In this document: positions 1 through 64,000 of the stretch, one piece after another
Layout of the letters: each line of letters starts with the position of its first letter
How positions within the stretch are numbered: the stretch's first letter is position 1
Assembly (NCBI GenBank): GCA_001542995.1
Contig: LFLA01000021.1
Span: 124,001-188,000 of the forward strand
Direction: 5' to 3'
Length of the DNA: 64,000 nt
DNA from: Nitrospina sp. LS_NOB
GTDB taxonomy: Bacteria > Nitrospinota > Nitrospinia > Nitrospinales > VA-1
Program-made: the position numbers and the translations under genes
Notes under the pieces: generated by a model
What the model was told of the DNA's origin: nothing
What the model saw: only the letters and a program-made list of their open reading frames with translations
Databases searched by the model: none

Positions 1-465
1 GCCGCAAAAAAATTGTCACATAAAGGCGGTATCGCCGCGTGTTATACCTTTGGGTCGCCGAGAGTGGGGGATGAAGAATGGATAGCTGATATCAAGACAC
101 CTATTTACAGGCTGGTTAATGCGGCTGATTGCGTGACCATGTTGCCACTTGGGACAGAACTTATGACTATATTGAGCTGGATATGTCAATTTATTCCATC
201 AGTCGGGGAAGCCATTAGCTCCAAGGTATTAAAATTAAGCGGCTATATCCATGGTGGCAATATGCGATACCTGACAAACTGCTCCAGTGGTCAATATGAT
301 GGTGTAAGACTGCTGTATTCTGTAGGGTTCCTGTACAGAATAAAAGGATGGGTTATTAAGAAGCTGCCATGGAAAAAATTTCTAGCGGATCATTCCATAA
401 GCATATACAGAAAGAAACTAATGATTGTTGCCGAGAATCGAAACCAGAATGACAACACAAATTAA
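1..465 (+). CDS. Class 3 (alpha/beta hydrolase) lipase, C-terminal part
   Basis: The frame is open from the first base, so the N-terminus with the expected GxSxG nucleophile elbow lies outside the window. The visible part begins with a TFGSPRVGD segment, a hallmark of fungal-type class 3 lipases. It is followed by RLVNAADCVTMLP, matching the family pattern around a conserved Asp, and by a YIHGG segment that fits the catalytic His region. No signal peptide can be judged. The stop codon is directly followed by the ATG of the helicase-nuclease gene, so the two are probably one transcript. Family assignment is good; the substrate (lipid or other ester) is unknown. Confidence 0.7.
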   Translation, partial: AAKKLSHKGGIAACYTFGSPRVGDEEWIADIKTPIYRLVNAADCVTMLPLGTELMTILSWICQFIPSVGEAISSKVLKLSGYIHGGNMRYLTNCSSGQYDGVRLLYSVGFLYRIKGWVIKKLPWKKFLADHSISIYRKKLMIVAENRNQNDNTN

Positions 466-3000
466 ATGCAACTCAAATCCTACCAACAAACCGCCCTCGA
501 GCAGTTAGGCCGCTGGCTTGATGCGCTCAAGCAAGCCCGCACGGAATTGCAAAAAAGGCTAAAGGCCCTTGAAGATGCAGGAATTGACACTTCGCAAGAG
601 AATAGAGACTTCCCCGCCGTCGCTTGGAGAACTCTAAAAAAGCAAAACGTTCTCCCCGGCATTCCACAAGACGGCAACATTGCCATCCCCGAATACATCA
701 CCCGCACCGCAACTTCCGGCGATCCAATCCCGCATGTCTGCCTGAAAATCCCCACTGGTGGCGGCAAGACGCTTTTGGGCGTGGCCGCGCTAGAGCGCAT
801 TAAGCAGGACACCGGGTTTGTTTTGTGGATTGTGCCGACCAAGGCTATTTACGAACAGACTATCGCGGCTTTCAGGAACCGCGAACATCCTTATCGGCAG
901 AGGCTTGAGCGGATTTCCGGCGGCAGGGTCAAACTGCTACAGAAAGCCGACCGTTTTACCAAACAGGATATTGAAAACTATCTCTGCATCATGATGCTGA
1001 TGCTGCCATCCGCTAACCGGCAAAAGAACAAGGATTTTCTCAAGATATTTCGCGACAGCGGCGGATATACGTCATTTTTCCCGGAACAGGATGATTCAAC
1101 CGCAAATAAAATACTTTCAGAGCAATATCCCGATCTGGAGAAAAACAACAGCGGCAACTGGATGAAACAAAGCCTGATCAATGTACTCAAACTGATTCGC
1201 CCCACGGTAATTCTCGATGAAGCCCATAAAGCCTATGGAAAAAATGACACTAACAACAAACAATTTGTAAAGTCCGTCAACCGACTCAATCCCCGCTTTG
1301 TGCTTGAACTGTCCGCTACGCCTAAAACTGGAATCAGTAATATTCTTGTCAACACATCGGGCGCCGACCTTCAGGATGAGGAGATGATCAAACTGCCGAT
1401 AGAGGTTCACAGTTTCAGCAATTCCGACTGGAAGCACACACTTGCCGAAACACAGAAGCAATTAAACCGGCTTGCAAGTGCAGCGCTAAAGTTAAAAGAA
1501 GGAGAAAACCGCTATATTCGCCCGATTGCTTTGGTGAGAGTACAGAGAACCGGCAGGGATCAAAGACAGCAGGGGTATATTCATTCCGAAGATGTGCGGG
1601 AATATCTGATACAGAATCTCGCCGTGCCGGAGAATCAAATCAGGATTCAATCATCGGAAAAGAAGGAGCTTGCGGGCGAGAATTTACTGAACGAAATGAG
1701 TTCTGTCCGTTGGATTATCACAAAAGACGCGCTCAAAGAGGGTTGGGATTGCTCGTTTGCCTATGTACTTGCATTGCTGGATAACACGACAGCGACAACA
1801 GCAATGACGCAGATGGTCGGGCGGGTAATGAGACAACCACAGGCACGCAGAATCAAAAAATATGCCTCTCTGAACCAATGTTATATCTATTGCTACAACC
1901 AAGACGTAGGTGATGCAGTTAAAGGGATCAGGGCAGGACTGGAAAACGAGGGGCTTACCGGGCTCGGTGGTTCCATTCACGGATACGGCAGTGGAGACGC
2001 GCCGGAGCGGACAACCGTCAAACGCCGAGGCAAATACAAAAAATTAAACATATTTCTCCCGCAGGTTCTGCATAAAGATGGAAAAAAATGGCGTCCTATT
2101 GACTACGACCGCGACATATTAAGCACAGTTGATTGGGGAGCAATTGGTGCGGGCGCAAAGGTTAATCTGGACGATGAAGACACCATTCGAGAGATCAAGG
2201 TCACGGTTGATATACAGTCCGAAAGCAAACCTTCCGAGGCAACGATTGATGCCGGAGAGCGGTTGAACCTGGATTATTTTGTCCGGCGACTGGCGGACAT
2301 GGTTCCCAATCCCTGGCAGGCGGCGCGCATGGCGGAGAGTTTTATTGAACAGCACAGAAACAGTGGACACGATGATTCAAAACTGCTGAATAATCGGATT
2401 TATCTTTCGGAAGTTTTGCGGCGCAGGGTGAAAGATGACATGGATGGCAAAGCCGAATCGGTTTTCCGCGACAAAGTCGGACAGAATGAAATCAGGTTTC
2501 ATCTTGAGACCGATGAGCGGTTGGACTACGAGCTAAGCAAGTCGTTCGAGGTCTTTGTTTCCAGTCAAGAAAGATCATTACAGAGCGAACATGGCAGACC
2601 CATACAGCAAAGCCTTTTTGACCCCGTTTATGAAAGCGGTTTTAACGGTTTGGAACGAGACTTCGCACTCTATCTGGATAAGAGCAACGCCATATACTGG
2701 TGGCACAAAATCGCCGCAAGACAAGCATACTCTCTGCAAGGCTGGAGACGACACCGCGTGTATCCCGATTTTGTAGCCTGCCGAAAAGATAACGGAAAAC
2801 TTCTGATTCTGGAAACAAAGGGTATCCACCTGAAGGGAAACGAGGATACGGATTACAAGAAAAAACTGCTGGAGACGCTTGAGAAAACATACAGAACCGC
2901 CCTTGACAGAGGTGAAATGATGGTCAATGAGCCATCGGCCACTTTCAGTATGATGTTTGAAGATACATGGAAAGAACAGGCCAGCGGACTTATTGAATGA
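466..3000 (+). CDS. Type III restriction enzyme Res-like DEAD/DEAH helicase with C-terminal nuclease
   Basis: This 844-residue protein has superfamily 2 helicase motifs in order: Walker A IPTGGGKT at 95-102, DEAH at 251-254, LSATPK from 282 and motif VI QMVGRVMR at 449-456. A C-terminal PD-(D/E)xK nuclease is indicated by YPDF (Asp768) followed by LETKG (Glu783, Lys785). This is the architecture of Res subunits of type III restriction systems and of stand-alone defence helicase-nucleases. No methyltransferase (Mod) gene is seen downstream; one could lie before the window. The ATG directly abuts the stop of the lipase gene. Nucleic-acid translocation plus cleavage is a family inference; the true role (restriction, other defence, repair) is open. 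Confidence 0.85.
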   Translation: MQLKSYQQTALEQLGRWLDALKQARTELQKRLKALEDAGIDTSQENRDFPAVAWRTLKKQNVLPGIPQDGNIAIPEYITRTATSGDPIPHVCLKIPTGGGKTLLGVAALERIKQDTGFVLWIVPTKAIYEQTIAAFRNREHPYRQRLERISGGRVKLLQKADRFTKQDIENYLCIMMLMLPSANRQKNKDFLKIFRDSGGYTSFFPEQDDSTANKILSEQYPDLEKNNSGNWMKQSLINVLKLIRPTVILDEAHKAYGKNDTNNKQFVKSVNRLNPRFVLELSATPKTGISNILVNTSGADLQDEEMIKLPIEVHSFSNSDWKHTLAETQKQLNRLASAALKLKEGENRYIRPIALVRVQRTGRDQRQQGYIHSEDVREYLIQNLAVPENQIRIQSSEKKELAGENLLNEMSSVRWIITKDALKEGWDCSFAYVLALLDNTTATTAMTQMVGRVMRQPQARRIKKYASLNQCYIYCYNQDVGDAVKGIRAGLENEGLTGLGGSIHGYGSGDAPERTTVKRRGKYKKLNIFLPQVLHKDGKKWRPIDYDRDILSTVDWGAIGAGAKVNLDDEDTIREIKVTVDIQSESKPSEATIDAGERLNLDYFVRRLADMVPNPWQAARMAESFIEQHRNSGHDDSKLLNNRIYLSEVLRRRVKDDMDGKAESVFRDKVGQNEIRFHLETDERLDYELSKSFEVFVSSQERSLQSEHGRPIQQSLFDPVYESGFNGLERDFALYLDKSNAIYWWHKIAARQAYSLQGWRRHRVYPDFVACRKDNGKLLILETKGIHLKGNEDTDYKKKLLETLEKTYRTALDRGEMMVNEPSATFSMMFEDTWKEQASGLIE

Positions 3001-3082
3001 TAATAAGTAAGTTTGGTTAATAATCCCCCACCTCTACAGCCGGCGGATTGCCTCCCTTGCCCAAGGGTGGTATAAATGGAGC

Positions 3083-4396
3083 ATGGCACTACAACTTTTG
3101 TCACGAATTTTTTTAGCGTTTTGGGTGGGGTTCTTATTTATTCCACCTCCTGCTACCGCTAACGCGTTTCACTACCTCCTTGAAGAAAAGCAGGCGTTGG
3201 AAAAACAATTCGGTGTACAAACGCTGGAGTGTTTCCCCTTTATAAAGAAAATCGGTTTCACGGAAGACCAGATTCCACTTATCGAACAGTGCCTGACCGG
3301 CACTCGTATCTTGAAGGAAGCTTTCGCCGATTCCAGGAATTCCACTTATAAAGTTATTGGCATCAGCAATCAGTTTTTGAAAACTGCCGGGTTTCACACC
3401 ATCTTGATTCCCTGGAACGCCACTAAAGATGAAGTTATTCAATTCCTCAACAATCAGCCAAGTCATGAAGAACAAACAGCCTTCCTGGATAAAATCCGTG
3501 GATTGAAACAGAATATTTCCAGAAAGCTCAAGATAAAACAGTTTTATTGTTCGCAGGAAATCTCCAACAACGATTGCTTAAAGGGATACGAAAATCTGTC
3601 CGCGATGAGACTCCCCGACAGACTCAAGACCATCGGCTGGCAGGAAATCGTCATTACCCGCTCCCACACTGCGCCGGACAGCCCCGGAAAACTGATTCTG
3701 GGCTTTAACGATTCTCCCGCCAAGATGAGGGAGCACCTGCTAAAAGATCCGTTTAAGACTTGGAATCCCCGGCAAAAAATGTATGAAAGAATTCAGGAAA
3801 AATATGGCACAGTTTTTAAAAACAAACTGCAATTGGAAAATCTGATCTGCGCTGTAGATATTTCAATGGAAGAATGCGAACAGGGAGCCAGCAACCTTGC
3901 CCAAGCCAGCCAGAGCACCGATTTCAGGATGCGACATTGGGGACGGGTGACCCTCAATCGCTTTAACACTTTAATCCAGGATGATTTTCATGCCTTCATC
4001 CGCTACGATCTACCGTCAGCAGAAATCAAAAAATATTTTTCCCGCAAAGCTATAAAAACCCAGGCGGCCGAAAAAACTACGCTGGCTATAAAACTGGAAG
4101 GGCAAACCAAAAATAATTCGACGCAATTGAGAGCGGTTTGCGATCTGGAAGGTCTGCGGTCGGAGCTTTGCGCCCGTTCCTTTGAAACCTTCATCCGATT
4201 TGTGAAGAAGAACCGCGACTACCGGGTGCAAACGCCGTGGGACACCCTCATGTTTGTCGATGGCATGCAACTGGACCGGGTCAACTTTGCCCTCAATTCC
4301 AGTTCCCGCGACACCTACCTCTATATAGATGCCAACAGCAATGACACACAACTGGCGGCCTACCTGAACCAGCGGCGAGCCGCCGCTGCCAAATAG
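3083..4396 (+). CDS. Secreted protein with four degenerate Cys-pair repeats
   Basis: A hydrophobic N-terminus ending near ATANA (residues 1-27) looks like a Sec signal peptide, so the 437-residue product is probably periplasmic or exported. The mature part contains four diverged copies of a unit of roughly 90-100 residues. Each starts with a cysteine pair (Cys-x19-Cys, Cys-x8-Cys, Cys-x8-Cys, Cys-x9-Cys), then an Ala/Leu-rich helix, a Trp- or Phe-centred strand ending in a hydrophobic run, and a final acidic helix ending in YL or HLL. The paired cysteines could form one disulfide per repeat. No known family is recognised. A palindromic repeat follows four bases after the stop. Confidence 0.7.
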   Translation: MALQLLSRIFLAFWVGFLFIPPPATANAFHYLLEEKQALEKQFGVQTLECFPFIKKIGFTEDQIPLIEQCLTGTRILKEAFADSRNSTYKVIGISNQFLKTAGFHTILIPWNATKDEVIQFLNNQPSHEEQTAFLDKIRGLKQNISRKLKIKQFYCSQEISNNDCLKGYENLSAMRLPDRLKTIGWQEIVITRSHTAPDSPGKLILGFNDSPAKMREHLLKDPFKTWNPRQKMYERIQEKYGTVFKNKLQLENLICAVDISMEECEQGASNLAQASQSTDFRMRHWGRVTLNRFNTLIQDDFHAFIRYDLPSAEIKKYFSRKAIKTQAAEKTTLAIKLEGQTKNNSTQLRAVCDLEGLRSELCARSFETFIRFVKKNRDYRVQTPWDTLMFVDGMQLDRVNFALNSSSRDTYLYIDANSNDTQLAAYLNQRRAAAAK

Positions 4397-4399
4397 CAA

Positions 4400-4511
4400 C
4401 CACTCGGCGTGGGGCCCGCTAGCAATTTATTTTTCTCGCGGATAAGTTTTCTCTTGGCTTAAAAAGCTATTGCAGTCTGGATCCAGCGTCACGCTGGCGG
4501 AGAACCTCCGC
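4400..4511. repeat. Palindromic intergenic modules (types P, H5 and H2)
   Basis: Three hairpin modules lie in the spacer and run into the fliW remnant: a CCAC/GTGG palindrome at 4400-4416, a CCAGCG/CGCTGG hairpin at about 4483-4497, and GCGGAG-AAC-CTCCGC at 4497-4511. The same modules recur across the window. The first copy starts four bases after the stop codon of the upstream gene. Confidence 0.75.
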
Positions 4512-4910
4512 AGGAAACAAGTAATGGATTTTTCCAGCTAGCAACGATTTCGCTTCGTTCAACGGGTTCTTGCTCATGGGCCGCACGCCTGGTGCTAGTG
4601 GGGGAGTGGCGGGGGGGGTTCGCATTTCTTCTGGAAGCAGGTAATGGCGGGTGTCGTATTCCATGCTGGTCAGTACAAATTGTTTTCCGATTCCCTTTTT
4701 GGAGTTGATCACCAACGGGGCTACCAGGTTTGCGGTCATTTCGGTATAATTTTCCGGGATCGTGACAATGGAACGAGTGAGGAACGGTTCATCCAATTCC
4801 AGGTCCACTTTTTTCTTATCCTCTTCCAGCAGCTTCAGTTTGTAGTCCGGTACATACAGGTGGGGATCAGTAGTCACAAACGCCAAATGAGGCGACAGGA
4901 CAGACTGCAT
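4467..4910 (-). pseudogene. fliW: fliW remnant (flagellar assembly factor FliW, C-terminal part)
   Basis: The product matches the FliW family from the conserved WMQS-V...LAFV-TDP segment through LVAPLVINSKKGIGKQ to the RHYLL end. FliW binds flagellin and antagonises the mRNA-binding regulator CsrA. Only about the C-terminal two thirds is present: the first 55-60 residues of the family are missing and the reading frame runs backwards into the start of csrA. The last 25 or so residues are encoded by palindromic repeats (H2 and H5 modules) and have no family counterpart. The gene therefore looks like a deletion product fused to the csrA start and capped by repeat DNA, and is probably non-functional. 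Confidence 0.7.
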
Positions 4911-4983
4911 CCACTGTAACGGTTATTTTGACATCTTCATTAATTTTGATGCTTTCGCCAATTTTTCGGGTGAGAACAAGCAT
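4867..4983 (-). pseudogene. csrA: csrA 5' remnant fused into fliW
   Basis: From an ATG at 4983 the frame reads MLVLTRKIGESIKINED, the near-invariant N-terminus of the carbon-storage regulator CsrA, and continues with KITV. It then leaves the family and stops at 4867, after 38 codons instead of the usual 60-80. The departure falls within about 15 bases of the point where the fliW reading frame becomes recognisable in another frame. This places a deletion junction between csrA codon 24 or so and fliW codon 58 or so. The RNA-binding C-terminal part of CsrA is missing, so this copy cannot be active. Confidence 0.7.
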
Positions 4984-5095
4984 GGGCGGAGTCCGTTCCA
5001 AGTTTGCTTATAAGGAAAGCTGATAAAAATCTATCGCAAACGCCATTATAGCAAAAAAGCTCTGAAAAAATAATAATTCATAGCCCCAATCCCAA

Positions 5096-5124
5096 TTGAC
5101 AGGGTTGGGGCGATTGTGTTAATT
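5096..5124 (+). promoter_or_regulatory. Promoter of tRNA-Phe
   Basis: A consensus -35 box TTGACA at 5096-5101 is followed after 17 bases by TTAATT at 5119-5124. This puts the start about 25 bases before the mature tRNA 5' end. Seen in sequence; use as a promoter is inferred. Confidence 0.5.
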
Positions 5125-5155
5125 TTCGCTCTTTTGGTTGCAACAAAGTCGTGTT

Positions 5156-5231
<76 letters not shown>

Positions 5232-5330
5232 CCACTCGCCGTGGGGGCAATGTGCAATAGCTCTATTTGGCGAGCAAAGTATCCTCTCGGCGGAACAGGT
5301 TATTGCTAACCACCTGTGGAGGTTCTCCGC
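5232..5330. repeat. Palindromic element abutting the tRNA 3' end
   Basis: A CCACTCGCCGTGG palindrome starts directly after the tRNA CCA. It is followed by the body typical of this family (CAATAGCTCTATTT, then TCTCGGC, then TTATTGCT) and by a GTGGAGGTTCTCCGC hairpin at 5316-5330. Nothing else is seen between here and the next gene except an open frame from 5435 that leads into it. Confidence 0.7.
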
Positions 5331-5524
5331 CCGCTCCTCGCTAGAGAAGCAAAAGGTTGATACTCACCCGACTTGCAAACGGTGTTACCCCCTTAGCCCT
5401 AGTCCACAAACATTTACCTGCTTTTTCTGCTTAACTCTTTTCGAACACGGTAATTGGCGGAAAAATTTCCACCCTGCAGGATGCCGATGAACAACCTACC
5501 TCTGCAAAAAAAGAAAACGTAATC

Positions 5525-6244
5525 ATGGTGATTGATGACGACCCCATGGTCCATTCTCAAATGAAACGTTATTTTGAAAAAGAGGGTTATCGCGTCGTCA
5601 CAGCTTCCGATGGCGAAGAAGGTCTGGAGTTGGCCCGAAAACTTCACCCCACCCTCATTACTCTGGATGTTCTGATGCCCGGAATGGATGGATGGACCGT
5701 ATTGACCAAATTGAAAGCCGATCCCGAATTGGCAAACATACCGGTGTTTGTCATTTCCATGGTGGATGATGAAAACAAGGGCTATTCCCTCGGAGCTTCA
5801 GAATACCTCACCAAACCTATTGACCGGACCCGAATCCATATCCTGATGAAAAGGTATAAGTGGGACAGCGGCTCTGCTCTGGTGGTAGAGGACGACGCTG
5901 GCACCCGGAAAATGTTGCGCAAAATGCTGGAAGAATACGGACTGAATGTTTCCGAAGCTGGTGATGGCAAAATCGCCTTGGAACATGTGCGGAAAAAATC
6001 TCCAGGCGTTATCTTCCTCGACCTGATGATGCCGGTTATGGATGGGTTTGAATTCATCGAAGAACTACGAAAAACCCCTGAATGGCGGTCCATACCTATT
6101 GTGGTCATCACCTCCAAGGAACTCACCCATGCCGACCGCCTGCGCCTGAATGGAGGTGTAGAAAAGCTGATCGAAAAGAAATTCCTTGATGAAAAAGATT
6201 TTCTCAAAGAAGTTCTCGATGTGCTGGAATCCCAACCGTCTTGA
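5525..6244 (+). CDS. Response regulator with two receiver domains
   Basis: Two CheY-like receiver domains are fused with no output domain in 239 residues. REC1 (about 1-105) has the acidic pocket D4-D6, phospho-acceptor Asp48, Ser78 and Lys97. REC2 (about 117-235) has the EDD pocket at 122-124, phospho-acceptor Asp166 and Thr196. The proposed ATG cuts REC1 slightly short: the same frame is open back to a TAA at 5432 and reads a Lys/Glu-rich linker ending ENVI just before the start. This is what one expects if the protein was once the tail of a hybrid histidine kinase whose front was lost. Signalling by phosphotransfer is a family inference; the partner kinase is unknown. Confidence 0.85.
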   Translation: MVIDDDPMVHSQMKRYFEKEGYRVVTASDGEEGLELARKLHPTLITLDVLMPGMDGWTVLTKLKADPELANIPVFVISMVDDENKGYSLGASEYLTKPIDRTRIHILMKRYKWDSGSALVVEDDAGTRKMLRKMLEEYGLNVSEAGDGKIALEHVRKKSPGVIFLDLMMPVMDGFEFIEELRKTPEWRSIPIVVITSKELTHADRLRLNGGVEKLIEKKFLDEKDFLKEVLDVLESQPS

Positions 6245-6257
6245 CCCCCCCCCCCCC
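6245..6257. repeat. Homopolymer tract of 13 C
   Basis: Thirteen consecutive C residues follow directly after the TGA stop of the double-receiver gene. Such tracts vary in length by slippage; here it lies outside coding sequence. Confidence 0.9.
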
Positions 6258-6347
6258 ATTAAAAAGCGCCTGTTTAAATCAGAACTTTTTCAAAACTTTC
6301 ACGGGGAATTTGAATCTAACAACAAACTCACTTCTGTGGGAGGAAGT

Positions 6348-6422
6348 ATGGCAAAAGCTTATGTAGCCGAGAAAAACCTTTGTTCGCCAACGGAAGTAAT
6401 GGCTCGCTGTCCCTATGCCTAA
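6348..6422 (+). CDS. Possible 24-residue small protein
   Basis: An ATG at 6348 is preceded by a strong Shine-Dalgarno sequence (GGGAGGAAG ending directly before the start). It opens a 24-codon frame with two cysteines in the pattern LCSPTEVMARCP. It ends nine bases before the next small ORF, with which it may be co-translated. Only the ribosome binding site and position support it; no family is recognised. Confidence 0.4.
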   Translation: MAKAYVAEKNLCSPTEVMARCPYA

Positions 6423-6431
6423 TGGAAAACT

Positions 6432-6617
6432 ATGGAATTGCTTAAAGAAATCGACACCATTATCGAGGAAGTGAAAGAGGAGGCGGGAAATTTAAAGGCC
6501 GCCGAATCTCCTGCGGAGGAAGTCGAAGCGTTAAAGGAAATGTTGGACGCCCTGATGCGGGGCGCCCGCCAGGTGCAGGAAAAAATAGACCAATATAACG
6601 ACCGCCGGTATCGTTAA
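6432..6617 (+). CDS. Small acidic coiled-coil protein
   Basis: This 61-residue protein is almost entirely helical and highly charged (Glu/Lys-rich), with heptad-like leucine spacing through residues 1-50 and a basic tail ending NDRRYR. It starts nine bases after the 24-codon ORF and converges with the LRR gene. No family is recognised. The even amino-acid usage and position support it as a real small gene, with moderate confidence. Confidence 0.5.
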   Translation: MELLKEIDTIIEEVKEEAGNLKAAESPAEEVEALKEMLDALMRGARQVQEKIDQYNDRRYR

Positions 6618-6651
6618 CAACCCTGCTCTGTTCTTAAAGAAACCTTTTTTA

Positions 6652-7497
6652 TTATTCCAGTTCCAACCTCTTTAAATTCGGCAGGCTCGGATTTTTGGCG
6701 ATCTCATCGGCTTTTTCCAGATCAATCTCGTTGCGCACCAGAATGAGCATCTCCAGACTCTTGAGATTTTTGGATTGCAATAGAGCCTTCATTCCCTTTG
6801 TGGTGATGCGGTTGTTATAAAGATCCAGCCTTTTCAGGTTGGAAAATTGAGGAGAGTTGGCAATCGCCAAAGCACCACGGTCACTGATCTCGTTGGCACT
6901 AAAATCTACAAAGGTCAAGGCTGAAGAATTTTCCGATGCGGCCAGTGCCTCCACTCCTTCATCGCCTATCTGGTTGCGGGTCAGCTTAAGTTCCTTCAGG
7001 TTCTTCATATTGGGCGACTCGGCAATCATCTTTGCTCCTTGTGCAGAAACCTTGTTGCCCCACAAAGAAAGATTCTCGGTATGCTTGAAGGTTTCCGATG
7101 TGGTGAGAATACGCACTCCTTCATCCCCCAACTTGTTTCCCTGCAACGCCAGAGACCTCACATTTTTCAATTCCGGCATGTCAGCGAGAATCTGCATCCC
7201 CTTCACACCGATCAATGACCGGTTTAAATTGATCTTTGTGCCATCCTGATCCAACTTTCCCCTGATGTGAGCCGGGATATCTGCAGGCGGCCCCTTTGGC
7301 CGGCCATAACCATGCCCGCTATGTTTTCCCCCGCCACCATGTCCTTTTTTTGCCGCGTCACCAGGGCCACCGTGTTGTCCCGAACCATGCTGTTTGCCTT
7401 CATGAGGCGAATGTTCCCCCGCCCCAAATGCGGGCAGAGACCAGACCAGCCAACCCAACACCAAAATTCCCTGTACTGCTTTTTTATGAATCGACAC
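6652..7497 (-). CDS. Exported leucine-rich repeat protein with His/Gly-rich linker
   Basis: A GTG at 7497 is preferred because AAGGAG lies eight bases before it and it gives a clean signal peptide (hydrophobic run to PAFGAG); a longer frame from 7533 adds 12 residues. After the signal comes a stretch of about 45 residues rich in His and Gly, plausible as a metal-binding linker. Six or so leucine-rich repeats of the ribonuclease-inhibitor type follow, each about 24-28 residues with the pattern L-L-L-N-I-D-G-A. LRR folds bind partner proteins; the partner is unknown. The gene begins 17 bases after the SUMF1-domain gene and is likely in the same operon. Confidence 0.8.
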   Translation of the reverse strand: MSIHKKAVQGILVLGWLVWSLPAFGAGEHSPHEGKQHGSGQHGGPGDAAKKGHGGGGKHSGHGYGRPKGPPADIPAHIRGKLDQDGTKINLNRSLIGVKGMQILADMPELKNVRSLALQGNKLGDEGVRILTTSETFKHTENLSLWGNKVSAQGAKMIAESPNMKNLKELKLTRNQIGDEGVEALAASENSSALTFVDFSANEISDRGALAIANSPQFSNLKRLDLYNNRITTKGMKALLQSKNLKSLEMLILVRNEIDLEKADEIAKNPSLPNLKRLELE

Positions 7498-7514
7498 GAT
7501 AAAATTCTCCTTTT

Positions 7515-8336
7515 TTATTTCGAGGCCACGCAACGAAAGCCAATATAGTTTTTTTTCTGATCCGGAAACGCTTTACCACGAACCGCAGGGCGAGCCAGAT
7601 CCAGATTTGAATTCCACGATCCGCCCTTGATCACTTTAAATTTTTCGCCGTAGAAATCGTTTGAATGTTCGTTATCCGGATGCGGTTGATACCAGTTTTC
7701 TGTCCACTCCCAGACATTGCCCGACATGTCCATCACCCCATAAGGGCTGGCTCCTTCCGGAAACTTGCCTCCCGGACTGGCATTGCGATAACTATCCCCC
7801 TTGCCACGAATATTGGTGTTGAGAGCGTCCGCTTCGTTGCCCCAGGGATAATGCCGTTTATCGGTGCCTCGTGCCGCCTTTTCCCATTCCGCTTCTGTTG
7901 GCAGACGTTTCTTCGCCCAATGGCAATAATCTTTCGCGTCCTGCCAGGAAACACTCACCACCGGCTGGCGAGGATGGTTCAAGCGTGAATTCTCATACTC
8001 ACGTGGAGGCGGCTTGCCCGTGGCTTCCATATATACCGCGTAATCCCCAAAGGTGACCTCATACTTATCAATCTCAAACGCGGACAGAGCCACACTATGC
8101 GCCGGGGTTTCATCGCGGTACCAGTCTAGCGATTCGGAATGAAATTTCTTCACCGCCCAAAGGATATCTTCCTCAGAACTTCCCATTATGAAGGAACCTT
8201 CAGGAACCTGAACCATCTCCCCCGCTTCCGCTATTAAAATCCCCGAGACACCCAGACCTGAAAACGGAAAAATTAACAGAAACAACCAAATCTTGAATAC
8301 AGAAATTTTAAGGGTTTTTTCAGAACCCACTTTCAT
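7515..8336 (-). CDS. Membrane-anchored or exported SUMF1 (FGE-sulfatase) domain protein
   Basis: The start at 8336 is chosen over an upstream ATG at 8402 because it gives a typical hydrophobic N-terminal segment (residues 10-32) and has GGAGG about ten bases upstream. The rest is one formylglycine-generating-enzyme-like domain: MVQVPEGSFIMGS, DETPAHSVAL, the PVVSVSWQDAKDYC block, RLPTEAEWEKAAR, PYGVMDMSGNVWEW and the terminal KGGSWN...GFRC. Most bacterial members are not true sulfatase-modifying enzymes, and the active-site Cys pair is not evident, so a regulatory or binding role is equally possible. Co-directional with the LRR gene. The Shine-Dalgarno lies inside a palindromic repeat module. 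Confidence 0.85.
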   Translation of the reverse strand: MKVGSEKTLKISVFKIWLFLLIFPFSGLGVSGILIAEAGEMVQVPEGSFIMGSSEEDILWAVKKFHSESLDWYRDETPAHSVALSAFEIDKYEVTFGDYAVYMEATGKPPPREYENSRLNHPRQPVVSVSWQDAKDYCHWAKKRLPTEAEWEKAARGTDKRHYPWGNEADALNTNIRGKGDSYRNASPGGKFPEGASPYGVMDMSGNVWEWTENWYQPHPDNEHSNDFYGEKFKVIKGGSWNSNLDLARPAVRGKAFPDQKKNYIGFRCVASK

Positions 8337-8338
8337 CT

Positions 8339-8435
8339 GCGGGGTACCTCCGCTAGTAACTTGCAATGGTTTTATCTGCGGGCAAACGGTCTTTCGGCCC
8401 AACTAGCTATTGCTAGCTGCCCCCACGGCTAGTGG
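8339..8435. repeat. Palindromic modules flanking the leuD / SUMF1 spacer
   Basis: A GCGGGGTACCTCCGC hairpin occupies 8339-8353 and a CCCCACGGCTAGTGG palindrome 8421-8435. The second module overlaps the 3' end of leuD and provides its last codons and stop. Confidence 0.65.
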
Positions 8436-8994
8436 ATGGAATCATTCCCGTCTTCCGGGCATACTCAAAAATATCACCCGCTTCGATAATCTCAATCACC
8501 TCACCCAGCGATTTCAACTCATAAGTTTTATTGGCGGAACGGTTGGTGAGGGTACTCGCATTCAAATCAATGACCAGATCATCCCCCGTTTTGATCTCTT
8601 CGACCATGCGTGTGACACATTCAAACGGAATGAAGAATCCACCATCCACCGAATTGCGATAAAAAATACGCGCGTACGATTCCGCAACGACCGCACGAAC
8701 CCCGGCAATCTCCATACAAGCCGGAGCATGCTCACGAGAGGACCCGCAACCAAAATTTTTTCCACCTATGATGATGGAGTATTTCGATTCACTCTGCCCA
8801 TTTTCAGTAAAAGGAATTTTTCCATCCGGCAGACCCGCCTGGTCATCAGGCACTCCTGACAAAGCAAACTTGCCATAGTGCTTGCGTTCTTCAGGGTCAC
8901 TCAAGCTGTACACCAGATGCTCGGCAGGAATAATCTGATCCGTATCAATATCATTGCCCAGGACATAGGCAATACCTTCAATCACTTTATCCAT
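8413..8994 (-). CDS. leuD: 3-isopropylmalate dehydratase small subunit
   Basis: The 193-residue product carries the LeuD/aconitase swivel-domain signatures: GNDIDTDQIIPAEHL near the N-terminus, GGKNFGCGSSREHAP in the middle and SYARIFYRNSVDGG. With LeuC it isomerises 2-isopropylmalate to 3-isopropylmalate in cytosolic leucine biosynthesis. It lies 15 bases after leuC in the same direction, as expected for a heterodimer. The last residues (STSRGGS) are encoded by a palindromic repeat and are probably a recent extension. The homoaconitase/LeuD2 branch cannot be excluded by eye. Confidence 0.93.
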   Translation of the reverse strand: MDKVIEGIAYVLGNDIDTDQIIPAEHLVYSLSDPEERKHYGKFALSGVPDDQAGLPDGKIPFTENGQSESKYSIIIGGKNFGCGSSREHAPACMEIAGVRAVVAESYARIFYRNSVDGGFFIPFECVTRMVEEIKTGDDLVIDLNASTLTNRSANKTYELKSLGEVIEIIEAGDIFEYARKTGMIPSTSRGGS

Positions 8995-9009
8995 TTTGTT
9001 TTTATGGTT

Positions 9010-10311
9010 TTATTTATTGATAAAATCTGCAGGATTGGTAATGTGCCCGGTCAGAGCAGAAGCCGCCGCCGTATAAGGCGAAGCCAGATAAACATGCGCC
9101 TGCTTGGAACCCATGCGTCCGGGAAAGTTCCGGTTGGTGGTGGAAATCACCACCTGATTGTCCTTGGCCCGACCAAAAGTATCTTTCGGTCCGCCAAGAC
9201 ACGCAGCGCAGGAGGGGTCACCCAGGTAGGCCCCTGCATTTTTGAAAATGTCTATCAGCGTTTCACCGCCCATTTTTTCCTTATATAAATCCTGCTCGAC
9301 TTCACGGGTCGCAGGCACAATGAAAGTATCAATCTTTACTTTCTTGCCTTTCAGGAGCCTGGCCGCCGCCATGAAATCGGTGAGCTTGCCACCGGTACAA
9401 GACCCTATATAAGCCCGGTCAAGTTTCACATCGACACAATCGCTGACCTTGGCCTTGTTGTCAGGAGAATGTGGCTTGGCCACAATCGGTTCCATCTCAC
9501 TGGCATTGTATGTTTTTTTGAAGAAATACTGCGCGTCGGCATCAGTCTTATAAATTTTGTAAGGCGCGTCCGTTCTCTGCCGAACATAGTCGAGTGTCAC
9601 ATCATCGGCTTCGATGATGCCATTTTTTCCACCTGCTTCAATCGCCATATTGCACAGAGTCATGCGTTCTTCCATCGAGAGGCTCATGACCGCGTCACCC
9701 CTCCATTCCATCGCCCGATAGGTCGCGCCATCCACCCCGATGTCGCCAATAACATTGAGAATCACATCCTTAGCCATGACATGTTCGGGAAATGTGCCGG
9801 TAAATTCAAAGCACATCGTCTCCGGAACCTTGACCCAGAGCTTGCCGGTCCCCAGAATAAACGCCGCATCGGTATTACCGATGCCAGTGGAAAACATGCC
9901 AAACGCACCGGAGGTACTGGTATGGGAGTCCGTACCAAACAACACTTCGCCGGGCCGGTTAAAACCTTCCTGGGCCAGAGCGAGGTGGCACACTCCTTTA
10001 TAATTATCCGTCCCAACATCATAATAATGCGGCAGGGACTGCTCCTTCACAAACTGGCGAAGGATGTCTATATTTCTGTTGGCATGGGTGTCTTTGGTAA
10101 AGATAAAATGATCGGGAATGATCACCACCTTGTCCCGGTCCCATACTTTGGCATTTTCGCCAAACTGCTTTTTAAAAATCGCGAAAGTGCCCGGTCCGCA
10201 AACATCATGCGTCATCAACACATCCACATCCACCCAGATATTGTCGCCGGGCCGAACCGACTCCTTATCCGCATGCGCAGCTAAAATCTTTTCTGTAATC
10301 GTCATTCCCAT
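9010..10311 (-). CDS. leuC: 3-isopropylmalate dehydratase large subunit
   Basis: The start at 10311 is favoured by GGAGG ten bases upstream; the frame is open 12 codons further. The 433-residue protein has aconitase-superfamily features: THDVCGPGTF, FGTDSHTSTSGAFG, YIGSCTGGK and DPSCAACLGGP, whose three cysteines are the expected ligands of a [4Fe-4S] cluster. It forms the catalytic subunit with LeuD. The length and the DxHTST version fit the shorter LeuC2/homoaconitase-like clade. An iron-sulfur enzyme of the cytosol; no attenuator is evident upstream. Confidence 0.93.
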   Translation of the reverse strand: MGMTITEKILAAHADKESVRPGDNIWVDVDVLMTHDVCGPGTFAIFKKQFGENAKVWDRDKVVIIPDHFIFTKDTHANRNIDILRQFVKEQSLPHYYDVGTDNYKGVCHLALAQEGFNRPGEVLFGTDSHTSTSGAFGMFSTGIGNTDAAFILGTGKLWVKVPETMCFEFTGTFPEHVMAKDVILNVIGDIGVDGATYRAMEWRGDAVMSLSMEERMTLCNMAIEAGGKNGIIEADDVTLDYVRQRTDAPYKIYKTDADAQYFFKKTYNASEMEPIVAKPHSPDNKAKVSDCVDVKLDRAYIGSCTGGKLTDFMAAARLLKGKKVKIDTFIVPATREVEQDLYKEKMGGETLIDIFKNAGAYLGDPSCAACLGGPKDTFGRAKDNQVVISTTNRNFPGRMGSKQAHVYLASPYTAAASALTGHITNPADFINK

Positions 10312-10788
10312 CAAACAAGTTCCTCCGAAGCGGAAATAACCCCGCAAGGTGCTTCAGTTTTTCTTTTAAACTTCCGAAAAGGCTATGATTAGGTAAGATA
10401 CCATTGAAAACGGCCAAACCATATAAAATTTTTATTTCACTGTTTTTTGTGCGTAAAATGCATCTATACAGGCCTCAGCAAGCCGCCTGGACAACCCCTT
10501 CGCGGGAAACCAAATGATCGGACTCATCAAAGAAACCATCGACCGAATACGCATAAAATTCCACTGTTGCACCTGCAGTTTGTAGATGATCAATCAGGTC
10601 CCTTCAGGCGCCGAACCCGCAAAACCCAAACCTGCCAGTTTGCCAGACCCCCTTGCTGGTAAAATAGACCTTCGACAAAAAAACACAATTATCCTGATCC
10701 CCGGCAAGTTTATTATAGCTCTTTAACTATCAACCGGTTATCATCGCTAGCTGAGTTTATTTTCAAGGTCTAACCTTTTTAAATTATC
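10312..10788. other. Intergenic region between leuC and the SLC13 gene
   Basis: This divergent spacer of 477 bases must hold the promoters of both flanking genes. A 23-codon ORF from the ATG at 10514 (MIGLIKETIDRIR, two Cys-rich turns at its end) is visible but has no ribosome binding site. No leader peptide rich in leucine codons and no clear riboswitch were found. Confidence 0.5.
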
Positions 10789-12243
10789 ATGACCGATTCC
10801 CAATCAAATAATCCGCAGATCATTATCGACAGACGCCCTCTATGGATCATAATTTTTGACCATCTGCGCCGCTATATTTTACTGGCCCTGTTTTTCGGTA
10901 CTTTTGCCCTGTTGTTGGGACTGGAAGGCCCCAGCGACCTGTCACCGGAAGGCTATAAAGTTCTCTGCCTTTTTATTCTCTGTGTCTTTCTTTGGTCGAC
11001 CAATCTCATTCCCCTGTCGATCACCAGCCTGATGGCCATCGCCGCAGTTCCGCTACTGGGAATCATGGAAGCCACCCAGGCTTACAGTTATTTTGGTAAC
11101 AAAGCGGTTTTCTTTATACTGGGGGTCTTCATTCTGTCGGCGGCAATGATCGCCTGTGGACTCAGCACCCGCATTTCCATCTGGGTCATGGAAAACTGGA
11201 GCGACACACCCGGGCGACTGGTCAGCTCTACCTATTGCTTTGCAGCCATCAGCTCATGTTTCATGTCCGAGCACGCAGTGGCCGTCATCTTGTTTCCAAT
11301 CATCCATGAAATCGTGCAGTCCTTGAATTTAAAACGCGAGAATTCCGTCTTTGGCAAGTCTCTGTACTTTGCCATGGCATGGGGATGCATCATCGGTGGG
11401 TCTATGACCGTACTTGGTGGAGGACGCGTGCCGCTTGCCGTAGAGATGCTGGAAAAAGCCACCGCCGGACAACAAACCCTAGGCATTCTGCAATACACCC
11501 AGTTGAGTTTCCCGCTGGTGCTACTCCTGTTCGCAGTTGGGTGGGGGGCCTTGAAAATTTTGTTTCCCCCAGACATTCAGAACATTGATCAAGCGCGAAA
11601 AGCGCTGAAGCAAAAAGCTGTGGTCATGGGGAAGCTGACCTTTCAGGAAAAGGGCATCGCCCTGGTCATGGGAGCCACACTTTTTTGCTGGTTCGGGTAT
11701 GGCGACCAGCTGGGCATCGCTAATATCGCCATCATTTCCATCGTCCTGCTGTTCGTGCTGAACCTCATCACCTGGAAAATGGTGGAAGCCCATATCAACT
11801 GGGCCATTGTCCTGATGTATGGAGGTGCCATCTGCCTGGGAGAAGTCATGTCGGAATCGGGAGCGGCCTTATGGCTAGCTGAACAACTGTTTTCGGGACG
11901 GATCGAATCAGGCACTGTTTTCCTGTTGGTCATCGCGTTGTTGTCGACCCTGTTCACCACTTTCATGAGTAATTCAGCGGTCATCGCCATCCTTCTGCCT
12001 ACGGCTATCAGCATGAGTCCGGCCTACGGCATTAATCCGGCGCTGGCCACCATGACGGTGATTCTGCCCAGCAACTTTGCCTTCATTTTACCGATCGCCA
12101 CCCCCGCTTCGGCGCTAGCATATTCTTCAAGGTTTCTGACTTTGAGGGAGATGATCTGGTCAGGAAGTATCCTCAGCTTGCTGGGCATGGCTTTCTATCT
12201 GCTACTTCTCATGTTTTACTGGCCGATGATCGGTTTTCAATAA
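10789..12243 (+). CDS. SLC13/DASS family sodium:anion symporter
   Basis: The 484-residue integral membrane protein has about 11-13 hydrophobic segments. Two structurally related halves are visible, each with a re-entrant motif (FMSEHAVAVILFP near residue 165 and FMSNSAVIAILLP near 395), the second close to the canonical SNT signature. The family takes up di- or tricarboxylates, sulfate or other anions with Na+. The first half has SEH in place of SNT, so the substrate cannot be guessed. A rhodanese gene follows eight bases after the stop, which weakly points to sulfur-anion handling. Confidence 0.85.
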   Translation: MTDSQSNNPQIIIDRRPLWIIIFDHLRRYILLALFFGTFALLLGLEGPSDLSPEGYKVLCLFILCVFLWSTNLIPLSITSLMAIAAVPLLGIMEATQAYSYFGNKAVFFILGVFILSAAMIACGLSTRISIWVMENWSDTPGRLVSSTYCFAAISSCFMSEHAVAVILFPIIHEIVQSLNLKRENSVFGKSLYFAMAWGCIIGGSMTVLGGGRVPLAVEMLEKATAGQQTLGILQYTQLSFPLVLLLFAVGWGALKILFPPDIQNIDQARKALKQKAVVMGKLTFQEKGIALVMGATLFCWFGYGDQLGIANIAIISIVLLFVLNLITWKMVEAHINWAIVLMYGGAICLGEVMSESGAALWLAEQLFSGRIESGTVFLLVIALLSTLFTTFMSNSAVIAILLPTAISMSPAYGINPALATMTVILPSNFAFILPIATPASALAYSSRFLTLREMIWSGSILSLLGMAFYLLLLMFYWPMIGFQ

Positions 12244-12251
12244 TCACGCCA

Positions 12252-12590
12252 ATGCCTTCCGTCCAACAACTACAAGCAATTGAGTTGAAAAAGAAGCTGG
12301 ATAACGGGGAAGACATTTTTCTGCTCGATGTGCGGGAACCTTGGGAGTTCTCCCTCGCCGCCATTGACGGATCGGAAAATTTTCCTCTGGCCGAGGTCAT
12401 TGACCGACAGCAGGAATTTATCTTTGAAGAAGAAATTGTGGTGATCTGCCACTATGGCGAGCGTTCACAAAGAGCCGCCAGCGAATTGATCGAATGCGGA
12501 TTCAAAACCGTCCACAACCTGGTCGGCGGCATCGATGCGTGGTCACAGGTGGTCGACCCAACCGTACCCCGTTACCGATCCTCAGGTTAG
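12252..12590 (+). CDS. Single-domain rhodanese-like sulfurtransferase
   Basis: One rhodanese domain in 112 residues has the entry motif FLLDVREPWEF, the active-site loop CHYGERS with catalytic Cys66, and the closing NLVGGIDAW segment. Such cytosolic single-domain proteins carry sulfane sulfur as a persulfide on the Cys. It is co-transcribed with the SLC13 transporter (eight-base gap) and its 3' end overlaps the end of aroDE by four bases. Donor and acceptor are unknown. Confidence 0.92.
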   Translation: MPSVQQLQAIELKKKLDNGEDIFLLDVREPWEFSLAAIDGSENFPLAEVIDRQQEFIFEEEIVVICHYGERSQRAASELIECGFKTVHNLVGGIDAWSQVVDPTVPRYRSSG

Positions 12591-14053
12591 CTTCTAAGCT
12601 TTTCTAGTAATACTTCGCGTAGGCTGTCGATAGAGGCGGGTTGGCCGGTCCACAGCTCAAACTGGCGGGCCGCCTGGTTGATGAACAGTTCATAGCCGGG
12701 AATAACCGTGCACCCGGCAGATTTGGCTTCGCGCAAAAGTTTTGTCTCTAGAGGATTATAAACTGAGTCGAACACCACCATGCCTTCCTTGAAGTCTCTG
12801 GCCAGAAACGGGGTTTCGTTGATGTTCGGACTCATACCGACCGGCGAACAATTGATCAACACATCTATGGCACGAGTTCCCGCGTCACGCGAATGGACCA
12901 GTTCGCAGTCCAACTCCTTTGCCAGACTTTCGCCCCGTTCTTTATTTTTATTGTAGGTGACGGTCAACAGGCCGCCTTTTTCTTTCACGCCAAAACCGAT
13001 GGCCTTGGCGGTTCCGCCGGAGCCGAGAATGAGAACATTTTTACCCTGCAACGATGTGCAGGCTTCAAGAGCTGAAATAGCACCGGAGCAATCCGTATTA
13101 TAGCCCACCCAGTCTGCCCCTTCTTTCACCACCGTATTGACCGCGCCGATTTTTTTGGCCGTTTCATCGACCCTGTCCAATAGGGGCATGATTTGTTCCT
13201 TGGCCGGCATGGTGACACTCAGTCCGCTAAAGAAATCTTTAAAATCATTGAAAAATTTTTCCACATTGTCGACCAGAAAAGAAACGTAGATATCCAGAGA
13301 TGCCTTTTCCTGAAAAGCCCGGTTATGCACCAGATATCCCAGGCTCTTCGACACCGGATTGCCAATAACACCATAAATTTTAAAATCAGAACGCTCGCTG
13401 TTGACCCGGTAAATATCTTTGAGAGTTGTTGCGGGAATCTGACCCGGAGCACTTTCCTGTCCGGCTTCGAGACTGCCAAAGGTCAGAAATCCGCCAAAGA
13501 GAGGGGAAAGGATACGGCTGATTTCCCCGAGGTCACCCATGCAGAGTCCGATCAGCTTTTGCTTTTCCTGCCGGGCACGTTTAAGCAGTTCAAACATTTT
13601 CAGGTTGTCACTAAGGTCACGGGCGTAGGTGACGATCTTGATGATCTCTCCTGGCATTTCGCGCATGGTTTCATAAAGTGGATTGAAATCTTCAGGCGTG
13701 TGCGAGAAGTCGTGAAAAGAAAGAATAATTTTTGAGGGGTCGCCTTCTTCCAGGAAGGGTTGCAAATATTCCCGGGGCGTGGAGACTTCAATATCCACAT
13801 AATCGGCTCCGGCCTTCAAAGCATTGCGAAGCAACTGCACGCGGTCTTCATCCGTCCCCTTAAATTGTCCGCCATCGTGTTTGGAACGGTTGGTGACGAT
13901 GACCGGCAATTGGGCCGAATCGAGCAACGTGCTCAGGTCGGGAGTCTCTATCAAATCCAGACGCAGTTCCAGAATATCGGCGATCGCGGAGGCCAACGTG
14001 ATCTGCTCGAAGGCTTTGGGCATGGAGGGGCCAACAATGGGAATACAAATCAT
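12587..14053 (-). CDS. aroDE: Bifunctional 3-dehydroquinate dehydratase (type I) / shikimate dehydrogenase
   Basis: Two shikimate-pathway enzymes are fused in 488 residues. The N-terminal half is a type I dehydroquinase barrel (ELRLDLIE, VTNRSKHDGG, the HDFSHTPE block and a later Lys-containing strand). The C-terminal half is AroE: YGVIGNPVSKSLGYLVHNRAF, VTMPAKE with the catalytic Lys, GAVNTVV, NTDCSGA, and the nucleotide-binding LGSGGTAKAIGFG. It catalyses steps 3 and 4 of chorismate synthesis. The start at 14053 gives the usual hydrophobic ICIPI beginning; a TTG at 14080 would add nine residues. Such fusions are known in plants and some bacteria. Confidence 0.93.
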   Translation of the reverse strand: MICIPIVGPSMPKAFEQITLASAIADILELRLDLIETPDLSTLLDSAQLPVIVTNRSKHDGGQFKGTDEDRVQLLRNALKAGADYVDIEVSTPREYLQPFLEEGDPSKIILSFHDFSHTPEDFNPLYETMREMPGEIIKIVTYARDLSDNLKMFELLKRARQEKQKLIGLCMGDLGEISRILSPLFGGFLTFGSLEAGQESAPGQIPATTLKDIYRVNSERSDFKIYGVIGNPVSKSLGYLVHNRAFQEKASLDIYVSFLVDNVEKFFNDFKDFFSGLSVTMPAKEQIMPLLDRVDETAKKIGAVNTVVKEGADWVGYNTDCSGAISALEACTSLQGKNVLILGSGGTAKAIGFGVKEKGGLLTVTYNKNKERGESLAKELDCELVHSRDAGTRAIDVLINCSPVGMSPNINETPFLARDFKEGMVVFDSVYNPLETKLLREAKSAGCTVIPGYELFINQAARQFELWTGQPASIDSLREVLLEKLRS

Positions 14054-14161
14054 AGGAAAAACCGGTAAAAATATTCTCAAATCAAAGGAAGAATAGTACC
14101 AGAATTAAGGCGTTTAAAAAAAGAAAACCGTCCATTCCGCAAAGTTTCATACTGTATAACA

Positions 14162-14383
14162 GTGACTATTGCTTCTGCTATGTTTTTAATTTCAAACATA
14201 GATAAAAGCTTAGTAATGTTGTTCCCCGTTGGCTATTTTTTCTTTTTGAATTTTAGCTTACTGTATAAAATATCAAAATCGCAAACCTTCAAGCATCCAT
14301 ATGAAAAAGGCTCCCTAGAAAATAAAATAGCTGAACTGATAAACCAAACCGATCGAACAGATAATAAAATATTGAAAATATGA
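14162..14383 (+). CDS. Small AT-rich membrane protein
   Basis: A GTG-initiated 73-codon frame encodes a protein with one or two hydrophobic segments (about residues 3-35) and a charged tail. Base composition is far more AT-rich than the flanking genes. Its TGA overlaps the ATG of the next ORF (ATGA), suggesting translational coupling. No family recognised; first gene of an apparent three-gene islet. Confidence 0.45.
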   Translation: MTIASAMFLISNIDKSLVMLFPVGYFFFLNFSLLYKISKSQTFKHPYEKGSLENKIAELINQTDRTDNKILKI

Positions 14384-14556
14384 TATTATCTCGAACCAAG
14401 CAGAACACGCAAAATCTAATAACTGTACTGGACAAAGTTGAACGAAGGGACAAAGATGCCGGTCTTTATGGATTCTATATAATATGGTCTATAGTAGCTA
14501 CACTTATGGTCTTCGGTGCTTCACTATGGGTACGCCATTTAAGTACTATTAGTTGA
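14380..14556 (+). CDS. Small AT-rich membrane protein (58 residues)
   Basis: Starts in an ATGA overlap with the preceding ORF. A charged N-terminus of about 28 residues leads into one transmembrane segment (FYIIWSIVATLMVFGASLWV) and a short tail. No family recognised. The overlap and shared AT-rich composition tie it to its neighbours. Confidence 0.45.
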   Translation: MILSRTKQNTQNLITVLDKVERRDKDAGLYGFYIIWSIVATLMVFGASLWVRHLSTIS

Positions 14557-14615
14557 AAAGTTCAAATAGGAGGACAACAACCGTCGACCAGCGGCTAATT
14601 GAAAGAATGCGGGCC

Positions 14616-15968
14616 ATGAAAAAGATTCTACTAACAGCAGTAATTTTTTTAATCGGTTGTTCCAGTGCATGGGCATATACGAAGGAAGAACTTATTGAAC
14701 GGTGTTCAGAGTTGCCCCTTGAACATCTATATAAAATCCCGGTAAATATGGAGGAATGTACCACTAATATAAACTCATATATTAGAAAGTATATGAGACT
14801 TCAATATGAAGAAGAAGATAAAAGAAATAAAATAAAAAATGAGGAAAAGTTAAAGAGAAATAAAGCTAATAAGGAAATGAAAGAAAAAGCTGGAGCCCAT
14901 GTAGCCGCCTTAAGAATTGCAGGATGTCTAGGTATTTTTAAAGCAGACGCTATCTATGGAGCAAGAGAAGGAACTGCATACGATACATATAGAATGTATT
15001 TAAAACTAATTTCTTTTGTTAAGAAACATCCCGAAACAAACGTCTTAATGGTGAAAAAATTAAATGATAAAGAAAAAAATATATACGAATTAACTAAAAA
15101 AAGATTAAAAGAAAACACTGCGAATGCTTATACAGATATGTATCGTTCAATGCAAACATGCACTAGTAGAGGGAACTATTTTAATTTCTACTATGCTATT
15201 AAACCCTCGCACAGTATAACTAATGAAGACTTTGAACAAACACTTCCCACTTTACCAATACCGCCCCTTACAGATAAAGAACTGATTGAGGATAAAAAAG
15301 AAATAAAAAACAGGATTAATGTGATCGCTAAACATGTAGCCGCGCGTCAAGGAGTTTTAAAAGCCCAGGGTGTGAGGCTCGGGGATCGGGTTAACTTAAA
15401 CGTAACATCCCGTACAAAAACCCACTATGAAATAACCTATACGATACTTTCTTTCATAAGAACAAAGGAATTAGATGATATTAAACAAGAAGCTTTTGAA
15501 AGAATAATATCTTTATCCATCGAAAAACAAAATCTTTTAGATGATAAAAACCATTTCATATCCAATGCAAAAAACGAAGTAGTAAATCGTGATGCAGAAA
15601 GAAAAAGAAGAATTAAACAAGCTGAACAAGTATATTTCAAAGTGGCAAGAGAACTTTCCAGCCAAGGAAGAATGCTTAACAGAAATCAACGCAATGCTTT
15701 AGAATTAAGCAGGCAAGATCGCATAAGAAAAACTTCAGAAATTGAAAAAGAAAGACGGATAGACTATAACCGGCACAATCAATTACTGGGAAATGAGGAA
15801 GAAAAATATAGAACACAATTATCTATTTTAGAAGAAAAAACAAAATTAGATGATTGTAAGGTAAGTGGAACAGTCAATATAAATGATACAGATGATGGCG
15901 AGCCCTTTATTCTGTTAGATTTATATAAAAGAGCAGGAATAAGAAAAACAAGCGTAGGTATCTATTAA
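14616..15968 (+). CDS. Exported coiled-coil protein of an AT-rich islet
   Basis: The start at 14616 gives a signal sequence (MKKILLTAVIFLIGCSSAWA) which could be cut after AWA or at the LIGC lipobox; a frame from 14553 would bury it. The 450-residue mature part is Lys/Glu/Asn-rich with long predicted helices (about 55-95 and 330-425) typical of coiled coils, and scattered single Cys. No enzymatic motif is seen and no family recognised. AT content is much higher than in flanking genes, and a terminator-like hairpin ends the unit, so the islet (14162-16010) looks horizontally acquired. Confidence 0.6.
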   Translation: MKKILLTAVIFLIGCSSAWAYTKEELIERCSELPLEHLYKIPVNMEECTTNINSYIRKYMRLQYEEEDKRNKIKNEEKLKRNKANKEMKEKAGAHVAALRIAGCLGIFKADAIYGAREGTAYDTYRMYLKLISFVKKHPETNVLMVKKLNDKEKNIYELTKKRLKENTANAYTDMYRSMQTCTSRGNYFNFYYAIKPSHSITNEDFEQTLPTLPIPPLTDKELIEDKKEIKNRINVIAKHVAARQGVLKAQGVRLGDRVNLNVTSRTKTHYEITYTILSFIRTKELDDIKQEAFERIISLSIEKQNLLDDKNHFISNAKNEVVNRDAERKRRIKQAEQVYFKVARELSSQGRMLNRNQRNALELSRQDRIRKTSEIEKERRIDYNRHNQLLGNEEEKYRTQLSILEEKTKLDDCKVSGTVNINDTDDGEPFILLDLYKRAGIRKTSVGIY

Positions 15969-15982
15969 AATTGAAATATATC

Positions 15983-16010
15983 GAGCCTATAGGATTCAAC
16001 CTACAGGCTC
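15983..16010. terminator. Bidirectional hairpin terminator
   Basis: GAGCCTATAGG at 15983-15993 pairs with CCTACAGGCTC at 16000-16010 (11 pairs, one imperfect) around a six-base loop, followed by TTTAAGT. It lies between convergent genes and can serve both. Confidence 0.65.
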
Positions 16011-16011
16011 T

Positions 16012-16398
16012 TTAAGTATTAAGATCAGAAGCCGTGGCAAAACCATCAACGCTCCAGTTTTTATTTGCCTTGTCCAGTACGAACGTTACCAGCCTGGAGT
16101 TATGGTTAAGGTAGATTTCTGTAAAACCGCTATTAATGGTATCGCTACCTGAAGCATTAACGGCAAGTTGGTTTCCTCCTGTCATTTTGGAAATTCTTAT
16201 AACAAAGTCAGATTCTGATAAAGTTGTAGAGTCAGGTAAATTTGCTACTGTATCGAAAAGATGGGGGTCTAATAATAAAAAAAATTTATTGTGATTTTCT
16301 GTAATATCCAACCACGGCGATCGGATATTGTATTCAGTGATGCCGGTTAGATAAGCGTCAACAAGAATCAACCTACTTACAGCAGGGCCCACCCACAT
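16012..16398 (-). CDS. Fragment resembling a phage/contractile-tail-associated protein
   Basis: This 128-residue frame has the flavour of tail-fibre or baseplate-associated C-termini (Gly/Asn/Ser-rich beta strands, several W/Y/F). It is probably truncated at the front: the frame reads a few sensible codons before the ATG and then meets a TGA exactly where the toxin gene begins. No firm family assignment. A broken neighbour of the parDE insertion is the simplest reading. Confidence 0.35.
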   Translation of the reverse strand: MWVGPAVSRLILVDAYLTGITEYNIRSPWLDITENHNKFFLLLDPHLFDTVANLPDSTTLSESDFVIRISKMTGGNQLAVNASGSDTINSGFTEIYLNHNSRLVTFVLDKANKNWSVDGFATASDLNT

Positions 16399-16437
16399 TC
16401 CATATTTGTCAGCGAAACAGAAATCCGGAGAAGCGCT

Positions 16438-16734
16438 TCAAGAGTGAGAAAGATGCCTCAAAGTGTCCATACTATCGTGAAGGATGCGAACAATCAGAAC
16501 CCGGTCACCCTGAATCAAATAGACAACAAGATGACGGCTATGATGCTTGATACGAACAGGTGGGATAAATTCTGTGCGTTCCCGGCAAATAAAAGGTGTC
16601 TCATTAAGAAACTGAAAACAGCTTTCCAGTTCCGAAAAATATTTTTCAGCCTGCGTTTCTCCAAAATTCAGGAAGCCATACTCATAAATACCGATGAGGT
16701 CGTTATCAGCTTCCGGCGTTATTTTATAAAGCAT
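16438..16734 (-). CDS. parE: ParE/RelE-family toxin
   Basis: The 98-residue product shows the ParE fold signature: an N-terminal YKITPEADNDLIGIYEYG strand-helix, then RVRTEF-type strands and a C-terminal VYLIQGDRVLIVRILHDSMD with the terminal helix. ParE toxins poison DNA gyrase, RelE toxins cleave mRNA at the ribosome; the DxL/ExY sequence style here favours ParE. Its start overlaps the end of the antitoxin gene by 11 bases, the usual order for such pairs. Confidence 0.88.
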   Translation of the reverse strand: MLYKITPEADNDLIGIYEYGFLNFGETQAEKYFSELESCFQFLNETPFICRERTEFIPPVRIKHHSRHLVVYLIQGDRVLIVRILHDSMDTLRHLSHS

Positions 16735-16978
16735 CTTTGGCCGCTTTTGCCTTTGAACGGGCCTCCTTCAAAATATCCTGCATTGTGCGGTCACTGATAC
16801 CACTTGCAATGCCTTTGGTGATCGCCGTCTGCAAAGTCTTGATTTGATCACGTTCATTTTGGTCGCGACGAATAAGATCACGCACATAATCACTTGTATT
16901 GCCATACTGCCCCCCCTCGACCTGGGCTTCCACCCACGCTTTCATCGGATCGGGAAGAGAAACATTCATCGTTGCCAT
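16724..16978 (-). CDS. parD: ParD-family antitoxin
   Basis: The start at 16978 is set by AAGGAGG eight bases upstream; a longer frame to 17029 would run through the operator. The 84-residue protein begins with a ribbon-helix-helix DNA-binding segment (MNVSLPDPMKAWVEAQVEGG, then the NTSDYVRDLIRRD helix) and ends in a Lys/Ala-rich helix that would wrap the toxin. It neutralises the ParE partner and autoregulates the pair through the palindrome just upstream. Confidence 0.88.
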   Translation of the reverse strand: MATMNVSLPDPMKAWVEAQVEGGQYGNTSDYVRDLIRRDQNERDQIKTLQTAITKGIASGISDRTMQDILKEARSKAKAAKDAL

Positions 16979-16999
16979 ACAATAACCTCCTTTATTTTT

Positions 17000-17029
17000 A
17001 GTATGGCAAAAATTGCCATACTTTGTCAA
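17000..17029 (-). promoter_or_regulatory. parDE promoter and palindromic operator
   Basis: A perfect inverted repeat (AGTATGGCAA at 17000-17009, three bases, TTGCCATACT at 17013-17022) lies 21 bases before the parD start. On the minus strand TTGACA at 17029-17024 and CATACT at 17005-17000 form -35 and -10 boxes with an 18-base spacer, so a repressor bound to the palindrome would cover the promoter. This fits ParD autoregulation. Confidence 0.7.
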
Positions 17030-17037
17030 CGATGCTT

Positions 17038-17298
17038 TTATACTGCGGATGGCACGTTTTCCCCATTTTTTTCCACCTCAACCTCCTCGGTTTGCACAAA
17101 CTGGACTTCCTCAGTCCGAACCGGAGACTGGCCTGCCCCGTGAGCCTTGAGAGCGGCTCTGGCCCCGTCCGAAATACTGACCCGGTCGCGTTGACCCTGA
17201 ATCCGTTTGACAGGATTCATGTTGTTCAATTCTGCAATGCGGGCCTGTCCCTGATAGCTTTTGAAAACCCGGTTGATGGTAACAATTGCAATCTCCAT
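17038..17298 (-). CDS. Small flagellar-cluster protein with FlgM-like motif
   Basis: This 86-residue protein starts MEIAIVTINRVFKSYQ and contains DRVSISDGARAAL, which resembles the start of anti-sigma factor FlgM and of short proteins found near flgN or fliD in flagellar clusters. The rest is polar and probably disordered. It is the last gene of the minus-strand flagellar unit, 17 bases after the FlgN/FliT-like gene, with AAAGGA before the ATG. FlgM function is not established; the sigma-binding C-terminal helices are not clear. Confidence 0.5.
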   Translation of the reverse strand: MEIAIVTINRVFKSYQGQARIAELNNMNPVKRIQGQRDRVSISDGARAALKAHGAGQSPVRTEEVQFVQTEEVEVEKNGENVPSAV

Positions 17299-17315
17299 GA
17301 TTTTTTTCCTTTCAG

Positions 17316-17750
17316 TTAAACGTTTTTAGAAATTTTCGGTTTGATTCTTTTAGATACTCCATAACCTTTTAAAAGTGTCTTTCCACTTTTCACGCCTTTG
17401 ATTTTTTCCAGCACCTCGCTTTTTACGAGGTTGAGTTTTTCCTGACAAACGGTTTCCTGCTCGATAATTTTTTTCAAATCCGCTTCGATACGATTCCCCA
17501 GTTCTTCATTTTCAAGGACCAGCGATTTCCGGCTTGATTCATCCAGTCCATCCAAAATTTCTTCAATTTTTTCATCCGTCTCATTGAGTCCGGCGATCAA
17601 CCCTTCCTTGTCCTCTATAATCAGTGGCAATCTAGAATCATCCTGGTTGTTCACAGCTTCCATTTGCTCGCCCATTTTTTCGAGAAGCCGGGCACAAGTT
17701 TGCTGTTTGTGTTTGAGAAGTTTGACAATTTCTGTTTTTTGTTTATCCAT
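17316..17750 (-). CDS. FlgN/FliT-like flagellar export chaperone
   Basis: The 144-residue product is almost entirely helical with long charged coiled-coil stretches and ends in a basic segment with KGYGV. That is the usual form of FlgN- and FliT-type chaperones that escort hook-associated proteins to the export gate. It lies nine bases after the fliD-like gene, the expected place for fliT. Sequence similarity within these families is low, so the choice between FlgN and FliT is open. Confidence 0.55.
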   Translation of the reverse strand: MDKQKTEIVKLLKHKQQTCARLLEKMGEQMEAVNNQDDSRLPLIIEDKEGLIAGLNETDEKIEEILDGLDESSRKSLVLENEELGNRIEADLKKIIEQETVCQEKLNLVKSEVLEKIKGVKSGKTLLKGYGVSKRIKPKISKNV

Positions 17751-17759
17751 AATTAAAAT

Positions 17760-19208
17760 TCACACCACCGCAATAAGGGTTTGTATTGTGTTTTCTAAAT
17801 TAGCGTTTTCAGTAAACTTGCGAAAATTTTCCGCCAGAACTCTTGGTGATTGGGACTGCACGACAATTTCAGTTTCTTCAATCGCCAACTCACCCAACTC
17901 ATCCCGCAAAATGATAGTCAGCGTTTCTGCCAGAGTGGGAAGGATTCCAGTTTCAGCATTGGTGAACAAGTCAAAAATTTCTACCGTGTTGGAGTCGAGT
18001 CCACGGCGGAACTCTTTTTCATCCAATTCGAAGGTATTGTCCGTCAAGGTGCGGATGCCTATGGAACCCAGTCTTCGCAAAAGGCTCTCATCTCTGTTTT
18101 GAAAAGCCCGGGTAATTCCGGTTTTGGCAGCCTGGACCGCAGAGGTGATCGCGACTTCCTGCGGGTTGTTTTTCTCTGTGTTTGTCACCGAAATGCCGGT
18201 TGCGAACGGGTTTCCCGGCCGCCCCCTCAGCGTGTCTATATTTTCATTGCGTTGATCCAGCTCCCGCGCTCTTGCCTGCGGCTTGAAGGTGAGGTCGTTG
18301 CGGATATCCTGAATGTCCCCGTCGCGTTTAAAAGTCCGCAAGATACCCAGCAGGTCATTAATTTTCGTAATGGAGCTATTGAACTGCCCAACCAGGGTTT
18401 TGATCTGGGCAAAAAATGTTGCGGCATCAATGAAAATATTGATCTGGGCGGCCTTTTCCGAGGCTTGCTTGATGACCAGATCGGTGTCTTCGATCACTCC
18501 TGAAAAAACGTTATTATCACTGGACAACTGTTTCCCATTAATTTCAATTACAGCAGTTTGGGGTTCCTTAATCAGGTTGACTCCGGGGTTAGCTGCATCA
18601 AACTGGATCTCTTTCTGAATCGGGAGCCCCTTGCTGTTTAATTCAAAGAACCCGAGATTTAAAAGAACATCATCGTCATCTCTTAAATCTATGCGGGTGC
18701 GCCCACCCGCCAGCCCAACCAGGACCAACCGGTTATCCTGAATCAGCGCCCGGACTTGGGTCTCAAGGATCCCTCCATCCAAATTACCGTTATCATTGAT
18801 ATCCTCATCCAGATCGATCTCACCATCGCCATCAAGGTCTTCAGCAATAAACACCGCCGGGACAAACTCCAGATTCTCGGTTTGAATGACTTCCAGCACC
18901 CCGTTATTGTTCACATCTTCGGTTTTATCGAGAATCCCGTTACGGTTCTGGTCTTCCCCGAAATTGATTTTGTTTTTCAGTTCGAATAGCGAGTCCGTGG
19001 ATTCGACGGTAATTTTCGTGCCATTGATAAAGAAACTACCCGTCAGGCCCAAGGCTCCCAAAGGAGTGGATTGCTCATCGGAGGCCAGAATCGCCGCTTG
19101 CGACAGGCGAACCGGAGTGATGCGGAAGCTGTTCAGAGGAGCGTCCTTTCCCGCCACGGCCTGCACCAGTTTCGGCCGGGTCGAAAAAGCTGTTTTGGGA
19201 TTCAGCAC
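17760..19208 (-). CDS. fliD: FliD-like flagellar hook-associated protein with EF-hand loops
   Basis: The order of elements matches FliD (filament cap): an N-terminal segment FRITPVRLSQAA, an INGT...LFELKNKIN block, a central AVIEINGKQLSSDNNVFSGVI segment typical of the hook-IN motif, and a C-terminal GSIGIRTLTDNTFELDEKEF region. Unusually, two canonical calcium-binding EF-hand loops are inserted at residues 86-97 (D-N-N-G-D-E pattern) and 124-135 (DLDGDGEIDLDE), each trailed by a second D-x-N-x-NG half. The ATG used is internal: in-frame codons QTVSDLLADN precede it and connect, after a one-base shift near 19238, to the upstream ORF. The gene is therefore either split by a frameshift or contains a sequencing error. 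Confidence 0.6.
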   Translation of the reverse strand: MLNPKTAFSTRPKLVQAVAGKDAPLNSFRITPVRLSQAAILASDEQSTPLGALGLTGSFFINGTKITVESTDSLFELKNKINFGEDQNRNGILDKTEDVNNNGVLEVIQTENLEFVPAVFIAEDLDGDGEIDLDEDINDNGNLDGGILETQVRALIQDNRLVLVGLAGGRTRIDLRDDDDVLLNLGFFELNSKGLPIQKEIQFDAANPGVNLIKEPQTAVIEINGKQLSSDNNVFSGVIEDTDLVIKQASEKAAQINIFIDAATFFAQIKTLVGQFNSSITKINDLLGILRTFKRDGDIQDIRNDLTFKPQARARELDQRNENIDTLRGRPGNPFATGISVTNTEKNNPQEVAITSAVQAAKTGITRAFQNRDESLLRRLGSIGIRTLTDNTFELDEKEFRRGLDSNTVEIFDLFTNAETGILPTLAETLTIILRDELGELAIEETEIVVQSQSPRVLAENFRKFTENANLENTIQTLIAVV

Positions 19209-19555
19209 ATTGTCGGCAAGCAGGTCTGAAACAGTTTGCCCAGCTTGAGCAGGGTGAACCGCTCCTTTTTTGCTAGATCATCAATGATGGGGACTTTTCT
19301 GAACCTGGCCTGACTGGAAAGCAGGGCAATGGTATCCGCGACCCGAAAAGCAGCCAGAGGGCCGGTCGCCTCAAGATTGGGCGCCTTTCTGGTATTGATA
19401 AATGTGGAATCAAACAGGATGTTCCGCTTGGTCTCTCGTAGGCCGCCGGAACGGTTTATGGTATCGCGGGCAATACGGACATCGAGGTCATTGCTGGTTG
19501 AACGGGTGGAATTGAGAGGGGAAAAAGAGGGACTGACGTTGTTGAGAATCTGCAC
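19202..19555 (-). CDS. N-terminal part of the FliD-like gene, separated by a frameshift
   Basis: This 117-residue frame overlaps the fliD-like ORF and reads sensibly up to KKERFTLLKLG. It then gives ten out-of-place residues and stops, whereas moving one base at the GCCC run (19238-19241) continues into QTVSDLLADNVLNPKT. The protein does not show the standard FliD N-terminus, but its position and continuity suggest that the two ORFs were one gene of about 600 codons. Confidence 0.5.
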   Translation of the reverse strand: MQILNNVSPSFSPLNSTRSTSNDLDVRIARDTINRSGGLRETKRNILFDSTFINTRKAPNLEATGPLAAFRVADTIALLSSQARFRKVPIIDDLAKKERFTLLKLGKLFQTCLPTMC

Positions 19556-19933
19556 GATTTTTTCCGGTCTGGCGCAGAAAACCCCATTACGCCATTAAAG
19601 TGTTTAGTCGAATATGTCGATAAACACATCAAGACGGAATCGCGCTACTAAACCGGAAAAAATAAAACGCCCGCTTCGTCGGTGCTGCGTGCAACCACCT
19701 CGGGCGGACTTTCGCCATCAGGCCAAAGGCCAGCTCGACGTGACAAAGGCCCCAAAAAGGGCTTCAAGTTGAAAACCGAACCTTCGAGAACTATTGGACC
19801 AAGCCGCAAACCATGCCAATAATTTTTGAGATCCTCTTCAATGCGATAGGGGTTATCCCGGTTACAGCTTGTCTCCTCTTGATGAGTTGCCCTATTAAGG
19901 CCCAAACAGCATGCCGCTGGCGGGGCGGTTCGT

Positions 19934-20375
19934 TCAAATCAAATCACTGATATTCTGCCCACGCTCGGTTTCCACAGCCGACGCATCGGACTCATCCCTC
20001 AACTCAGAAGGTCGCGGACCCCGTAACGGATTGGTATCCAGACCTTCCTGTATCGGTTCTACAGGGGTCTCGATCGGCTCAATCTCTGCTCAGGCGTGTC
20101 AATCGCAGGTTCATTTCTGACCCTATCTGCTTCGTCATCCGCCCTTGCTTCATTAGCCTGCTCCTGAATTTGGGCCTCACTTGCCCGGACCCTATTTTCC
20201 TGCAATTCGGCCTGCTGGGTCTCATCTGGCCTTGGAGTATCAGGCGCTATAATTTGTTCAAGACCCTCACGACCCTCAGGCCCTGTCCCTTCTCCCGGCA
20301 GTTCCTGAATGGTGGGTTCGTCTAGCCCTTGGTTGGTAACGGTTTCCTGCTCAACCGAAACCGGTCCGGCTTACA
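19934..20375 (-). pseudogene. Broken Gln/Glu/Pro-rich gene fragment facing the flagellin remnant
   Basis: Translating the minus strand gives a continuous low-complexity acidic protein from about 20375 (starting after a TAA) to about 20080. After a one-base shift it continues through PIETPVEPIQEG, GPRPSELRDES and ISDLI to a TGA at 19934. Both halves share the same acidic, proline-rich style, so they are probably one decayed gene. Its front end overlaps the beginning of the flagellin remnant on the other strand, marking a rearrangement junction. No family recognised. Confidence 0.35.
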
Positions 20376-21147
20376 GAGTTCTTTGGAACGCATCTCCTCA
20401 GGCCGAAGACTGAACAGGGCAAGTACCGACCCTGCCGCAAGCGCGTTATCGGCTCTGCTACGATCAGACATCAGCGCCCTGATCCAATCTGTCAGTAATG
20501 TCGAATCGGGTGCCAATTTCGTCCGCACCGCAGAAGGCGGACTGGCCGGAGTCGCCGACCTGGTAAACCGGGGGCGGGAACTGGCCATACAATCCAGTAA
20601 TGGAACTTTGAACGATTCCCAAAGGCAGGCGTTGGATCAGGAGTTGAGTTAAATCAAAAGCGAAATCGACTGCATCACAGGTACCTTGCAATTCAACAAC
20701 CGAAACCTGTTGGACGGGTCCCTGGGACAAAACGCCGACCCGTTCAATATTCAGGCAGGCGCAGGATCGGGACCAGACAACCAGATCAGTCTCAATATAG
20801 TGGAAAGCGCCAGCACCCAATCTCTAGGAATTTCTAACTCCGATATTTCGACCGCCCAAGGCGCGTTGCAGGCAATGGACGATTTTGAACAGGCTTCGCA
20901 AACTCTGACTGCCGCCCGAGGACGAGTGGGCGCTGTCGGCAACCGCTTGGTCAGCACCGCTAACAGCTTGAATATTCAAATAGAAAACCTGACCCGGAGC
21001 GAATCCGGCCTGGCCGATACCGACCTCGCCGGAGAGGTCACCATCCTCCAGCAAGGGTTACTGAGGTTTGAAACCTCCATCCGATCCCTCGTCTCCCAAC
21101 TGCAAAACGAACAAAGCCGATCCCGCCTGCTCGATTTTACAATTTGA
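20329..21147 (+). pseudogene. fliC: Flagellin remnant with in-frame stop
   Basis: The plus-strand frame carries both conserved flagellin ends. The N-terminal domain shows SLERISSGRRLNRASTDPAA, then RTAEGGLAGVADLVNRGRELAIQS and DSQRQALDQEL. The C-terminal domain shows AAGRGRVGAVGNRLVS-type and LNIQIENLTRSES segments and the terminal LL.F.I.. helix. A TAA at 20650-20652 interrupts the same frame inside the N-terminal helix, and reading resumes with IKSEIDCITGTLQFNNRNLL. The first 15 or so family residues are missing and an in-frame TAG lies two codons before the frame opens. The variable central domain is very short. Filament formation from this copy is unlikely. Confidence 0.8.
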
Positions 21148-21284
21148 TCTCTAGCTAGAGAGGGTACTAAAAGAGTGCTCTTGGCTTTAGGGGCTTGACC
21201 CCCCTACCCTGAAATGATATTAAATACTTTCCTTAAGAGAAGTATCCTTAAAATTTATGGTCGGTAGAATTTGGAGAGCAACCT

Positions 21285-21485
21285 ATGGAAGTCAATGAAA
21301 TTAGAGTGGAGATCAGAAAACATCACGTGACTCCCGGGGTCAATGTACTGGATCTTGTCATTGACGCCGATGGGGAACAAATCCGCAGGCAAACCCAACA
21401 TAAAGACGATGACAAAGCTTTCGAGAAATTTGTCAAAGATATCACCAAAGTCGCACAAGAACTCGCCAACGCCCGCATCGAATAG
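21285..21485 (+). CDS. Small acidic protein of unknown function
   Basis: A good ribosome binding site (GGAGAG six bases before the ATG) precedes a 66-residue protein with a short beta-like start (EIRVEIRKHHVTPGVNVLDLVID) and a charged helical end. It lies between the flagellin remnant and the sigma-54 activator. No family recognised; FlaG was considered but does not match. Confidence 0.55.
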   Translation: MEVNEIRVEIRKHHVTPGVNVLDLVIDADGEQIRRQTQHKDDDKAFEKFVKDITKVAQELANARIE

Positions 21486-21527
21486 TCCCTTAGCAGGGGG
21501 AAGCTGTGATACTCCCAACATTAGCCT

Positions 21528-21577
21528 CATGCCCCGTAGTAGGGGATCACCGCCCCATTGAGTCCAGCGTCACGCTG
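21528..21577. repeat. Palindromic modules at the 3' end of the sigma-54 activator gene
   Basis: A CATGCCCC...GGGG module (about 21528-21547) and a CCAGCG-TCA-CGCTGG hairpin (21563-21577) lie between convergent genes. The second matches the copy near 4483-4497. Confidence 0.6.
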
Positions 21578-21581
21578 GCGC

Positions 21582-22634
21582 CTAGGAGGGGTTGGTGATT
21601 TTTAGTTTTTTGAGTTTTTCGACCAGGGTGGTGCGGTTGAGGTTCAACAAAGTGGCCGCCTTGTTTTTGACCCAACCGGTTTTTTCCAACGCTTCGATGA
21701 GAAGTTCCTTCTCAAATTCTTCCACCAGTTTTTTCAGGTTGATGCCTTCATCGGGGATGCCTACATGGAAGGATTGCTTGAGCGACTGTTGCAAAATCTG
21801 GGCGGGATTCCCTTCCGGCTGTGATTCTTCAGCAAGAGGAGTCCACTTTTCTCTGGGGACTTCACCCAGAACTTTATCCGGCAAATCTCTTGGGGTGATG
21901 GTAGAGCCGATACTCAGCACAACCATTCGTTCAACGAAATTCGCCAACTCACGAATATTTCCAGGCCAGGAATAGTTCACCAATGCGTTCATCGTTTCAT
22001 CACTAATGGTTTTAGGGCTGCCCGACCCATTGCACTGTGCGAGAAAATGCTGGGCCAAAAGCGGGATGTCTGTTTTCCGATCACGCAACGGGGGAAGGTT
22101 GAGGGGAATGATGTTGAGCCGGTAAAACAGGTCCTCCCGGAACCGCCCTTCTTCAATCGCAACTTCCAGATTCTGATGCGTGGCGGCGATCACCCGGATG
22201 TCAATCGGTGTGGACTTGGTGCTGCCAATGCGGTCGATCTCCCTTTCCGCTAGAACTCTTAACAACTTCACTTGCAAGGTCGGAGGCATGTCGCTGATTT
22301 CATCGAGAAAAACGGTTCCCTGATTCGCCAGTTCCAGCCGACCGATACGGGTATTCACAGCGCCCGTGAACGAGCCTTTTTCATAACCAAATAATTCACT
22401 CTCCAACAAGTCATGAGGAATAGCGGCACAGTTGACGGCAATGAAAGGTTTGGAGGCGCGCGGACTGTTTAAATGTAACGCCCGGGCAATCAGTTCCTTT
22501 CCCGTTCCACTTTCACCATAAATCATCACGGTGCTTTGCGAACCTGCGGCCCGGCCCACAATGTCAAAAACCTCGCGAATCTGTGGGCTATCACCAATAA
22601 TGCTGAAACTGTCTGTGTCGAGTTTTATCTTCAT
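21582..22634 (-). CDS. Sigma-54-dependent activator, FleQ/FlrA-like, without receiver domain
   Basis: A 350-residue protein begins directly with a sigma-54 interaction AAA+ domain: [15 protein letters not shown] (Walker A), [14 protein letters not shown] with the sigma-54 contact loop, [12 protein letters not shown] (Walker B) and an arginine-finger region [12 protein letters not shown]-terminal Fis-type helix-turn-helix (residues about 305-348, [22 protein letters not shown]) binds enhancers. The start at 22634 avoids nine doubtful residues. The last helix and the location beside flagellar genes are what one expects of a FleQ/FlrA-class master regulator, though no N-terminal FleQ domain exists. 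It appears intact while its presumed target genes are broken. Confidence 0.85.
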
Positions 22635-22796
22635 AACAGGCCCCATTATAACCAAAACCACAAAACTGTCAAATTTTTCAATATATTATGAGGGTCTCGG
22701 CGATAGCAAAAAACGTCAAACATCCAACATTGGCCCAAAAACCGTTGATTTTAAAAGAAACACCATTTGATGGATTGTTTGACGTGGGCCGTCTGG

Positions 22797-23192
22797 CTAC
22801 TGATCATAAGGCACGACATTCTCGTGCTCATTGGGGTCGTTACGCAAAACGATGGCCAGGGCCGGTTCGCTGTCGGAGAGGTTCACCGGTTTATGCGGCA
22901 CCCCGGGAGGGATGAAAACAAAGTCGCCCTCTTCATTGATCACCGATTCTTGCAGGTTTTCACCAAACTGTGTTTCCACCCTGCCCTTCAGTAAATAAAT
23001 CGCCGTTTCAAAATCCTTATGGTAATGCGCTTTGGGCGACCCGCCCGGAGGAATCACCACCAGGTTCATCGACAGTCCCACCGCCCCAACCGTTTCTGTG
23101 GAGATGCCGACATAATAGGGCAGGTTCTGTTTGGTCGCAATCGTTTGATCGGGACGCACCGTAATAACTTTTTTGCTTAAGTCCAGACTCAT
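22797..23192 (-). CDS. Single-domain cupin protein
   Basis: One beta-barrel cupin in 131 residues has motif 1 PGGSPKAHYHKDFETAIYLL (His56, His58, Glu62 as metal ligands) and motif 2 GDFVFIPPGVPHKPVN (His100). This resembles small cupins annotated as sugar-isomerase-like or dioxygenase-like proteins; substrate unknown. It is transcribed towards a palindromic repeat element and separated from the Rieske-like gene by that element. Confidence 0.85.
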   Translation of the reverse strand: MSLDLSKKVITVRPDQTIATKQNLPYYVGISTETVGAVGLSMNLVVIPPGGSPKAHYHKDFETAIYLLKGRVETQFGENLQESVINEEGDFVFIPPGVPHKPVNLSDSEPALAIVLRNDPNEHENVVPYDQ

Positions 23193-23202
23193 GACGCACC
23201 TC

Positions 23203-23413
23203 CCACTCGGCGTGGGGCCAGAGGGTAATGACTCGTTAAGCCACCAAAACTCTTTGCCCGATAAATAAAGATATTATAATTAGCCTGCGGAGGTTCTCCG
23301 CTTAAAAAGAATCCATATTTTACCCCCACTAGTACCCCTTCGGGTCACGAAGGCAAAGGTCTAATATCACAAGCAAGCGAACGCATGCCGCGCTCTGGCC
23401 CCACGCCCAGTGG
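23203..23413. repeat. REPIN-like element with inverted terminal palindromes
   Basis: CCACTCGGCGTGGGGCCA at 23203-23220 and its inverted counterpart GGCCCCACGCCCAGTGG at 23397-23413 bound about 211 bases that also contain a GCGGAGGTTCTCCGC hairpin (23287-23301) and a CCCCTTCGGGT module near 23335. It is one of the two clearest copies with both ends. The right end supplies the stop region of the Rieske-like gene. Confidence 0.65.
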
Positions 23414-23737
23414 CTAGATCTCGATGTAGAGGCCGTCTTCTTCGATGGCAACTTTGTAGGTGGGGGTGGTGTCGGAGCGGTTGAATTTGCAATATCCTTT
23501 TCTAATATTCCAGCCGCATTCCTCTTTACCGCAGAAAGCAAACATTCCCTTCAACACACCCAGTCCTAGACTGCCTTCGCAACAGCGACACTGGTCGGTG
23601 AGGCAATAAAATTTGCCTTCGACCTGAAACAACGCGAGAACGTAGTCGATCTCTGTATAAAGGTGCTTAAAATGAATTTGTTTGCCGGTCCCTTCTGGCG
23701 GGGCATCGCTGAGCTCTGAAAGCTTGAGTTTAGACAT
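23414..23737 (-). CDS. Rieske-fold ferredoxin-like protein with Cys in place of His ligands
   Basis: The 107-residue product follows the Rieske domain pattern (strand VLALFQVEGKFYCL, then CxCCEGSLGLGVL, then AFCGKEECGWNIRKG). The two His ligands of the canonical C-x-H...C-x2-H are absent. Positions are Cys50-x-Cys52 and Cys69-x4-Cys74, with extra Cys at 45, 53 and 83. It may therefore hold an all-cysteinyl cluster or another metal rather than a Rieske [2Fe-2S] centre. It lies three bases after the ORF at 23740 and is probably co-translated with it. Redox role is inferred only from the fold. Confidence 0.65.
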   Translation of the reverse strand: MSKLKLSELSDAPPEGTGKQIHFKHLYTEIDYVLALFQVEGKFYCLTDQCRCCEGSLGLGVLKGMFAFCGKEECGWNIRKGYCKFNRSDTTPTYKVAIEEDGLYIEI

Positions 23738-23739
23738 GA

Positions 23740-24012
23740 TCAGTCCTGAGGCAGGTAGGGACCGAAACGGTCACGGTAATATTTTTCCAGGTCCCAGCGG
23801 AACCTTCCCTTCAGGTGAGAGAGGTCTTCGGCGACCTGGTGGTCAAACGCCACATAATCCTGTGATTTTTTCTCGACGTCCTCTTCCCTTTTGACATTAG
23901 GGTCTAAATAGGAGTCGCCCAACGCCGAAGTCCCTACAATGAGCTTCTGGCCTTTTTTAATCCACTGGCCCAGCATGAGCCTTTCTTCATCTGTTCCTGG
24001 TTCTATTGGCAT
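23740..24012 (-). CDS. Conserved-looking hypothetical protein upstream of the Rieske-like gene
   Basis: A soluble 90-residue protein, AAGGAA eleven bases before its ATG, rich in Asp/Lys/Arg with aromatic residues near the end (FRWDLEKYYRDRFGPYLP). No family recognised. Operonic with the Rieske-like gene. Confidence 0.6.
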   Translation of the reverse strand: MPIEPGTDEERLMLGQWIKKGQKLIVGTSALGDSYLDPNVKREEDVEKKSQDYVAFDHQVAEDLSHLKGRFRWDLEKYYRDRFGPYLPQD

Positions 24013-24159
24013 AACAACATTTCCTTGGGGGAAAGCAAACTGTTGATTTATTTTAACCCCCTAAATCGCACCGAACAAAACGTATTCCTATTTGTTCGAG
24101 TTATCAAGGGGAAGGGCTTATTCATCAGCCGAGACAAACCCTCTGCCAGCTAAATCTAG

Positions 24160-24200
24160 CTATTGCTCATTGGCCCCACGCCGCGTGGCGGCGAGTGGTT
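24160..24200. repeat. Right-end palindromic module
   Basis: CTAGCTATTGCTCATTGGCCCCACGCC then GTGG: the inverted form of the element end, preceded by the AGCTATTGCT subterminal motif. The remaining spacer (24013-24294) shows nothing else certain. Confidence 0.6.
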
Positions 24201-24294
24201 GCATTGTGAGGGCGCAATAAGGTAGCATAAGTACCGATCCATTATCAATTTTGTCGTTAACACCGTTAATTTTTTAGAAAGTTAGAGGAGATTT

Positions 24295-24825
24295 ATGTCG
24301 TCAGAACAGCAAGCGGAAAAAACTGCGGAAGAGCATTTTAATGATGGCCTGGCATTCAGCAAGCTGGGTGATGACCGCAGAACTTTCGAATCTTACAAGA
24401 AGGCTATTGAGCTCGACCCCGACCATTTTCTGGCCCATTTCAATATTGGAATACGTTACGGAAAACTGCGGATGAACCTGGAGGCCGCGCAATCCTTTCG
24501 CGAAGCGTTGCGTTTAAAACCCGAGGCTCCGATGGTTCATTACAGCCTGGCCGTGGTCAGCAATTTCATCGGCGAGATGGAAGAAGCCTTCAAGCATTAT
24601 AAAGAAGCCCTTCGCATCAACCCGGATTTCGGCAGAGCCCACAGTAACATTGCCATGCTCTATTATGGAATCAAGTCCGGTAAAGAAACCATTCATCATC
24701 TTGCCAGGGCGGCGGAACTTTTTAAGGAGACAGGAGATGAGTTTATGGAAAAAAATGCCCGCGACCTCATTCAGGAATGCGGCAGTGAGTTCAAGCTGAC
24801 CCCTGAAGACTGCCAGACTCTCTAA
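24295..24825 (+). CDS. TPR repeat protein
   Basis: Three consecutive 34-residue tetratricopeptide repeats occupy residues about 11-112 (A-F-Y-A-E-D-P spacing, with KAIELDP, EALRLKPEA and EALRINPDF), followed by a helical C-terminus. No signal peptide, so cytosolic. TPR domains mediate protein binding. AGAGGAG lies before the ATG, and the Lpd-like gene follows after eight bases. Confidence 0.85.
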   Translation: MSSEQQAEKTAEEHFNDGLAFSKLGDDRRTFESYKKAIELDPDHFLAHFNIGIRYGKLRMNLEAAQSFREALRLKPEAPMVHYSLAVVSNFIGEMEEAFKHYKEALRINPDFGRAHSNIAMLYYGIKSGKETIHHLARAAELFKETGDEFMEKNARDLIQECGSEFKLTPEDCQTL

Positions 24826-24832
24826 GATTTAT

Positions 24833-26209
24833 ATGGATTTTGATGTCGTCATTATTGGCGGAGGTTCGGCAGGTTATTCCTCGGCTTCTACCGCCCAGTC
24901 GTTGGGAGCTCGAGTAGCCATTATTGATCCTGGCCCTTTGGGAGGCTTATGTATCCTCAAGGGATGCATGCCGACCAAAACCATCCTGCGTTCCTCCGAC
25001 ATCATGTCGTTGATGCGCCGGGCAAAGGAATTCGGCATCCAGCCGGTTGACCCGCATGCCCGCCTTTCTGACATCAACGACCGCAAAAACAAACTCATTA
25101 AAGAATTTGCCAATTATCGTATCGAGCAACTGAAAGACCCCCGGTTCACCCTCATTCAGGAACCGGCCCAGTTTATCTCGCCTCATGAAATCCGCGCCGG
25201 AAACCAAACTCTCAAATCGAAATTCTTCATCATCGCCACCGGTTCGGTGGTGGCCGACTATCCGGTACCGGGCCTTGAAGAAACCGGATTCGTCACCAGC
25301 GATGATGTTTTAAAAATGCGGGAGGCGCCCGAGTCGATCATTGTTCTGGGTGCCGGAGCGGTGGCGGTGGAACTGGCCCAGTTTTTTTTGCGCATCGGCG
25401 TCAAGGTAACGCTCCTGCAAAGAAGTCCGCACATTTTATCGAAAGGCGATGAAGATCTGGCACGACCGGTCGAATCCCGGTTCCGTGAAGAGGGAATGGA
25501 CCTTTTCACCGGAACAAAAATCCTACGAGCCGAAAAGGAAGGGGAAAACTCTATCGTTTATTTCGAGCATGAAGGAAAAGAAAAACAAGTCCGCACCCAG
25601 CTCATCCTTCAGGCTTTGGGACGAAGACCCAATATAGACGGACTCCAACTGGAGTCCGCAGGAGTCGAAGTCCAAAAAGGCCGCATTCCTGTCGACGCAA
25701 AAATGAAAACCAATCAGCCGCATATTTTTGCAGTCGGTGACGTGAACGGAATTCACGAAGTGGTGCATATCGCCATTCAGCAGGGGGAAGTGGCCGGTTA
25801 TAACACCGTGCATCCTGAAAGTGAGCGTGAGGTCGATGACCGGCTCAAGGCCTCAGTGGTTTTCACCGACCCGGCAGTCGCCAGTGCGGGGTTGAGCGAA
25901 AAGGAATGTCAGGCTGGCAATATCGCTTATCTGGCGGCGTCCCATTCTTTTGACGATCACGGTAAGTCGATGTGCCTGGGAGAAACGCACGGCCATGTAA
26001 AATTACTCTGCGATCCTGTTTCAGGAGAAGTGCTAGGGGGACATATTGTCGGCCCGGAAGCGGGGGAACTGATTCACGAGATCATCACCCTCATGCATTT
26101 TCGCGGCACGGTAAAAGACCTTGCAGCAATACCGCATTATCACCCTACCCTGGCGGAAATTCTGACCTATCCTGCTGAAGAACTGCTTGAACAATTGCCC
26201 GACCATTGA
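24833..26209 (+). CDS. Dihydrolipoamide dehydrogenase-like flavoprotein (class I disulfide reductase)
   Basis: A 458-residue pyridine nucleotide-disulfide oxidoreductase. It has the FAD-binding VVIIGGGSAGYSSA start, redox-active pair in GGLCILKGCMPTK, ATG segment IIATGSVV, the NAD(P)-binding IIVLGAGAVAVELAQF, the second FAD motif HIFAVGDVNG, and the C-terminal HYHPTLAEIL with the His-Glu dyad. It could be an E3/L-protein or a related reductase of the mercuric-reductase type. It converges on gcvPA, so an L-protein role for glycine cleavage is tempting but unproven. Confidence 0.85.
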   Translation: MDFDVVIIGGGSAGYSSASTAQSLGARVAIIDPGPLGGLCILKGCMPTKTILRSSDIMSLMRRAKEFGIQPVDPHARLSDINDRKNKLIKEFANYRIEQLKDPRFTLIQEPAQFISPHEIRAGNQTLKSKFFIIATGSVVADYPVPGLEETGFVTSDDVLKMREAPESIIVLGAGAVAVELAQFFLRIGVKVTLLQRSPHILSKGDEDLARPVESRFREEGMDLFTGTKILRAEKEGENSIVYFEHEGKEKQVRTQLILQALGRRPNIDGLQLESAGVEVQKGRIPVDAKMKTNQPHIFAVGDVNGIHEVVHIAIQQGEVAGYNTVHPESEREVDDRLKASVVFTDPAVASAGLSEKECQAGNIAYLAASHSFDDHGKSMCLGETHGHVKLLCDPVSGEVLGGHIVGPEAGELIHEIITLMHFRGTVKDLAAIPHYHPTLAEILTYPAEELLEQLPDH

Positions 26210-26212
26210 CAA

Positions 26213-27559
26213 CTACATCGCTTCCAGTTTTTCGGCCAGACGGTCCATCTCTTCGCGGGTGTTCAATTCCGTCACGCAAATCAGCAGGCAGTTTTTTAAA
26301 TCCGGGTAATAGGACTCCAAAGCATAACCACCGATGATGCCCTCCTGTTTCAAAGCGTTTAAAACTTCTTCTACCGGGCGGGGACATTCGAGAACAAATT
26401 CATTAAACGTATCGGCGGAGAAACGGATCTTAAAATTCGGCACATGAGCCAGCCGGTTTTTTAAATAGTCGGCTTTTCTCAAGTTCAGCACCGCCAGTTC
26501 ACGAAAGCCCTGCTTTCCCAGAGTAGACATAAAAATGGCCGTGGCCAGGGCGCACAGTCCCTGATTGGTGCAGATATTGGACGTGGCTCGCTCGCGCCGG
26601 ATGTGCTGTTCCCGGGTGGACAGGGTCAGGACATACGCACGTTTCCCATTCTGGTCCACGGTTTCCCCGGCCAGGCGTCCAGGCATTTGCCTTAAAAATT
26701 TTTCGCGAGTGGCGAAAAATCCAACATAAGGCCCGCCATAAGAAACCGGTAGTCCCAGCGACTGCCCTTCACCCACAACGATATCCGCACCATGCGTTCC
26801 CGGCGCTTGCAGAATCCCCAAAGACAAAGCCTCTGCCACAGCAACGATCAGGAGCGTTCCATTTTCCGCGAGTTTTTCTTTTAACGAGGCATATTCTTCC
26901 ACCGTTCCCAAAAAGTTTGGCGATTGCAGAACAACGGCAGAGGTGTTCTCAGTCAAGTTCTCGGTGATGGCAGAGAGATCGGTTTTCCCTTTTTCGTCAA
27001 AAGGGATTTCTTTAAGGTTGAAGTTGCTTCTGCTTGTGTAGGTCTGGGTCACCTTACGGTATTCGGGATGGACCCCTCGTGAAACTAGAAATTCTGTGCG
27101 GCGGTTGACCCGGTTAGACATCACCACCGCTTCGGCGAGGGCCGAAGCCCCGTCATACATCGAGGCATTGGCGATATCCATCCCGGTTAACAGACAGATC
27201 ATCGTCTGAAATTCATAAATGGCCTGAAGAGTCCCCTGGCTGACTTCGGGTTGATATGGCGTGTAGCTGGTGGAGAATTCGCCACGCAAAATCAGATGAT
27301 CAATCAATACGGGAGAAAAATGGTGATAGGCTCCGGCACCGAGAAAGATAGAATGGTCCTCGGTGGTGGCATTTTTTTTCTGCAGTCGTTTCAGGTATAC
27401 GGTCAGCTCGCTTTCGGACAGACTCTCAGGCAGTCCCAGCAGGCTGTCTCCCAATTGTAAAGAGTCGGGAATGCTGTCGAACAGGGCATCAATATTCTGC
27501 ACGCCGATTTCGGCAAGCATCAGCCTGATATCCTGTTCTGTATGGGGGATATACCTCAT
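26213..27559 (-). CDS. gcvPA: Glycine dehydrogenase (decarboxylating) subunit 1
   Basis: The 448-residue product begins MRYIPHTEQDIRLMLAEIGV, the typical gcvPA start, and keeps YTPYQPEVSQGTLQAIYEFQTMI split over family blocks, GASALAEA, and the C-terminal NEFVLECP. This is the alpha half of the two-chain P-protein that decarboxylates glycine with PLP; the catalytic Lys is on the beta subunit. It follows gcvT and gcvH in order, but gcvPB, which usually comes next, is not here: the adjacent gene converges. GcvPB must therefore be encoded elsewhere. Confidence 0.93.
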   Translation of the reverse strand: MRYIPHTEQDIRLMLAEIGVQNIDALFDSIPDSLQLGDSLLGLPESLSESELTVYLKRLQKKNATTEDHSIFLGAGAYHHFSPVLIDHLILRGEFSTSYTPYQPEVSQGTLQAIYEFQTMICLLTGMDIANASMYDGASALAEAVVMSNRVNRRTEFLVSRGVHPEYRKVTQTYTSRSNFNLKEIPFDEKGKTDLSAITENLTENTSAVVLQSPNFLGTVEEYASLKEKLAENGTLLIVAVAEALSLGILQAPGTHGADIVVGEGQSLGLPVSYGGPYVGFFATREKFLRQMPGRLAGETVDQNGKRAYVLTLSTREQHIRRERATSNICTNQGLCALATAIFMSTLGKQGFRELAVLNLRKADYLKNRLAHVPNFKIRFSADTFNEFVLECPRPVEEVLNALKQEGIIGGYALESYYPDLKNCLLICVTELNTREEMDRLAEKLEAM

Positions 27560-27577
27560 AGGCCGGGAAAAGGGGTT

Positions 27578-27967
27578 TTACTCCGTCTCCTTTTGGCATT
27601 GTTCGCTGTAAGCATCCGCATCGAGAAGAGATTCAAGATTGGTTTCGTCAGAAAGTTCAATCTCAACAATCCATCCCTCGCCGTAGGGTTCGCTGTTGAC
27701 CTTTTCCGGGTTGGTCTCCAAATCCTTATTCACAGCCGTAACCTTACCGCCGGCCGGTGCATAAAGGTCAGAAACGGTTTTCACGGACTCCACAACTCCG
27801 AAGGGACTTCCTTGTTCAATCTGGCTACCCACTTCCGGCAGTTCGACAAAAACAATATCTCCCAATTGCTCCTGGGCAAACTCGGAGATACCGATCACAG
27901 CTTTCTTGCCGTCAACGCGGATCCATTCATGCTCCTGCGTATACTTTAAATCCTGGGGGACCTCCAT
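27578..27967 (-). CDS. gcvH: Glycine cleavage system H protein
   Basis: 129 residues with the H-protein pattern: YTQEHEWIRVDG near the start, GDIVFVELPEVG, and the lipoylation site in the ESVKTVSDLYAP segment (the Lys of ESVK), then the GEGWIVEIEL end. It shuttles the aminomethyl intermediate between P-, T- and L-proteins. Middle gene of gcvT-gcvH-gcvPA. Confidence 0.96.
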   Translation of the reverse strand: MEVPQDLKYTQEHEWIRVDGKKAVIGISEFAQEQLGDIVFVELPEVGSQIEQGSPFGVVESVKTVSDLYAPAGGKVTAVNKDLETNPEKVNSEPYGEGWIVEIELSDETNLESLLDADAYSEQCQKETE

Positions 27968-27988
27968 GACGCCTCCGTTAATTAGCGA

Positions 27989-29110
27989 TTAATCTTTTTT
28001 GACACGGGTCGGTAAAAAAGGCGGCTTGACGACCTCAGCGGGCACGCTCAATTTCCTGATTTCCACTTCCAGTTCCGTTCCGGGTTTCGCATATTCAGGG
28101 GATACATAACATAATCCGATCCCTGTATTCAAGGAGGGGGAAAAAGTTCCACTGGTCAGTTCACCAACGGGAGCCCCATTTTTTAACACCCGGTAATGCG
28201 GGCGAGGCACTCCCCGCTCCAGAAGACGAATCCCTGCCAACTTGCGTCTATTTCCCGCATCTTTTTGTTTTTTAAGCTCTACCTGCCCTATGAACTCCTG
28301 CTTGCCCAGCTTGATGACCCAACCCAACCCGGCCTCCAGCGGCCTGGATTCCTCATTAATTTCGTTACCGTAAAGGGCGTATCCCATTTCCATTCTCAAA
28401 GTATCCCGGGCTCCCAAGCCAATAGGCTGAAGGTTAAACTCTTTGCCGGCATCGAGTATGGCCCTGAAAACAGTTTCAGCGTGGACCGCATCGACATAAA
28501 TCTCAAAACCATCTTCACCGGTGTATCCGGTTCGCGCGATGATACTTGCAAAATTGTGGATTTTTTCTTTTTTAAAATGGTAGTATCTGATTTCGCTCAA
28601 AGGGGCTTCACATAATTTTTGCAACAGGGCCTCAGAGTGTTTCCCTTGTATCGCCAGTTGCGCGGTTTCATGACTGGTATTTCGAATGGTAGCATCGCAA
28701 GACCCGGCATTTTTTAAAATCCATTGAAAATCTTTTTCCGTATTCGCAGCATTCACACAAAGGAAATAATGGTCTTCAGAAAAACGGTGGACCAGCAAAT
28801 CATCCACCACACCGCCGTGCTCCAGACACATCAGGGTATAAAGGGCCTGATTGTCCTGCATTGAGTCGATATCATTGGTCATCAGTTTTTGAATCAGCCT
28901 CTTGGCAGAAGGGCCCTGGATCTCAATCTCACCCATGTGGCTGACATCAAATATGCCAACACCATCGCGGACGCATTGATGTTCCTGAATGACCCCTTTA
29001 AACTGAATGGGCATCTTCCATCCCGCAAAAGGAACCAGCTTACCGCCGAGCTCTTTATGGGTATTGGTCAAAGGGGTGGTTTTCAGGCTTGAGGAAGTTT
29101 CTTGAGACAT
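27989..29110 (-). CDS. gcvT: Aminomethyltransferase (glycine cleavage T protein)
   Basis: 373 residues counted from the ATG at 29110; a TTG at 29116 would add two. Family segments include GGKLVPFAGWKMPIQF, DVSHMGEIEIQG, IARTGYTGEDGFEIY, and ARDTLRMEMGYALYG. It transfers the methylene group to tetrahydrofolate. First gene of the glycine cleavage operon. No glycine riboswitch is visible in the 110-base divergent spacer upstream. Confidence 0.95.
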   Translation of the reverse strand: MSQETSSSLKTTPLTNTHKELGGKLVPFAGWKMPIQFKGVIQEHQCVRDGVGIFDVSHMGEIEIQGPSAKRLIQKLMTNDIDSMQDNQALYTLMCLEHGGVVDDLLVHRFSEDHYFLCVNAANTEKDFQWILKNAGSCDATIRNTSHETAQLAIQGKHSEALLQKLCEAPLSEIRYYHFKKEKIHNFASIIARTGYTGEDGFEIYVDAVHAETVFRAILDAGKEFNLQPIGLGARDTLRMEMGYALYGNEINEESRPLEAGLGWVIKLGKQEFIGQVELKKQKDAGNRRKLAGIRLLERGVPRPHYRVLKNGAPVGELTSGTFSPSLNTGIGLCYVSPEYAKPGTELEVEIRKLSVPAEVVKPPFLPTRVKKD

Positions 29111-29186
29111 GTTCAAAAAATCTGGTCTTTTGGGTGAAGAACGTAAACTCTGTGTATAACCAATTTCATTAGAGAGCGCAAGGTAT

Positions 29187-29192
29187 TATAAT
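29187..29192 (+). promoter_or_regulatory. -10 box before the nucleotidyltransferase gene
   Basis: A perfect TATAAT lies 30 bases before the ATG of the next gene; the -35 region (29164-29169) is weak. Probable promoter of the plus-strand gene in the divergent spacer with gcvT. Confidence 0.4.
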
Positions 29193-29221
29193 AGAGTCGC
29201 AAGAGAAAGGATTCTTATTGT

Positions 29222-30259
29222 ATGAGTTCAACGAACGGCCACAAAAAATATGACGTGATCCTGGTTGCAGGAGAAGGAAAATCCAGCTACAAGGTCCATC
29301 ATCAGAACAAGGCTTTTTTGACCATCAATGGAAAGTGCATTGTCCATTACATTGTTGAAACCCTGCAGCAAGTGAAATCTATTCAGGATATTTATATCGT
29401 GGGGGACAAAGAAAAACTGCAACAGGTTTTTCTTTCGGGACGGGTCGACCTGGAATCTCCCAAGCGTATTCACATTGTCGAACAAAAAACCAATCTTTAC
29501 GAAAACGTCTGGCACACTTTCCTGCAATCCTTAAAGGATGAAAATGGAGAAGCGCCGAACACCGAGTCCCATCGTGACCGAGCAGTCCTGATCGTACCCT
29601 GTGACGCTCCGTTGATGACCCCGCAGGAAGTGGAGTATTTTGTTTCCCATGCGGACATGGAAAATCACGATCACGTTTTGGGATTGGTTTCTCGTGAAAA
29701 ATTGAAATATTTTTATCCGCAAAAAGGGAAACCGGGTATAAAAATGGCCTACCTACATATTAATGAAGACAGCTTCCGGATCAACAACCTGCATCTGGTT
29801 AAACCCTTGCGCATTGAGAATCGGGAATATATCCAGAAAATGTATCAGTACCGCTACCAGAGAAATTTTAAAAACCTGGTGCTTTTTGCTTTATCGCTTT
29901 TTGGAAAAGGCAAGGCCCAACATTATAAAAACTATATCGGCCTGCAATTGTGCCTGTTTTTTACCAGCCTGAGACTTGATTTTCTGGTCGATTATTTACG
30001 CAATTTAAATCCTAAAAAAGAGTTGGAAAAAAGTATCTCCGCCGTCATGAAAACCCGTTTTGCAGCTTTGGAAGTCCCGTATCCGGGAGCGGCACTGGAC
30101 ATTGATAACTCTAAAGACTATGAGGCCATGAAAACCCGTTTTGATGAATGGTGGAAATATTTACGAGAAGATAAAGAATCTCCAACCTTTACCGAAAACT
30201 ACGAGGTTTCCCACACCACTCCCGCTGAGGAAGTAGCGCGACCTTCTCCCACGCACTGA
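29222..30259 (+). CDS. GT-A fold nucleotidyltransferase-like protein
   Basis: The first 200 residues resemble MobA-like NTP transferases: KYDVILVAGEGKSSY (glycine-rich loop), KAFLTINGKCIVHYIVETLQ, and VLIVPCDAPLMTPQEVEYF with the metal-binding Asp. The C-terminal 140 residues are a basic helical region that includes a hydrophobic segment (YIGLQLCLFFTSLRLDFLVDYL), so it may associate with membranes. The usual glycine-rich LAAG motif is LVAGEG. Product (sugar nucleotide, CDP-alcohol or other) unknown. Confidence 0.7.
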   Translation: MSSTNGHKKYDVILVAGEGKSSYKVHHQNKAFLTINGKCIVHYIVETLQQVKSIQDIYIVGDKEKLQQVFLSGRVDLESPKRIHIVEQKTNLYENVWHTFLQSLKDENGEAPNTESHRDRAVLIVPCDAPLMTPQEVEYFVSHADMENHDHVLGLVSREKLKYFYPQKGKPGIKMAYLHINEDSFRINNLHLVKPLRIENREYIQKMYQYRYQRNFKNLVLFALSLFGKGKAQHYKNYIGLQLCLFFTSLRLDFLVDYLRNLNPKKELEKSISAVMKTRFAALEVPYPGAALDIDNSKDYEAMKTRFDEWWKYLREDKESPTFTENYEVSHTTPAEEVARPSPTH

Positions 30260-30353
30260 CTGTTAGCCGCAGGGGCTGTGATATCCCCTCCCAAAAATTT
30301 CATGCCCCGCAGGGGTAAAAAAGTATTGCAAATTACTAGCGGAGGTTCTTCGC
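30260..30353. repeat. Palindromic modules between the nucleotidyltransferase and lepA
   Basis: Two H3 modules of type CCCC/GGGG (GCCGCAGGGGC and TCATGCCCCGCAGGGG) and a GCGGAGGTTCTTCGC hairpin at 30339-30353 fill this spacer. Confidence 0.6.
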
Positions 30354-30389
30354 ACCGGCATGCAATCCTGAATAGATTGAGCATGCCTT

Positions 30390-32210
30390 TTGGATATTAA
30401 ACAAATTATGACACAGAACCGATTAAGAAATTTTTCCATCATTGCCCATATCGATCACGGCAAATCCACCCTGGCCGACAAGCTGATTCTAGCCACCTCA
30501 GCGATCCCTGTACGGGAAATGAAAGAACAGGTGCTGGACAATATGGATTTGGAACGGGAACGTGGGATCACCATCAAAGCCCAAACGGTACGCCTGAAAT
30601 ACAACGCCAAAGATAAAAAGGATTTTGTGTTCAACATGATTGATACTCCCGGTCATGTGGATTTCACCTATGAGGTATCCCGCAGTCTTGCCGCCTGCGA
30701 AGGGGTATTGCTGGTCGTCGATGCAACACAAGGCATTCAGGCACAAACTATCGCCAACCTCAACCTGGCCATGCAACATGATCTGACCGTCATACCGGTG
30801 ATCAACAAAATCGACCTACCCAGTGCAAACCCGGACTTTATAAAAGAACAACTGGAAGATGTCCTGCAGATAGAATCCAAAGATGCCGTTCTGGTCAGTG
30901 CCAAGGAAGGAATCGGGATCGATGAATTGATGGAAGCCGTGGTTCGGCAGATTCCTCCACCGACCGGGGACGCTTCCGGAAAATTGCAGGCCCTGCTCTT
31001 TGACGCATGGTATGACGCGTACCGGGGGGTTATCATCCTGGTCAAGATACAGCAGGGGAGCCTGAAGACGGGTGAGGAAATAATGATGATGGCAACGGGA
31101 AACCGGTTCATGGTCGAAGAGCTGGGCACGTTCAATCCCAAGGAGGAGAAAAGCACCGAACTCCGGGCAGGAGAGGTGGGCTACCTGGTCGCCAATATCA
31201 AAGAACTGGACCAGACCAAGGTGGGAGACACCATCACCCATTCCAGGAACCCCGCCGAAGAACCCCTGCCCGGTTACAAAGAAGTCAAACCCATGGTTTT
31301 CAGCGGACTGTATCCGATCAGCGGTGACGACTATGAAGATTTGCGCGATGCACTAAAAAAACTCACGTTGAACGATGCCTCGTTTTCTTATGAGGCAGAA
31401 ACCTCCACGGCCCTGGGTTTCGGTTTCCGTTGCGGATTCCTGGGTTTACTGCACATGGAAATAATAAGGGAACGAATTGAACGTGAATACAAGGTTGACC
31501 TTCTCACTACCGCGCCCACCGTCATCTATAAAGTTATCACTACTGATGGGAAAACGTTGATGATCGATAACCCTTCCAAACTACGAGAACAAAAAAACAT
31601 CGACCATCTTGAGGAACCTTACGTCTTAGGAACCATCATCGTTCCGGAAGAATATATCGGGGTGGTGATGGCACTGGTCCGCGACCGCAGGGGAACCCAG
31701 AAAAAGATGGAGTACATGAATCCAGAAACGGTCCTGCTGGAATATGAACTGCCGTTTAACGAAATCGTCCTGAATTTTTATGACCGTCTCAAATCAGGCA
31801 CTAAAGGTTACGCTTCGTTCGACTATGAATTTATAGATTTCAGGACATCCAATCTGGTAAAGTTGGACGTTCTTTTGAATGGAGAGCTGGTCGACGCACT
31901 ATCTTTGATTGCCCATAAAGATAAAGTGTTTTATCAGGGCCGCGATCTGGCTAAAAAACTCAAGGAGCAGATACCGCGTCAAATGTTCGAGGTCGCAATT
32001 CAGGCCGCGATAGGCAGTAAAGTCATTGCGCGCGAAACGGTCAAGGCGCTCAGGAAAAATGTTCTGGCAAAATGTTACGGTGGTGATATCACCCGCAAAC
32101 GCAAACTACTGGAAAAACAAAAAGAGGGTAAGAAAAAAATGAAACGGGTGGGTAGCGTGGAAATTCCCCAAGAAGCCTTTCTCGCAATATTGAGGACTGA
32201 TGACAAATAA
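30390..32210 (+). CDS. lepA: Elongation factor 4 (LepA)
   Basis: 606 residues with the translational GTPase motifs: G1 [24 protein letters not shown]3 [13 protein letters not shown]4 NKIDLP and G5 SAKEG. The LepA-specific C-terminal domain follows, including [21 protein letters not shown]. It back-translocates or remodels stalled ribosomes. A TTG start is used here; an ATG at 30408 is six codons in and equally possible. The last codons overlap the start of lepB, the standard lepA-lepB pairing. Confidence 0.97.
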
Positions 32211-32877
32211 AACCCCCCCTGACGCTCCGGCCGCAGAGACCGAAGTCCAAGCAAAAAGCCTGACCCGCGAATATACCGAGGCCATTTTAATCGCCCTGCT
32301 TCTGGCCTTGTTGATTCGCACGTTTATTGTCCAGGCATTTAAAATTCCTTCTGGCTCCATGGAAACCACACTCCTTATCGGTGACCACATCCTGGTTTCC
32401 AAGTTTCCTTATGGCACACATATCCCTAACGAAATCCCTTTCCTTAATATCAAACTGTTTGACGATATAGTCTTTTTTACAAAAGTTCCTGAAAGAGGAG
32501 ACATCATCGTTTTCAAATACCCTAAGGATGAAACTCGGGATTTCATAAAACGCGTGATCGGCCTGCCAGGGGACTTGCTGGAAGTACGGCGGCAAAAAGT
32601 TTTTATCAATGGCAAGCCTTATGAAGATACCCATGCCCGCCATACCGAATCACCCTCAGATAGTGCATTCGTGCCTCGGGATGACTTCGGTCCCATTCTT
32701 ATTCCGGAAGGCCATGTCTTTGTTATGGGCGATAACCGGGAGAATAGTCAGGACAGCCGCTATTGGGGTTATTTGAATGTTAAAAAAATCCGCGGCAAGG
32801 CACTTATGATTTACTGGTCTTGGGATCGAATTGAAAGCTGGGTTCGGTTTGAACGGTTCGGAAAAATTCTGGAATAA
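32200..32877 (+). CDS. lepB: Signal peptidase I
   Basis: 225 residues with one N-terminal transmembrane segment (about 28-46), the catalytic Ser53 in PSGSMETT, Lys117 in [11 protein letters not shown], and box [15 protein letters not shown]. It cleaves Sec and Tat signal peptides at the outer face of the inner membrane. Starts 11 bases before the end of lepA, so translation is coupled; the HAD gene follows after six bases. Confidence 0.96.
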
Positions 32878-32883
32878 CCCGGC

Positions 32884-33576
32884 ATGACAGAACCTTCCAC
32901 ATTAAAAAGCAGACTGCATTCCCTTCTCACTCACTGCAAGGCCGCCATTCTCGACTTTGACGGATTGCTGGCCGACTCGGAACCTTACCACTACCGGGCT
33001 TATAACGAAGTTTTTGAACGGTACGGACACACCCTGAATCAGGAAGAATATTGGGTAGAATGGACCTCGAAAGGAAAAGGCATAGCCGGAGAGATCGAAC
33101 GCCACAACCTTAAACTGGATGTGGAACCGGTAGACCTGAGAAATCAAAAATTCGAGGTGTATTCCTGCTTTTGCCAGAGTGGAGAGATCAAGTTATTTCC
33201 GCTGGCACAGAGCATGGCAGAGAGCCTGTCGGTCAATCACAAGCTGGCCATCGCCTCGGGGTCCTGGGCTAAGGACATTCGCGCCATTCTCAAAAATGCT
33301 GGCGCATTGAATCTGTTCCCGGTTATTCTGGGCAAGGAATCGGCGACCCGGGGGAAACCACATCCCGATATTTTTTTAAATGCCGCAGAAAAACTGGGCT
33401 GCACTCCCAGTGAATGCTTTGTTCTGGAAGACGCACTAAAAGGACTCAATGCAGCTAGAGAAGCAGGAATGCCCTGCATCATTCTCAGAAATCCCTTGAA
33501 TCGCAATATAAATTTTGACGGCGCAGAACTGATCTTTGAAAGTCTTGAAGATTTCAGTTCTGCATTGAAAGCCTGA
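32884..33576 (+). CDS. HAD-superfamily phosphatase, phosphoglycolate phosphatase/beta-phosphoglucomutase type
   Basis: 230 residues with the HAD nucleophile loop AILDFDGLLADSEP (Asp24, Asp26), a helical cap, motif II AIASGS, the Lys motif in RGKPHPDIFL and the acidic motif FVLEDALKGLNAA. The family dephosphorylates small sugar or glycolate phosphates. Third gene of the lepA-lepB unit; substrate not predictable. Confidence 0.88.
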   Translation: MTEPSTLKSRLHSLLTHCKAAILDFDGLLADSEPYHYRAYNEVFERYGHTLNQEEYWVEWTSKGKGIAGEIERHNLKLDVEPVDLRNQKFEVYSCFCQSGEIKLFPLAQSMAESLSVNHKLAIASGSWAKDIRAILKNAGALNLFPVILGKESATRGKPHPDIFLNAAEKLGCTPSECFVLEDALKGLNAAREAGMPCIILRNPLNRNINFDGAELIFESLEDFSSALKA

Positions 33577-33598
33577 AACCTTCCCCCGCATTCCGTTT

Positions 33599-34522
33599 TT
33601 AGACTTTCTCTTTTTCCAGTTCCGCTTTGAATCCTGCAAACAATTTCTGAATGGGGGGGATGATCTTTTCCTTCAATTCATCGGGCACCCAGTTAATTTT
33701 TTCCACCGGCCAACTTTCCAAATTATGGATATCGAGACCGGCTTTTGAAAAGGGCCCTTCCAAACTTTCCTCAAAACCATAAATCAACGCGTTTTTAAAT
33801 ACCATCTCATAAAGGTCAACGATTTCCTCTGAATCATGCAAACCTGTCATAAATCGTTCCATCATTTTTGCGATGATCGGGTTGGCGTGTTCCTGAAAAT
33901 CTTCACTGCATGCATTTTGCAGAGTACGGTAAATAATAATGATGTCCTGAAGAAGGTATTTGATCTCTTTTGGATCTTTTACGATTGGGCCTTTATCCAG
34001 ATCAAAAAATTCTTTGTATTCCTTGATGATCCTTGCTGTATCACTGATGATCGACTCCTCCCAGGGCACATGGTTCCAGACGAAGAACACTCTCAGCCAC
34101 CTCACCGTTTCGGTGGCGTCTTCCATGTGCAGAGTCAGGCTGGGCTTGATGGAATTGCTGAAAGGAAGGCGCCCGCCCCACATTTTCAGCTTTAACTGCA
34201 ACTGCGGAGAAAACGCCTCTGTGAACACATCACAATAAATTGAGACCAGCCTCTCCAGGTTCTGATGTTTATCCAAAGGGGTGTTTTGCGGAAGGTTAAC
34301 AATGCAATAAAGCCTCCAGATGCGCCTTCTGGACAGGCCGTTGGGCCGGGCAATAAGATAGGTGCCGCCCCAGATTCCAGAAGTGATGGGAATATCAATC
34401 TGGTGAGTTTCCCGCATTCGCCGGGAAACTTCCGTAGCCACGTTCTGATACAACTCATTCAAGTGGTACAGGTTGATCAAGTTGTCGTCCGCAAAGACTG
34501 GAGTTTTAACCAATTCTGTCAT
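33599..34522 (-). CDS. Hypothetical cytosolic protein
   Basis: A 307-residue soluble protein without signal peptide, largely helical, with aromatic-rich blocks (GIWGGTYLIARPNGLSRRR and KMWGGRLPFSNS). No known motif is recognised. Convergent with the HAD gene. Codon and amino-acid usage look ordinary for this genome, so it is very likely real. Confidence 0.7.
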   Translation of the reverse strand: MTELVKTPVFADDNLINLYHLNELYQNVATEVSRRMRETHQIDIPITSGIWGGTYLIARPNGLSRRRIWRLYCIVNLPQNTPLDKHQNLERLVSIYCDVFTEAFSPQLQLKLKMWGGRLPFSNSIKPSLTLHMEDATETVRWLRVFFVWNHVPWEESIISDTARIIKEYKEFFDLDKGPIVKDPKEIKYLLQDIIIIYRTLQNACSEDFQEHANPIIAKMMERFMTGLHDSEEIVDLYEMVFKNALIYGFEESLEGPFSKAGLDIHNLESWPVEKINWVPDELKEKIIPPIQKLFAGFKAELEKEKV

Positions 34523-34593
34523 TGTCTTCTTATAAACCTGAAGGTGAAACTCAATGGTGTTTAATACAACCTTAGAGACAAAAAAACAAAAAA

Positions 34594-34627
34594 AATTCCA
34601 CCCCCAAAAAAATTGGAGGTGGAATTT
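34594..34627 (-). terminator. Rho-independent terminator of the DUF4399 lipoprotein gene
   Basis: On the minus strand AAATTCCACC pairs with GGTGGAATTT (10 pairs) around an A/T-rich loop and is followed by a run of T interrupted by one G. It starts 24 bases after the stop codon. Confidence 0.85.
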
Positions 34628-34650
34628 CCCATTAAATCATTTATTCCGGA

Positions 34651-35097
34651 TTAATTTGCACCCACCACGGTAACAGCTACGGAATCCGTGACCGGCGGAT
34701 TATAAGGAACGTGGTTACCCTGCGCAAAAAGAGCCGTGATGGTGTGCTGGCCCTTGGTCAGGTTGATAGTTTTACAGGTAGAGCCGTCACCCATGTGAAT
34801 ATGAGTGTCATCCTTGGCAATCGACATACTCAAATCCGCAGGAATTTCCTCATCAATAAGCAGGTGATGATGGCCTTTACCGGGATTTACACCATTTTTA
34901 GCAGGTTCTACTGTGTAGCCATTGGTTGCCATACAAACTTGTAACGGACTGCTGACGTTAGACAGCGTAGCCGGTTTAGTGATCGTTAAGGCTTTGCCAG
35001 TACTGGAAGTCGCCGTACTGCCGCCTCCGGTCTGAGCCGCACAACCTGCAAACAAAACCATCACCAACAATGCCATAACTCTAGAAATGATCTTCAT
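34651..35097 (-). CDS. DUF4399-type lipoprotein
   Basis: 148 residues with a lipoprotein signal (hydrophobic run ending LFAGC, lipidated Cys at 19). The mature domain has the DUF4399 pattern: a GKGHHHLLID block, IHMGDGSTCKTINL and GQHTITALFAQGNHVPYNPP. The His cluster suggests metal binding, but function is unknown. AGAGGA precedes the ATG and a strong terminator follows the gene, so it is monocistronic. Confidence 0.85.
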   Translation of the reverse strand: MKIISRVMALLVMVLFAGCAAQTGGGSTATSSTGKALTITKPATLSNVSSPLQVCMATNGYTVEPAKNGVNPGKGHHHLLIDEEIPADLSMSIAKDDTHIHMGDGSTCKTINLTKGQHTITALFAQGNHVPYNPPVTDSVAVTVVGAN

Positions 35098-35496
35098 AAA
35101 TTCCTCTTAAAAAAAATGAAACATTAATGAATATAATACTCTCGATAAAATCCCAAAAAAAACCGGCCGGATTAAAAATTCGACCGAAAAAATTCCCAAT
35201 TAAAGTACGTACAAAAAAATATTTCGCCCCAGCCCCTCACACGATGGGTTGAATCACAGTTAATCAACAAGTTCAAGAATGGGTAGATTTTTTTATTATG
35301 GCGGAAAATATCGATAAAATCAATCGAACCTTTGCAAAAAAACGTTGTTTGAATCCAAAATTCAGCGGTTTTATCGTACCAAGCCAGAGGTTTGAAGGGA
35401 AAAATCAGGGACAACCCGGAGAATGAAGGCTATAATTCGTTCCGCCTGATTACAGGTCCGGCTTCCTCCTGAGAGGGCGGTTAAATCTTTCTACAA
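35098..35496. other. Intergenic spacer without clear gene
   Basis: This AT-rich, divergent 399-base spacer carries the promoters of the two flanking exported-protein genes. An 80-codon minus-strand frame at 35172-35414 has no ribosome binding site and atypical composition and is not accepted. No repeat modules seen. Confidence 0.5.
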
Positions 35497-36372
35497 ATGT
35501 TTTACGTGGGGCCAAAAACCTTGAAACGTTTCCATCATCTGCTTGTTCCAGTTATCTTTTTACTTGGGACTATAACACTGACGGTCAGCCCGGAAACCCC
35601 CGTATCCGCTGAGCCTTCTGCTTGGAGAAACCTTGAGAAAGGTTTGGAACTAGGCATTTTTCAGGCTCCGAAAAAATCCGCCTTGGGCGACTCGTTAATT
35701 CGCATTTTAAGGGCGGATACCAACTATTTTTCTTTGCGACTGTTAAACGCCACATCCAAGGATCAGGGCAAACCCCGGTCCATGAAAAACTGGGCCAACG
35801 AGAACGGGCTGGTTGCCGCCATCAACGCAAGCATGTATCAAAAGAACATGATGTCCAGTGTCTCTTATATGAAAACCCGGCAACACATCAACAGCACCTG
35901 GGTTTCCAAGGATAAAACCATCCTCGCTTTCGATCCTACTGATAAAAATCTACCCCTGGTGCGAATCATTGATCGGGATTGCGAAGATTTTGATAAGCTC
36001 AGAAAGTTGTATGGCACCCTGATCCAGAGTATTCGCATGGTCTCCTGCCAGGGAGAAAATATGTGGAGACGGCAAACGAAAATGTGGAGCACCGCCGCAA
36101 TTGGGTTGGATCATCAGAATCGGGTCTTGTTCATTCATGTTCGGTCGCCATACACCACCCACGACTTGATCAATATGCTTCTCAAACTTCCCATCGGCCT
36201 GAAACAGGCCATGTATGTTGAAGGCGGAGCCGATGCCCAGTTGTACATCAACACAGGAAAAGAGAAGCACGAATTCATCGGCAGTTATTCCAGCGGCTCC
36301 AGGGAGCATGACGAAAATACTTTTTCCCACCCGGTTCCGAACGTGCTGGGTCTGGTACGTCTTAAAAAATAG
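35497..36372 (+). CDS. Exported phosphodiester glycosidase (NAGPA/DUF2233) domain protein
   Basis: 291 residues: a hydrophobic segment (about 14-36) ending near VSAEP suggests export. One NAGPA-type domain follows, with GLVAAINASMYQKN, SIRMVSCQG, AAIGLDHQNRVLFIHV and the AMYVEGGADAQLYIN block. The family hydrolyses phosphodiester-linked sugars, for example uncovering enzyme and teichoic or exopolysaccharide metabolism. Substrate unknown. A ModE-like regulator gene follows in the same direction after 12 bases. Confidence 0.8.
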   Translation: MFYVGPKTLKRFHHLLVPVIFLLGTITLTVSPETPVSAEPSAWRNLEKGLELGIFQAPKKSALGDSLIRILRADTNYFSLRLLNATSKDQGKPRSMKNWANENGLVAAINASMYQKNMMSSVSYMKTRQHINSTWVSKDKTILAFDPTDKNLPLVRIIDRDCEDFDKLRKLYGTLIQSIRMVSCQGENMWRRQTKMWSTAAIGLDHQNRVLFIHVRSPYTTHDLINMLLKLPIGLKQAMYVEGGADAQLYINTGKEKHEFIGSYSSGSREHDENTFSHPVPNVLGLVRLKK

Positions 36373-36384
36373 GAAAGGGGCAAT

Positions 36385-36759
36385 TTGCCGGAAAAAAAGA
36401 AAAATTCAGTCCGGTCCCGGTTCCGGATAATGACGGGAGATTTGATCGCCTTGGGACCAGGGAAAGTCGATTTGCTCGAATCGATTGGCCGGGAAGGGTC
36501 CATCTCCCAAGCGGCCCGGGAAAGGCATCTGAGCTACCGGCGTGCCTGGAACATGGTGGACACCATGAACCAATGCTTCAAGGAACCGCTAGTCATCAGC
36601 GTCACCGGAGGCAAAGGGGGAGGGGGAGCCCAACTGACCCCTGCCGGTGAAAAAGTCATTCAGCTTTATCGAAAAATGGAAAAAAAAGCCGACACCGCCA
36701 CCCGCAACGAATGGAAAGCCTTGCAAAAACTCCTCCGGCGAACCGCCGGGGGTAGCTAG
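36385..36759 (+). CDS. ModE-like winged-helix regulator (N-terminal domain only)
   Basis: 124 residues, TTG start after AGGAAAGGGG. It matches the DNA-binding domain of ModE: KVDLLESIGREGSISQAARERHLSYRRAW and the wing GGKGGGGAQLTPAGEKVI. The molybdate-binding TOBE domains of full-length ModE are absent, as in many short homologues. It probably regulates molybdenum or tungsten uptake genes, which are not in this window. The stop TAG adjoins a palindromic repeat. Confidence 0.85.
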   Translation: MPEKKKNSVRSRFRIMTGDLIALGPGKVDLLESIGREGSISQAARERHLSYRRAWNMVDTMNQCFKEPLVISVTGGKGGGGAQLTPAGEKVIQLYRKMEKKADTATRNEWKALQKLLRRTAGGS

Positions 36760-36905
36760 CAACCACTCGGCGTGGGGCCAGTGTGCTATATAGCTTTCTC
36801 AAACTAACAATCGGTTCGATCGCCTATAAAAATTATTGCTCATTTAACCCCTGCGGGGCACGAAACAGAGGCAGAGCACCACGGCCACCGGCGGCTACGC
36901 CGGAC
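36757..36905. repeat. Cluster of palindromic modules (P, H3, H4)
   Basis: CCACTCGGCGTGGGGCCA at 36763-36780 with the left-end body CAGTGTGCTATATAGC, an H3 module ACCCCTGCGGGGCACGA near 36847-36862 and an H4 hairpin CCGGCGGCTACGCCGG near 36888-36903. The last overlaps the end of the methyltransferase gene. Confidence 0.7.
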
Positions 36906-38010
36906 TAGAGGGCCGGGAGGCGACAATTTCTAATCCGACGAATTTTATCGACAGGTTTTCTCCGGGGAACTGGCTGTAAGCATCCGTTTCATCTTCATAT
37001 TCGTGAAAATCAAAATGTGAAACGTCAAAACCGATTTTCCGGACATCCTGAATCAAGGTCTCGCAAAACTTCTCTTCTATCTCCACCAGTGTTTCAAAAT
37101 AACCGTGGGTCAGTTTGTTTCGGTACTCCAGGTCACCAGCACGTTTTAAAATCTGGTATTCCAAGTCGGTATCCAGAATCATCAGGAAGCCTCCCGGCTC
37201 CAGCGCTTCTGTAGCCCAACGCAGAAACTGCTGGCGCTCTGTTCTTTGCAAATGATGCAGAAACTTGTTGGCAAGAATACAACCATAGTGTTTACCAATT
37301 GGTCCGCCGGGAAAATCAACATTCAGGACTTCTATGTTCTTCTTGCCCGAAAGTTTTACAAAATGGGTCAGTCCTTTAATAATAAAAGGCATGTTGTCTG
37401 CCAGAATCAATCGGGGGAACTCTTTCGGCCAGTCATGGATCAAACGGAACCCCGCAAGCCCCGTCGCCACATCCATCAGCGGAGCTTTCAGGTCATGCGG
37501 CACCAGTTCCATCGGATTGTCCCAGGGGAAGTTCTCGGTCTGGTGCAGATAAAAACTGTAGCTTTCACTGAGCAGGGTAACCCATTCCGGATCATTATAA
37601 AGAATCGGGTCTTTTTTAATCAGGCTGACCAGTTCACAGAAAAGGATGGAAAACTTTTCATCCACCTGCTCCAGCGGTTGAGATAAAGCGGTGCGATCCT
37701 TGCGAAGGTTGATGTGGATGTGGTCAAAGTTTAGAAAAACTGCCGGGCGCTCATGCTGGACATATAACAAGTCTGCAAGATCGATCAATATTTCAGGATA
37801 AACCATACAGAGAAACAGATTAAAAACTTCCTGGTTTTCCCTACCCGGCACGGTGTCCGGGAACCCCAGCTTGCCATTCAAAAACCTGAAAACGGTTTGC
37901 ACTTGATGTGCCAGTTCCGGGGACTTGGTATCCTCCAGCCCGAGAAACTTTCGCCCCACATCGGTAACTAAAGGCAACTGATCGGTAGATTTAATAAAAG
38001 GGGAAGACAC
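36895..38010 (-). CDS. SAM-dependent methyltransferase-like protein
   Basis: 371 residues (GTG start). The C-terminal 200 residues form a class I methyltransferase: LMDVATGLAGFRLIHDW (motif I), NIEVLNVDFPGGP (motif II region), HYGCILANKFLHHL (the post-II helix) and LEPGGFLMILDTD. The N-terminal 170 residues are helical and of unknown function. The last residues are encoded by repeat DNA. Substrate unknown; glycine residues of motif I are partly replaced (ATGLAG). Confidence 0.75.
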   Translation of the reverse strand: MSSPFIKSTDQLPLVTDVGRKFLGLEDTKSPELAHQVQTVFRFLNGKLGFPDTVPGRENQEVFNLFLCMVYPEILIDLADLLYVQHERPAVFLNFDHIHINLRKDRTALSQPLEQVDEKFSILFCELVSLIKKDPILYNDPEWVTLLSESYSFYLHQTENFPWDNPMELVPHDLKAPLMDVATGLAGFRLIHDWPKEFPRLILADNMPFIIKGLTHFVKLSGKKNIEVLNVDFPGGPIGKHYGCILANKFLHHLQRTERQQFLRWATEALEPGGFLMILDTDLEYQILKRAGDLEYRNKLTHGYFETLVEIEEKFCETLIQDVRKIGFDVSHFDFHEYEDETDAYSQFPGENLSIKFVGLEIVASRPSSPA

Positions 38011-38089
38011 GATCCATTCTTTTCCAGGTTGACTCTAAAGGATTTCTTTATAGCAGGCGCAAAGAGGGCTTTCAACCGCTAAGCAATTC

Positions 38090-38218
38090 GCGGAGAACCT
38101 CCGCCCACTCGGCGTGGAGCCAGTGTGCCATCGCTTTATTTGGCTAACAACGACTCATCTCGGCTCAACGAGTCCTTGCGCAGTCGCCCCTGCGGCTAGT
38201 TGGCCCCACGCCGAGTGG
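38090..38218. repeat. Complete short REPIN-like element
   Basis: An H2 hairpin (GCGGAGAACCTCCGC, 38090-38104) directly precedes a complete element at 38105-38218 of 114 bp. It is bounded by CCACTCGGCGTGGAGCCA and its inverted copy TGGCCCCACGCCGAGTGG (38201-38218). The inside carries the GCTTTATTTGGCTAACAACG body. The right half overlaps the end of the membrane protein gene at 38155. Confidence 0.75.
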
Positions 38219-38547
38219 TCAGGGCCAATCCCATCCTGCCCGCCCGAGCCAGATAAAACGTGAACAGAAGGCAAGGCAGCAAATATGGATCGGGCTCCAT
38301 AAATAACAGCCAGAACCTGGGCCAGTCTTTTCTTTCCTTTCAGCAGGTAATAGGTCAACACACCCATAAGAAGTAAAAAAGCGACCAGTGAAAGGATCGC
38401 CGACAACCCCAGGTTGAAGGGGGGAATAAACATCATGGCGATAGCAAGATAAGCTACATTCAAGACAAGAAACCCATATCCGGCCTGGGTGAACTTTTGG
38501 GCTCTCAGGTCAAGACCCTCAGACGATTGGGAAACTTCGTTTTCCAT
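38155..38547 (-). CDS. Small membrane protein with repeat-derived C-terminus
   Basis: 130 residues with three transmembrane segments (about 24-44, 48-68, 76-95) in a polar context. From residue about 108 onwards the coding sequence is the palindromic element (…HSAWGQLAAGATAQGL…), so the natural C-terminus has been replaced when the element inserted. No family recognised. Confidence 0.65.
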   Translation of the reverse strand: MENEVSQSSEGLDLRAQKFTQAGYGFLVLNVAYLAIAMMFIPPFNLGLSAILSLVAFLLLMGVLTYYLLKGKKRLAQVLAVIYGARSIFAALPSVHVLSGSGGQDGIGPDHSAWGQLAAGATAQGLVEPR

Positions 38548-38640
38548 TTTTAATGTAAGATAAAGGGGTTTTGGCGCAATCGTCCCTGTGGTTGCAGATT
38601 CATTTGCGGTATGTTAGCTTCCTGCTCTTAGTTTAGCATT

Positions 38641-38742
38641 CCACTAGGCGTGGGGCCAGTGGGCAATAACTATTTCAGGCTGACAAAAAATTGTCTCGGC
38701 TTTTACAGAAGTCATTTACCCCTTCTACCCCTGCGGGGCATG
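38641..38742. repeat. Left-end palindromic module and H3 module before tyrS
   Basis: CCACTAGGCGTGGGGCCA at 38641-38658 with body GGCAATAACTATTTCAGGCTGAC, and TACCCCTGCGGGGCATGA near 38726-38742. Confidence 0.65.
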
Positions 38743-38868
38743 AGATTGTGGATGGGGATATCACAGGCTCACGAAAGTTTAGGAAGAATATCACGGCTAT
38801 TTACCTCCCCTGTCAAGGGGCTATTTGTTTTAGGAACCCTTAAATCATTCACCCAGGTTTTTTTCTGC

Positions 38869-40068
38869 ATGCTTCCTGTTGACGAACAACTTAAAACCAT
38901 TCGTAGAGGCACCTCGGAGATTATCGACGAAAAAGATCTCGCCGAACTGCTGGCCTCTGGGAAACCCCTCAAGGTGAAAGCCGGGTTTGATCCCACGGCT
39001 CCCGACCTGCATCTTGGACATACAGTTCTTCTGCACAAGATGAGGCAGTTTCAGGAACTGGGCCACGAAGTCATTTTTTTGATCGGTGACTTTACCGGGA
39101 TGATCGGCGACCCGACCGGCCGCTCCGAGACCCGTAAAAACCTGACACCTCAGGAAGTCCAGGAAAACGCGAAAACCTATCTCGCGCAAGTATATAAAAT
39201 TCTGGACCCTGAAAAAACCACAGTGGCTTATAACAGCGAATGGATGAACAAATTCACCTCGGTGAACATGATCGAACTGGCGGCACATTATACCGTTGCC
39301 CGAATGCTGGAACGCGATGACTTTCAAAAACGTCTCGCTAAAAATCTGCCAGTTTCCATTCACGAGTTGATGTATCCCCTGATCCAAGGCTACGACTCGG
39401 TGGCTTTGAAAGCTGATGTGGAGTTGGGCGGCACCGACCAGAAATTCAACCTCCTTGTTGGCCGGGACCTCCAGCGGGCCTACGGGCAAAAACCTCAGGT
39501 TGTTCTCACCATGCCTCTTCTGGAAGGAACCGATGGGGTTCAAAAAATGAGCAAGAGCCTGGGCAACAGCATCGGCGTCTTCGATGCCCAGAACGAAATG
39601 TTCGGGAAAATCATGTCCATCTCGGATGACTTGATGTGGCGTTACTACGAGTTGTTAAGCCATGTCAGTGCTCAGGAACTGGAGGGCATGAAGAAAGAGT
39701 CCGAGTCGGGAACCCTGAACCCCAAAAACGCCAAGATGAATCTGGCAAAAGAAATCGTCGCGCGATACCATTCCCCCGAACTTGCGGAAACGGCCTTGGC
39801 CGAATTTGAAAATGTATTCAAGAAAAAGAACCTGCCCGAAGACATCCCGGTAGCAAAAGGTTGGGGAGAGGAGTTGCGAGGGATTTGCAATATCCTGAAA
39901 GACCACAAAATGACCGACAGCACTTCAGCAGCTCGCCGTCTGATCCAGCAGGGGTCTGTAACGGTAAATGGAGAAAAAGTTTCCGACGTCAATCAGGGAC
40001 TGCCTGGGAACAAAGAATATCTCATCAAAGTCGGCAAGAAACGGTTCCTGAAAATTCAACCTGGATGA
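38869..40068 (+). CDS. tyrS: Tyrosyl-tRNA synthetase
   Basis: The open frame runs from 38650 but the first 73 codons read palindromic repeat DNA, so the ATG at 38869 ([11 protein letters not shown]) is chosen. The 399-residue protein is a class I synthetase with HIGH-type HLGH at 48-51, KMSKS at 226-230, tyrosine-pocket [14 protein letters not shown], and a C-terminal S4 RNA-binding domain ([19 protein letters not shown]). It charges tRNA-Tyr. Its 3' end overlaps the convergent gene by 13 bases. Confidence 0.95.
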
Positions 40069-41099
40069 TGAGAACGTTTGAACCGAATCAGGTCGCCGAT
40101 TTCCATACTCTTCTTGCTTTTCACAACAATCGCCGTCGCGGTTTTCTTTTGCGTGTCGATGACCTTTATCTCTCCACGTACGAACGGTAGCATAGGTTTA
40201 TCATCTATGAACGGTTTTTTATACCAGATCTCTTCCTCAACTTGAGGAATGGTATAAACCTCAAAATGATCGCCGGGCCGCACCTGGTCATCCCAGCCTT
40301 TGTCGATGTAGATAATATCATCACTCTTGATACCTATCACGTCGCCCTTGGACGCAACAACATAACCCTTGATGGATTTGTCTGTCTGTGGGAACGCGGA
40401 AGTCTGGTCTTCAAATCTTTTATAGGGCATGAGCAGATGCCCAACCCTAATAGTGTCATACGCTTTCACCACGCGGGCATAAGAAACCTTGTCGCCCGGC
40501 TCTGTAATTTCAAGCACTCCACGAATCATGACCCGATGCCCCACAGGTTTTCCAGGATGAGGTATAAGAATGGTGGGATAGCCGTTTCGCCGCGTATACT
40601 CTCCCAGTTTCTCAAACCCGTGCCCTGGTAGCACCGGGTGATAGATATAACGGTCCAGCGTATAGACCGTGAACCGGTCGCCTTTTTCTACTCCCTGGCG
40701 CTTACCAATATCCACAAAGACCAAGTCGGGCTGGAGCGCTACCTCCTTCAATTCAAACAGTTTTGTAACGGTACCCACCGGAGTCGAGTCCGGCACAATA
40801 AATCCGGCGCTGGCATATTTTCTTTCTGCCGTAATTTGTTTTTGGGCATAATATTCGTGGCTCTTCTCTTTGGAGTGGCTTTTGGAATTGGCATAATGGC
40901 CGGTGTTTGCTATCTCTGTATTTCCATTTTCCAGAAGTGCACCTGTTTTGGAAGGAAGAATCTCCATACTCGGAGTGATCCCGGCCACTTCATTTTCAAA
41001 AGTGATCTTTAGATCATTTCCCCATGCCGGCTGGACCACAAACGCACCCGCATACAAAATCGAAATAAGCAAAAACCCCAATGAAATTAGCGTCTTCAT
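40056..41099 (-). CDS. Exported protein with two FlgT-C-like beta domains
   Basis: 347 residues with a Sec signal peptide ([20 protein letters not shown]...AWG). The mature protein contains two related modules of the form V-x-ID-G-x-GV-GDRF-VY: [20 protein letters not shown] and [20 protein letters not shown]. Each is followed by a G-x-I/V-x-V strand pair, as in the C-terminal domain of flagellar assembly protein FlgT and related peptidoglycan-associated proteins. Residues 50-95 are a Ser/Lys/His-rich linker. Function unknown; periplasmic. Confidence 0.7.
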
Positions 41100-41416
41100 A
41101 AAATAACCCCATCAAAAGTTAGACCGAAGCAAAGACCCGGTTTACGCAAAAGCCTTAACCATAAGAATGCCTCCACCCGCAATACACACCCGGTTCAAGC
41201 AATTAGAAATCAAGTTACTAGTTGAATATAAATATGTTACACCATTTTATGCCAAAATTGCAGGTTTTTTTAAGTGAACCTCGCTAAAAGCGGAGAGAGC
41301 CTCAGCTGGGAAGTCCTCTCCCTCAAACTTAAGCCCGGGCATGGGGGCCCCCACCAATCAAGCCTTACTATCTGCCTCCCACGGAAGTGGAGAGATTAGC
41401 CCGTAGGGATTATCCC

Positions 41417-41445
41417 TTGACATGGGCTCTCGCCGGTGAAATAAT
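41417..41445 (+). promoter_or_regulatory. Likely rpmH promoter
   Basis: TTGACA at 41417-41422 and AATAAT at 41440-41445 with 17 bases between them, about 105 bases before rpmH. The rest of the 41100-41549 spacer shows short inverted repeats but no DnaA-box array and no gene. Confidence 0.5.
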
Positions 41446-41549
41446 CCTCCAAACCTTCCCGTATTACCCTCCGGTTGTCTAACCATCTGATTTGGTGAGA
41501 GTAAGGCAGGATTTTTCGCATTTTGCAGGATTATTTTTAGGATAGCTTT

Positions 41550-41684
41550 ATGAAAAGGACTTTTCAACCCAGTAATATTAAACGAAAACGTGTGCACGGC
41601 TTCCGCAAACGAAGTTCTACCGTTGGCGGAAGACGCGTGTTGGCAAACCGCAGGCGCAAAGGCAGAAAACGCTTAACGGTCTAA
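41550..41684 (+). CDS. rpmH: Ribosomal protein L34
   Basis: A 44-codon ORF translates to the invariant L34 sequence: [19 protein letters not shown] start, then [15 protein letters not shown] near the end. It is a structural component of the large subunit. Normally rnpA starts within a few dozen bases; here a repeat array of about 450 bp intervenes. Confidence 0.98.
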
Positions 41685-41724
41685 ATTTTGACGGCAAAGA
41701 GGTTTGATAGGCCATGTTCGTCGG

Positions 41725-42139
41725 CCCCACGCCGAGTGGGCGGAGGACCTCCGCTGGTAATGAACAATCTCTTTATTTTGTGGACGAAGAGTTTTGGTCG
41801 CTTGATGGGCCATTGCTCTCTGGCTCCACGCCGAGTGGGCGGAGGACCTCCGCTGGTAATGAACAATCTCTTTATTTTGTGGACGAAGAGTTTTGGTCGC
41901 TTGATGGGCCATTGCTCTCTGGCTCCACGCCGAGTGGGCGGAGAACCTCCGCTGGTAATGAACAATCTCTTTATTTTGCGGACGAAGAGTTTTGGTCGCT
42001 TGATGGGCCATTGCTCTCTGGCTCCACGCCGAGTGGGCGGAGAACCTCCGCTGGTAATGAACAATCTCTTTATTTTGCGGACGAAGAGTTTTGGTCGCTT
42101 GATGGGCCATTGCTCTCTGGCTCCACGCCGAGTGGGTGG
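41725..42139. repeat. 99-bp tandem array of palindromic elements between rpmH and rnpA
   Basis: Four complete 99-bp units plus the beginning of a fifth: the P palindrome (CCACGCCGAGTGGG) recurs with GCCGAGTGGG starting at 41731, 41830, 41929, 42028 and 42127. Each unit also holds a GCGGAG-GAC/AAC-CTCCGC hairpin and the body GGTAATGAACAATCTCTTT. Units 1-2 share GTGGACG and GGACC; units 3-4 share GCGGACG and GAACC, so the array grew by duplicating pairs. 99 is a multiple of three, so several frames on both strands stay open across it. Confidence 0.95.
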
Positions 42140-42484
42140 ATGAAAAATTTCTCTTTCAAAAAAACCGAACGACTGGCCAAACGGCCCGAGTTTGAAAAGG
42201 TCATGGCGGAAGGGGGGAAAAAACGGGTGGGCAAATTATGCATTATCTTTTCCCTCCCTAACGAATTGGGCAGAAAGAGGCTGGGAATCATCGCCTCGAA
42301 AAAGGTAGGAAACGCGGTGGCCCGCAACCGGGTGAAACGAAGAATTCGAGAAACTTTTCGCCAAATCAAACACCGCATAGAACCCGCTTTGGATATCGTT
42401 GTTATATCAGGGAAGGACATGGTCACGCTTCCCTACCGGGTGATTGAAAAAGAACTTTCAACTGCCCTTCTAACCGAAAGGTGA
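42140..42484 (+). CDS. rnpA: Ribonuclease P protein component
   Basis: The ATG at 42140 gives a 114-residue basic protein MKNFSFKKTERLAKRPEFEKV with the signature KKVGNAVARNRVKRRIRE, the RNA-contacting RNR motif. The frame is open much further upstream only because of the tandem array, whose last palindrome ends seven bases before the start. It assists the catalytic RNA in 5' tRNA maturation. The ribosome binding site would lie in repeat DNA (GGGTGG), so initiation may depend on it. Confidence 0.96.
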   Translation: MKNFSFKKTERLAKRPEFEKVMAEGGKKRVGKLCIIFSLPNELGRKRLGIIASKKVGNAVARNRVKRRIRETFRQIKHRIEPALDIVVISGKDMVTLPYRVIEKELSTALLTER

Positions 42485-42524
42485 ATTCCTAAACCGGATC
42501 AAACGCTAGAGTCATCCGACCTCC

Positions 42525-42737
42525 ATGTTAAACCAGATATTCCTTAAATTAGTACGTGGTTACCAACGGTGGATTTCTCCCCTGTTTTTTCCGGCTTGCC
42601 GGTTTTATCCCAGTTGCTCAGAATATGCCGCCCAGGCTTTAAAGCGCTACTCCCTGGTTAAGGCGGCAGGACTGATTATCAACAGACTTTTAAAATGCCA
42701 CCCCTATCACGACGGTGGGGCTGACCCGTTAAAATAG
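42525..42737 (+). CDS. yidD: Membrane protein insertion efficiency factor YidD
   Basis: 70 residues with the family core: YQRWISPLFFPACRFYPSCSEYAAQALKRY, of which the CRFYPSCSEYA part is diagnostic, and KCHPYHDGG. YidD helps YidC insert proteins in the inner membrane. Standard position between rnpA and yidC. Confidence 0.97.
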   Translation: MLNQIFLKLVRGYQRWISPLFFPACRFYPSCSEYAAQALKRYSLVKAAGLIINRLLKCHPYHDGGADPLK

Positions 42738-42767
42738 GGCTGAACAGCCTGGAATCGGAGATTCGAC

Positions 42768-44399
42768 TTGGAAAACAGATTATTGCTCGCCTTTGTTTTG
42801 TCCTTGGCGGTGTTTGTAGGATGGGGCTATTTCCTGGCGCAAATGCAGGGTCCATTGCCGGTACAAGAACCGGGCATTGAGACTCCCGGTCAAGAAACTC
42901 GGGCTCTTCCGCCCATAGGTTCGGCTCCTTCAGTGGCTCCCCGGTCGCAATCATCACAACCTGTAACTCCGACCCCTGTTCCTGTCAATCCATTCCCCGG
43001 AAAAGAAATTCTCATCCAGGTCTCTGCCGGGAAAACCTACTTCATCATCAGCAATCGCGGCGGAGTGCTGAAGCAACTGCAATTGCCGCGCTTTAAAAAT
43101 GATGCCGGCGACATCATCGACTTGATCGACAACCCCGATCACCTGACACCTGCTCTGGCTCTTCAGGCTAACGACCCCGAGGTCACGGCGATTTTGCAGT
43201 ACGCACACTATGAGCCTTCGACAACTTCTATTGTTCTAGACGAAAACAATCCGGAAGGACGGCTGACCCTGACTTTGAATCACTCGTCCGGATTACAGGT
43301 CACCCGCAACTACACGTTCCACTTCGACGATTACATGGTTGAAATGAGCACGCAGATTAACGCAGCGCCAATGGCAAACAGGAATCTGCAATACCAGGTG
43401 GTGTTGGGACCCGGAATGGGCGGAAAAATATCTTCGCAAACCGATTACATCGTCTTTTCCGGCGCAACCGTATTCAACAATAATGAGAGGATCGAAAACC
43501 CGCCTGAAGATATCCACGACACTTCTTATTTCAAAGGAGACCTGAAGTGGGTGGCTTTCCAGAACAAATATTTTGGCTCTGCCCTCATTCCCCTACAAGG
43601 CACCAAAGCCGGCCTGGTGTTCAAAGAAAAAGATCAGGCCTTTGTCGGGCTGGAGTTTGAATCCGTTCAATCCTCCGCCAACGCTCAACATTTATTTTAT
43701 GCCGGCACCAAGGAACTGGAAACCCTCGAAGAAAAAGGCCACCACTTGGTGAGGATGATCGACTACGGCTGGTTCGGCAATAAGTTCGCCTTTCTGGTCA
43801 AACCGCTTCTCAAGGTTCTGTCGTTCTTCTATGGGCTCACTGGCAACTACGGCTGGTCGATCATCTTGCTGACCATCATCATTAAAACACTGTTCTCCCC
43901 GCTGACCCATAAAAGCTTCAAGTCCATGAAGGGAATGCAGAAGGTTCAGCCTTATGTAAAAATCATCCAGGAAAGAAATAAAGATGACCGGCAGAAAATG
44001 AATGAAGAAATGCTGGAACTCTACAAGAAACATAAAGTGAATCCGGTCGGCGGTTGTCTGCCTATGCTATTGCAGATTCCCGTATTCATCGCCCTCTACC
44101 ACGCGCTGTTCTTTTCCATCGAACTTCGCGGCGCCCCATTCATCGGCTGGATCACCGACCTCTCCGTCGCCGATCCCTATTACGTTTATCCCGTACTCAT
44201 GGGTGCCACCATGTTCCTGCAACAGAAACTGACCCCATCGATGGGCGACCCCATGCAACAAAAAATCATGATGTTCCTCCCCATCGTGTTCACCTTCCTG
44301 TTCCTTTCGTTTCCGTCCGGACTCGTCATCTACTGGACCGTCAACAATATCCTCACCATCACCCAGCAATACTACATCTATCACATCCACAAAGACTAA
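42768..44399 (+). CDS. yidC: Membrane protein insertase YidC
   Basis: 543 residues, TTG start with CGGAG eight bases upstream. An N-terminal transmembrane segment (5-25), a Pro-rich linker, a large periplasmic beta domain (about 80-330) and the conserved five-helix insertase core (NYGWSIILLTIIIKTLFSPLT, then PVGGCLPMLLQIPVFIALY and the final FLFLSFPSGLVIYW). Gram-negative type. It inserts and folds inner membrane proteins with or without SecYEG. The stop codon is directly followed by a palindromic module. The jag gene that often follows is absent here. Confidence 0.97.
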   Translation: MENRLLLAFVLSLAVFVGWGYFLAQMQGPLPVQEPGIETPGQETRALPPIGSAPSVAPRSQSSQPVTPTPVPVNPFPGKEILIQVSAGKTYFIISNRGGVLKQLQLPRFKNDAGDIIDLIDNPDHLTPALALQANDPEVTAILQYAHYEPSTTSIVLDENNPEGRLTLTLNHSSGLQVTRNYTFHFDDYMVEMSTQINAAPMANRNLQYQVVLGPGMGGKISSQTDYIVFSGATVFNNNERIENPPEDIHDTSYFKGDLKWVAFQNKYFGSALIPLQGTKAGLVFKEKDQAFVGLEFESVQSSANAQHLFYAGTKELETLEEKGHHLVRMIDYGWFGNKFAFLVKPLLKVLSFFYGLTGNYGWSIILLTIIIKTLFSPLTHKSFKSMKGMQKVQPYVKIIQERNKDDRQKMNEEMLELYKKHKVNPVGGCLPMLLQIPVFIALYHALFFSIELRGAPFIGWITDLSVADPYYVYPVLMGATMFLQQKLTPSMGDPMQQKIMMFLPIVFTFLFLSFPSGLVIYWTVNNILTITQQYYIYHIHKD

Positions 44400-44514
44400 C
44401 CACTGGGCGTGGGGCCAGGGGAAGGGTATAATGTGCCTTTACTATCAAATCTAATGTCTTTGGCGGTCGCGCAGCGTCACCGCCCTATTGCCACCGGCGG
44501 TTTCGCCGGTTAAC
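44400..44514. repeat. Palindromic modules between yidC and mnmE
   Basis: CCACTGGGCGTGGGGCCA at 44400-44417 begins at the last base of the yidC stop. An H4 hairpin CCGGCGGTTTCGCCGG ends six to eight bases before the mnmE ATG and would occupy its ribosome binding site. Confidence 0.7.
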
Positions 44515-44515
44515 T

Positions 44516-45892
44516 ATGAACGATACCATTACAGCTATCGCTACGCCGCCCGGTGAAGGGGGCATCGGCATCATCCGCATAAGCGGGAAGGACGCTTTAG
44601 CCATTGCCTCAAACCTGTTTCATCCGGCCACAGGCGAAGCCCTTAAAGAACCTGAGCCCCAGAAAGTTTTGTTTGGCGAGGTGCGCGACCCCGAATCCAG
44701 GCAGTGCATCGATCAGGTTCTTCTCACTTTTTTTAAAGGACCCAAAAGTTATACCGCCGAAGATGTCATCGAGATCAGCGCCCACGGCGGAACATGGATC
44801 ACCTCACGAATCCTCGAATTGATTTTGGGACAAGGGGCACGGTTGGCAGAACCGGGGGAATTCACCCGCCGCGCTTTCACCAACGGCAAGCTCGACCTAA
44901 CCCAGGCCGAAGCCGTCGCTGATGTCATCGGCTCCGCTTCCGACAAAGCTTTAAGTTCCGCACTAGCACAACTCAAAGGCGGACTCTCCCGCAGACTCAA
45001 CACCCTGCACGAAACCCTGCTCAACGCCCAGGCTCAACTGGAAGCGGCAATAGATTTTTCAGAAGACGGCCTCACCTTCCAGTCGCGGGAAGCCACACAA
45101 AACCAAATTCAACAAGTTGAAAAAGATTTAAGGAAACTGGTTTGCTCTTTTCGACAGGGACGGATTGTTCGGGAAGGAATGCGTGTTGCCCTGGTCGGCA
45201 AACCCAATGTCGGGAAATCCAGCCTGCTCAACGCGCTTTTGCGGGAAGATCGCGCCATCGTCACTGCCTACGCTGGAACTACCCGCGACACCCTCGAAGA
45301 ACGAGCCCGCATCAAAGACATCCATATCATTATCATCGACTCCGCCGGACTGCGCGACAACCCGGAAGTGATCGAAGAAGAAGGCATTGAAAGAACCCGT
45401 CTGGCTCTGGAAAAAGCCGACCTCGTACTGGTTGTGTTCGACCAATCCGAGCCCCTTGACGATAACGACGAACTACTGATGAATGAAGTGGGAGAAAAAC
45501 CCCGGCTGGTGTTGCTCAACAAATCCGATCTGCCTTCCTCCTGGCCACCGGATCAACTCAATAACTTTCTCGCAGAAGAAAAACCGATTGCTCTATCCGC
45601 CAAAACTCTTGAAGGATTCGATTCTTTAGAAGAAGCGCTCTACCAGAAAGCTATAGGTGGAGAACGAACCGGTGAATCAGTCGTCATCACCCGCGAACGC
45701 CATCGCGATCACCTGCAACAAGCCGCCGAAGCTCTGCAAAGAGCCAGCGAAAGTCTCATGGAAGGTCTGTCCGAAGAACTGGTAGCGGTGGATGTCACAC
45801 TGGCGATGGAACACCTCGGCTCCGTACTCGGCAAAACTTTCGAAGAAGACCTCCTGGACAAAATCTTCGGCCAGTTCTGCATCGGAAAATAA
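44516..45892 (+). CDS. mnmE: tRNA uridine-5-carboxymethylaminomethyl modification GTPase
   Basis: 458 residues. N-terminal folate-binding domain starting with DTITAIATPPGEGGIGIIRISG, inserted GTPase domain with G1 GKPNVGKSSLLNALL, GTTRDTLEE, G3 DSAGLR and G4 NKSD, and the C-terminal FGQFCIGK with the catalytic Cys. With MnmG it modifies wobble uridine of tRNAs. The ATG is preceded by a GC-rich palindrome rather than a visible Shine-Dalgarno. Confidence 0.96.
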   Translation: MNDTITAIATPPGEGGIGIIRISGKDALAIASNLFHPATGEALKEPEPQKVLFGEVRDPESRQCIDQVLLTFFKGPKSYTAEDVIEISAHGGTWITSRILELILGQGARLAEPGEFTRRAFTNGKLDLTQAEAVADVIGSASDKALSSALAQLKGGLSRRLNTLHETLLNAQAQLEAAIDFSEDGLTFQSREATQNQIQQVEKDLRKLVCSFRQGRIVREGMRVALVGKPNVGKSSLLNALLREDRAIVTAYAGTTRDTLEERARIKDIHIIIIDSAGLRDNPEVIEEEGIERTRLALEKADLVLVVFDQSEPLDDNDELLMNEVGEKPRLVLLNKSDLPSSWPPDQLNNFLAEEKPIALSAKTLEGFDSLEEALYQKAIGGERTGESVVITRERHRDHLQQAAEALQRASESLMEGLSEELVAVDVTLAMEHLGSVLGKTFEEDLLDKIFGQFCIGK

Positions 45893-45899
45893 CCGGCCA

Positions 45900-45942
45900 A
45901 GCCGCCGGGGGCAACGGGGCGGTGATACCCCTTCGGGGCATG
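45900..45942. repeat. H3 palindromic module after mnmE
   Basis: GCCGCCGGGGGC followed by ATACCCCTTCGGGGCATGA (about 45926-45942), similar to the modules near 36847, 38727 and 54433. The rest of the spacer to 46093 shows nothing else. Confidence 0.55.
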
Positions 45943-46093
45943 AAGTCTAAAGTTGAAATATAACACGCACTCGCGACCGCCTGAAAACCAAACTCCTGTA
46001 TAATGAATATTAGCGATGCTTTTTTCGCAAATGCCCTGCCGTGTTAAAATTGTTTAAACAGGCGCTTATCGACCCAAAGCGGACATTATTAAA

Positions 46094-46213
46094 ATGAGTT
46101 TTCTTGAGTCCCGCCGATACAGAAAACAGGTGAAGGGCAACAACAAAAAAGTCTCAACTTTTAACCTGTTCATAAAATGGAGGAAGGTTCATGCCGATAT
46201 CGTCTGCACTCAT
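46094..46213 (+). CDS. Possible 39-residue basic small ORF
   Basis: A frame from ATG 46094 reads a basic peptide (MSFLESRRYRKQV, then KWRKVHADIV) and overlaps the start of the UDG-like gene by 23 bases. It has no clear ribosome binding site. It may be a small gene or the stump of a gene cut by insertion of the AT-rich UDG-like gene. Confidence 0.25.
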
Positions 46214-46868
46214 TAAAATATATTCAGAAGTATCAGTGTGTAATGACAAATGTGCTAGCATAAGAAATGAACCAGAAAATGGTGTCATAGGTCGTAGTTA
46301 TTATTGCCCACATAACCCCAAAAATGTTTCTCTCTTGATGGTTAGTAAAAATCCTGCAAAAGGCCATATTGAAGAAGAAAAAATGTATCAAATGATGTCT
46401 GGTAAGGAACGTGTACATGCGCATGAAGATTTTATTCGAGCAAAGTTTGAAGGAAGAAATGATCTTATAAAATCTAGGTACCACGAAAACATACTTAGTT
46501 GGGTTTCCATAATCCTTGATGTGGAAGCATCTCATGAAGCTGTTTTCAAAAAATCGGCTTTGACTGCATTAGTTAAATGTGAATCTATCTCAGATAAAAC
46601 CACCACACTACCAAAATCAACCATCAGTAATTGCTCGGAAAAGTTTCTATTTAGAGAATTGGAGGTAATACAACCCTCATATCTTCTTGCATTAGGTCGC
46701 GAGGCTTATTCATTCCTTGAAAGCCCTAAAATCAAGCGGCTTCATAAACTACCTGTTGGCCGACTGTATCACCCTAGCTGGACAAATATGTCTGGCGGAG
46801 TAGAAAAATATAAAGCAAAAACCTTACCATGTTTAAGGAAACAGTACATTGCAGCGTGTAAACTCTAA
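46191..46868 (+). CDS. Uracil-DNA glycosylase superfamily-like protein
   Basis: 225 residues, GGAGGAAGG before the ATG. It carries the superfamily layout: VSLLMVSKNPAKGH (motif A region), ALTALVKCES, a Cys-rich stretch, the helix FRELEVIQPSYLLALGREAYSFL and RLYHPSWTN as the HPS motif B. Cysteines at several points (17, 21, 39, 129, 147) could bind an iron-sulfur cluster as in family 4/5 enzymes. The catalytic Asp/Glu is not obvious (NPAKG), so activity is uncertain. AT-rich compared with neighbours: probably acquired. Confidence 0.6.
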   Translation: MPISSALIKIYSEVSVCNDKCASIRNEPENGVIGRSYYCPHNPKNVSLLMVSKNPAKGHIEEEKMYQMMSGKERVHAHEDFIRAKFEGRNDLIKSRYHENILSWVSIILDVEASHEAVFKKSALTALVKCESISDKTTTLPKSTISNCSEKFLFRELEVIQPSYLLALGREAYSFLESPKIKRLHKLPVGRLYHPSWTNMSGGVEKYKAKTLPCLRKQYIAACKL

Positions 46869-47442
46869 CAAGTCTTTCCACACGGACGGTGCAAAACGTC
46901 GCCCATGAGTTAAATCGTTACTGTCCGCTTATGGCCGAAAACCGACGTTGATACTGCCTACGTAAATCGATTTCCACTGCTGTTTCCCGGCAACTGTTAA
47001 ACTTCCCAACCGCCGCCTTCAATCCTCCCTGCCCTTGACACGCTCAAGGTGACAACTAAACCTCACAAGGTCGTCATCGCGAGCGACTAGAAGGAGCGCG
47101 GCGATCCAGATTTGAAATCGCCTTCTGGTTTGCCGCGTCGGCAAAGCCTCCTCGTAAAGACGAGCCAACCCTCTCAGTCCCCCTTATCAGAGGGAAGTCC
47201 AAAAATTGAATTGCAAAAGAAAAAGACAAATCCCCCCGACCCCTGTGGTATTTAACATTAGCCTTCATGCCCGGAACGGGTACCTCGCAAAAGGGGGAGT
47301 AAAAAAACCAGCCCCCTCATTCCCCCTTGTCAGGGGGAGGTTGATCCTTCGACAAGCTCAGGGTGACACTGGTACCTCCTCAAGCCGAGAAAACTCTTTT
47401 CTAGCCAAAAAAAGTTATTGCAGTCGGCCCTGCGCCTAGCAG
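46869..47442. other. Intergenic region with other dispersed repeats
   Basis: No gene is credible in these 574 bases. They contain a sequence of the kind GTCATCGCGAGCGA...GCGCGGCGATCCAG, two forms of CCCCCTTNTCAGNGGGA, and TCCTTCGACAAGCTCAGGGTGAC. These are short motifs that occur as dispersed repeats in many bacterial genomes and are unlike the P/H modules elsewhere in the window. Confidence 0.6.
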
Positions 47443-49254
47443 TTAGACCATGCCGATGGCGGTGTGTTGCATTTGTTGGCGTTGTTCTTCGGTGACTTCG
47501 AGTTGCGGTAGGTGGTTGGAGCCGTATTTATCGATGTAGAGGAAGATGTATTCGCGGACACAGGTTCTTAAGTCCCATTTTGTGTTGTGGTTGCGCTCGA
47601 ACTCATCGAACACATTCAGCGCATCTTGAATGCTGAGTCCACCTTTGGTGGTGAAGTAGTAGTCGAGTGCCAGATCCCATTCCGGATTTTTGTAAAAGGT
47701 GATGCCGTATTTTTCCGGCTCAAACGCGACCGGACTGTATTTACCCAGCACGAATGTCATGAATCCGAGTGAGTGGATGTGGGCTGAGTTTTTCTCGACG
47801 AAGGCTTTACTGTCATCGGCTTCTTTTTCGGTTTCTCCGGGGAAACCGAAGAATCCCATCAAATGATTCCAAATTCCCGCTTCGGACGACATACGAAGAT
47901 TAGTTTCGATGGCATCGAGCTTGGTGGCTTTGTCCATGAGTTTTAGGACTCGCTGGTTGCCGGACTCGTAACCGAAGTGCAGGTACTTGCATCCCGATTC
48001 CGCCACATCTTTCCAGACTTGTTCATCTAATAGGGATTCTTCAAAGCGCATATGCGTGGTCCAGGCGATATCGAGTTTATCGTCGATCAAGCGGCGCGAA
48101 AGTTTCTGGAACAGTGCCGGGGGATAGGACTCATCGGTGAAATGAAAAAACCGGGTGCCGTATTTTTCTTTGAGGTGCTTGATTTCATCGGTGATCTGGT
48201 CGACCTGCTTGGTGCGGAACCCTTCGACGTAACCTTGAAAATGGTCGCAGAATGTGCACCGCCCATAATAACACCCGCGTGTCGCGAGATAGGGCAGGAT
48301 GAGATGCGGCACAAAATATTTTTCCAGCGGTAAACCATCAAAGTCCGGCGGCGGCAACTCGGCCAGATTTTCGGCACAGACTTCTTTGTTCGTGTGAATG
48401 CCGTTCTCGTCTTTATAGATCAAGTTGGGGAGCTGGGAAAAATCGCCTCCCTCTTTCACCGTTTCGGTCAATTTCAGATAGGCCGACTCGCCTTCATAAA
48501 CCACCGCCGTGTCGAACCATTCCCACAGTCTTTGCATTTCCGGCAGGGTGTCGCGGATGCGGGTGATGATGTTTCCGCCCAGAGTGATATGCGTTCCGGG
48601 GAACTCTTCCTTGATCATTTTGCAGAAGGTAAAGGTAGCAATGAGTTGTTTCTGTTGCACCACTGAGATACCGACCATTGCCGGACGCTCGCGTTCCATC
48701 ACCGGACGGATCAGCATGCGATAAACGTCGCGGTAAATATTGATCTGGTCGTCATCGATCGCTTCCAGAATTTCTGAGGACATGAACGGTTTGTAAACGA
48801 TGTCGGTCTCGATGGGTGGAAAACAGATTTGCGCCGGATAATAACCGAGCGAAACCACTGCCATAACCTGATGCAGGCAATTCGTCGCCCACTCCAACTG
48901 GTCGATATCGTAAAACGCTTTGCCGCGCAGGATGCCCTTGGCCCTTTCGACATCCGTGGAAAATTGTTGAAACTGTTCCGGTGTGCAGGTGATGAGCTTT
49001 TGCATCAACTCCTGCTCTTCCTCATCGAGTTTGCCTTCTTTTTCCTTGTCCTGAAGATAGCTGAGTTCGCTGGCAATGCGTTGCGCGACATGTTCCAAAA
49101 ACCGGGAACTGAAAAACAGGTCATACATCTCGACGTTGACATCCAACTGCGAAACGTCGTGACCTGCTGGGCGCAGAACTGAAGCCAGTGATGGCAGGCT
49201 CAAGTAGGGCTCGGAAGGTAACCAGTCAGGGGGAAATATGAGTAATGTTTTCAT
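47443..49254 (-). CDS. B12-binding domain radical SAM protein (copy 1)
   Basis: 603 residues. The N-terminal region (1-300) starts MKTLLIFPPDWLPSEPYLSL and includes a cobalamin-binding-type fold with HITLGGNIITRI and VVYEGE. The radical SAM domain has an expanded cluster motif Cys328-x4-Cys333-x2-Cys336 (GCYYGRCTFC), then FTDESYP, FGYESGNQRVL and MGFFGFPGET. The C-terminal 120 residues are helical. Class B-like enzymes of this kind methylate or rearrange unactivated carbons; the substrate is unknown. The second copy lies 108 bases upstream in the same direction, so the two probably form an operon. Confidence 0.85.
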   Translation of the reverse strand: MKTLLIFPPDWLPSEPYLSLPSLASVLRPAGHDVSQLDVNVEMYDLFFSSRFLEHVAQRIASELSYLQDKEKEGKLDEEEQELMQKLITCTPEQFQQFSTDVERAKGILRGKAFYDIDQLEWATNCLHQVMAVVSLGYYPAQICFPPIETDIVYKPFMSSEILEAIDDDQINIYRDVYRMLIRPVMERERPAMVGISVVQQKQLIATFTFCKMIKEEFPGTHITLGGNIITRIRDTLPEMQRLWEWFDTAVVYEGESAYLKLTETVKEGGDFSQLPNLIYKDENGIHTNKEVCAENLAELPPPDFDGLPLEKYFVPHLILPYLATRGCYYGRCTFCDHFQGYVEGFRTKQVDQITDEIKHLKEKYGTRFFHFTDESYPPALFQKLSRRLIDDKLDIAWTTHMRFEESLLDEQVWKDVAESGCKYLHFGYESGNQRVLKLMDKATKLDAIETNLRMSSEAGIWNHLMGFFGFPGETEKEADDSKAFVEKNSAHIHSLGFMTFVLGKYSPVAFEPEKYGITFYKNPEWDLALDYYFTTKGGLSIQDALNVFDEFERNHNTKWDLRTCVREYIFLYIDKYGSNHLPQLEVTEEQRQQMQHTAIGMV

Positions 49255-49308
49255 TTTTTAAGCGCTGTCTTAGTTCATTCAAAGCTTTTCTTAAAGGCAA
49301 TTCGCTGT

Positions 49309-49327
49309 CCCTGTTTTAAAAACAGGG
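49309..49327. promoter_or_regulatory. Short perfect palindrome between the radical SAM genes
   Basis: CCCTGTTTT-A-AAAACAGGG is a perfect 19-base inverted repeat in the 108-base gap between the two paralogues. It may be an attenuator or processing hairpin; no U-tract of terminator length follows. Confidence 0.4.
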
Positions 49328-49362
49328 CCGCTCATGGCCAAACTTAATTTTTCAAGGCACAT

Positions 49363-51165
49363 TTAGGCCCGGCAAAGGATCTTCTCCTCTTCTTCCGCCG
49401 GCGGTTGTTTACCACTCAGCGACTCTTTGCCAAACTTGTCGAGATACAGCAGAAAATGTTCGCGCGGCAACGTTCCCCACAATTGCAGGGACTTGAACAA
49501 CTCTTCCGCCATGCTGATGCATTCGCTGTTCATTTCCACGGCCTCATCGCGGGACATCCCCTTTTTAGCAACAAAATCCAGGTTCATGGCAATGTTTCTA
49601 TCTGGGTCTTCGATAATTCGTTCGATGGAAAACTTTTCCGGATACTGGTAGCAACTTGAATCCCGGTTCAGCAGGAACACTCCGGGGCCGAATGAATGGA
49701 TGGATTCGATGTTGTCGCGCAGAAAGTCGATGGTCTCCTGAGCCTCGGGCCGGGTTTCGGTGGGGAACCCGAAAAACAGGAACGAATGGTTCCAGATACC
49801 CGCCTTATGGCTCTTCATCAAAACGTCCTGTTCCACTTCCTTGGTGGTTCCTTTATCGATGAGCGCCAGCACCCGGTCGTTGGCGCTTTCCAATCCGAAC
49901 ATCAGGAAAATGAATCCCGCCTTTTTCATTTTCGCGAACAACTGATCGTCCATGACCTTTTCAAATTTCAGCAATGCCAGGGAGCAGATTTCCACCCCGC
50001 GTTCGATCATCAATTCCGAAACATCGTTGAGGGCGTGCGGCGAAACCGCTTCATCGGAAAAAGTGAAATATTTTGTGTTGTATTTTTTCATCAACGCTTC
50101 CAGTTCATCAACCATGGCATGGGTTTTCTGTTTGCCGTAGCGGTGTCCATAAACAAAACTATGCGTGCAGAAGGTGCACTTGCCCCAGTAACAACCCCGG
50201 CTCTGTAAAACGGGGATGATTGGGTATGGCGACAAGTAGCTATGCATCGGCAGGCCGTCGAAGGTCGGGCCGGGAATATCTTCAAACCTCAGTTCCACAC
50301 GTTCCTTGTTCTGCACCACTTCCCGTCCTTCCAGATGGATCAGGTTGGGCACGGTCGATAACGCATCCCCGGCCTTGAGCGCGGTGAGCAATCTATGCAG
50401 GGGTTCTTCGCCTTCGAAGGTCACGATACTATGGCAAAAATCATCAAAAAATTCCGGATGACCGATCAACTGACCGGCGTTGACGCTGAATATAGGACCA
50501 CCTAGAGTGATATGAAGATGCGGAAATTTTTCCTTGAGCAACCTGGCTAAAGTTAGCCCGGGAATGATCTGCGAGATGCCGACAATAGAGATGCCGACCA
50601 CGTCATAGTCTGACCAGTTTTCACCGGGAATCAAAATGCTCTCATATAAATGAATGAAGGGATTAGTCTCTTTGTCGCGGCTGGCTTCATGCGCTCTATG
50701 GGTGGACTCTTCAGCGCGAGTGCCGCTTTCAAAAGTCGACAGACTGAAAACCGCCGGTGCGTGCGCGTCGGAAACCAGTTTTAGAGCGGATTTGATCACC
50801 ATATCCGCTTGCTGATACGAGGGAAAATCGAAAAACCGTTCCGGAGTTCTGAGAACCGACTTTGCCTCCTCGACGCCGGCAATGATGCGGTCGGAAAATT
50901 TTAACCCCGTCGCCAAAACATCGAGATGAGATTTTTCTTTGATCGACAGAGAACTCTGGTTTTTGAGCGATTCCATTCGCTGAGCCATCAGGTTTTCAGC
51001 GTTTTGCAAAAGGGGTGCCGACAAAAAATGCTCGTAGGACGCTATATTAAAATCTCTTTGTTCCACCTCCCAACCTTTGGCGCGTAAATAGGCCGTCAGA
51101 TAGGGCGTGCTCAAATACGGCTGCGTGGGGTACCACTGTGCCGGAAAAATCAACAAGGTTTTCAT
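49363..51165 (-). CDS. B12-binding domain radical SAM protein (copy 2)
   Basis: 600 residues, clearly paralogous to the downstream gene: the same start (MKTLLIFPAQWYPTQPYLST), HITLGGPIFSV in the cobalamin-type domain, and Cys325-x4-Cys330-x2-Cys333 (GCYWGKCTFC). FSDEAVSPHALND, FGLESANDRVL and FFGFPTETRPE then follow. Sequence divergence between the two copies is considerable outside the core, so they probably act on different substrates or as a hetero-pair. No precursor peptide gene is seen around them. ATG start; the upstream 270 bases carry a promoter for the opposite strand. Confidence 0.85.
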   Translation of the reverse strand: MKTLLIFPAQWYPTQPYLSTPYLTAYLRAKGWEVEQRDFNIASYEHFLSAPLLQNAENLMAQRMESLKNQSSLSIKEKSHLDVLATGLKFSDRIIAGVEEAKSVLRTPERFFDFPSYQQADMVIKSALKLVSDAHAPAVFSLSTFESGTRAEESTHRAHEASRDKETNPFIHLYESILIPGENWSDYDVVGISIVGISQIIPGLTLARLLKEKFPHLHITLGGPIFSVNAGQLIGHPEFFDDFCHSIVTFEGEEPLHRLLTALKAGDALSTVPNLIHLEGREVVQNKERVELRFEDIPGPTFDGLPMHSYLSPYPIIPVLQSRGCYWGKCTFCTHSFVYGHRYGKQKTHAMVDELEALMKKYNTKYFTFSDEAVSPHALNDVSELMIERGVEICSLALLKFEKVMDDQLFAKMKKAGFIFLMFGLESANDRVLALIDKGTTKEVEQDVLMKSHKAGIWNHSFLFFGFPTETRPEAQETIDFLRDNIESIHSFGPGVFLLNRDSSCYQYPEKFSIERIIEDPDRNIAMNLDFVAKKGMSRDEAVEMNSECISMAEELFKSLQLWGTLPREHFLLYLDKFGKESLSGKQPPAEEEEKILCRA

Positions 51166-51215
51166 GATGGGTTAATGATAGCATTTTTACGATCTCAAGC
51201 CCAACGAGATAATAT

Positions 51216-51439
51216 TTGACATCAATTTCCTGCAAAGTATAATTGCCTATTTATACGATACATAAAGCTTTCTGGCCTGCCGACACTGTAATCCGGCAGG
51301 GTGAAGCCATCCTGAAACCGGGTTTTCCCCAATAGCAAAAAGGGCATTAATCCCAATTCCTCTCATATTATTTTTTGCAGCTTATTTGGGGCGAAAATGG
51401 GATTTTCCTGGCGTTTTCCGTCCATAAAGAGGTTTGAAC
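51216..51439 (+). promoter_or_regulatory. Consensus promoter and structured leader of the NHL gene
   Basis: TTGACA (51216-51221) and TATAAT (51238-51243) are both perfect with a 16-base spacer. About 190 bases of leader follow, with a strong hairpin CCTGCCG (51276-51282) / CGGCAGG (51294-51300). CACTGT in its loop and GAAGCCA just after it recall pieces of the cobalamin riboswitch core, but the other conserved parts are missing. The leader ends with AGAGG eight bases before the ATG. Confidence 0.65.
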
Positions 51440-53608
51440 ATGAAAAATCTTAAAGTTTTGATCGCACTGAATATTTTGCTGTGGGTGGCACTGTCTGCCA
51501 TCCCTGTGTTGGCAAAAACGGTCAAAGCCACTGAAACCGAAATTTCACTGGTCGATGGACTTGCCGTCGATAAAAAAGGCAATATTTTTATTGCCATGCG
51601 CGATCACAACATCATCAACCGTGTGGACACGCAAGGGAACATGACTCCCTTTGCCGGTACCGGCGAGTCCGGGTTCGGCGGGGACGGCGGAAAAGCCACC
51701 GATGCAAAGCTGAAAATACCCGCCGGCCTGACCTTCGATAAAAAAGGCAACCTCTATATCGCCGACCGAGACAACCACCGTATTCGAAAAGTGGACACAC
51801 GCGGCACCATCACCACGGTCGCAGGTAATGGCACAGCAGGGTTCAGCGGAGATGGCGGAAAAGCCACCGATGCCATGCTCAACCTGCCTTCTGGAATCGT
51901 CATCGATGATAAGGGGAATATTTATATTGCCGACCGCTCCAACGACCGGGTCCGCGTTGTCAACAGCAAAGGAATCATCACCACGATCGCAGGAAATGGC
52001 ATGGACGGATATAAAGGTGATTTAGGCCCAGCCACCCAGGCGCAACTGTCGAGACCGTTCGGGCTGGCCCTGGACAAAAAAGGCAATCTCTATATCGCGG
52101 ATCGCGGAAACAATCGGGTCCGAAAAGTCAATCCTCAGGGAATCATCACAACTGTTGCCGGCGACGGCAGCTTTTTTTACATGGGGGATAACGGCCCCGC
52201 CTATCGCGCTAGCATCGCAGGACCCACCGGCGTGGTGGTGGATGATAATGGCATCCTCTACATCGCTGACCGAAATAATAACCGGATCCGCGCGGTCGAC
52301 ACCCAGGGAATGATCCGAACCGTGGCAGGAACCGGGCAACAGGATTACAACGGTGATTCTGAAGTGGCCCGCGATACCAATTTGTACCTGCCTTTCGGGG
52401 TTGCTCTCGATCAGGATGACAAACTGCTCATTATTGACCGGTCGCATTATCGCATTCGTCGGGTAGACCCTCGTCGCGGCACTGTCATAACTGTTGCCGG
52501 AAATGGAGTGAAGATGTTTGCCGGAGATGGTGGCCCGGCTACCGGGGCAAACTTGAGTTTCCCCCACGGCATCGTCGTAGATAAAAATGACAACCTGCTT
52601 ATTTCCGATAAAGGGAACTACCGCATTCGCCGGGTTTCACCGGACGGAATCATCCAGACCATTGCTGGAAACGGGATACGGGGAAACATCGGTGACGGAC
52701 TACCGGCCCTGGAAGCTTCCATCTATGGTGCAACATCCCTGAAGCTGAATAATAAGGGAGAAATGTTCATCGTCAGTCCCAGTGGGTTTACCAGCATTAT
52801 TCGTAAAATAGATGAAAAGAACATCATGCGCAAAGTTTTGGGAACGGTAGATAATCACTATCTGGAGGCCATTTCCAAGAGTAAATACAAAGGCAGGGTC
52901 CAAACCGGGGAACTGGCGGTCATCACCACTTTTTCAGATATCGCCTTTGACCATAAAGGCAATATGTTTATTTCTGACCGGCTCAACCACCAGATCCGAA
53001 AAGTGTCTGCCCAAGGCGAAATTACCACCATCGCCGGTACCGGAGAGTCGGCCTATTATGGCGATGGCGGCCCGGCAAGCGAAGCCGCCTTTCGAGACCC
53101 CAGCGCTCTGACCACCGACAAGGAGGGCAACTTGTATATCGCCGATGGTGCCAATAACATGATCCGTAAAATAGACACTAAAGGCATTGTCAGCACCATC
53201 GCCGGCAACGGCAATCACGAAAACTCGGGAGATGGCGGCCCGGCATTAAAAGCGGCAATTCGCAATATGGACTACCTGGCTATGAGTCCGGCTGGCGAAC
53301 TGCATATTGTAGGCATGAACTCCAATACCGTAAGAAAAATCACCAAGGATGGAAAAATCGAAACGGTTGCAGGGAAAGGCTATCAAGGCTATTCTGGCGA
53401 CGGCGGCCCGGCCACCAAAGCCATGCTCAAAAGTCCTTCGGCAATCACTTTCGACTCAAAAGGTAATTTATATATTTCTGATATGGGAAATAGCCGCATT
53501 CGTAAAGTGGACACTAACGGAACCATCTCCACTTTTGCGGGAACAGGAACCTTCGGCTGGGCTCAGGATGGAGAAACAGTAGAAATTTATCTACAAAACT
53601 TCCCCTAA
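51440..53608 (+). CDS. Exported NHL-repeat beta-propeller protein
   Basis: The ATG at 51440 follows AGAGG at good distance (a TTG six bases earlier is unlikely). A signal peptide (residues 1-27, ending PVLAK) leads into about 11 NHL repeats of 55-60 residues. Each has a GNLYIADRxNHRIRKVD strand pair and an (I/V)AGNG...GDGGPA linker. They would close into one or two beta-propellers of six or so blades. NHL propellers bind proteins, RNA or carbohydrates; no enzymatic motif is seen. Periplasmic or surface location inferred. Confidence 0.9.
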   Translation: MKNLKVLIALNILLWVALSAIPVLAKTVKATETEISLVDGLAVDKKGNIFIAMRDHNIINRVDTQGNMTPFAGTGESGFGGDGGKATDAKLKIPAGLTFDKKGNLYIADRDNHRIRKVDTRGTITTVAGNGTAGFSGDGGKATDAMLNLPSGIVIDDKGNIYIADRSNDRVRVVNSKGIITTIAGNGMDGYKGDLGPATQAQLSRPFGLALDKKGNLYIADRGNNRVRKVNPQGIITTVAGDGSFFYMGDNGPAYRASIAGPTGVVVDDNGILYIADRNNNRIRAVDTQGMIRTVAGTGQQDYNGDSEVARDTNLYLPFGVALDQDDKLLIIDRSHYRIRRVDPRRGTVITVAGNGVKMFAGDGGPATGANLSFPHGIVVDKNDNLLISDKGNYRIRRVSPDGIIQTIAGNGIRGNIGDGLPALEASIYGATSLKLNNKGEMFIVSPSGFTSIIRKIDEKNIMRKVLGTVDNHYLEAISKSKYKGRVQTGELAVITTFSDIAFDHKGNMFISDRLNHQIRKVSAQGEITTIAGTGESAYYGDGGPASEAAFRDPSALTTDKEGNLYIADGANNMIRKIDTKGIVSTIAGNGNHENSGDGGPALKAAIRNMDYLAMSPAGELHIVGMNSNTVRKITKDGKIETVAGKGYQGYSGDGGPATKAMLKSPSAITFDSKGNLYISDMGNSRIRKVDTNGTISTFAGTGTFGWAQDGETVEIYLQNFP

Positions 53609-53753
53609 ACCTCTAGCGAGGTAGGCAATGGGGCGGTAGCGCCATCGCGACACTGGAACCCAATGAGCGTCGAACCATATTTTAGCGAGCAAAAAAATTT
53701 GGCGGATAGCGGATATAAGAAACTATAGCAATTTATTGTTTGGAGATTTTCAA

Positions 53754-54260
53754 ATGCAAAAACGCAACTTCGTAGCAGGGTTAATTTTAGCGCTTTCTCT
53801 GGTGTTCAGCAGTCAGGCTTTCGCGGCCGAAACCGATGGGCTCGCCGATATTCTCAAAAAGATTGACGGGCTCACCTGCACCCAACCCGAAAAGCTTCCG
53901 CAGTTTTACGCTAAAAACCTGGTGATCATGGTGGATGATAAACGTGCCTTGCTGGAAAACAGGGTTAAGGACTATCGCCAAATGATGTCTGATTTCAGGG
54001 ATATGAAATGCGAAACCCAGCGCCAGGTTCTCAGCGGAACAGTCGGCAAAGATGTCAGTTATGTTTTGGTCGATGAAATTATCAGCATCACCTCCAAATC
54101 AACCGATACCGATGAAAGGCAACACAGCGTCTGCAGTTATATGTTTACCCGGGAAGGCTCACAATGGAAGATATCGCTTGAACATTGCTCCAGTCTGCCT
54201 GATTACAGTATAAATCCTGGAGACGATGCCCTGTACTATTTCCACAACCCGGTCTACTGA
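53754..54260 (+). CDS. Exported protein with NTF2/SnoaL-like fold
   Basis: 168 residues from the ATG at 53754 (TGGAG eight bases before). Signal peptide ends at SQAFAAE. The mature domain has helix-strand order and length typical of SnoaL/NTF2-like proteins: KIDGLTC, YAKNLVIMVDDKRALL, a long central helix, and strands ending GSQWKISLEHCS. Cys pairs (about 46 and 87; 127 and 149) could be disulfides. Ligand unknown. Confidence 0.6.
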   Translation: MQKRNFVAGLILALSLVFSSQAFAAETDGLADILKKIDGLTCTQPEKLPQFYAKNLVIMVDDKRALLENRVKDYRQMMSDFRDMKCETQRQVLSGTVGKDVSYVLVDEIISITSKSTDTDERQHSVCSYMFTREGSQWKISLEHCSSLPDYSINPGDDALYYFHNPVY

Positions 54261-54339
54261 CCCGGACCACGCCCGGAAGGAGTTGGCAAAAGTCTATTAA
54301 GCCTAGAATGCTATTGCTAACAGTAAAAGCCATCGCTAT

Positions 54340-54450
54340 TTGCCTCCCACGCTAGTGGGCGTCTAGTGGTTGAAATAAAAGCTCCATCCCTCTAATATAG
54401 CTATAGAGAAACTTCTGGAGTCACTCGCCGTGTACCCCTGCGGGGCATGA
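54340..54450. repeat. Palindromic modules before the Hpt gene
   Basis: CCTCCCACGCTAGTGGGCG near 54347-54361, a CACTCGCCGTG remnant at about 54422 and ACCCCTGCGGGGCATGA at about 54434-54450. Together with short A/T-rich sequence they fill the 54261-54563 spacer. Confidence 0.55.
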
Positions 54451-54563
54451 AAGCTAATGAAGGGATAACACAAGGGCAAATAGCAATAGCTCCTTAAGCC
54501 GCTAACACGATTTGAATGCAAATAAGGGTTATTGCGCGTCAGCCCTCCGCTCAGGAGCTGTTC

Positions 54564-54874
54564 ATGAAAAAACCGGAAAAAAATTCATCGCCCATATTGA
54601 TCCAGACCTTCGCGACCTGATACCCGGTTATCTGCAAAACCGCCAGAAAGATATAAAAGCTATTAACGAAGCGCTCAAGACCTCTGATTTTGGTAAAATC
54701 CGCGTACTGGGCCACTCCATGGGAGGAACCGGAGGCGGCTACGGTTTCATGCCGATCAGCAAAATCGGCGAAACTAGCGAAGAAGCTGCAAGAATAAAAA
54801 ACCCCGACCAGATTAAAGACGGGCTTAACAAACTTTCAGACTTTCTTAAACGGGTAACTCTGGTTTATGATTGA
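54564..54874 (+). CDS. Hpt (histidine phosphotransfer) domain protein, frameshifted at an A7 tract
   Basis: The domain reads HIDPDLRDLIPGYLQNRQKDI, a long helix, then RVLGHSMGGTGGGYGF with the phospho-accepting His, and FLKRVTLVYD at the end: a standalone phosphotransfer domain. In the family the segment is usually HxLKG; here the Lys is replaced (HSMGG). The best start is ATG 54564 (AGGAG eight bases upstream) but that frame stops after 18 codons. One more A in the seven-A run at 54577-54583 would join it to the Hpt frame, which is open from 54512. Error, loss or programmed slippage cannot be told apart. Confidence 0.6.
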
Positions 54875-54932
54875 TCCGGTCATGTTAACGACTATTTATA
54901 ACTTCACGCTCAATTCCCTCACCCATTAAACC

Positions 54933-57260
54933 GTGTTGAAATTTTTCAAGGGACTCGCAGTTTTTTTTCTGGCCTTTTCAGGGGTCTGTTCCGTTTTCGC
55001 CCAGGAAAAGGACTGGACTTTTTGGCAGGAGCGTTTTCTGCAATCGCTTTCTCCCTCTAAAGCATTTCAGGAGCCGCACATCAAAGAGGTTCGTGTCACC
55101 GCAGCGTTGCCGGACTACCCATGGGTCAAGGTTTCCGGATACCGGAACCGGCCGATGGAAAGGTGCATCACCTGCCACGATGGCATCGCCAGTATCAGCC
55201 CTTCCCATCCCCCCGAGTTCGGCTGTTCCGTCTGCCACGGCGGCGAACCTCAATCGGTGGACAAGGATCAGGCGCACGCGACATTGATTTATGATCCCGA
55301 GGCAGGGACCGGGAAGCGCAATCCTTCCAGCCTGAGTGTGGTGGAACAATCCTGCGGACAATTATATTGCCATGCGGGTCACACCGATGAAGATAGAAAC
55401 CATGTCGACCGTGTTAAAAAATCCATGATGAACACGATGGCGGGTGTGATCTCGGGTTTGAGATACCAATGGGCGGGGCAGAGCCGGAAAACCGCACGTT
55501 ATGGCACGCTTTCCATTACCGATTCCGATGGGTCCGTTCCCAAAAACCAGGGCGCTTTGGAAAAACTGGAACGGCTGCCATTCTTTTCTTCCACAACAAT
55601 TCCCCAACCTGTTTTGAAAAAAGAGATGTTGGTTCCTGTATCCCGGCACCCGGCAGACCGTCTGCTGCGGAAAAAATGTTTCCAATGCCATCTCGATTCG
55701 CCACCGGCCAAAGGCCAGTACCGTTCGCAGGGTTGTGCCGCCTGTCATTTTGAATATTCTTCCAGCGGACTCTATGAAGGCAACGATCCGACGATCTCGC
55801 GCGCCGAACCGGGCCACGCCCGGTTCCATAAAATCCGCGCCATTCCCTCACGCGCCACCTGCGTCCAGTGCCATCGGGCATTTGAATTGCAAACCCTGGG
55901 CACCAAACCCCACGAAGAACCGGATGTCTTGGACGAAATCAAAGCGGAAGAGGACATCACCCCTGTTGACAATTCGATCAATCCTGTTGAAACACCGTCA
56001 ACCGTCCTGGATGCTGAGACAATAAAGGATGCAATGGTCGAAATACTATCAACCGTCCTCAACCCTAAAAAAATAGAAGATGCAACGGTCGAGGACGACC
56101 CCGTTGAAGAATTTTCCTTATTTGCCGGAAAAGGCCAGGTCCTAAAAGATGTGCACACGGCCAAGGGAATGGACTGCACCGATTGCCACACTCAACTTGA
56201 TATCATGGGGGATGGGAATCTTTATTCCAAACAACATGAAGCGGTAGAAATTCGCTGCGAGACCTGCCATGGAGACAGCCTGGCTTATCCCTCCATTGCA
56301 CAAATCACCGAGCCCGGGGATGCGGCGATTCGGGTCAGCAAATATTATAAAGGCGGTTCGAACAAGGTGAAGGACTGGATGGCAGTTTCGGCACACAGCC
56401 GGAAGATGACCAATGTAAAAGTTCAGGATGGACGTATGGTCGCCATTGGCAAGCAGAGCGGCAAGGTTCATGAAATTCCTCTGGTGAAGGATTTTCTCGA
56501 TGCCCACGCCATTCCCCAACACCAGTCCCGTCTGGAATGTTCAGCTTGCCACGCGCGCTGGGTAGTGCAGTGTCCAGGATGCCATCAAGCCATCACGGGC
56601 AGTCGGGCCCAAGTGCCTATGCCCACATCCCATTCTCTGAATATCGGGGAACCCGCGTTGATGATCGGGCCTCGGGGCAAGGTGGCCCCCATGCTGACCC
56701 AGCCGGAAAGACACCTGACCGTTCTTGATGAGAGAGAAAATCTGATTCCCGTTCTGGGACGAATGGGAAAGAAACAGGGCTATTATCGGCAGTGGGCTTT
56801 TACCAATCCGCATGGCACCTCCGGCTCGAATCTGGCTTATGCGCTGAATCCGCATTCCATACGAAAACAGGCCCGCTCTTGCACCAGTTGCCATTTGTCT
56901 CCTGAAACTTTAGGATTAGGGGAAGGCGATCTCAAGATAGGAAAAAATTCCACTGGGAAAAATGATTTTGTCGATCCCCTGAACCGTACGGATAAGGTAC
57001 TGAAGGCATCACAGTTTGATCCGCAAGCCAAAGTATCAATGCGGGGAGAACCCCTTGCAGGAACCCATCAGCCAAAAGCCCGGGCCTTTAACCAGAAAGA
57101 AATAATCCGGATTTTAAGAGTTGGCAATTGCATACCCTGCCACGACCGGTATGATGATCCGGTCTATCAGGATATCAACCAAAGCTATGCCTTTGCACGT
57201 ACAATGGACCACCGTCGCTTACGGGAAAAAATATTGAGTTTGAGGCGATCCCCTGAATGA
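54933..57260 (+). CDS. Dodecahaem cytochrome c (11 CXXCH plus one CX4CH)
   Basis: A 775-residue exported protein (GTG start, signal peptide to about 24, VFAQ). Twelve haem sites lie in order: CITCH, CSVCH, CGQLYCH (a CX4CH type), CFQCH, CAACH, CVQCH, CTDCH, CETCH, CSACH, CPGCH, CTSCH and CIPCH. Between sites 6 and 7 is an acidic linker of about 75 residues. All haems would be covalently attached in the periplasm and the spacing suggests a long electron wire or a catalytic multihaem protein. It overlaps the next gene by four bases (ATGA) and shares collinear blocks with it, so the two arose by duplication. Electron partners unknown. Confidence 0.88.
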   Translation: MLKFFKGLAVFFLAFSGVCSVFAQEKDWTFWQERFLQSLSPSKAFQEPHIKEVRVTAALPDYPWVKVSGYRNRPMERCITCHDGIASISPSHPPEFGCSVCHGGEPQSVDKDQAHATLIYDPEAGTGKRNPSSLSVVEQSCGQLYCHAGHTDEDRNHVDRVKKSMMNTMAGVISGLRYQWAGQSRKTARYGTLSITDSDGSVPKNQGALEKLERLPFFSSTTIPQPVLKKEMLVPVSRHPADRLLRKKCFQCHLDSPPAKGQYRSQGCAACHFEYSSSGLYEGNDPTISRAEPGHARFHKIRAIPSRATCVQCHRAFELQTLGTKPHEEPDVLDEIKAEEDITPVDNSINPVETPSTVLDAETIKDAMVEILSTVLNPKKIEDATVEDDPVEEFSLFAGKGQVLKDVHTAKGMDCTDCHTQLDIMGDGNLYSKQHEAVEIRCETCHGDSLAYPSIAQITEPGDAAIRVSKYYKGGSNKVKDWMAVSAHSRKMTNVKVQDGRMVAIGKQSGKVHEIPLVKDFLDAHAIPQHQSRLECSACHARWVVQCPGCHQAITGSRAQVPMPTSHSLNIGEPALMIGPRGKVAPMLTQPERHLTVLDERENLIPVLGRMGKKQGYYRQWAFTNPHGTSGSNLAYALNPHSIRKQARSCTSCHLSPETLGLGEGDLKIGKNSTGKNDFVDPLNRTDKVLKASQFDPQAKVSMRGEPLAGTHQPKARAFNQKEIIRILRVGNCIPCHDRYDDPVYQDINQSYAFARTMDHRRLREKILSLRRSPE

Positions 57261-59995
57261 ACCGTTTCTTTAAAATTTCAGCCCTGCTGGTTTTGGCAGG
57301 AAGTTTTTGGTCCTTTCCTTTTCTGTCTTCAGGGCAGGATTTAGAAATCAAAAATCCATTCGAGTTTCCAGGCAGTGATGAACGGGGAAAGCCCCCTCCA
57401 TCCCCTGCACCTGAGAAAAATCCGTCAGGACTACTCGATCTTTTCATTCAACCTGACGGCGATGCCCAGCCTGAATCCGAAGAAATTTTTGAATCGGATG
57501 TTGGCAGTGGCAGTACGTCCGCTATTAAATCCAAGAGTATGGTTGAGATTCCGAAATCGGTCTCGAAAAAAGAGTTTGACGCTGCCGATTTCAACGATCC
57601 TTTCTACCGGGTTCGAGGCTTTCAGGGAAATTCAGAAAAAATCTTGCAACCGGGAACCACTTTGGATGGAGTCCAGTTTCAGAACTACGGAGAGTCCAGA
57701 AAATTCGTTGAGCGGTTTTATCGCGAATCAGGATTCTCTATAGATGCAGTTTTCGGTAAAATTAAATACTTGGAAAAAAAAGGCGGGTGCTACACCTGCC
57801 ATCAGGGCATCGAAGAACTCAGCCCCAACCACAAGATGGCCTGCGTTCGGTGCCATGGCGGAAACCGTCGGGCCAAGTCCCTGCCAAAAGCTCATAAAGG
57901 ACTGGTGTCAAATCCCTCTTCCATGGAGAACGCTCCCAGGTTTTGCGGCAAATGCCATGAGAGCCATGTCAATAAAATCGGCCGCTCGGTGATGGCCACC
58001 GCCAAACGCATGATCAACATCACACGTTTTGGATGGGGTGCACAACCTGCCAATGAACTTCCCTATTCCCTGTATCCCGGAGAACAGGAGCAACTCTACC
58101 CTCCAACGGGAGCCGGGCACGCGGTAGACGGGTTTCTCAAAACCAAATGCCTGAGATGTCATCTCGATGCGCCCGGCCCGCACCGGCCAGGGGATTACCG
58201 TGCAACCGGATGCTCGGCCTGCCATATGGTCTACACCAATGACGGCATTTCTTTATCGCACGACCGGGCTATTCAGGCTCTACAGGAAAAAGAGAAAATA
58301 CAAAACCGGTTTGCGCGAAAATTCGCCAGCAAATCTCTGAGCAATCGCCGGGGCTACCCCTTGCTACATAAATTCACCACCGCCATACCCAGCGTCCAAT
58401 GCGAACATTGCCATAACAATAATGGCGTGGGGCAAGAATTTGAAGGCTTGTTTGCCAAACCTGCCCGACCTCAAGCCGCTCCAAAATCCATCAACGATGA
58501 ACAACCGGTTTTGTACGGAAAGGAACATAAGTTCCTGGTTCCCGACATTCACCGTGAAAAGGGCATGCATTGCATCGACTGTCACATTGGCGATGAAATG
58601 AAACCGGAAATCGAACCGGAAGGCCTGCGTTCGGCAGTTCAAATACGCTGTACTGATTGCCACGGCACCCGCTCGAAACTACCCGAAGGATTGCTGTTGA
58701 TTGAATCGGATCCCAGAACCAAACAATTGTTAAAGAGAGCTGATTTGAACCCCAACCTGAAAAGGAAAATCCGCACGGGAGATACGGTGCTGGTGAATTC
58801 CAGCTTCTCGCCCATGACACACATCAAGCAGGAGAAGGACAAATGGATTTTGATTTCCAAAGTAACGGGAAAGAAACACACTATTCCTCTTCTAAAAAAT
58901 ATTGCGCCGCCTATCGCCCACCAGATTCCAAAACATATGGAGGAGGTAGAGTGTTCGGCCTGCCATGCCAGATGGTCGGCAGCAGAATGGGGAATGCATC
59001 TCATTCGCGAAAACACATTCGCCCCGGAAAAGTGGAAGAGCTGGAACCTGGCCGACCCGGACCTGCAGGAGCAGCTCTCAACAAATGTATCTGGACAACC
59101 GGGAATGATCAACTGGCTCACTGCAAAATCCCAACCTGACAAAATAGAAGGTGACCGTTTGCAGGGATACTGGTGGTCCGTGTTTACTGAGACCGGATGG
59201 TCGGACCTGATATTGGGGAAAAACGATCGCGGGAAATATTCAATATTAAAACCTCGCTACCAGTATTTCATCACCGACCAAACCAGTCCGCTGGGTCTTC
59301 CGACCAAACGTGCCGAACCGCCATTGACTCTGGATGGAGGAGCAGGTCTGATCTGGACCACCTATTCCCCGCATACGATTCGCAAGACCGTCCGCAGTTG
59401 TGAGTCCTGCCATCAAAACGAATTGTCCGCCGGGTTGGGCGACCCCCTACGGCAGAACATTAAAAACGCAACTTCGTTTTTTGATGAATTGCGATTCAAC
59501 AACCAGGTTCTGCCGCGGTTCCAACTCAAGCAGGGGGTGACGCAAAATGGGGAACCCCTGCAAACGGCTTTTCCCGGCGATGAGATCCGTTTTCTAAACG
59601 CGGAAGAAATCTCTGCCTTGCAGGAAACGACAGACCGCTATCGTTCGTTCCGCTTCCTGAACTTACGCGAATTGAGTTTCCCGCGCCTGCTTTCGCGGCA
59701 GGAATTTCCTTATGACGCCCGACACCGTGCGCAGGAAAATAGTATGGGTCCACCGCCCTTAAAGGATGACCTTTATTATAATGTAGAAAAAAACCAGTTC
59801 GTGAAAGTCGAACCCAAAATTCCTGCCACCACAATCCCACAGGAAGCCGCTCAGCAGGAACCCGGCTTTCGGGAGCCCGGAACCCCGGAACCCGCCCAGC
59901 AAAAGAAAATTATAGAGTTTTTATACGATCTCTTCCAGGACGACGAAACACTCGATAAGGGGAATGACCAGACACCCCTTGAACCTGGACCATGA
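57257..59995 (+). CDS. Decahaem cytochrome c, paralogue of the upstream gene
   Basis: 912 residues with a signal peptide (MNRFFKISALLVLAGSFW...SSGQ). Ten CXXCH sites: CYTCH, CVRCH, CGKCH, CLRCH, CSACH, CEHCH, CIDCH, CTDCH, CSACH, CESCH. Shared blocks with the upstream protein include ECSACHARW and SPHTIRK/NPHSIRK, CHLDAP/CHLDSP, and the (R)KSM..T/(G)RSVMAT helix. It lacks the CPGCH and CIPCH sites of the partner and has an N-terminal extension of about 150 acidic/Pro-rich residues and a Pro/Glu-rich tail. Start overlaps the previous stop (ATGA) and its end overlaps the diheme gene, so the four genes are translated as a unit. Confidence 0.88.
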   Translation: MNRFFKISALLVLAGSFWSFPFLSSGQDLEIKNPFEFPGSDERGKPPPSPAPEKNPSGLLDLFIQPDGDAQPESEEIFESDVGSGSTSAIKSKSMVEIPKSVSKKEFDAADFNDPFYRVRGFQGNSEKILQPGTTLDGVQFQNYGESRKFVERFYRESGFSIDAVFGKIKYLEKKGGCYTCHQGIEELSPNHKMACVRCHGGNRRAKSLPKAHKGLVSNPSSMENAPRFCGKCHESHVNKIGRSVMATAKRMINITRFGWGAQPANELPYSLYPGEQEQLYPPTGAGHAVDGFLKTKCLRCHLDAPGPHRPGDYRATGCSACHMVYTNDGISLSHDRAIQALQEKEKIQNRFARKFASKSLSNRRGYPLLHKFTTAIPSVQCEHCHNNNGVGQEFEGLFAKPARPQAAPKSINDEQPVLYGKEHKFLVPDIHREKGMHCIDCHIGDEMKPEIEPEGLRSAVQIRCTDCHGTRSKLPEGLLLIESDPRTKQLLKRADLNPNLKRKIRTGDTVLVNSSFSPMTHIKQEKDKWILISKVTGKKHTIPLLKNIAPPIAHQIPKHMEEVECSACHARWSAAEWGMHLIRENTFAPEKWKSWNLADPDLQEQLSTNVSGQPGMINWLTAKSQPDKIEGDRLQGYWWSVFTETGWSDLILGKNDRGKYSILKPRYQYFITDQTSPLGLPTKRAEPPLTLDGGAGLIWTTYSPHTIRKTVRSCESCHQNELSAGLGDPLRQNIKNATSFFDELRFNNQVLPRFQLKQGVTQNGEPLQTAFPGDEIRFLNAEEISALQETTDRYRSFRFLNLRELSFPRLLSRQEFPYDARHRAQENSMGPPPLKDDLYYNVEKNQFVKVEPKIPATTIPQEAAQQEPGFREPGTPEPAQQKKIIEFLYDLFQDDETLDKGNDQTPLEPGP

Positions 59996-60651
59996 AAACG
60001 CTCACAATTATTATATTCAGCGGATTTTTTTCTCTCTCCTCAACGCTGGCTAGCGCAGGGCTCCTGGAAGATAAAAATTGCGGTTCCTGTCACCGGTTGA
60101 ACGCTGAAGAGACCGAAAAAAGTTTTACCGGGCCGAACCTGCATTATGCCGGCAACAAATTCCAACCGAAATGGTTGAGCGAGTTTTTGAAAAACCCTGA
60201 GATCATCCGGCCTGGCGGATTCATCAACAACCCTGGATTTTTAAAAGGCGATTCTGAAAGCCAGCCGCCGCATCCTTCTTTTCCTGAAGAAGAGGCCAAT
60301 GCCATGGCGGCAGAGCTAATGGGTTTGAAAATTACCAAGCAAACGTCGGTCACTACCGAGCCTTTGTCGAAGGGGCAACGCGCCAAAATCAAATATCAGT
60401 TTGAGCGAACATTCAGCTGCATCTCCTGCCACCAAAGTTTGAATTTGGCTGGGAAAGTCCGTGGCGGCATATCCGGTCCATCGCTGGTCAACGCTGGAAA
60501 CCGACTGCAGGCCGACTGGGTCGCCGACTGGCTGAGCACACCGGAAACTTACACGAGAAAGGGGCGAATGCCGCACTACAAAATGGATCCCGTCACCCTG
60601 ATCCAGTTCACCCGGTTTCTTATGATGCTAAAGAAAGAAAATATAAAATAA
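59992..60651 (+). CDS. Diheme cytochrome c, two-domain
   Basis: 219 residues with signal peptide (ending ASAG). Two class I-like cytochrome domains: CGSCHRL (about 31) and CISCHQS (about 143). Each is followed by GPxLxxAGNxxQxxWxxxxLxxP, here GPNLHYAGNKFQPKWLSEFL and GPSLVNAGNRLQADWVADWL. The second domain has RMPHYKM, a plausible sixth ligand Met; the first has a less clear one. A soluble electron carrier or dehydrogenase partner for the multihaem proteins. Starts four bases inside the previous gene. Confidence 0.9.
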   Translation: MKTLTIIIFSGFFSLSSTLASAGLLEDKNCGSCHRLNAEETEKSFTGPNLHYAGNKFQPKWLSEFLKNPEIIRPGGFINNPGFLKGDSESQPPHPSFPEEEANAMAAELMGLKITKQTSVTTEPLSKGQRAKIKYQFERTFSCISCHQSLNLAGKVRGGISGPSLVNAGNRLQADWVADWLSTPETYTRKGRMPHYKMDPVTLIQFTRFLMMLKKENIK

Positions 60652-60655
60652 GGCC

Positions 60656-61111
60656 ATGACAATAAATCAAAAAAATTCACTCGCCGGAATAATGATCCTG
60701 ACGCTATGGGTCACCGGCTGCGGACAAAATGAACAGACCGCCCCTGCCATCAAACCTCCCACACAGCAGGAGGTCGGGAAAACCATTTCGCAAACTCCAC
60801 AACCTGTGCTGGCTCAGGTCACGGAAAAAACCCGGCAGACTTATCAATGGTATTGCGCCCAATGCCATGGCATGAAAGGAAAGGGCGACGGCATCAACGC
60901 TAAATTCCTCACGGTCCCACCCCGCAACCACACCAAAGCCGAATATCTCGAAACCCGGACCGATGAACAACTTTTTGAAGCCATCAAGTTCGGCGGACTT
61001 TCTGTAGGCCGGGCTCCCTGTATGCCAGCCTGGGGCCACACTCTTGATGAGGATACTATCCACTCTCTGGTCCAATACATCCGCGAGTTGTGCCAGTGCC
61101 AGGCCCTCTAG
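60656..61111 (+). CDS. Lipoprotein monohaem cytochrome c
   Basis: 151 residues. The N-terminus has a lipobox-like WVTGC, so the protein is probably lipid-anchored, followed by a Pro/Gln-rich linker and one cytochrome c domain: WYCAQCHGMKGKGDGINAK, LTVPPRNHTKAEYL and the axial Met in PCMPAWGHTLDED. Last gene of the four-gene operon, four bases after the stop of the diheme gene. The linker and anchor fit a shuttle between a membrane complex and the multihaem proteins. Confidence 0.9.
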   Translation: MTINQKNSLAGIMILTLWVTGCGQNEQTAPAIKPPTQQEVGKTISQTPQPVLAQVTEKTRQTYQWYCAQCHGMKGKGDGINAKFLTVPPRNHTKAEYLETRTDEQLFEAIKFGGLSVGRAPCMPAWGHTLDEDTIHSLVQYIRELCQCQAL

Positions 61112-61336
61112 CCCCTTGGCAGGGGAGGCAACTGGCAATATCTCTATCCTGCGGACATACGCTCTCTCGGCCCAACGGGTCATTGCTCATTGCCTCCGGC
61201 GGCTCGCCGGTTGGCCCCACGCCGAGTGGACGGAGTACCTCCGCTGGTAAATGGGTCTGACTTTAAATTGCGTATGAGTGTGCTTGGCTTAATGGCTTTC
61301 TCCTAGTTGGCCCCACGCCGAGTGGTTTGCTATAAT
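61112..61336. repeat. Palindromic modules and extended -10 before the DUF1015 gene
   Basis: Two right-end palindromes (TGGCCCCACGCCGAGTGG at 61212-61229 and 61308-61325), an H4 hairpin (CCGGCGGCTCGCCGG near 61196-61210), an H2 variant at about 61230-61243 and the body GGCAATATCTCTATCCTGCGG. TGCTATAAT at 61328-61336 is an extended -10 box immediately after the last palindrome and may be the promoter of the DUF1015 gene. Confidence 0.7.
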
Positions 61337-61402
61337 CATTTTCTAAGATAAAAGGAAGCCTCTCCTTACCCGTACAACTTATAAAAAAAGTGAGACCCCA
61401 TA

Positions 61403-62698
61403 ATGATTGAAGTAAAACCGTTCCATGGCCTGCTGTACAACACCAAGGTCACCGGACCTCTCATAGAGGTCACCGCTCCCCCTTATGATGTGATTTCGCC
61501 CGCTCTTCAGGAGTCTCTGTACCAGAAAAATCCGCATAATGTCGTGCGCCTGATCTTAGGCAAGGAGTTTTCCACCGACTCCGAAATGGACAACCGCTAT
61601 AGCCGTTCCGCAGACACATTCCGACAATGGCTGGCAGAGGAGGTCCTTGTTCGCGATTCGCAACCGGGATTTTATTTATATAGTCAAGAGTATGAATTCG
61701 AGGGAGAAAAATTTTGCCGCACGGGTTTTTTCGCACGCGTCAAAACGGAAGCATTCAGCGAAGGCAATATCCTTCCGCATGAGTTCACGCTTTCCAAGGC
61801 CAAGACTGACCGCACCCGTTTGCTCAATGCCTGCCACGCCAATTTTAGTCCAATTTTCGGGCTGTATTCCGACCCCGAAGGTAAAATCGATGCTCTACTC
61901 AATGACGAAGGCAATCTGGAACCTTTGTCTGTGATTGATGACGGCAGTGTTGTGCATCGCATCTGGCGCTTGACCAATTCTGCCACCTGCCGGAAACTCT
62001 CTGACCAGATTGGTGACAAAAAAATATATATCGCCGATGGGCACCACCGTTATGAAACCGCTCTGGCTTTCGCAGAAGCTAATCAAGGCAAAGTAGAAGA
62101 TTGCGCCCATGTCATGATGTTCCTGACCAATATGGATTCGGACTCCATGTCGATCTTTCCCATTCATCGAGTGGTGAAAAGTCCGGAACCGTTTGACCGC
62201 AAGTCGTTCCTTAAAAAAGCCGGAAAATATTTTGACATCACCCCCTGGTCTGGCCCGCTAAATGGAGCAGAAGTAAAATCCAAACTACACGAACTGGGGA
62301 ACGCGCAAATCACTTTCTGCGCTTATATGGGGAAAGACCACACCTTCATTTTGAAAGTTAAAGACCCTAAAAACGTTATACCCCTTTTGGACCACGACGA
62401 ACCCGAGGACATGCAGGCTCTTGATGTCGCTCAACTCCACGCCCTTCTTTTTAGACACATTCTCAAGATCGATACCCGGGAGAAGACCGGCCAACAATAT
62501 GTTTCCTACAAGGTGAATTCTGAGGAAGCGATGGGAATGGTAGATAGCGGCGAATACAATGTGGCATTTTTCATGAACCCCACTCTCATAGAACACGTGC
62601 GACGGTTGGCGGAAAAAGGCGTGCGCCTGCCGCAGAAAGCCACCTTTTTCTATCCCAAACTTTTATCGGGACTGGTCATCAATAAATTTGGACCATGA
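61403..62698 (+). CDS. DUF1015 family protein
   Basis: 431 residues with the family's strong blocks: VKPFHGLLYN near the start, APPYDVISP, NVVRLILGKE, ILPHEFTLSKAKTDRTRLL, SPIFGLYSD, YIADGHHRYETALAF and the C-terminal FYPKLLSGLVIN. A conserved cytosolic protein of unknown biochemical function, sometimes linked to serine or nucleotide metabolism by neighbourhood. No such neighbour here. Its last codons were partly duplicated before engB. Confidence 0.9.
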   Translation: MIEVKPFHGLLYNTKVTGPLIEVTAPPYDVISPALQESLYQKNPHNVVRLILGKEFSTDSEMDNRYSRSADTFRQWLAEEVLVRDSQPGFYLYSQEYEFEGEKFCRTGFFARVKTEAFSEGNILPHEFTLSKAKTDRTRLLNACHANFSPIFGLYSDPEGKIDALLNDEGNLEPLSVIDDGSVVHRIWRLTNSATCRKLSDQIGDKKIYIADGHHRYETALAFAEANQGKVEDCAHVMMFLTNMDSDSMSIFPIHRVVKSPEPFDRKSFLKKAGKYFDITPWSGPLNGAEVKSKLHELGNAQITFCAYMGKDHTFILKVKDPKNVIPLLDHDEPEDMQALDVAQLHALLFRHILKIDTREKTGQQYVSYKVNSEEAMGMVDSGEYNVAFFMNPTLIEHVRRLAEKGVRLPQKATFFYPKLLSGLVINKFGP

Positions 62699-62763
62699 AA
62701 ATATTTTTCAGCATTGTTGTCTACGATCATAGGGAGTTGGCCATCAATAGATTTGGACTATGA
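62695..62763 (+). CDS. 22-codon ORF made by a short duplication
   Basis: An ATGA overlap with the DUF1015 stop opens a 22-codon frame, which itself ends in an ATGA overlap with engB. The segment ATCAATA(A/G)ATTTGGAC(C/T)ATGAAAAT occurs at both ends (about 62680-62704 and 62742-62767). The ORF is thus bounded by copies of the gene junction. Probably a coupling spacer rather than a functional peptide. Confidence 0.3.
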   Translation: MKIFFSIVVYDHRELAINRFGL

Positions 62764-63347
62764 AAATTATATCCACGGAGTTTATAACCGGGGCCGTTTC
62801 GGCCAAGCAATACCCAAAAGGAGCGCTTCCTGAATTCGCGTTTGCTGGCCGTTCCAATGTGGGCAAGTCCTCTCTCATCAAGTCCTTACTCAACCGGAAA
62901 AAACTGGTGCGCATCAGTTCTTCTCCCGGCAAAACCCGAGAAATTAATTTTTTCAACATCAATGATGCAATGATGTTTGCCGACCTTCCAGGCTATGGGT
63001 TTGCCAGAGTCCCCCCGGCCCTGCAGAGGCAGTGGAAAAAAATGATCGAGGAATACCTGACCCAGCGCGAACCTCTCACCGCCATCGTATTCATCGTTGA
63101 TGTTCGGCGCAAACCAACTGAGTTGGATTTGACCTTGAAAGAATGGCTGGAGGAATTGGATAGAGACTATATTCTGGCGATCACCAAGGCCGACAAACTC
63201 TCCGCCTCGGAGCGTAGTAAACAGGTGAAAATAATTAAATCCGCATTCATGGGTAAAAACGCTCTGGACTTCACGGTCTACTCCAGCAAAAACCATACGG
63301 GGAGAAAAGAACTCTGGGCCCAACTACAAAAGCTTGCCCACCACTAG
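62760..63347 (+). CDS. engB: Ribosome biogenesis GTP-binding protein YsxC/EngB
   Basis: 195 residues: EFAFAGRSNVGKSSLIKSL (G1), G2-like SSSPGKTREINFF, G3 ADLPGYGFARVP, VDVRRKPTELDL, G4 ITKADKL and the SSK G5. An essential GTPase in assembly of the large ribosomal subunit. Its ATG is in ATGA overlap with the small ORF that follows DUF1015, so the three may be translated in relay. Confidence 0.96.
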   Translation: MKIISTEFITGAVSAKQYPKGALPEFAFAGRSNVGKSSLIKSLLNRKKLVRISSSPGKTREINFFNINDAMMFADLPGYGFARVPPALQRQWKKMIEEYLTQREPLTAIVFIVDVRRKPTELDLTLKEWLEELDRDYILAITKADKLSASERSKQVKIIKSAFMGKNALDFTVYSSKNHTGRKELWAQLQKLAHH

Positions 63348-63417
63348 CAGGGTGCTGGAAAACTCGTATAGCTGTGTTAGGCTCTTCAAAACAATGTCAA
63401 CGTAAGGGGAAAACACT

Positions 63418-64000
63418 ATGACGAAAAATATTTTTATCGGATTAGCAATACTTGCAATATTGTCCGAAACTGCCTTTGCTGGTCCATTTGGGCTTTCTAT
63501 GGGAATGAAGAAATCTGACTTTAAAGGGGAATTGGAAAAACTCGGCGGGTTGAATGAATATAGATACAAAACAGGTACTGTACCGAAAGAACACAGCGCC
63601 TTTGACTACTACATTGTAAAAATTACCCCTCAAACCGGTCTTTGCCATATAACAGCAGTAGGAAAAAATATAAGCGTAAATGCTTATGGTGATGAAGCAC
63701 AACGTGCATTTGATAGCATGGAGTTAAAACTCAAGAAATCCTATGGCAGTAATACAAGGTTTGATTATTTGCGTGATGGAAGCCTTTGGGATGGACCGAG
63801 ATATTGGATGCGAGTGTTAAAAGAAGAAGAAAGAACATTAATGGTACTCTGGAATAAGAAAGCTGGGTCAACTTTAAAAGACAACCTAGGAGCCGTGGCG
63901 CTTTCGGTCAAAGGAATCGGACTAACAACAGGATATTTGAGACTTGAGTATGCTTTTACAAATAAATACACATGTGATGCTGAAGTGGCGGCAGAAGATA
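63418..64000 (+). CDS. Exported protein, truncated by the window end
   Basis: From ATG 63418 (AAGGGGA eight bases upstream) an AT-rich frame runs off the window (194 complete codons). A Sec signal peptide (ISNIF-like hydrophobic core ending TAFAG) precedes a mature domain that begins GPFGLSMGMKKSDF. Such GLxxGMxxxDF starts occur in small periplasmic proteins with repeated beta structure. No family assigned. AT-rich relative to engB. Confidence 0.6.
   Translation, partial: MTKNIFIGLAILAILSETAFAGPFGLSMGMKKSDFKGELEKLGGLNEYRYKTGTVPKEHSAFDYYIVKITPQTGLCHITAVGKNISVNAYGDEAQRAFDSMELKLKKSYGSNTRFDYLRDGSLWDGPRYWMRVLKEEERTLMVLWNKKAGSTLKDNLGAVALSVKGIGLTTGYLRLEYAFTNKYTCDAEVAAED

Follow-up and report, generated by a model that had tools for sequence, protein, structure and literature searches.

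The two large multihaem cytochromes c (A and B) encoded by a four-gene operon of Nitrospina sp. LS_NOB are, on the evidence of profile comparisons, homologous to ExtM of Geobacter sulfurreducens, with A colinear with it, and we tentatively favour the reading that they form, in the Nitrospina order, a periplasmic module for electron transfer that derives from ExtM, is attached to a pair of smaller cytochromes (C and D) and feeds a high-potential chain. Positions refer to the window, that is, the whole stretch of 64,000 nucleotides that was analysed, and the genes are listed in Table 1.

Table 1. The cytochrome operon and its upstream neighbour in the window.
Feature	Position	Strand	Length (aa)	Description
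HPt gene	54512..54874	+		Stand-alone histidine phosphotransfer (HPt) domain; directly upstream of A; start codon uncertain
Gene A	54933..57260	+	775	Secreted dodecahaem cytochrome c, ExtM homologue
Gene B	57257..59995	+	912	Secreted decahaem cytochrome c, paralogue of A
Gene C	59992..60651	+	219	Dihaem cytochrome c, two class-I-like domains
Gene D	60656..61111	+	151	Lipid-anchored monohaem cytochrome c

The original prediction had described a translationally coupled operon of four genes with 12, 10, 2 and 1 haem sites, and the coordinates, the motif counts and the shuffling controls all agree with that description (25 sites in the operon as a whole), as do the junctions, which consist of an ATGA overlap at both A/B and B/C and a gap of 4 bp at C/D. 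The 12 sites of A comprise 11 CXXCH motifs and one CX4CH motif (CGQLYCH, residues 141-147). When the proteins were shuffled 2000 times with their composition kept, CXXCH arose by chance at a mean of 0.03 per shuffle for A and 0.01 for B, and never more than once, compared with the 11 and 10 motifs observed. Read by eye, the N-termini of A, B and C carry Sec-type signal sequences; A and B have no conserved lipobox, and D, with a VTGC lipobox in which the cysteine (Cys22) is invariant, is the only lipoprotein of the operon.

The named sequences closest to the locus come from metagenome-assembled genomes (MAGs) assigned to Nitrospina, Nitrospinaceae or Nitrospinota and, because the window's genome encodes a long NxrA-like protein, we regard the host as a Nitrospinota nitrite oxidiser. 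Homologues of A were present in 56 of 77 Nitrospinota genomes, every one of them in the window's order, and a scan of the genome collection with B returned Nitrospinota-type loci only, two of which stand under other record names. The survey of gene neighbourhoods that had been suggested for related genomes found the same arrangement across the order: the succession A-B-C-D, its close spacing and its 12, 10, 2 and 1 haem sites recur in nearly all intact loci of the genera sampled, and the loci that depart from it are mostly on truncated or frameshifted contigs. Among 35 orthologues of A and 32 of B, the cysteines and histidines of the haem motifs vary little or not at all, and many non-haem residues of A are also conserved. 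A strict dependence of the operon on nitrite oxidation was rejected, as one genome (G030) has NxrA without A-B and two others (G002 and G003) encode a long NxrA-like protein but no A.

The only constant neighbour of the operon is the HPt gene, which precedes A in 33 of 37 loci, usually at a distance of 50-90 bp. The Pfam Hpt model scores 33.2 bits in one orthologue (L120) against a cut-off of 24.6, and the window's copy, at 19.9, falls below it; the HPt protein is a possible regulator, which might place the operon under phosphorelay control. The operon is preceded, in most genera, by NHL and SnoaL-like genes and followed by DUF1015-EngB. Genes for glycogen enzymes, a sulfite-oxidase-like protein and a TonB-receptor-like protein were rejected as partners, because these flanking genes vary between genera. 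Beside the NHL neighbour, at 47443-51165, are encoded, one next to the other, two radical SAM proteins of the cobalamin type (~600 aa each), and similar-sized large ORFs occupy the same place in related loci. Repeated words of CCCCACGCCGAGTGG-type were also seen downstream of D (61111-61420) and elsewhere in the window, at 41714-42200; the rnpA-like ORF at 41714 has, in translation, about five repeats of a GSTPSGRRTSAGNEQSLYF... unit.

It had been thought that the two large proteins belonged to no named family, and this has to be withdrawn: against the NCBIfam model for ExtM (NF040943), A scores 266 bits (E 5e-79) and B 170 bits. Both lie below the curated cut-off of 800 bits, as does the best orthologue (295 bits), so neither protein is filed as ExtM. 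In orthologues such as those of G027 and G016, one continuous match covers positions 16-586 of the 599 in the ExtM profile; the window's A matches the profile as four separate stretches. Within the window's genome, the ExtM and Cytochrom_c3_2 models find A and B only. The two are paralogues (hhalign E 6e-78 over 552 columns), and the A sequences and the B sequences each form one clade, with support of 100/100 for each. B is without the site of haem 10 of A, at which QCPGCH is replaced by EWGMH, and without the site of haem 12. A solitary ExtM-like protein from a sister family (G071; 591 aa, 12 haems, 271 bits), encoded at L100:2034-3809 on a contig that carries no B, C or D genes, has the sites of both of these haems, which fits a loss in B. 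We propose that an ExtM-like cytochrome with 12 haems was duplicated to give A and B; B has since lost two haem sites.

ExtM (GSU2935) belongs to the extHIJKLMNOPQS cluster of G. sulfurreducens, in which the 10-haem ExtN comes after the 12-haem ExtM (PMC5877670). A has its 12 haems and its colinearity in common with ExtM, and the 12-then-10 order of ExtM and ExtN parallels that of A and B, although B scores 75 bits to ExtN compared with 170 to ExtM. The partners differ: none of the porin (ExtI), rhodanese (ExtH), Rieske (ExtO) and cytochrome b (ExtP) genes of the ext cluster has a recurrent counterpart, and no catalytic-subunit gene recurs beside the operon, in ~40 loci, whereas the ExtS-like tetrahaem lipoprotein of that cluster is absent and the class I cytochromes C and D are found instead. 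The original prediction held that a confident full-length match of both large proteins to a characterised family with the same partner genes would make this a known system; the colinear homology to ExtM is of the first kind, but the partner genes are not those of Geobacter. Part of the ExtM-like haem core is also common to a multihaem protein of ~1330 aa found on Sphingobium plasmids and in G009 (locus L101), but its size and neighbours differ, and the G009 copy has LVIVD repeats. That locus (G009:C26:20000-39999) is a second multihaem cluster, encoding a 770 aa WD40 protein with six haem motifs, a four-motif cytochrome and the LVIVD protein itself (1326 aa, 10 motifs, ExtM-like core).

Multihaem clusters with up to 12 haem sites, of unclear role, were reported from Nitrospinaceae MAGs in 2025 (PMC11995701); one of these, OFTM387, is our locus L041, which holds the A-D operon, and the cluster reported there is very probably the same operon. 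The authors proposed an extracellular electron conduit for such clusters; in this case A and/or B would reach the outer membrane, and electrons would pass between them and Fe/Mn minerals or partner cells by way of an unlinked or unrecognised porin. The relative ExtM has been reported in the outer and cytoplasmic membranes as well as the periplasm of Geobacter (PMC5877670). We nevertheless consider such a conduit unlikely for this operon, as no beta-barrel gene recurs next to it in ~40 loci, a search of the window's genome for MtrB and PioB found neither family, and A and B have Sec-type signals without a conserved lipobox, leaving the small monohaem D as the sole lipoprotein. No outer-membrane beta-barrel partner like that of the Mtr/Pcc porin-cytochrome conduits was found in these searches and, at 10 bits against a cut-off of 209, B falls short of the OmcA/MtrC decahaem family (TIGR03507).

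Pfam and NCBIfam searches gave no family match to NrfA, HAO or OTR. Sequence searches of the PDB with A and B gave weak cytochrome matches only, and the solved structures closest to the profile of A, all of them weak matches, include NrfA-type reductases and the pentahaem subunit of alternative complex III. To the latter complex A is weakly similar through ActA (24.8 bits) and D through the monohaem ActE (33.6 bits), but there are no ActB or ActC genes beside the operon, which also has far more haems. The AlphaFold2 models were poor, with a mean pLDDT of 47 for A (35-orthologue alignment) and 50 for B (32 orthologues), and unusable for haem distances; Foldseek with the B model (mean pLDDT 50) gave no match at E<=0.001.

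The weak similarity of A to NrfA and to octahaem nitrite reductase bears on whether one haem of A or B reduces nitrite, NO, hydroxylamine, sulfite or selenite/tellurite, with C and D supplying the electrons. Such a multihaem oxidoreductase would agree with the position of a C-D pair beside a NirK-like protein in one locus (L116), with the cluster from which ExtM comes, where loss of extI lowers selenite and tellurite reduction (PMC5877670), and with the shortfall in A, where 11 free histidines are strongly conserved for 12 haems. The selenite effect, however, was shown for the porin ExtI and not for ExtM; CXXC followed by a residue other than histidine is absent from A and B, the CXXCK active-site haem of the NrfA type is absent from the proteins of the operon, and the operon shows no haem whose motif can be recognised as catalytic. 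The histidines outside the haem motifs that are conserved in at least 85% of orthologues number 11 for the 12 haems of A and 14 for the 10 of B, which would roughly suffice to give nearly all of these haems two histidine ligands, so that open catalytic haems are not required. We therefore think a reductase improbable. Of the original suggestion of a periplasm-spanning conduit or new oxidoreductase, periplasmic electron transfer is retained as the best reading, whereas a conduit across the envelope lacks its porin and an oxidoreductase its catalytic motif; the accompanying statement that no quinol oxidase and no known nitrogen, sulfur or metal reductase subunit is encoded with the operon was borne out.

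The C-D pair has an origin separate from that of A-B. In C, His94 (domain 1) and Met193 (domain 2) are invariant and are candidate distal ligands, as is the invariant Met123 of D, which has in addition the invariant cysteines Cys122, Cys146 and Cys148, the C-terminal CXC among them being common to the sister family. The C profile also picked up homologues in sister families that lack A-B as a pair, and in five genomes of one of these (f9; G071-G075, loci L114, L115, L117, L122 and L123) the C-D pair follows a gene for an EB_dh-type cytochrome. L114 holds the whole operon, which is of the bd-like oxidase/alternative NxrC type and comprises a bd-like oxidase (PF01654), a dihaem and a membrane monohaem cytochrome, a CBS protein, the EB_dh cytochrome, C and D. 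The adjacent dihaem and small monohaem genes stand in the same order there as in the window (C ~31% and D ~43% identical), but that operon is without ExtM-like genes, whereas here C-D has left the bd-like operon and is joined to A-B. The corresponding operon of the window's genome, at C5:274-280 kb, has no C-D after it, and resembles the bd-like oxidase/alternative NxrC gene set for nitrite oxidation described by Luecker et al. 2013 (PMC3578206).

Two lineages provide what appear to be natural deletions. In G030, a 97% complete genome of the window's genus with NxrA present, C and D are followed by DUF1015-EngB and there is no match to A or B genome-wide; in G006, from another family, the order is NHL, SnoaL, HPt, C, D, and A and B are missing from their place between HPt and C. 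To judge from these absences, both from metagenome assemblies, A-B was probably lost at the locus while C-D was kept, and C-D therefore probably works without A-B. In a further genome (G057) the A-B half and the C-D half lie 0.5 Mb apart. The window's genome also encodes, at L134:1561-2562 (G000:C8), a trihaem protein of 333 aa that resembles a fusion of C and D; its neighbours are other monohaem cytochromes and a two-component system, and ORFs like it, of 336-503 aa, occur across the order.

For the periplasmic electron-transfer module that we favour, we infer the ligands, the redox order, the direction of flow, the physical contact between the proteins and the oxidase as acceptor. A and B, with 22 c-haems that are mostly probably bis-histidine and with no catalytic site, would act as a low-potential wire and/or an electron store, and on leaving them the electrons would pass to C, first its His/His and then its His/Met domain, and to D, a His/Met cytochrome anchored in the membrane. 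This order is proposed because bis-histidine haems tend to have a lower potential than His/Met class I haems. From C and D the electrons would enter the respiratory chain on its high-potential side, where the likeliest acceptor is the bd-like oxidase with the NXR-type cytochrome chain, since C-D is encoded with that oxidase in sister families; this most likely link draws on the gene neighbourhood of another family, at the identities given above for C and D. That A-B is instead an electron capacitor or redox buffer of the periplasm, with no donor dedicated to it, which tunes the electron supply at low or fluctuating O2, seems doubtful, as the 22 haems in two secreted proteins, the want of a partner enzyme, the expendability in two lineages and the adjacent HPt gene, which suggests signal-dependent regulation, are opposed by the fact that every haem site of A, along with many of its non-haem residues, is strictly conserved, which suggests specific contacts. 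It is similarly doubtful, in our opinion, that the operon is an undescribed respiratory entry route, by which A-B would accept electrons of low potential from a donor that is not nitrite and lies outside the cell or in the periplasm, and pass them through C-D to the bd-like oxidase.

Clusters of this type had already been remarked on in 2025 (PMC11995701), but our literature search found no earlier statement that A and B are related to ExtM or are duplicates, that B has lost haems, that the operon is conserved throughout the order, that C-D has a history of its own or that A-B is deleted in some lineages; a search for expression of the A-D genes in Nitrospina found nothing. Bacteria of the Nitrospina type are the principal marine nitrite oxidisers known, and the parts consulted of two accounts of their respiratory chain (PMC3578206 and PMC10839748) assign no role to this 25-haem operon, though it is kept across the order. 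The ties to ExtM on the one side, and of C-D to the bd-like oxidase on the other, give it a testable place in the electron-transport chain and bear on the question of what the bd-like complex does, and the two natural deletions of A-B offer ready comparisons. If the reading as an entry route were true, it would mean a second chemolithotrophic or an oxygen-scavenging mode for Nitrospina-type bacteria.
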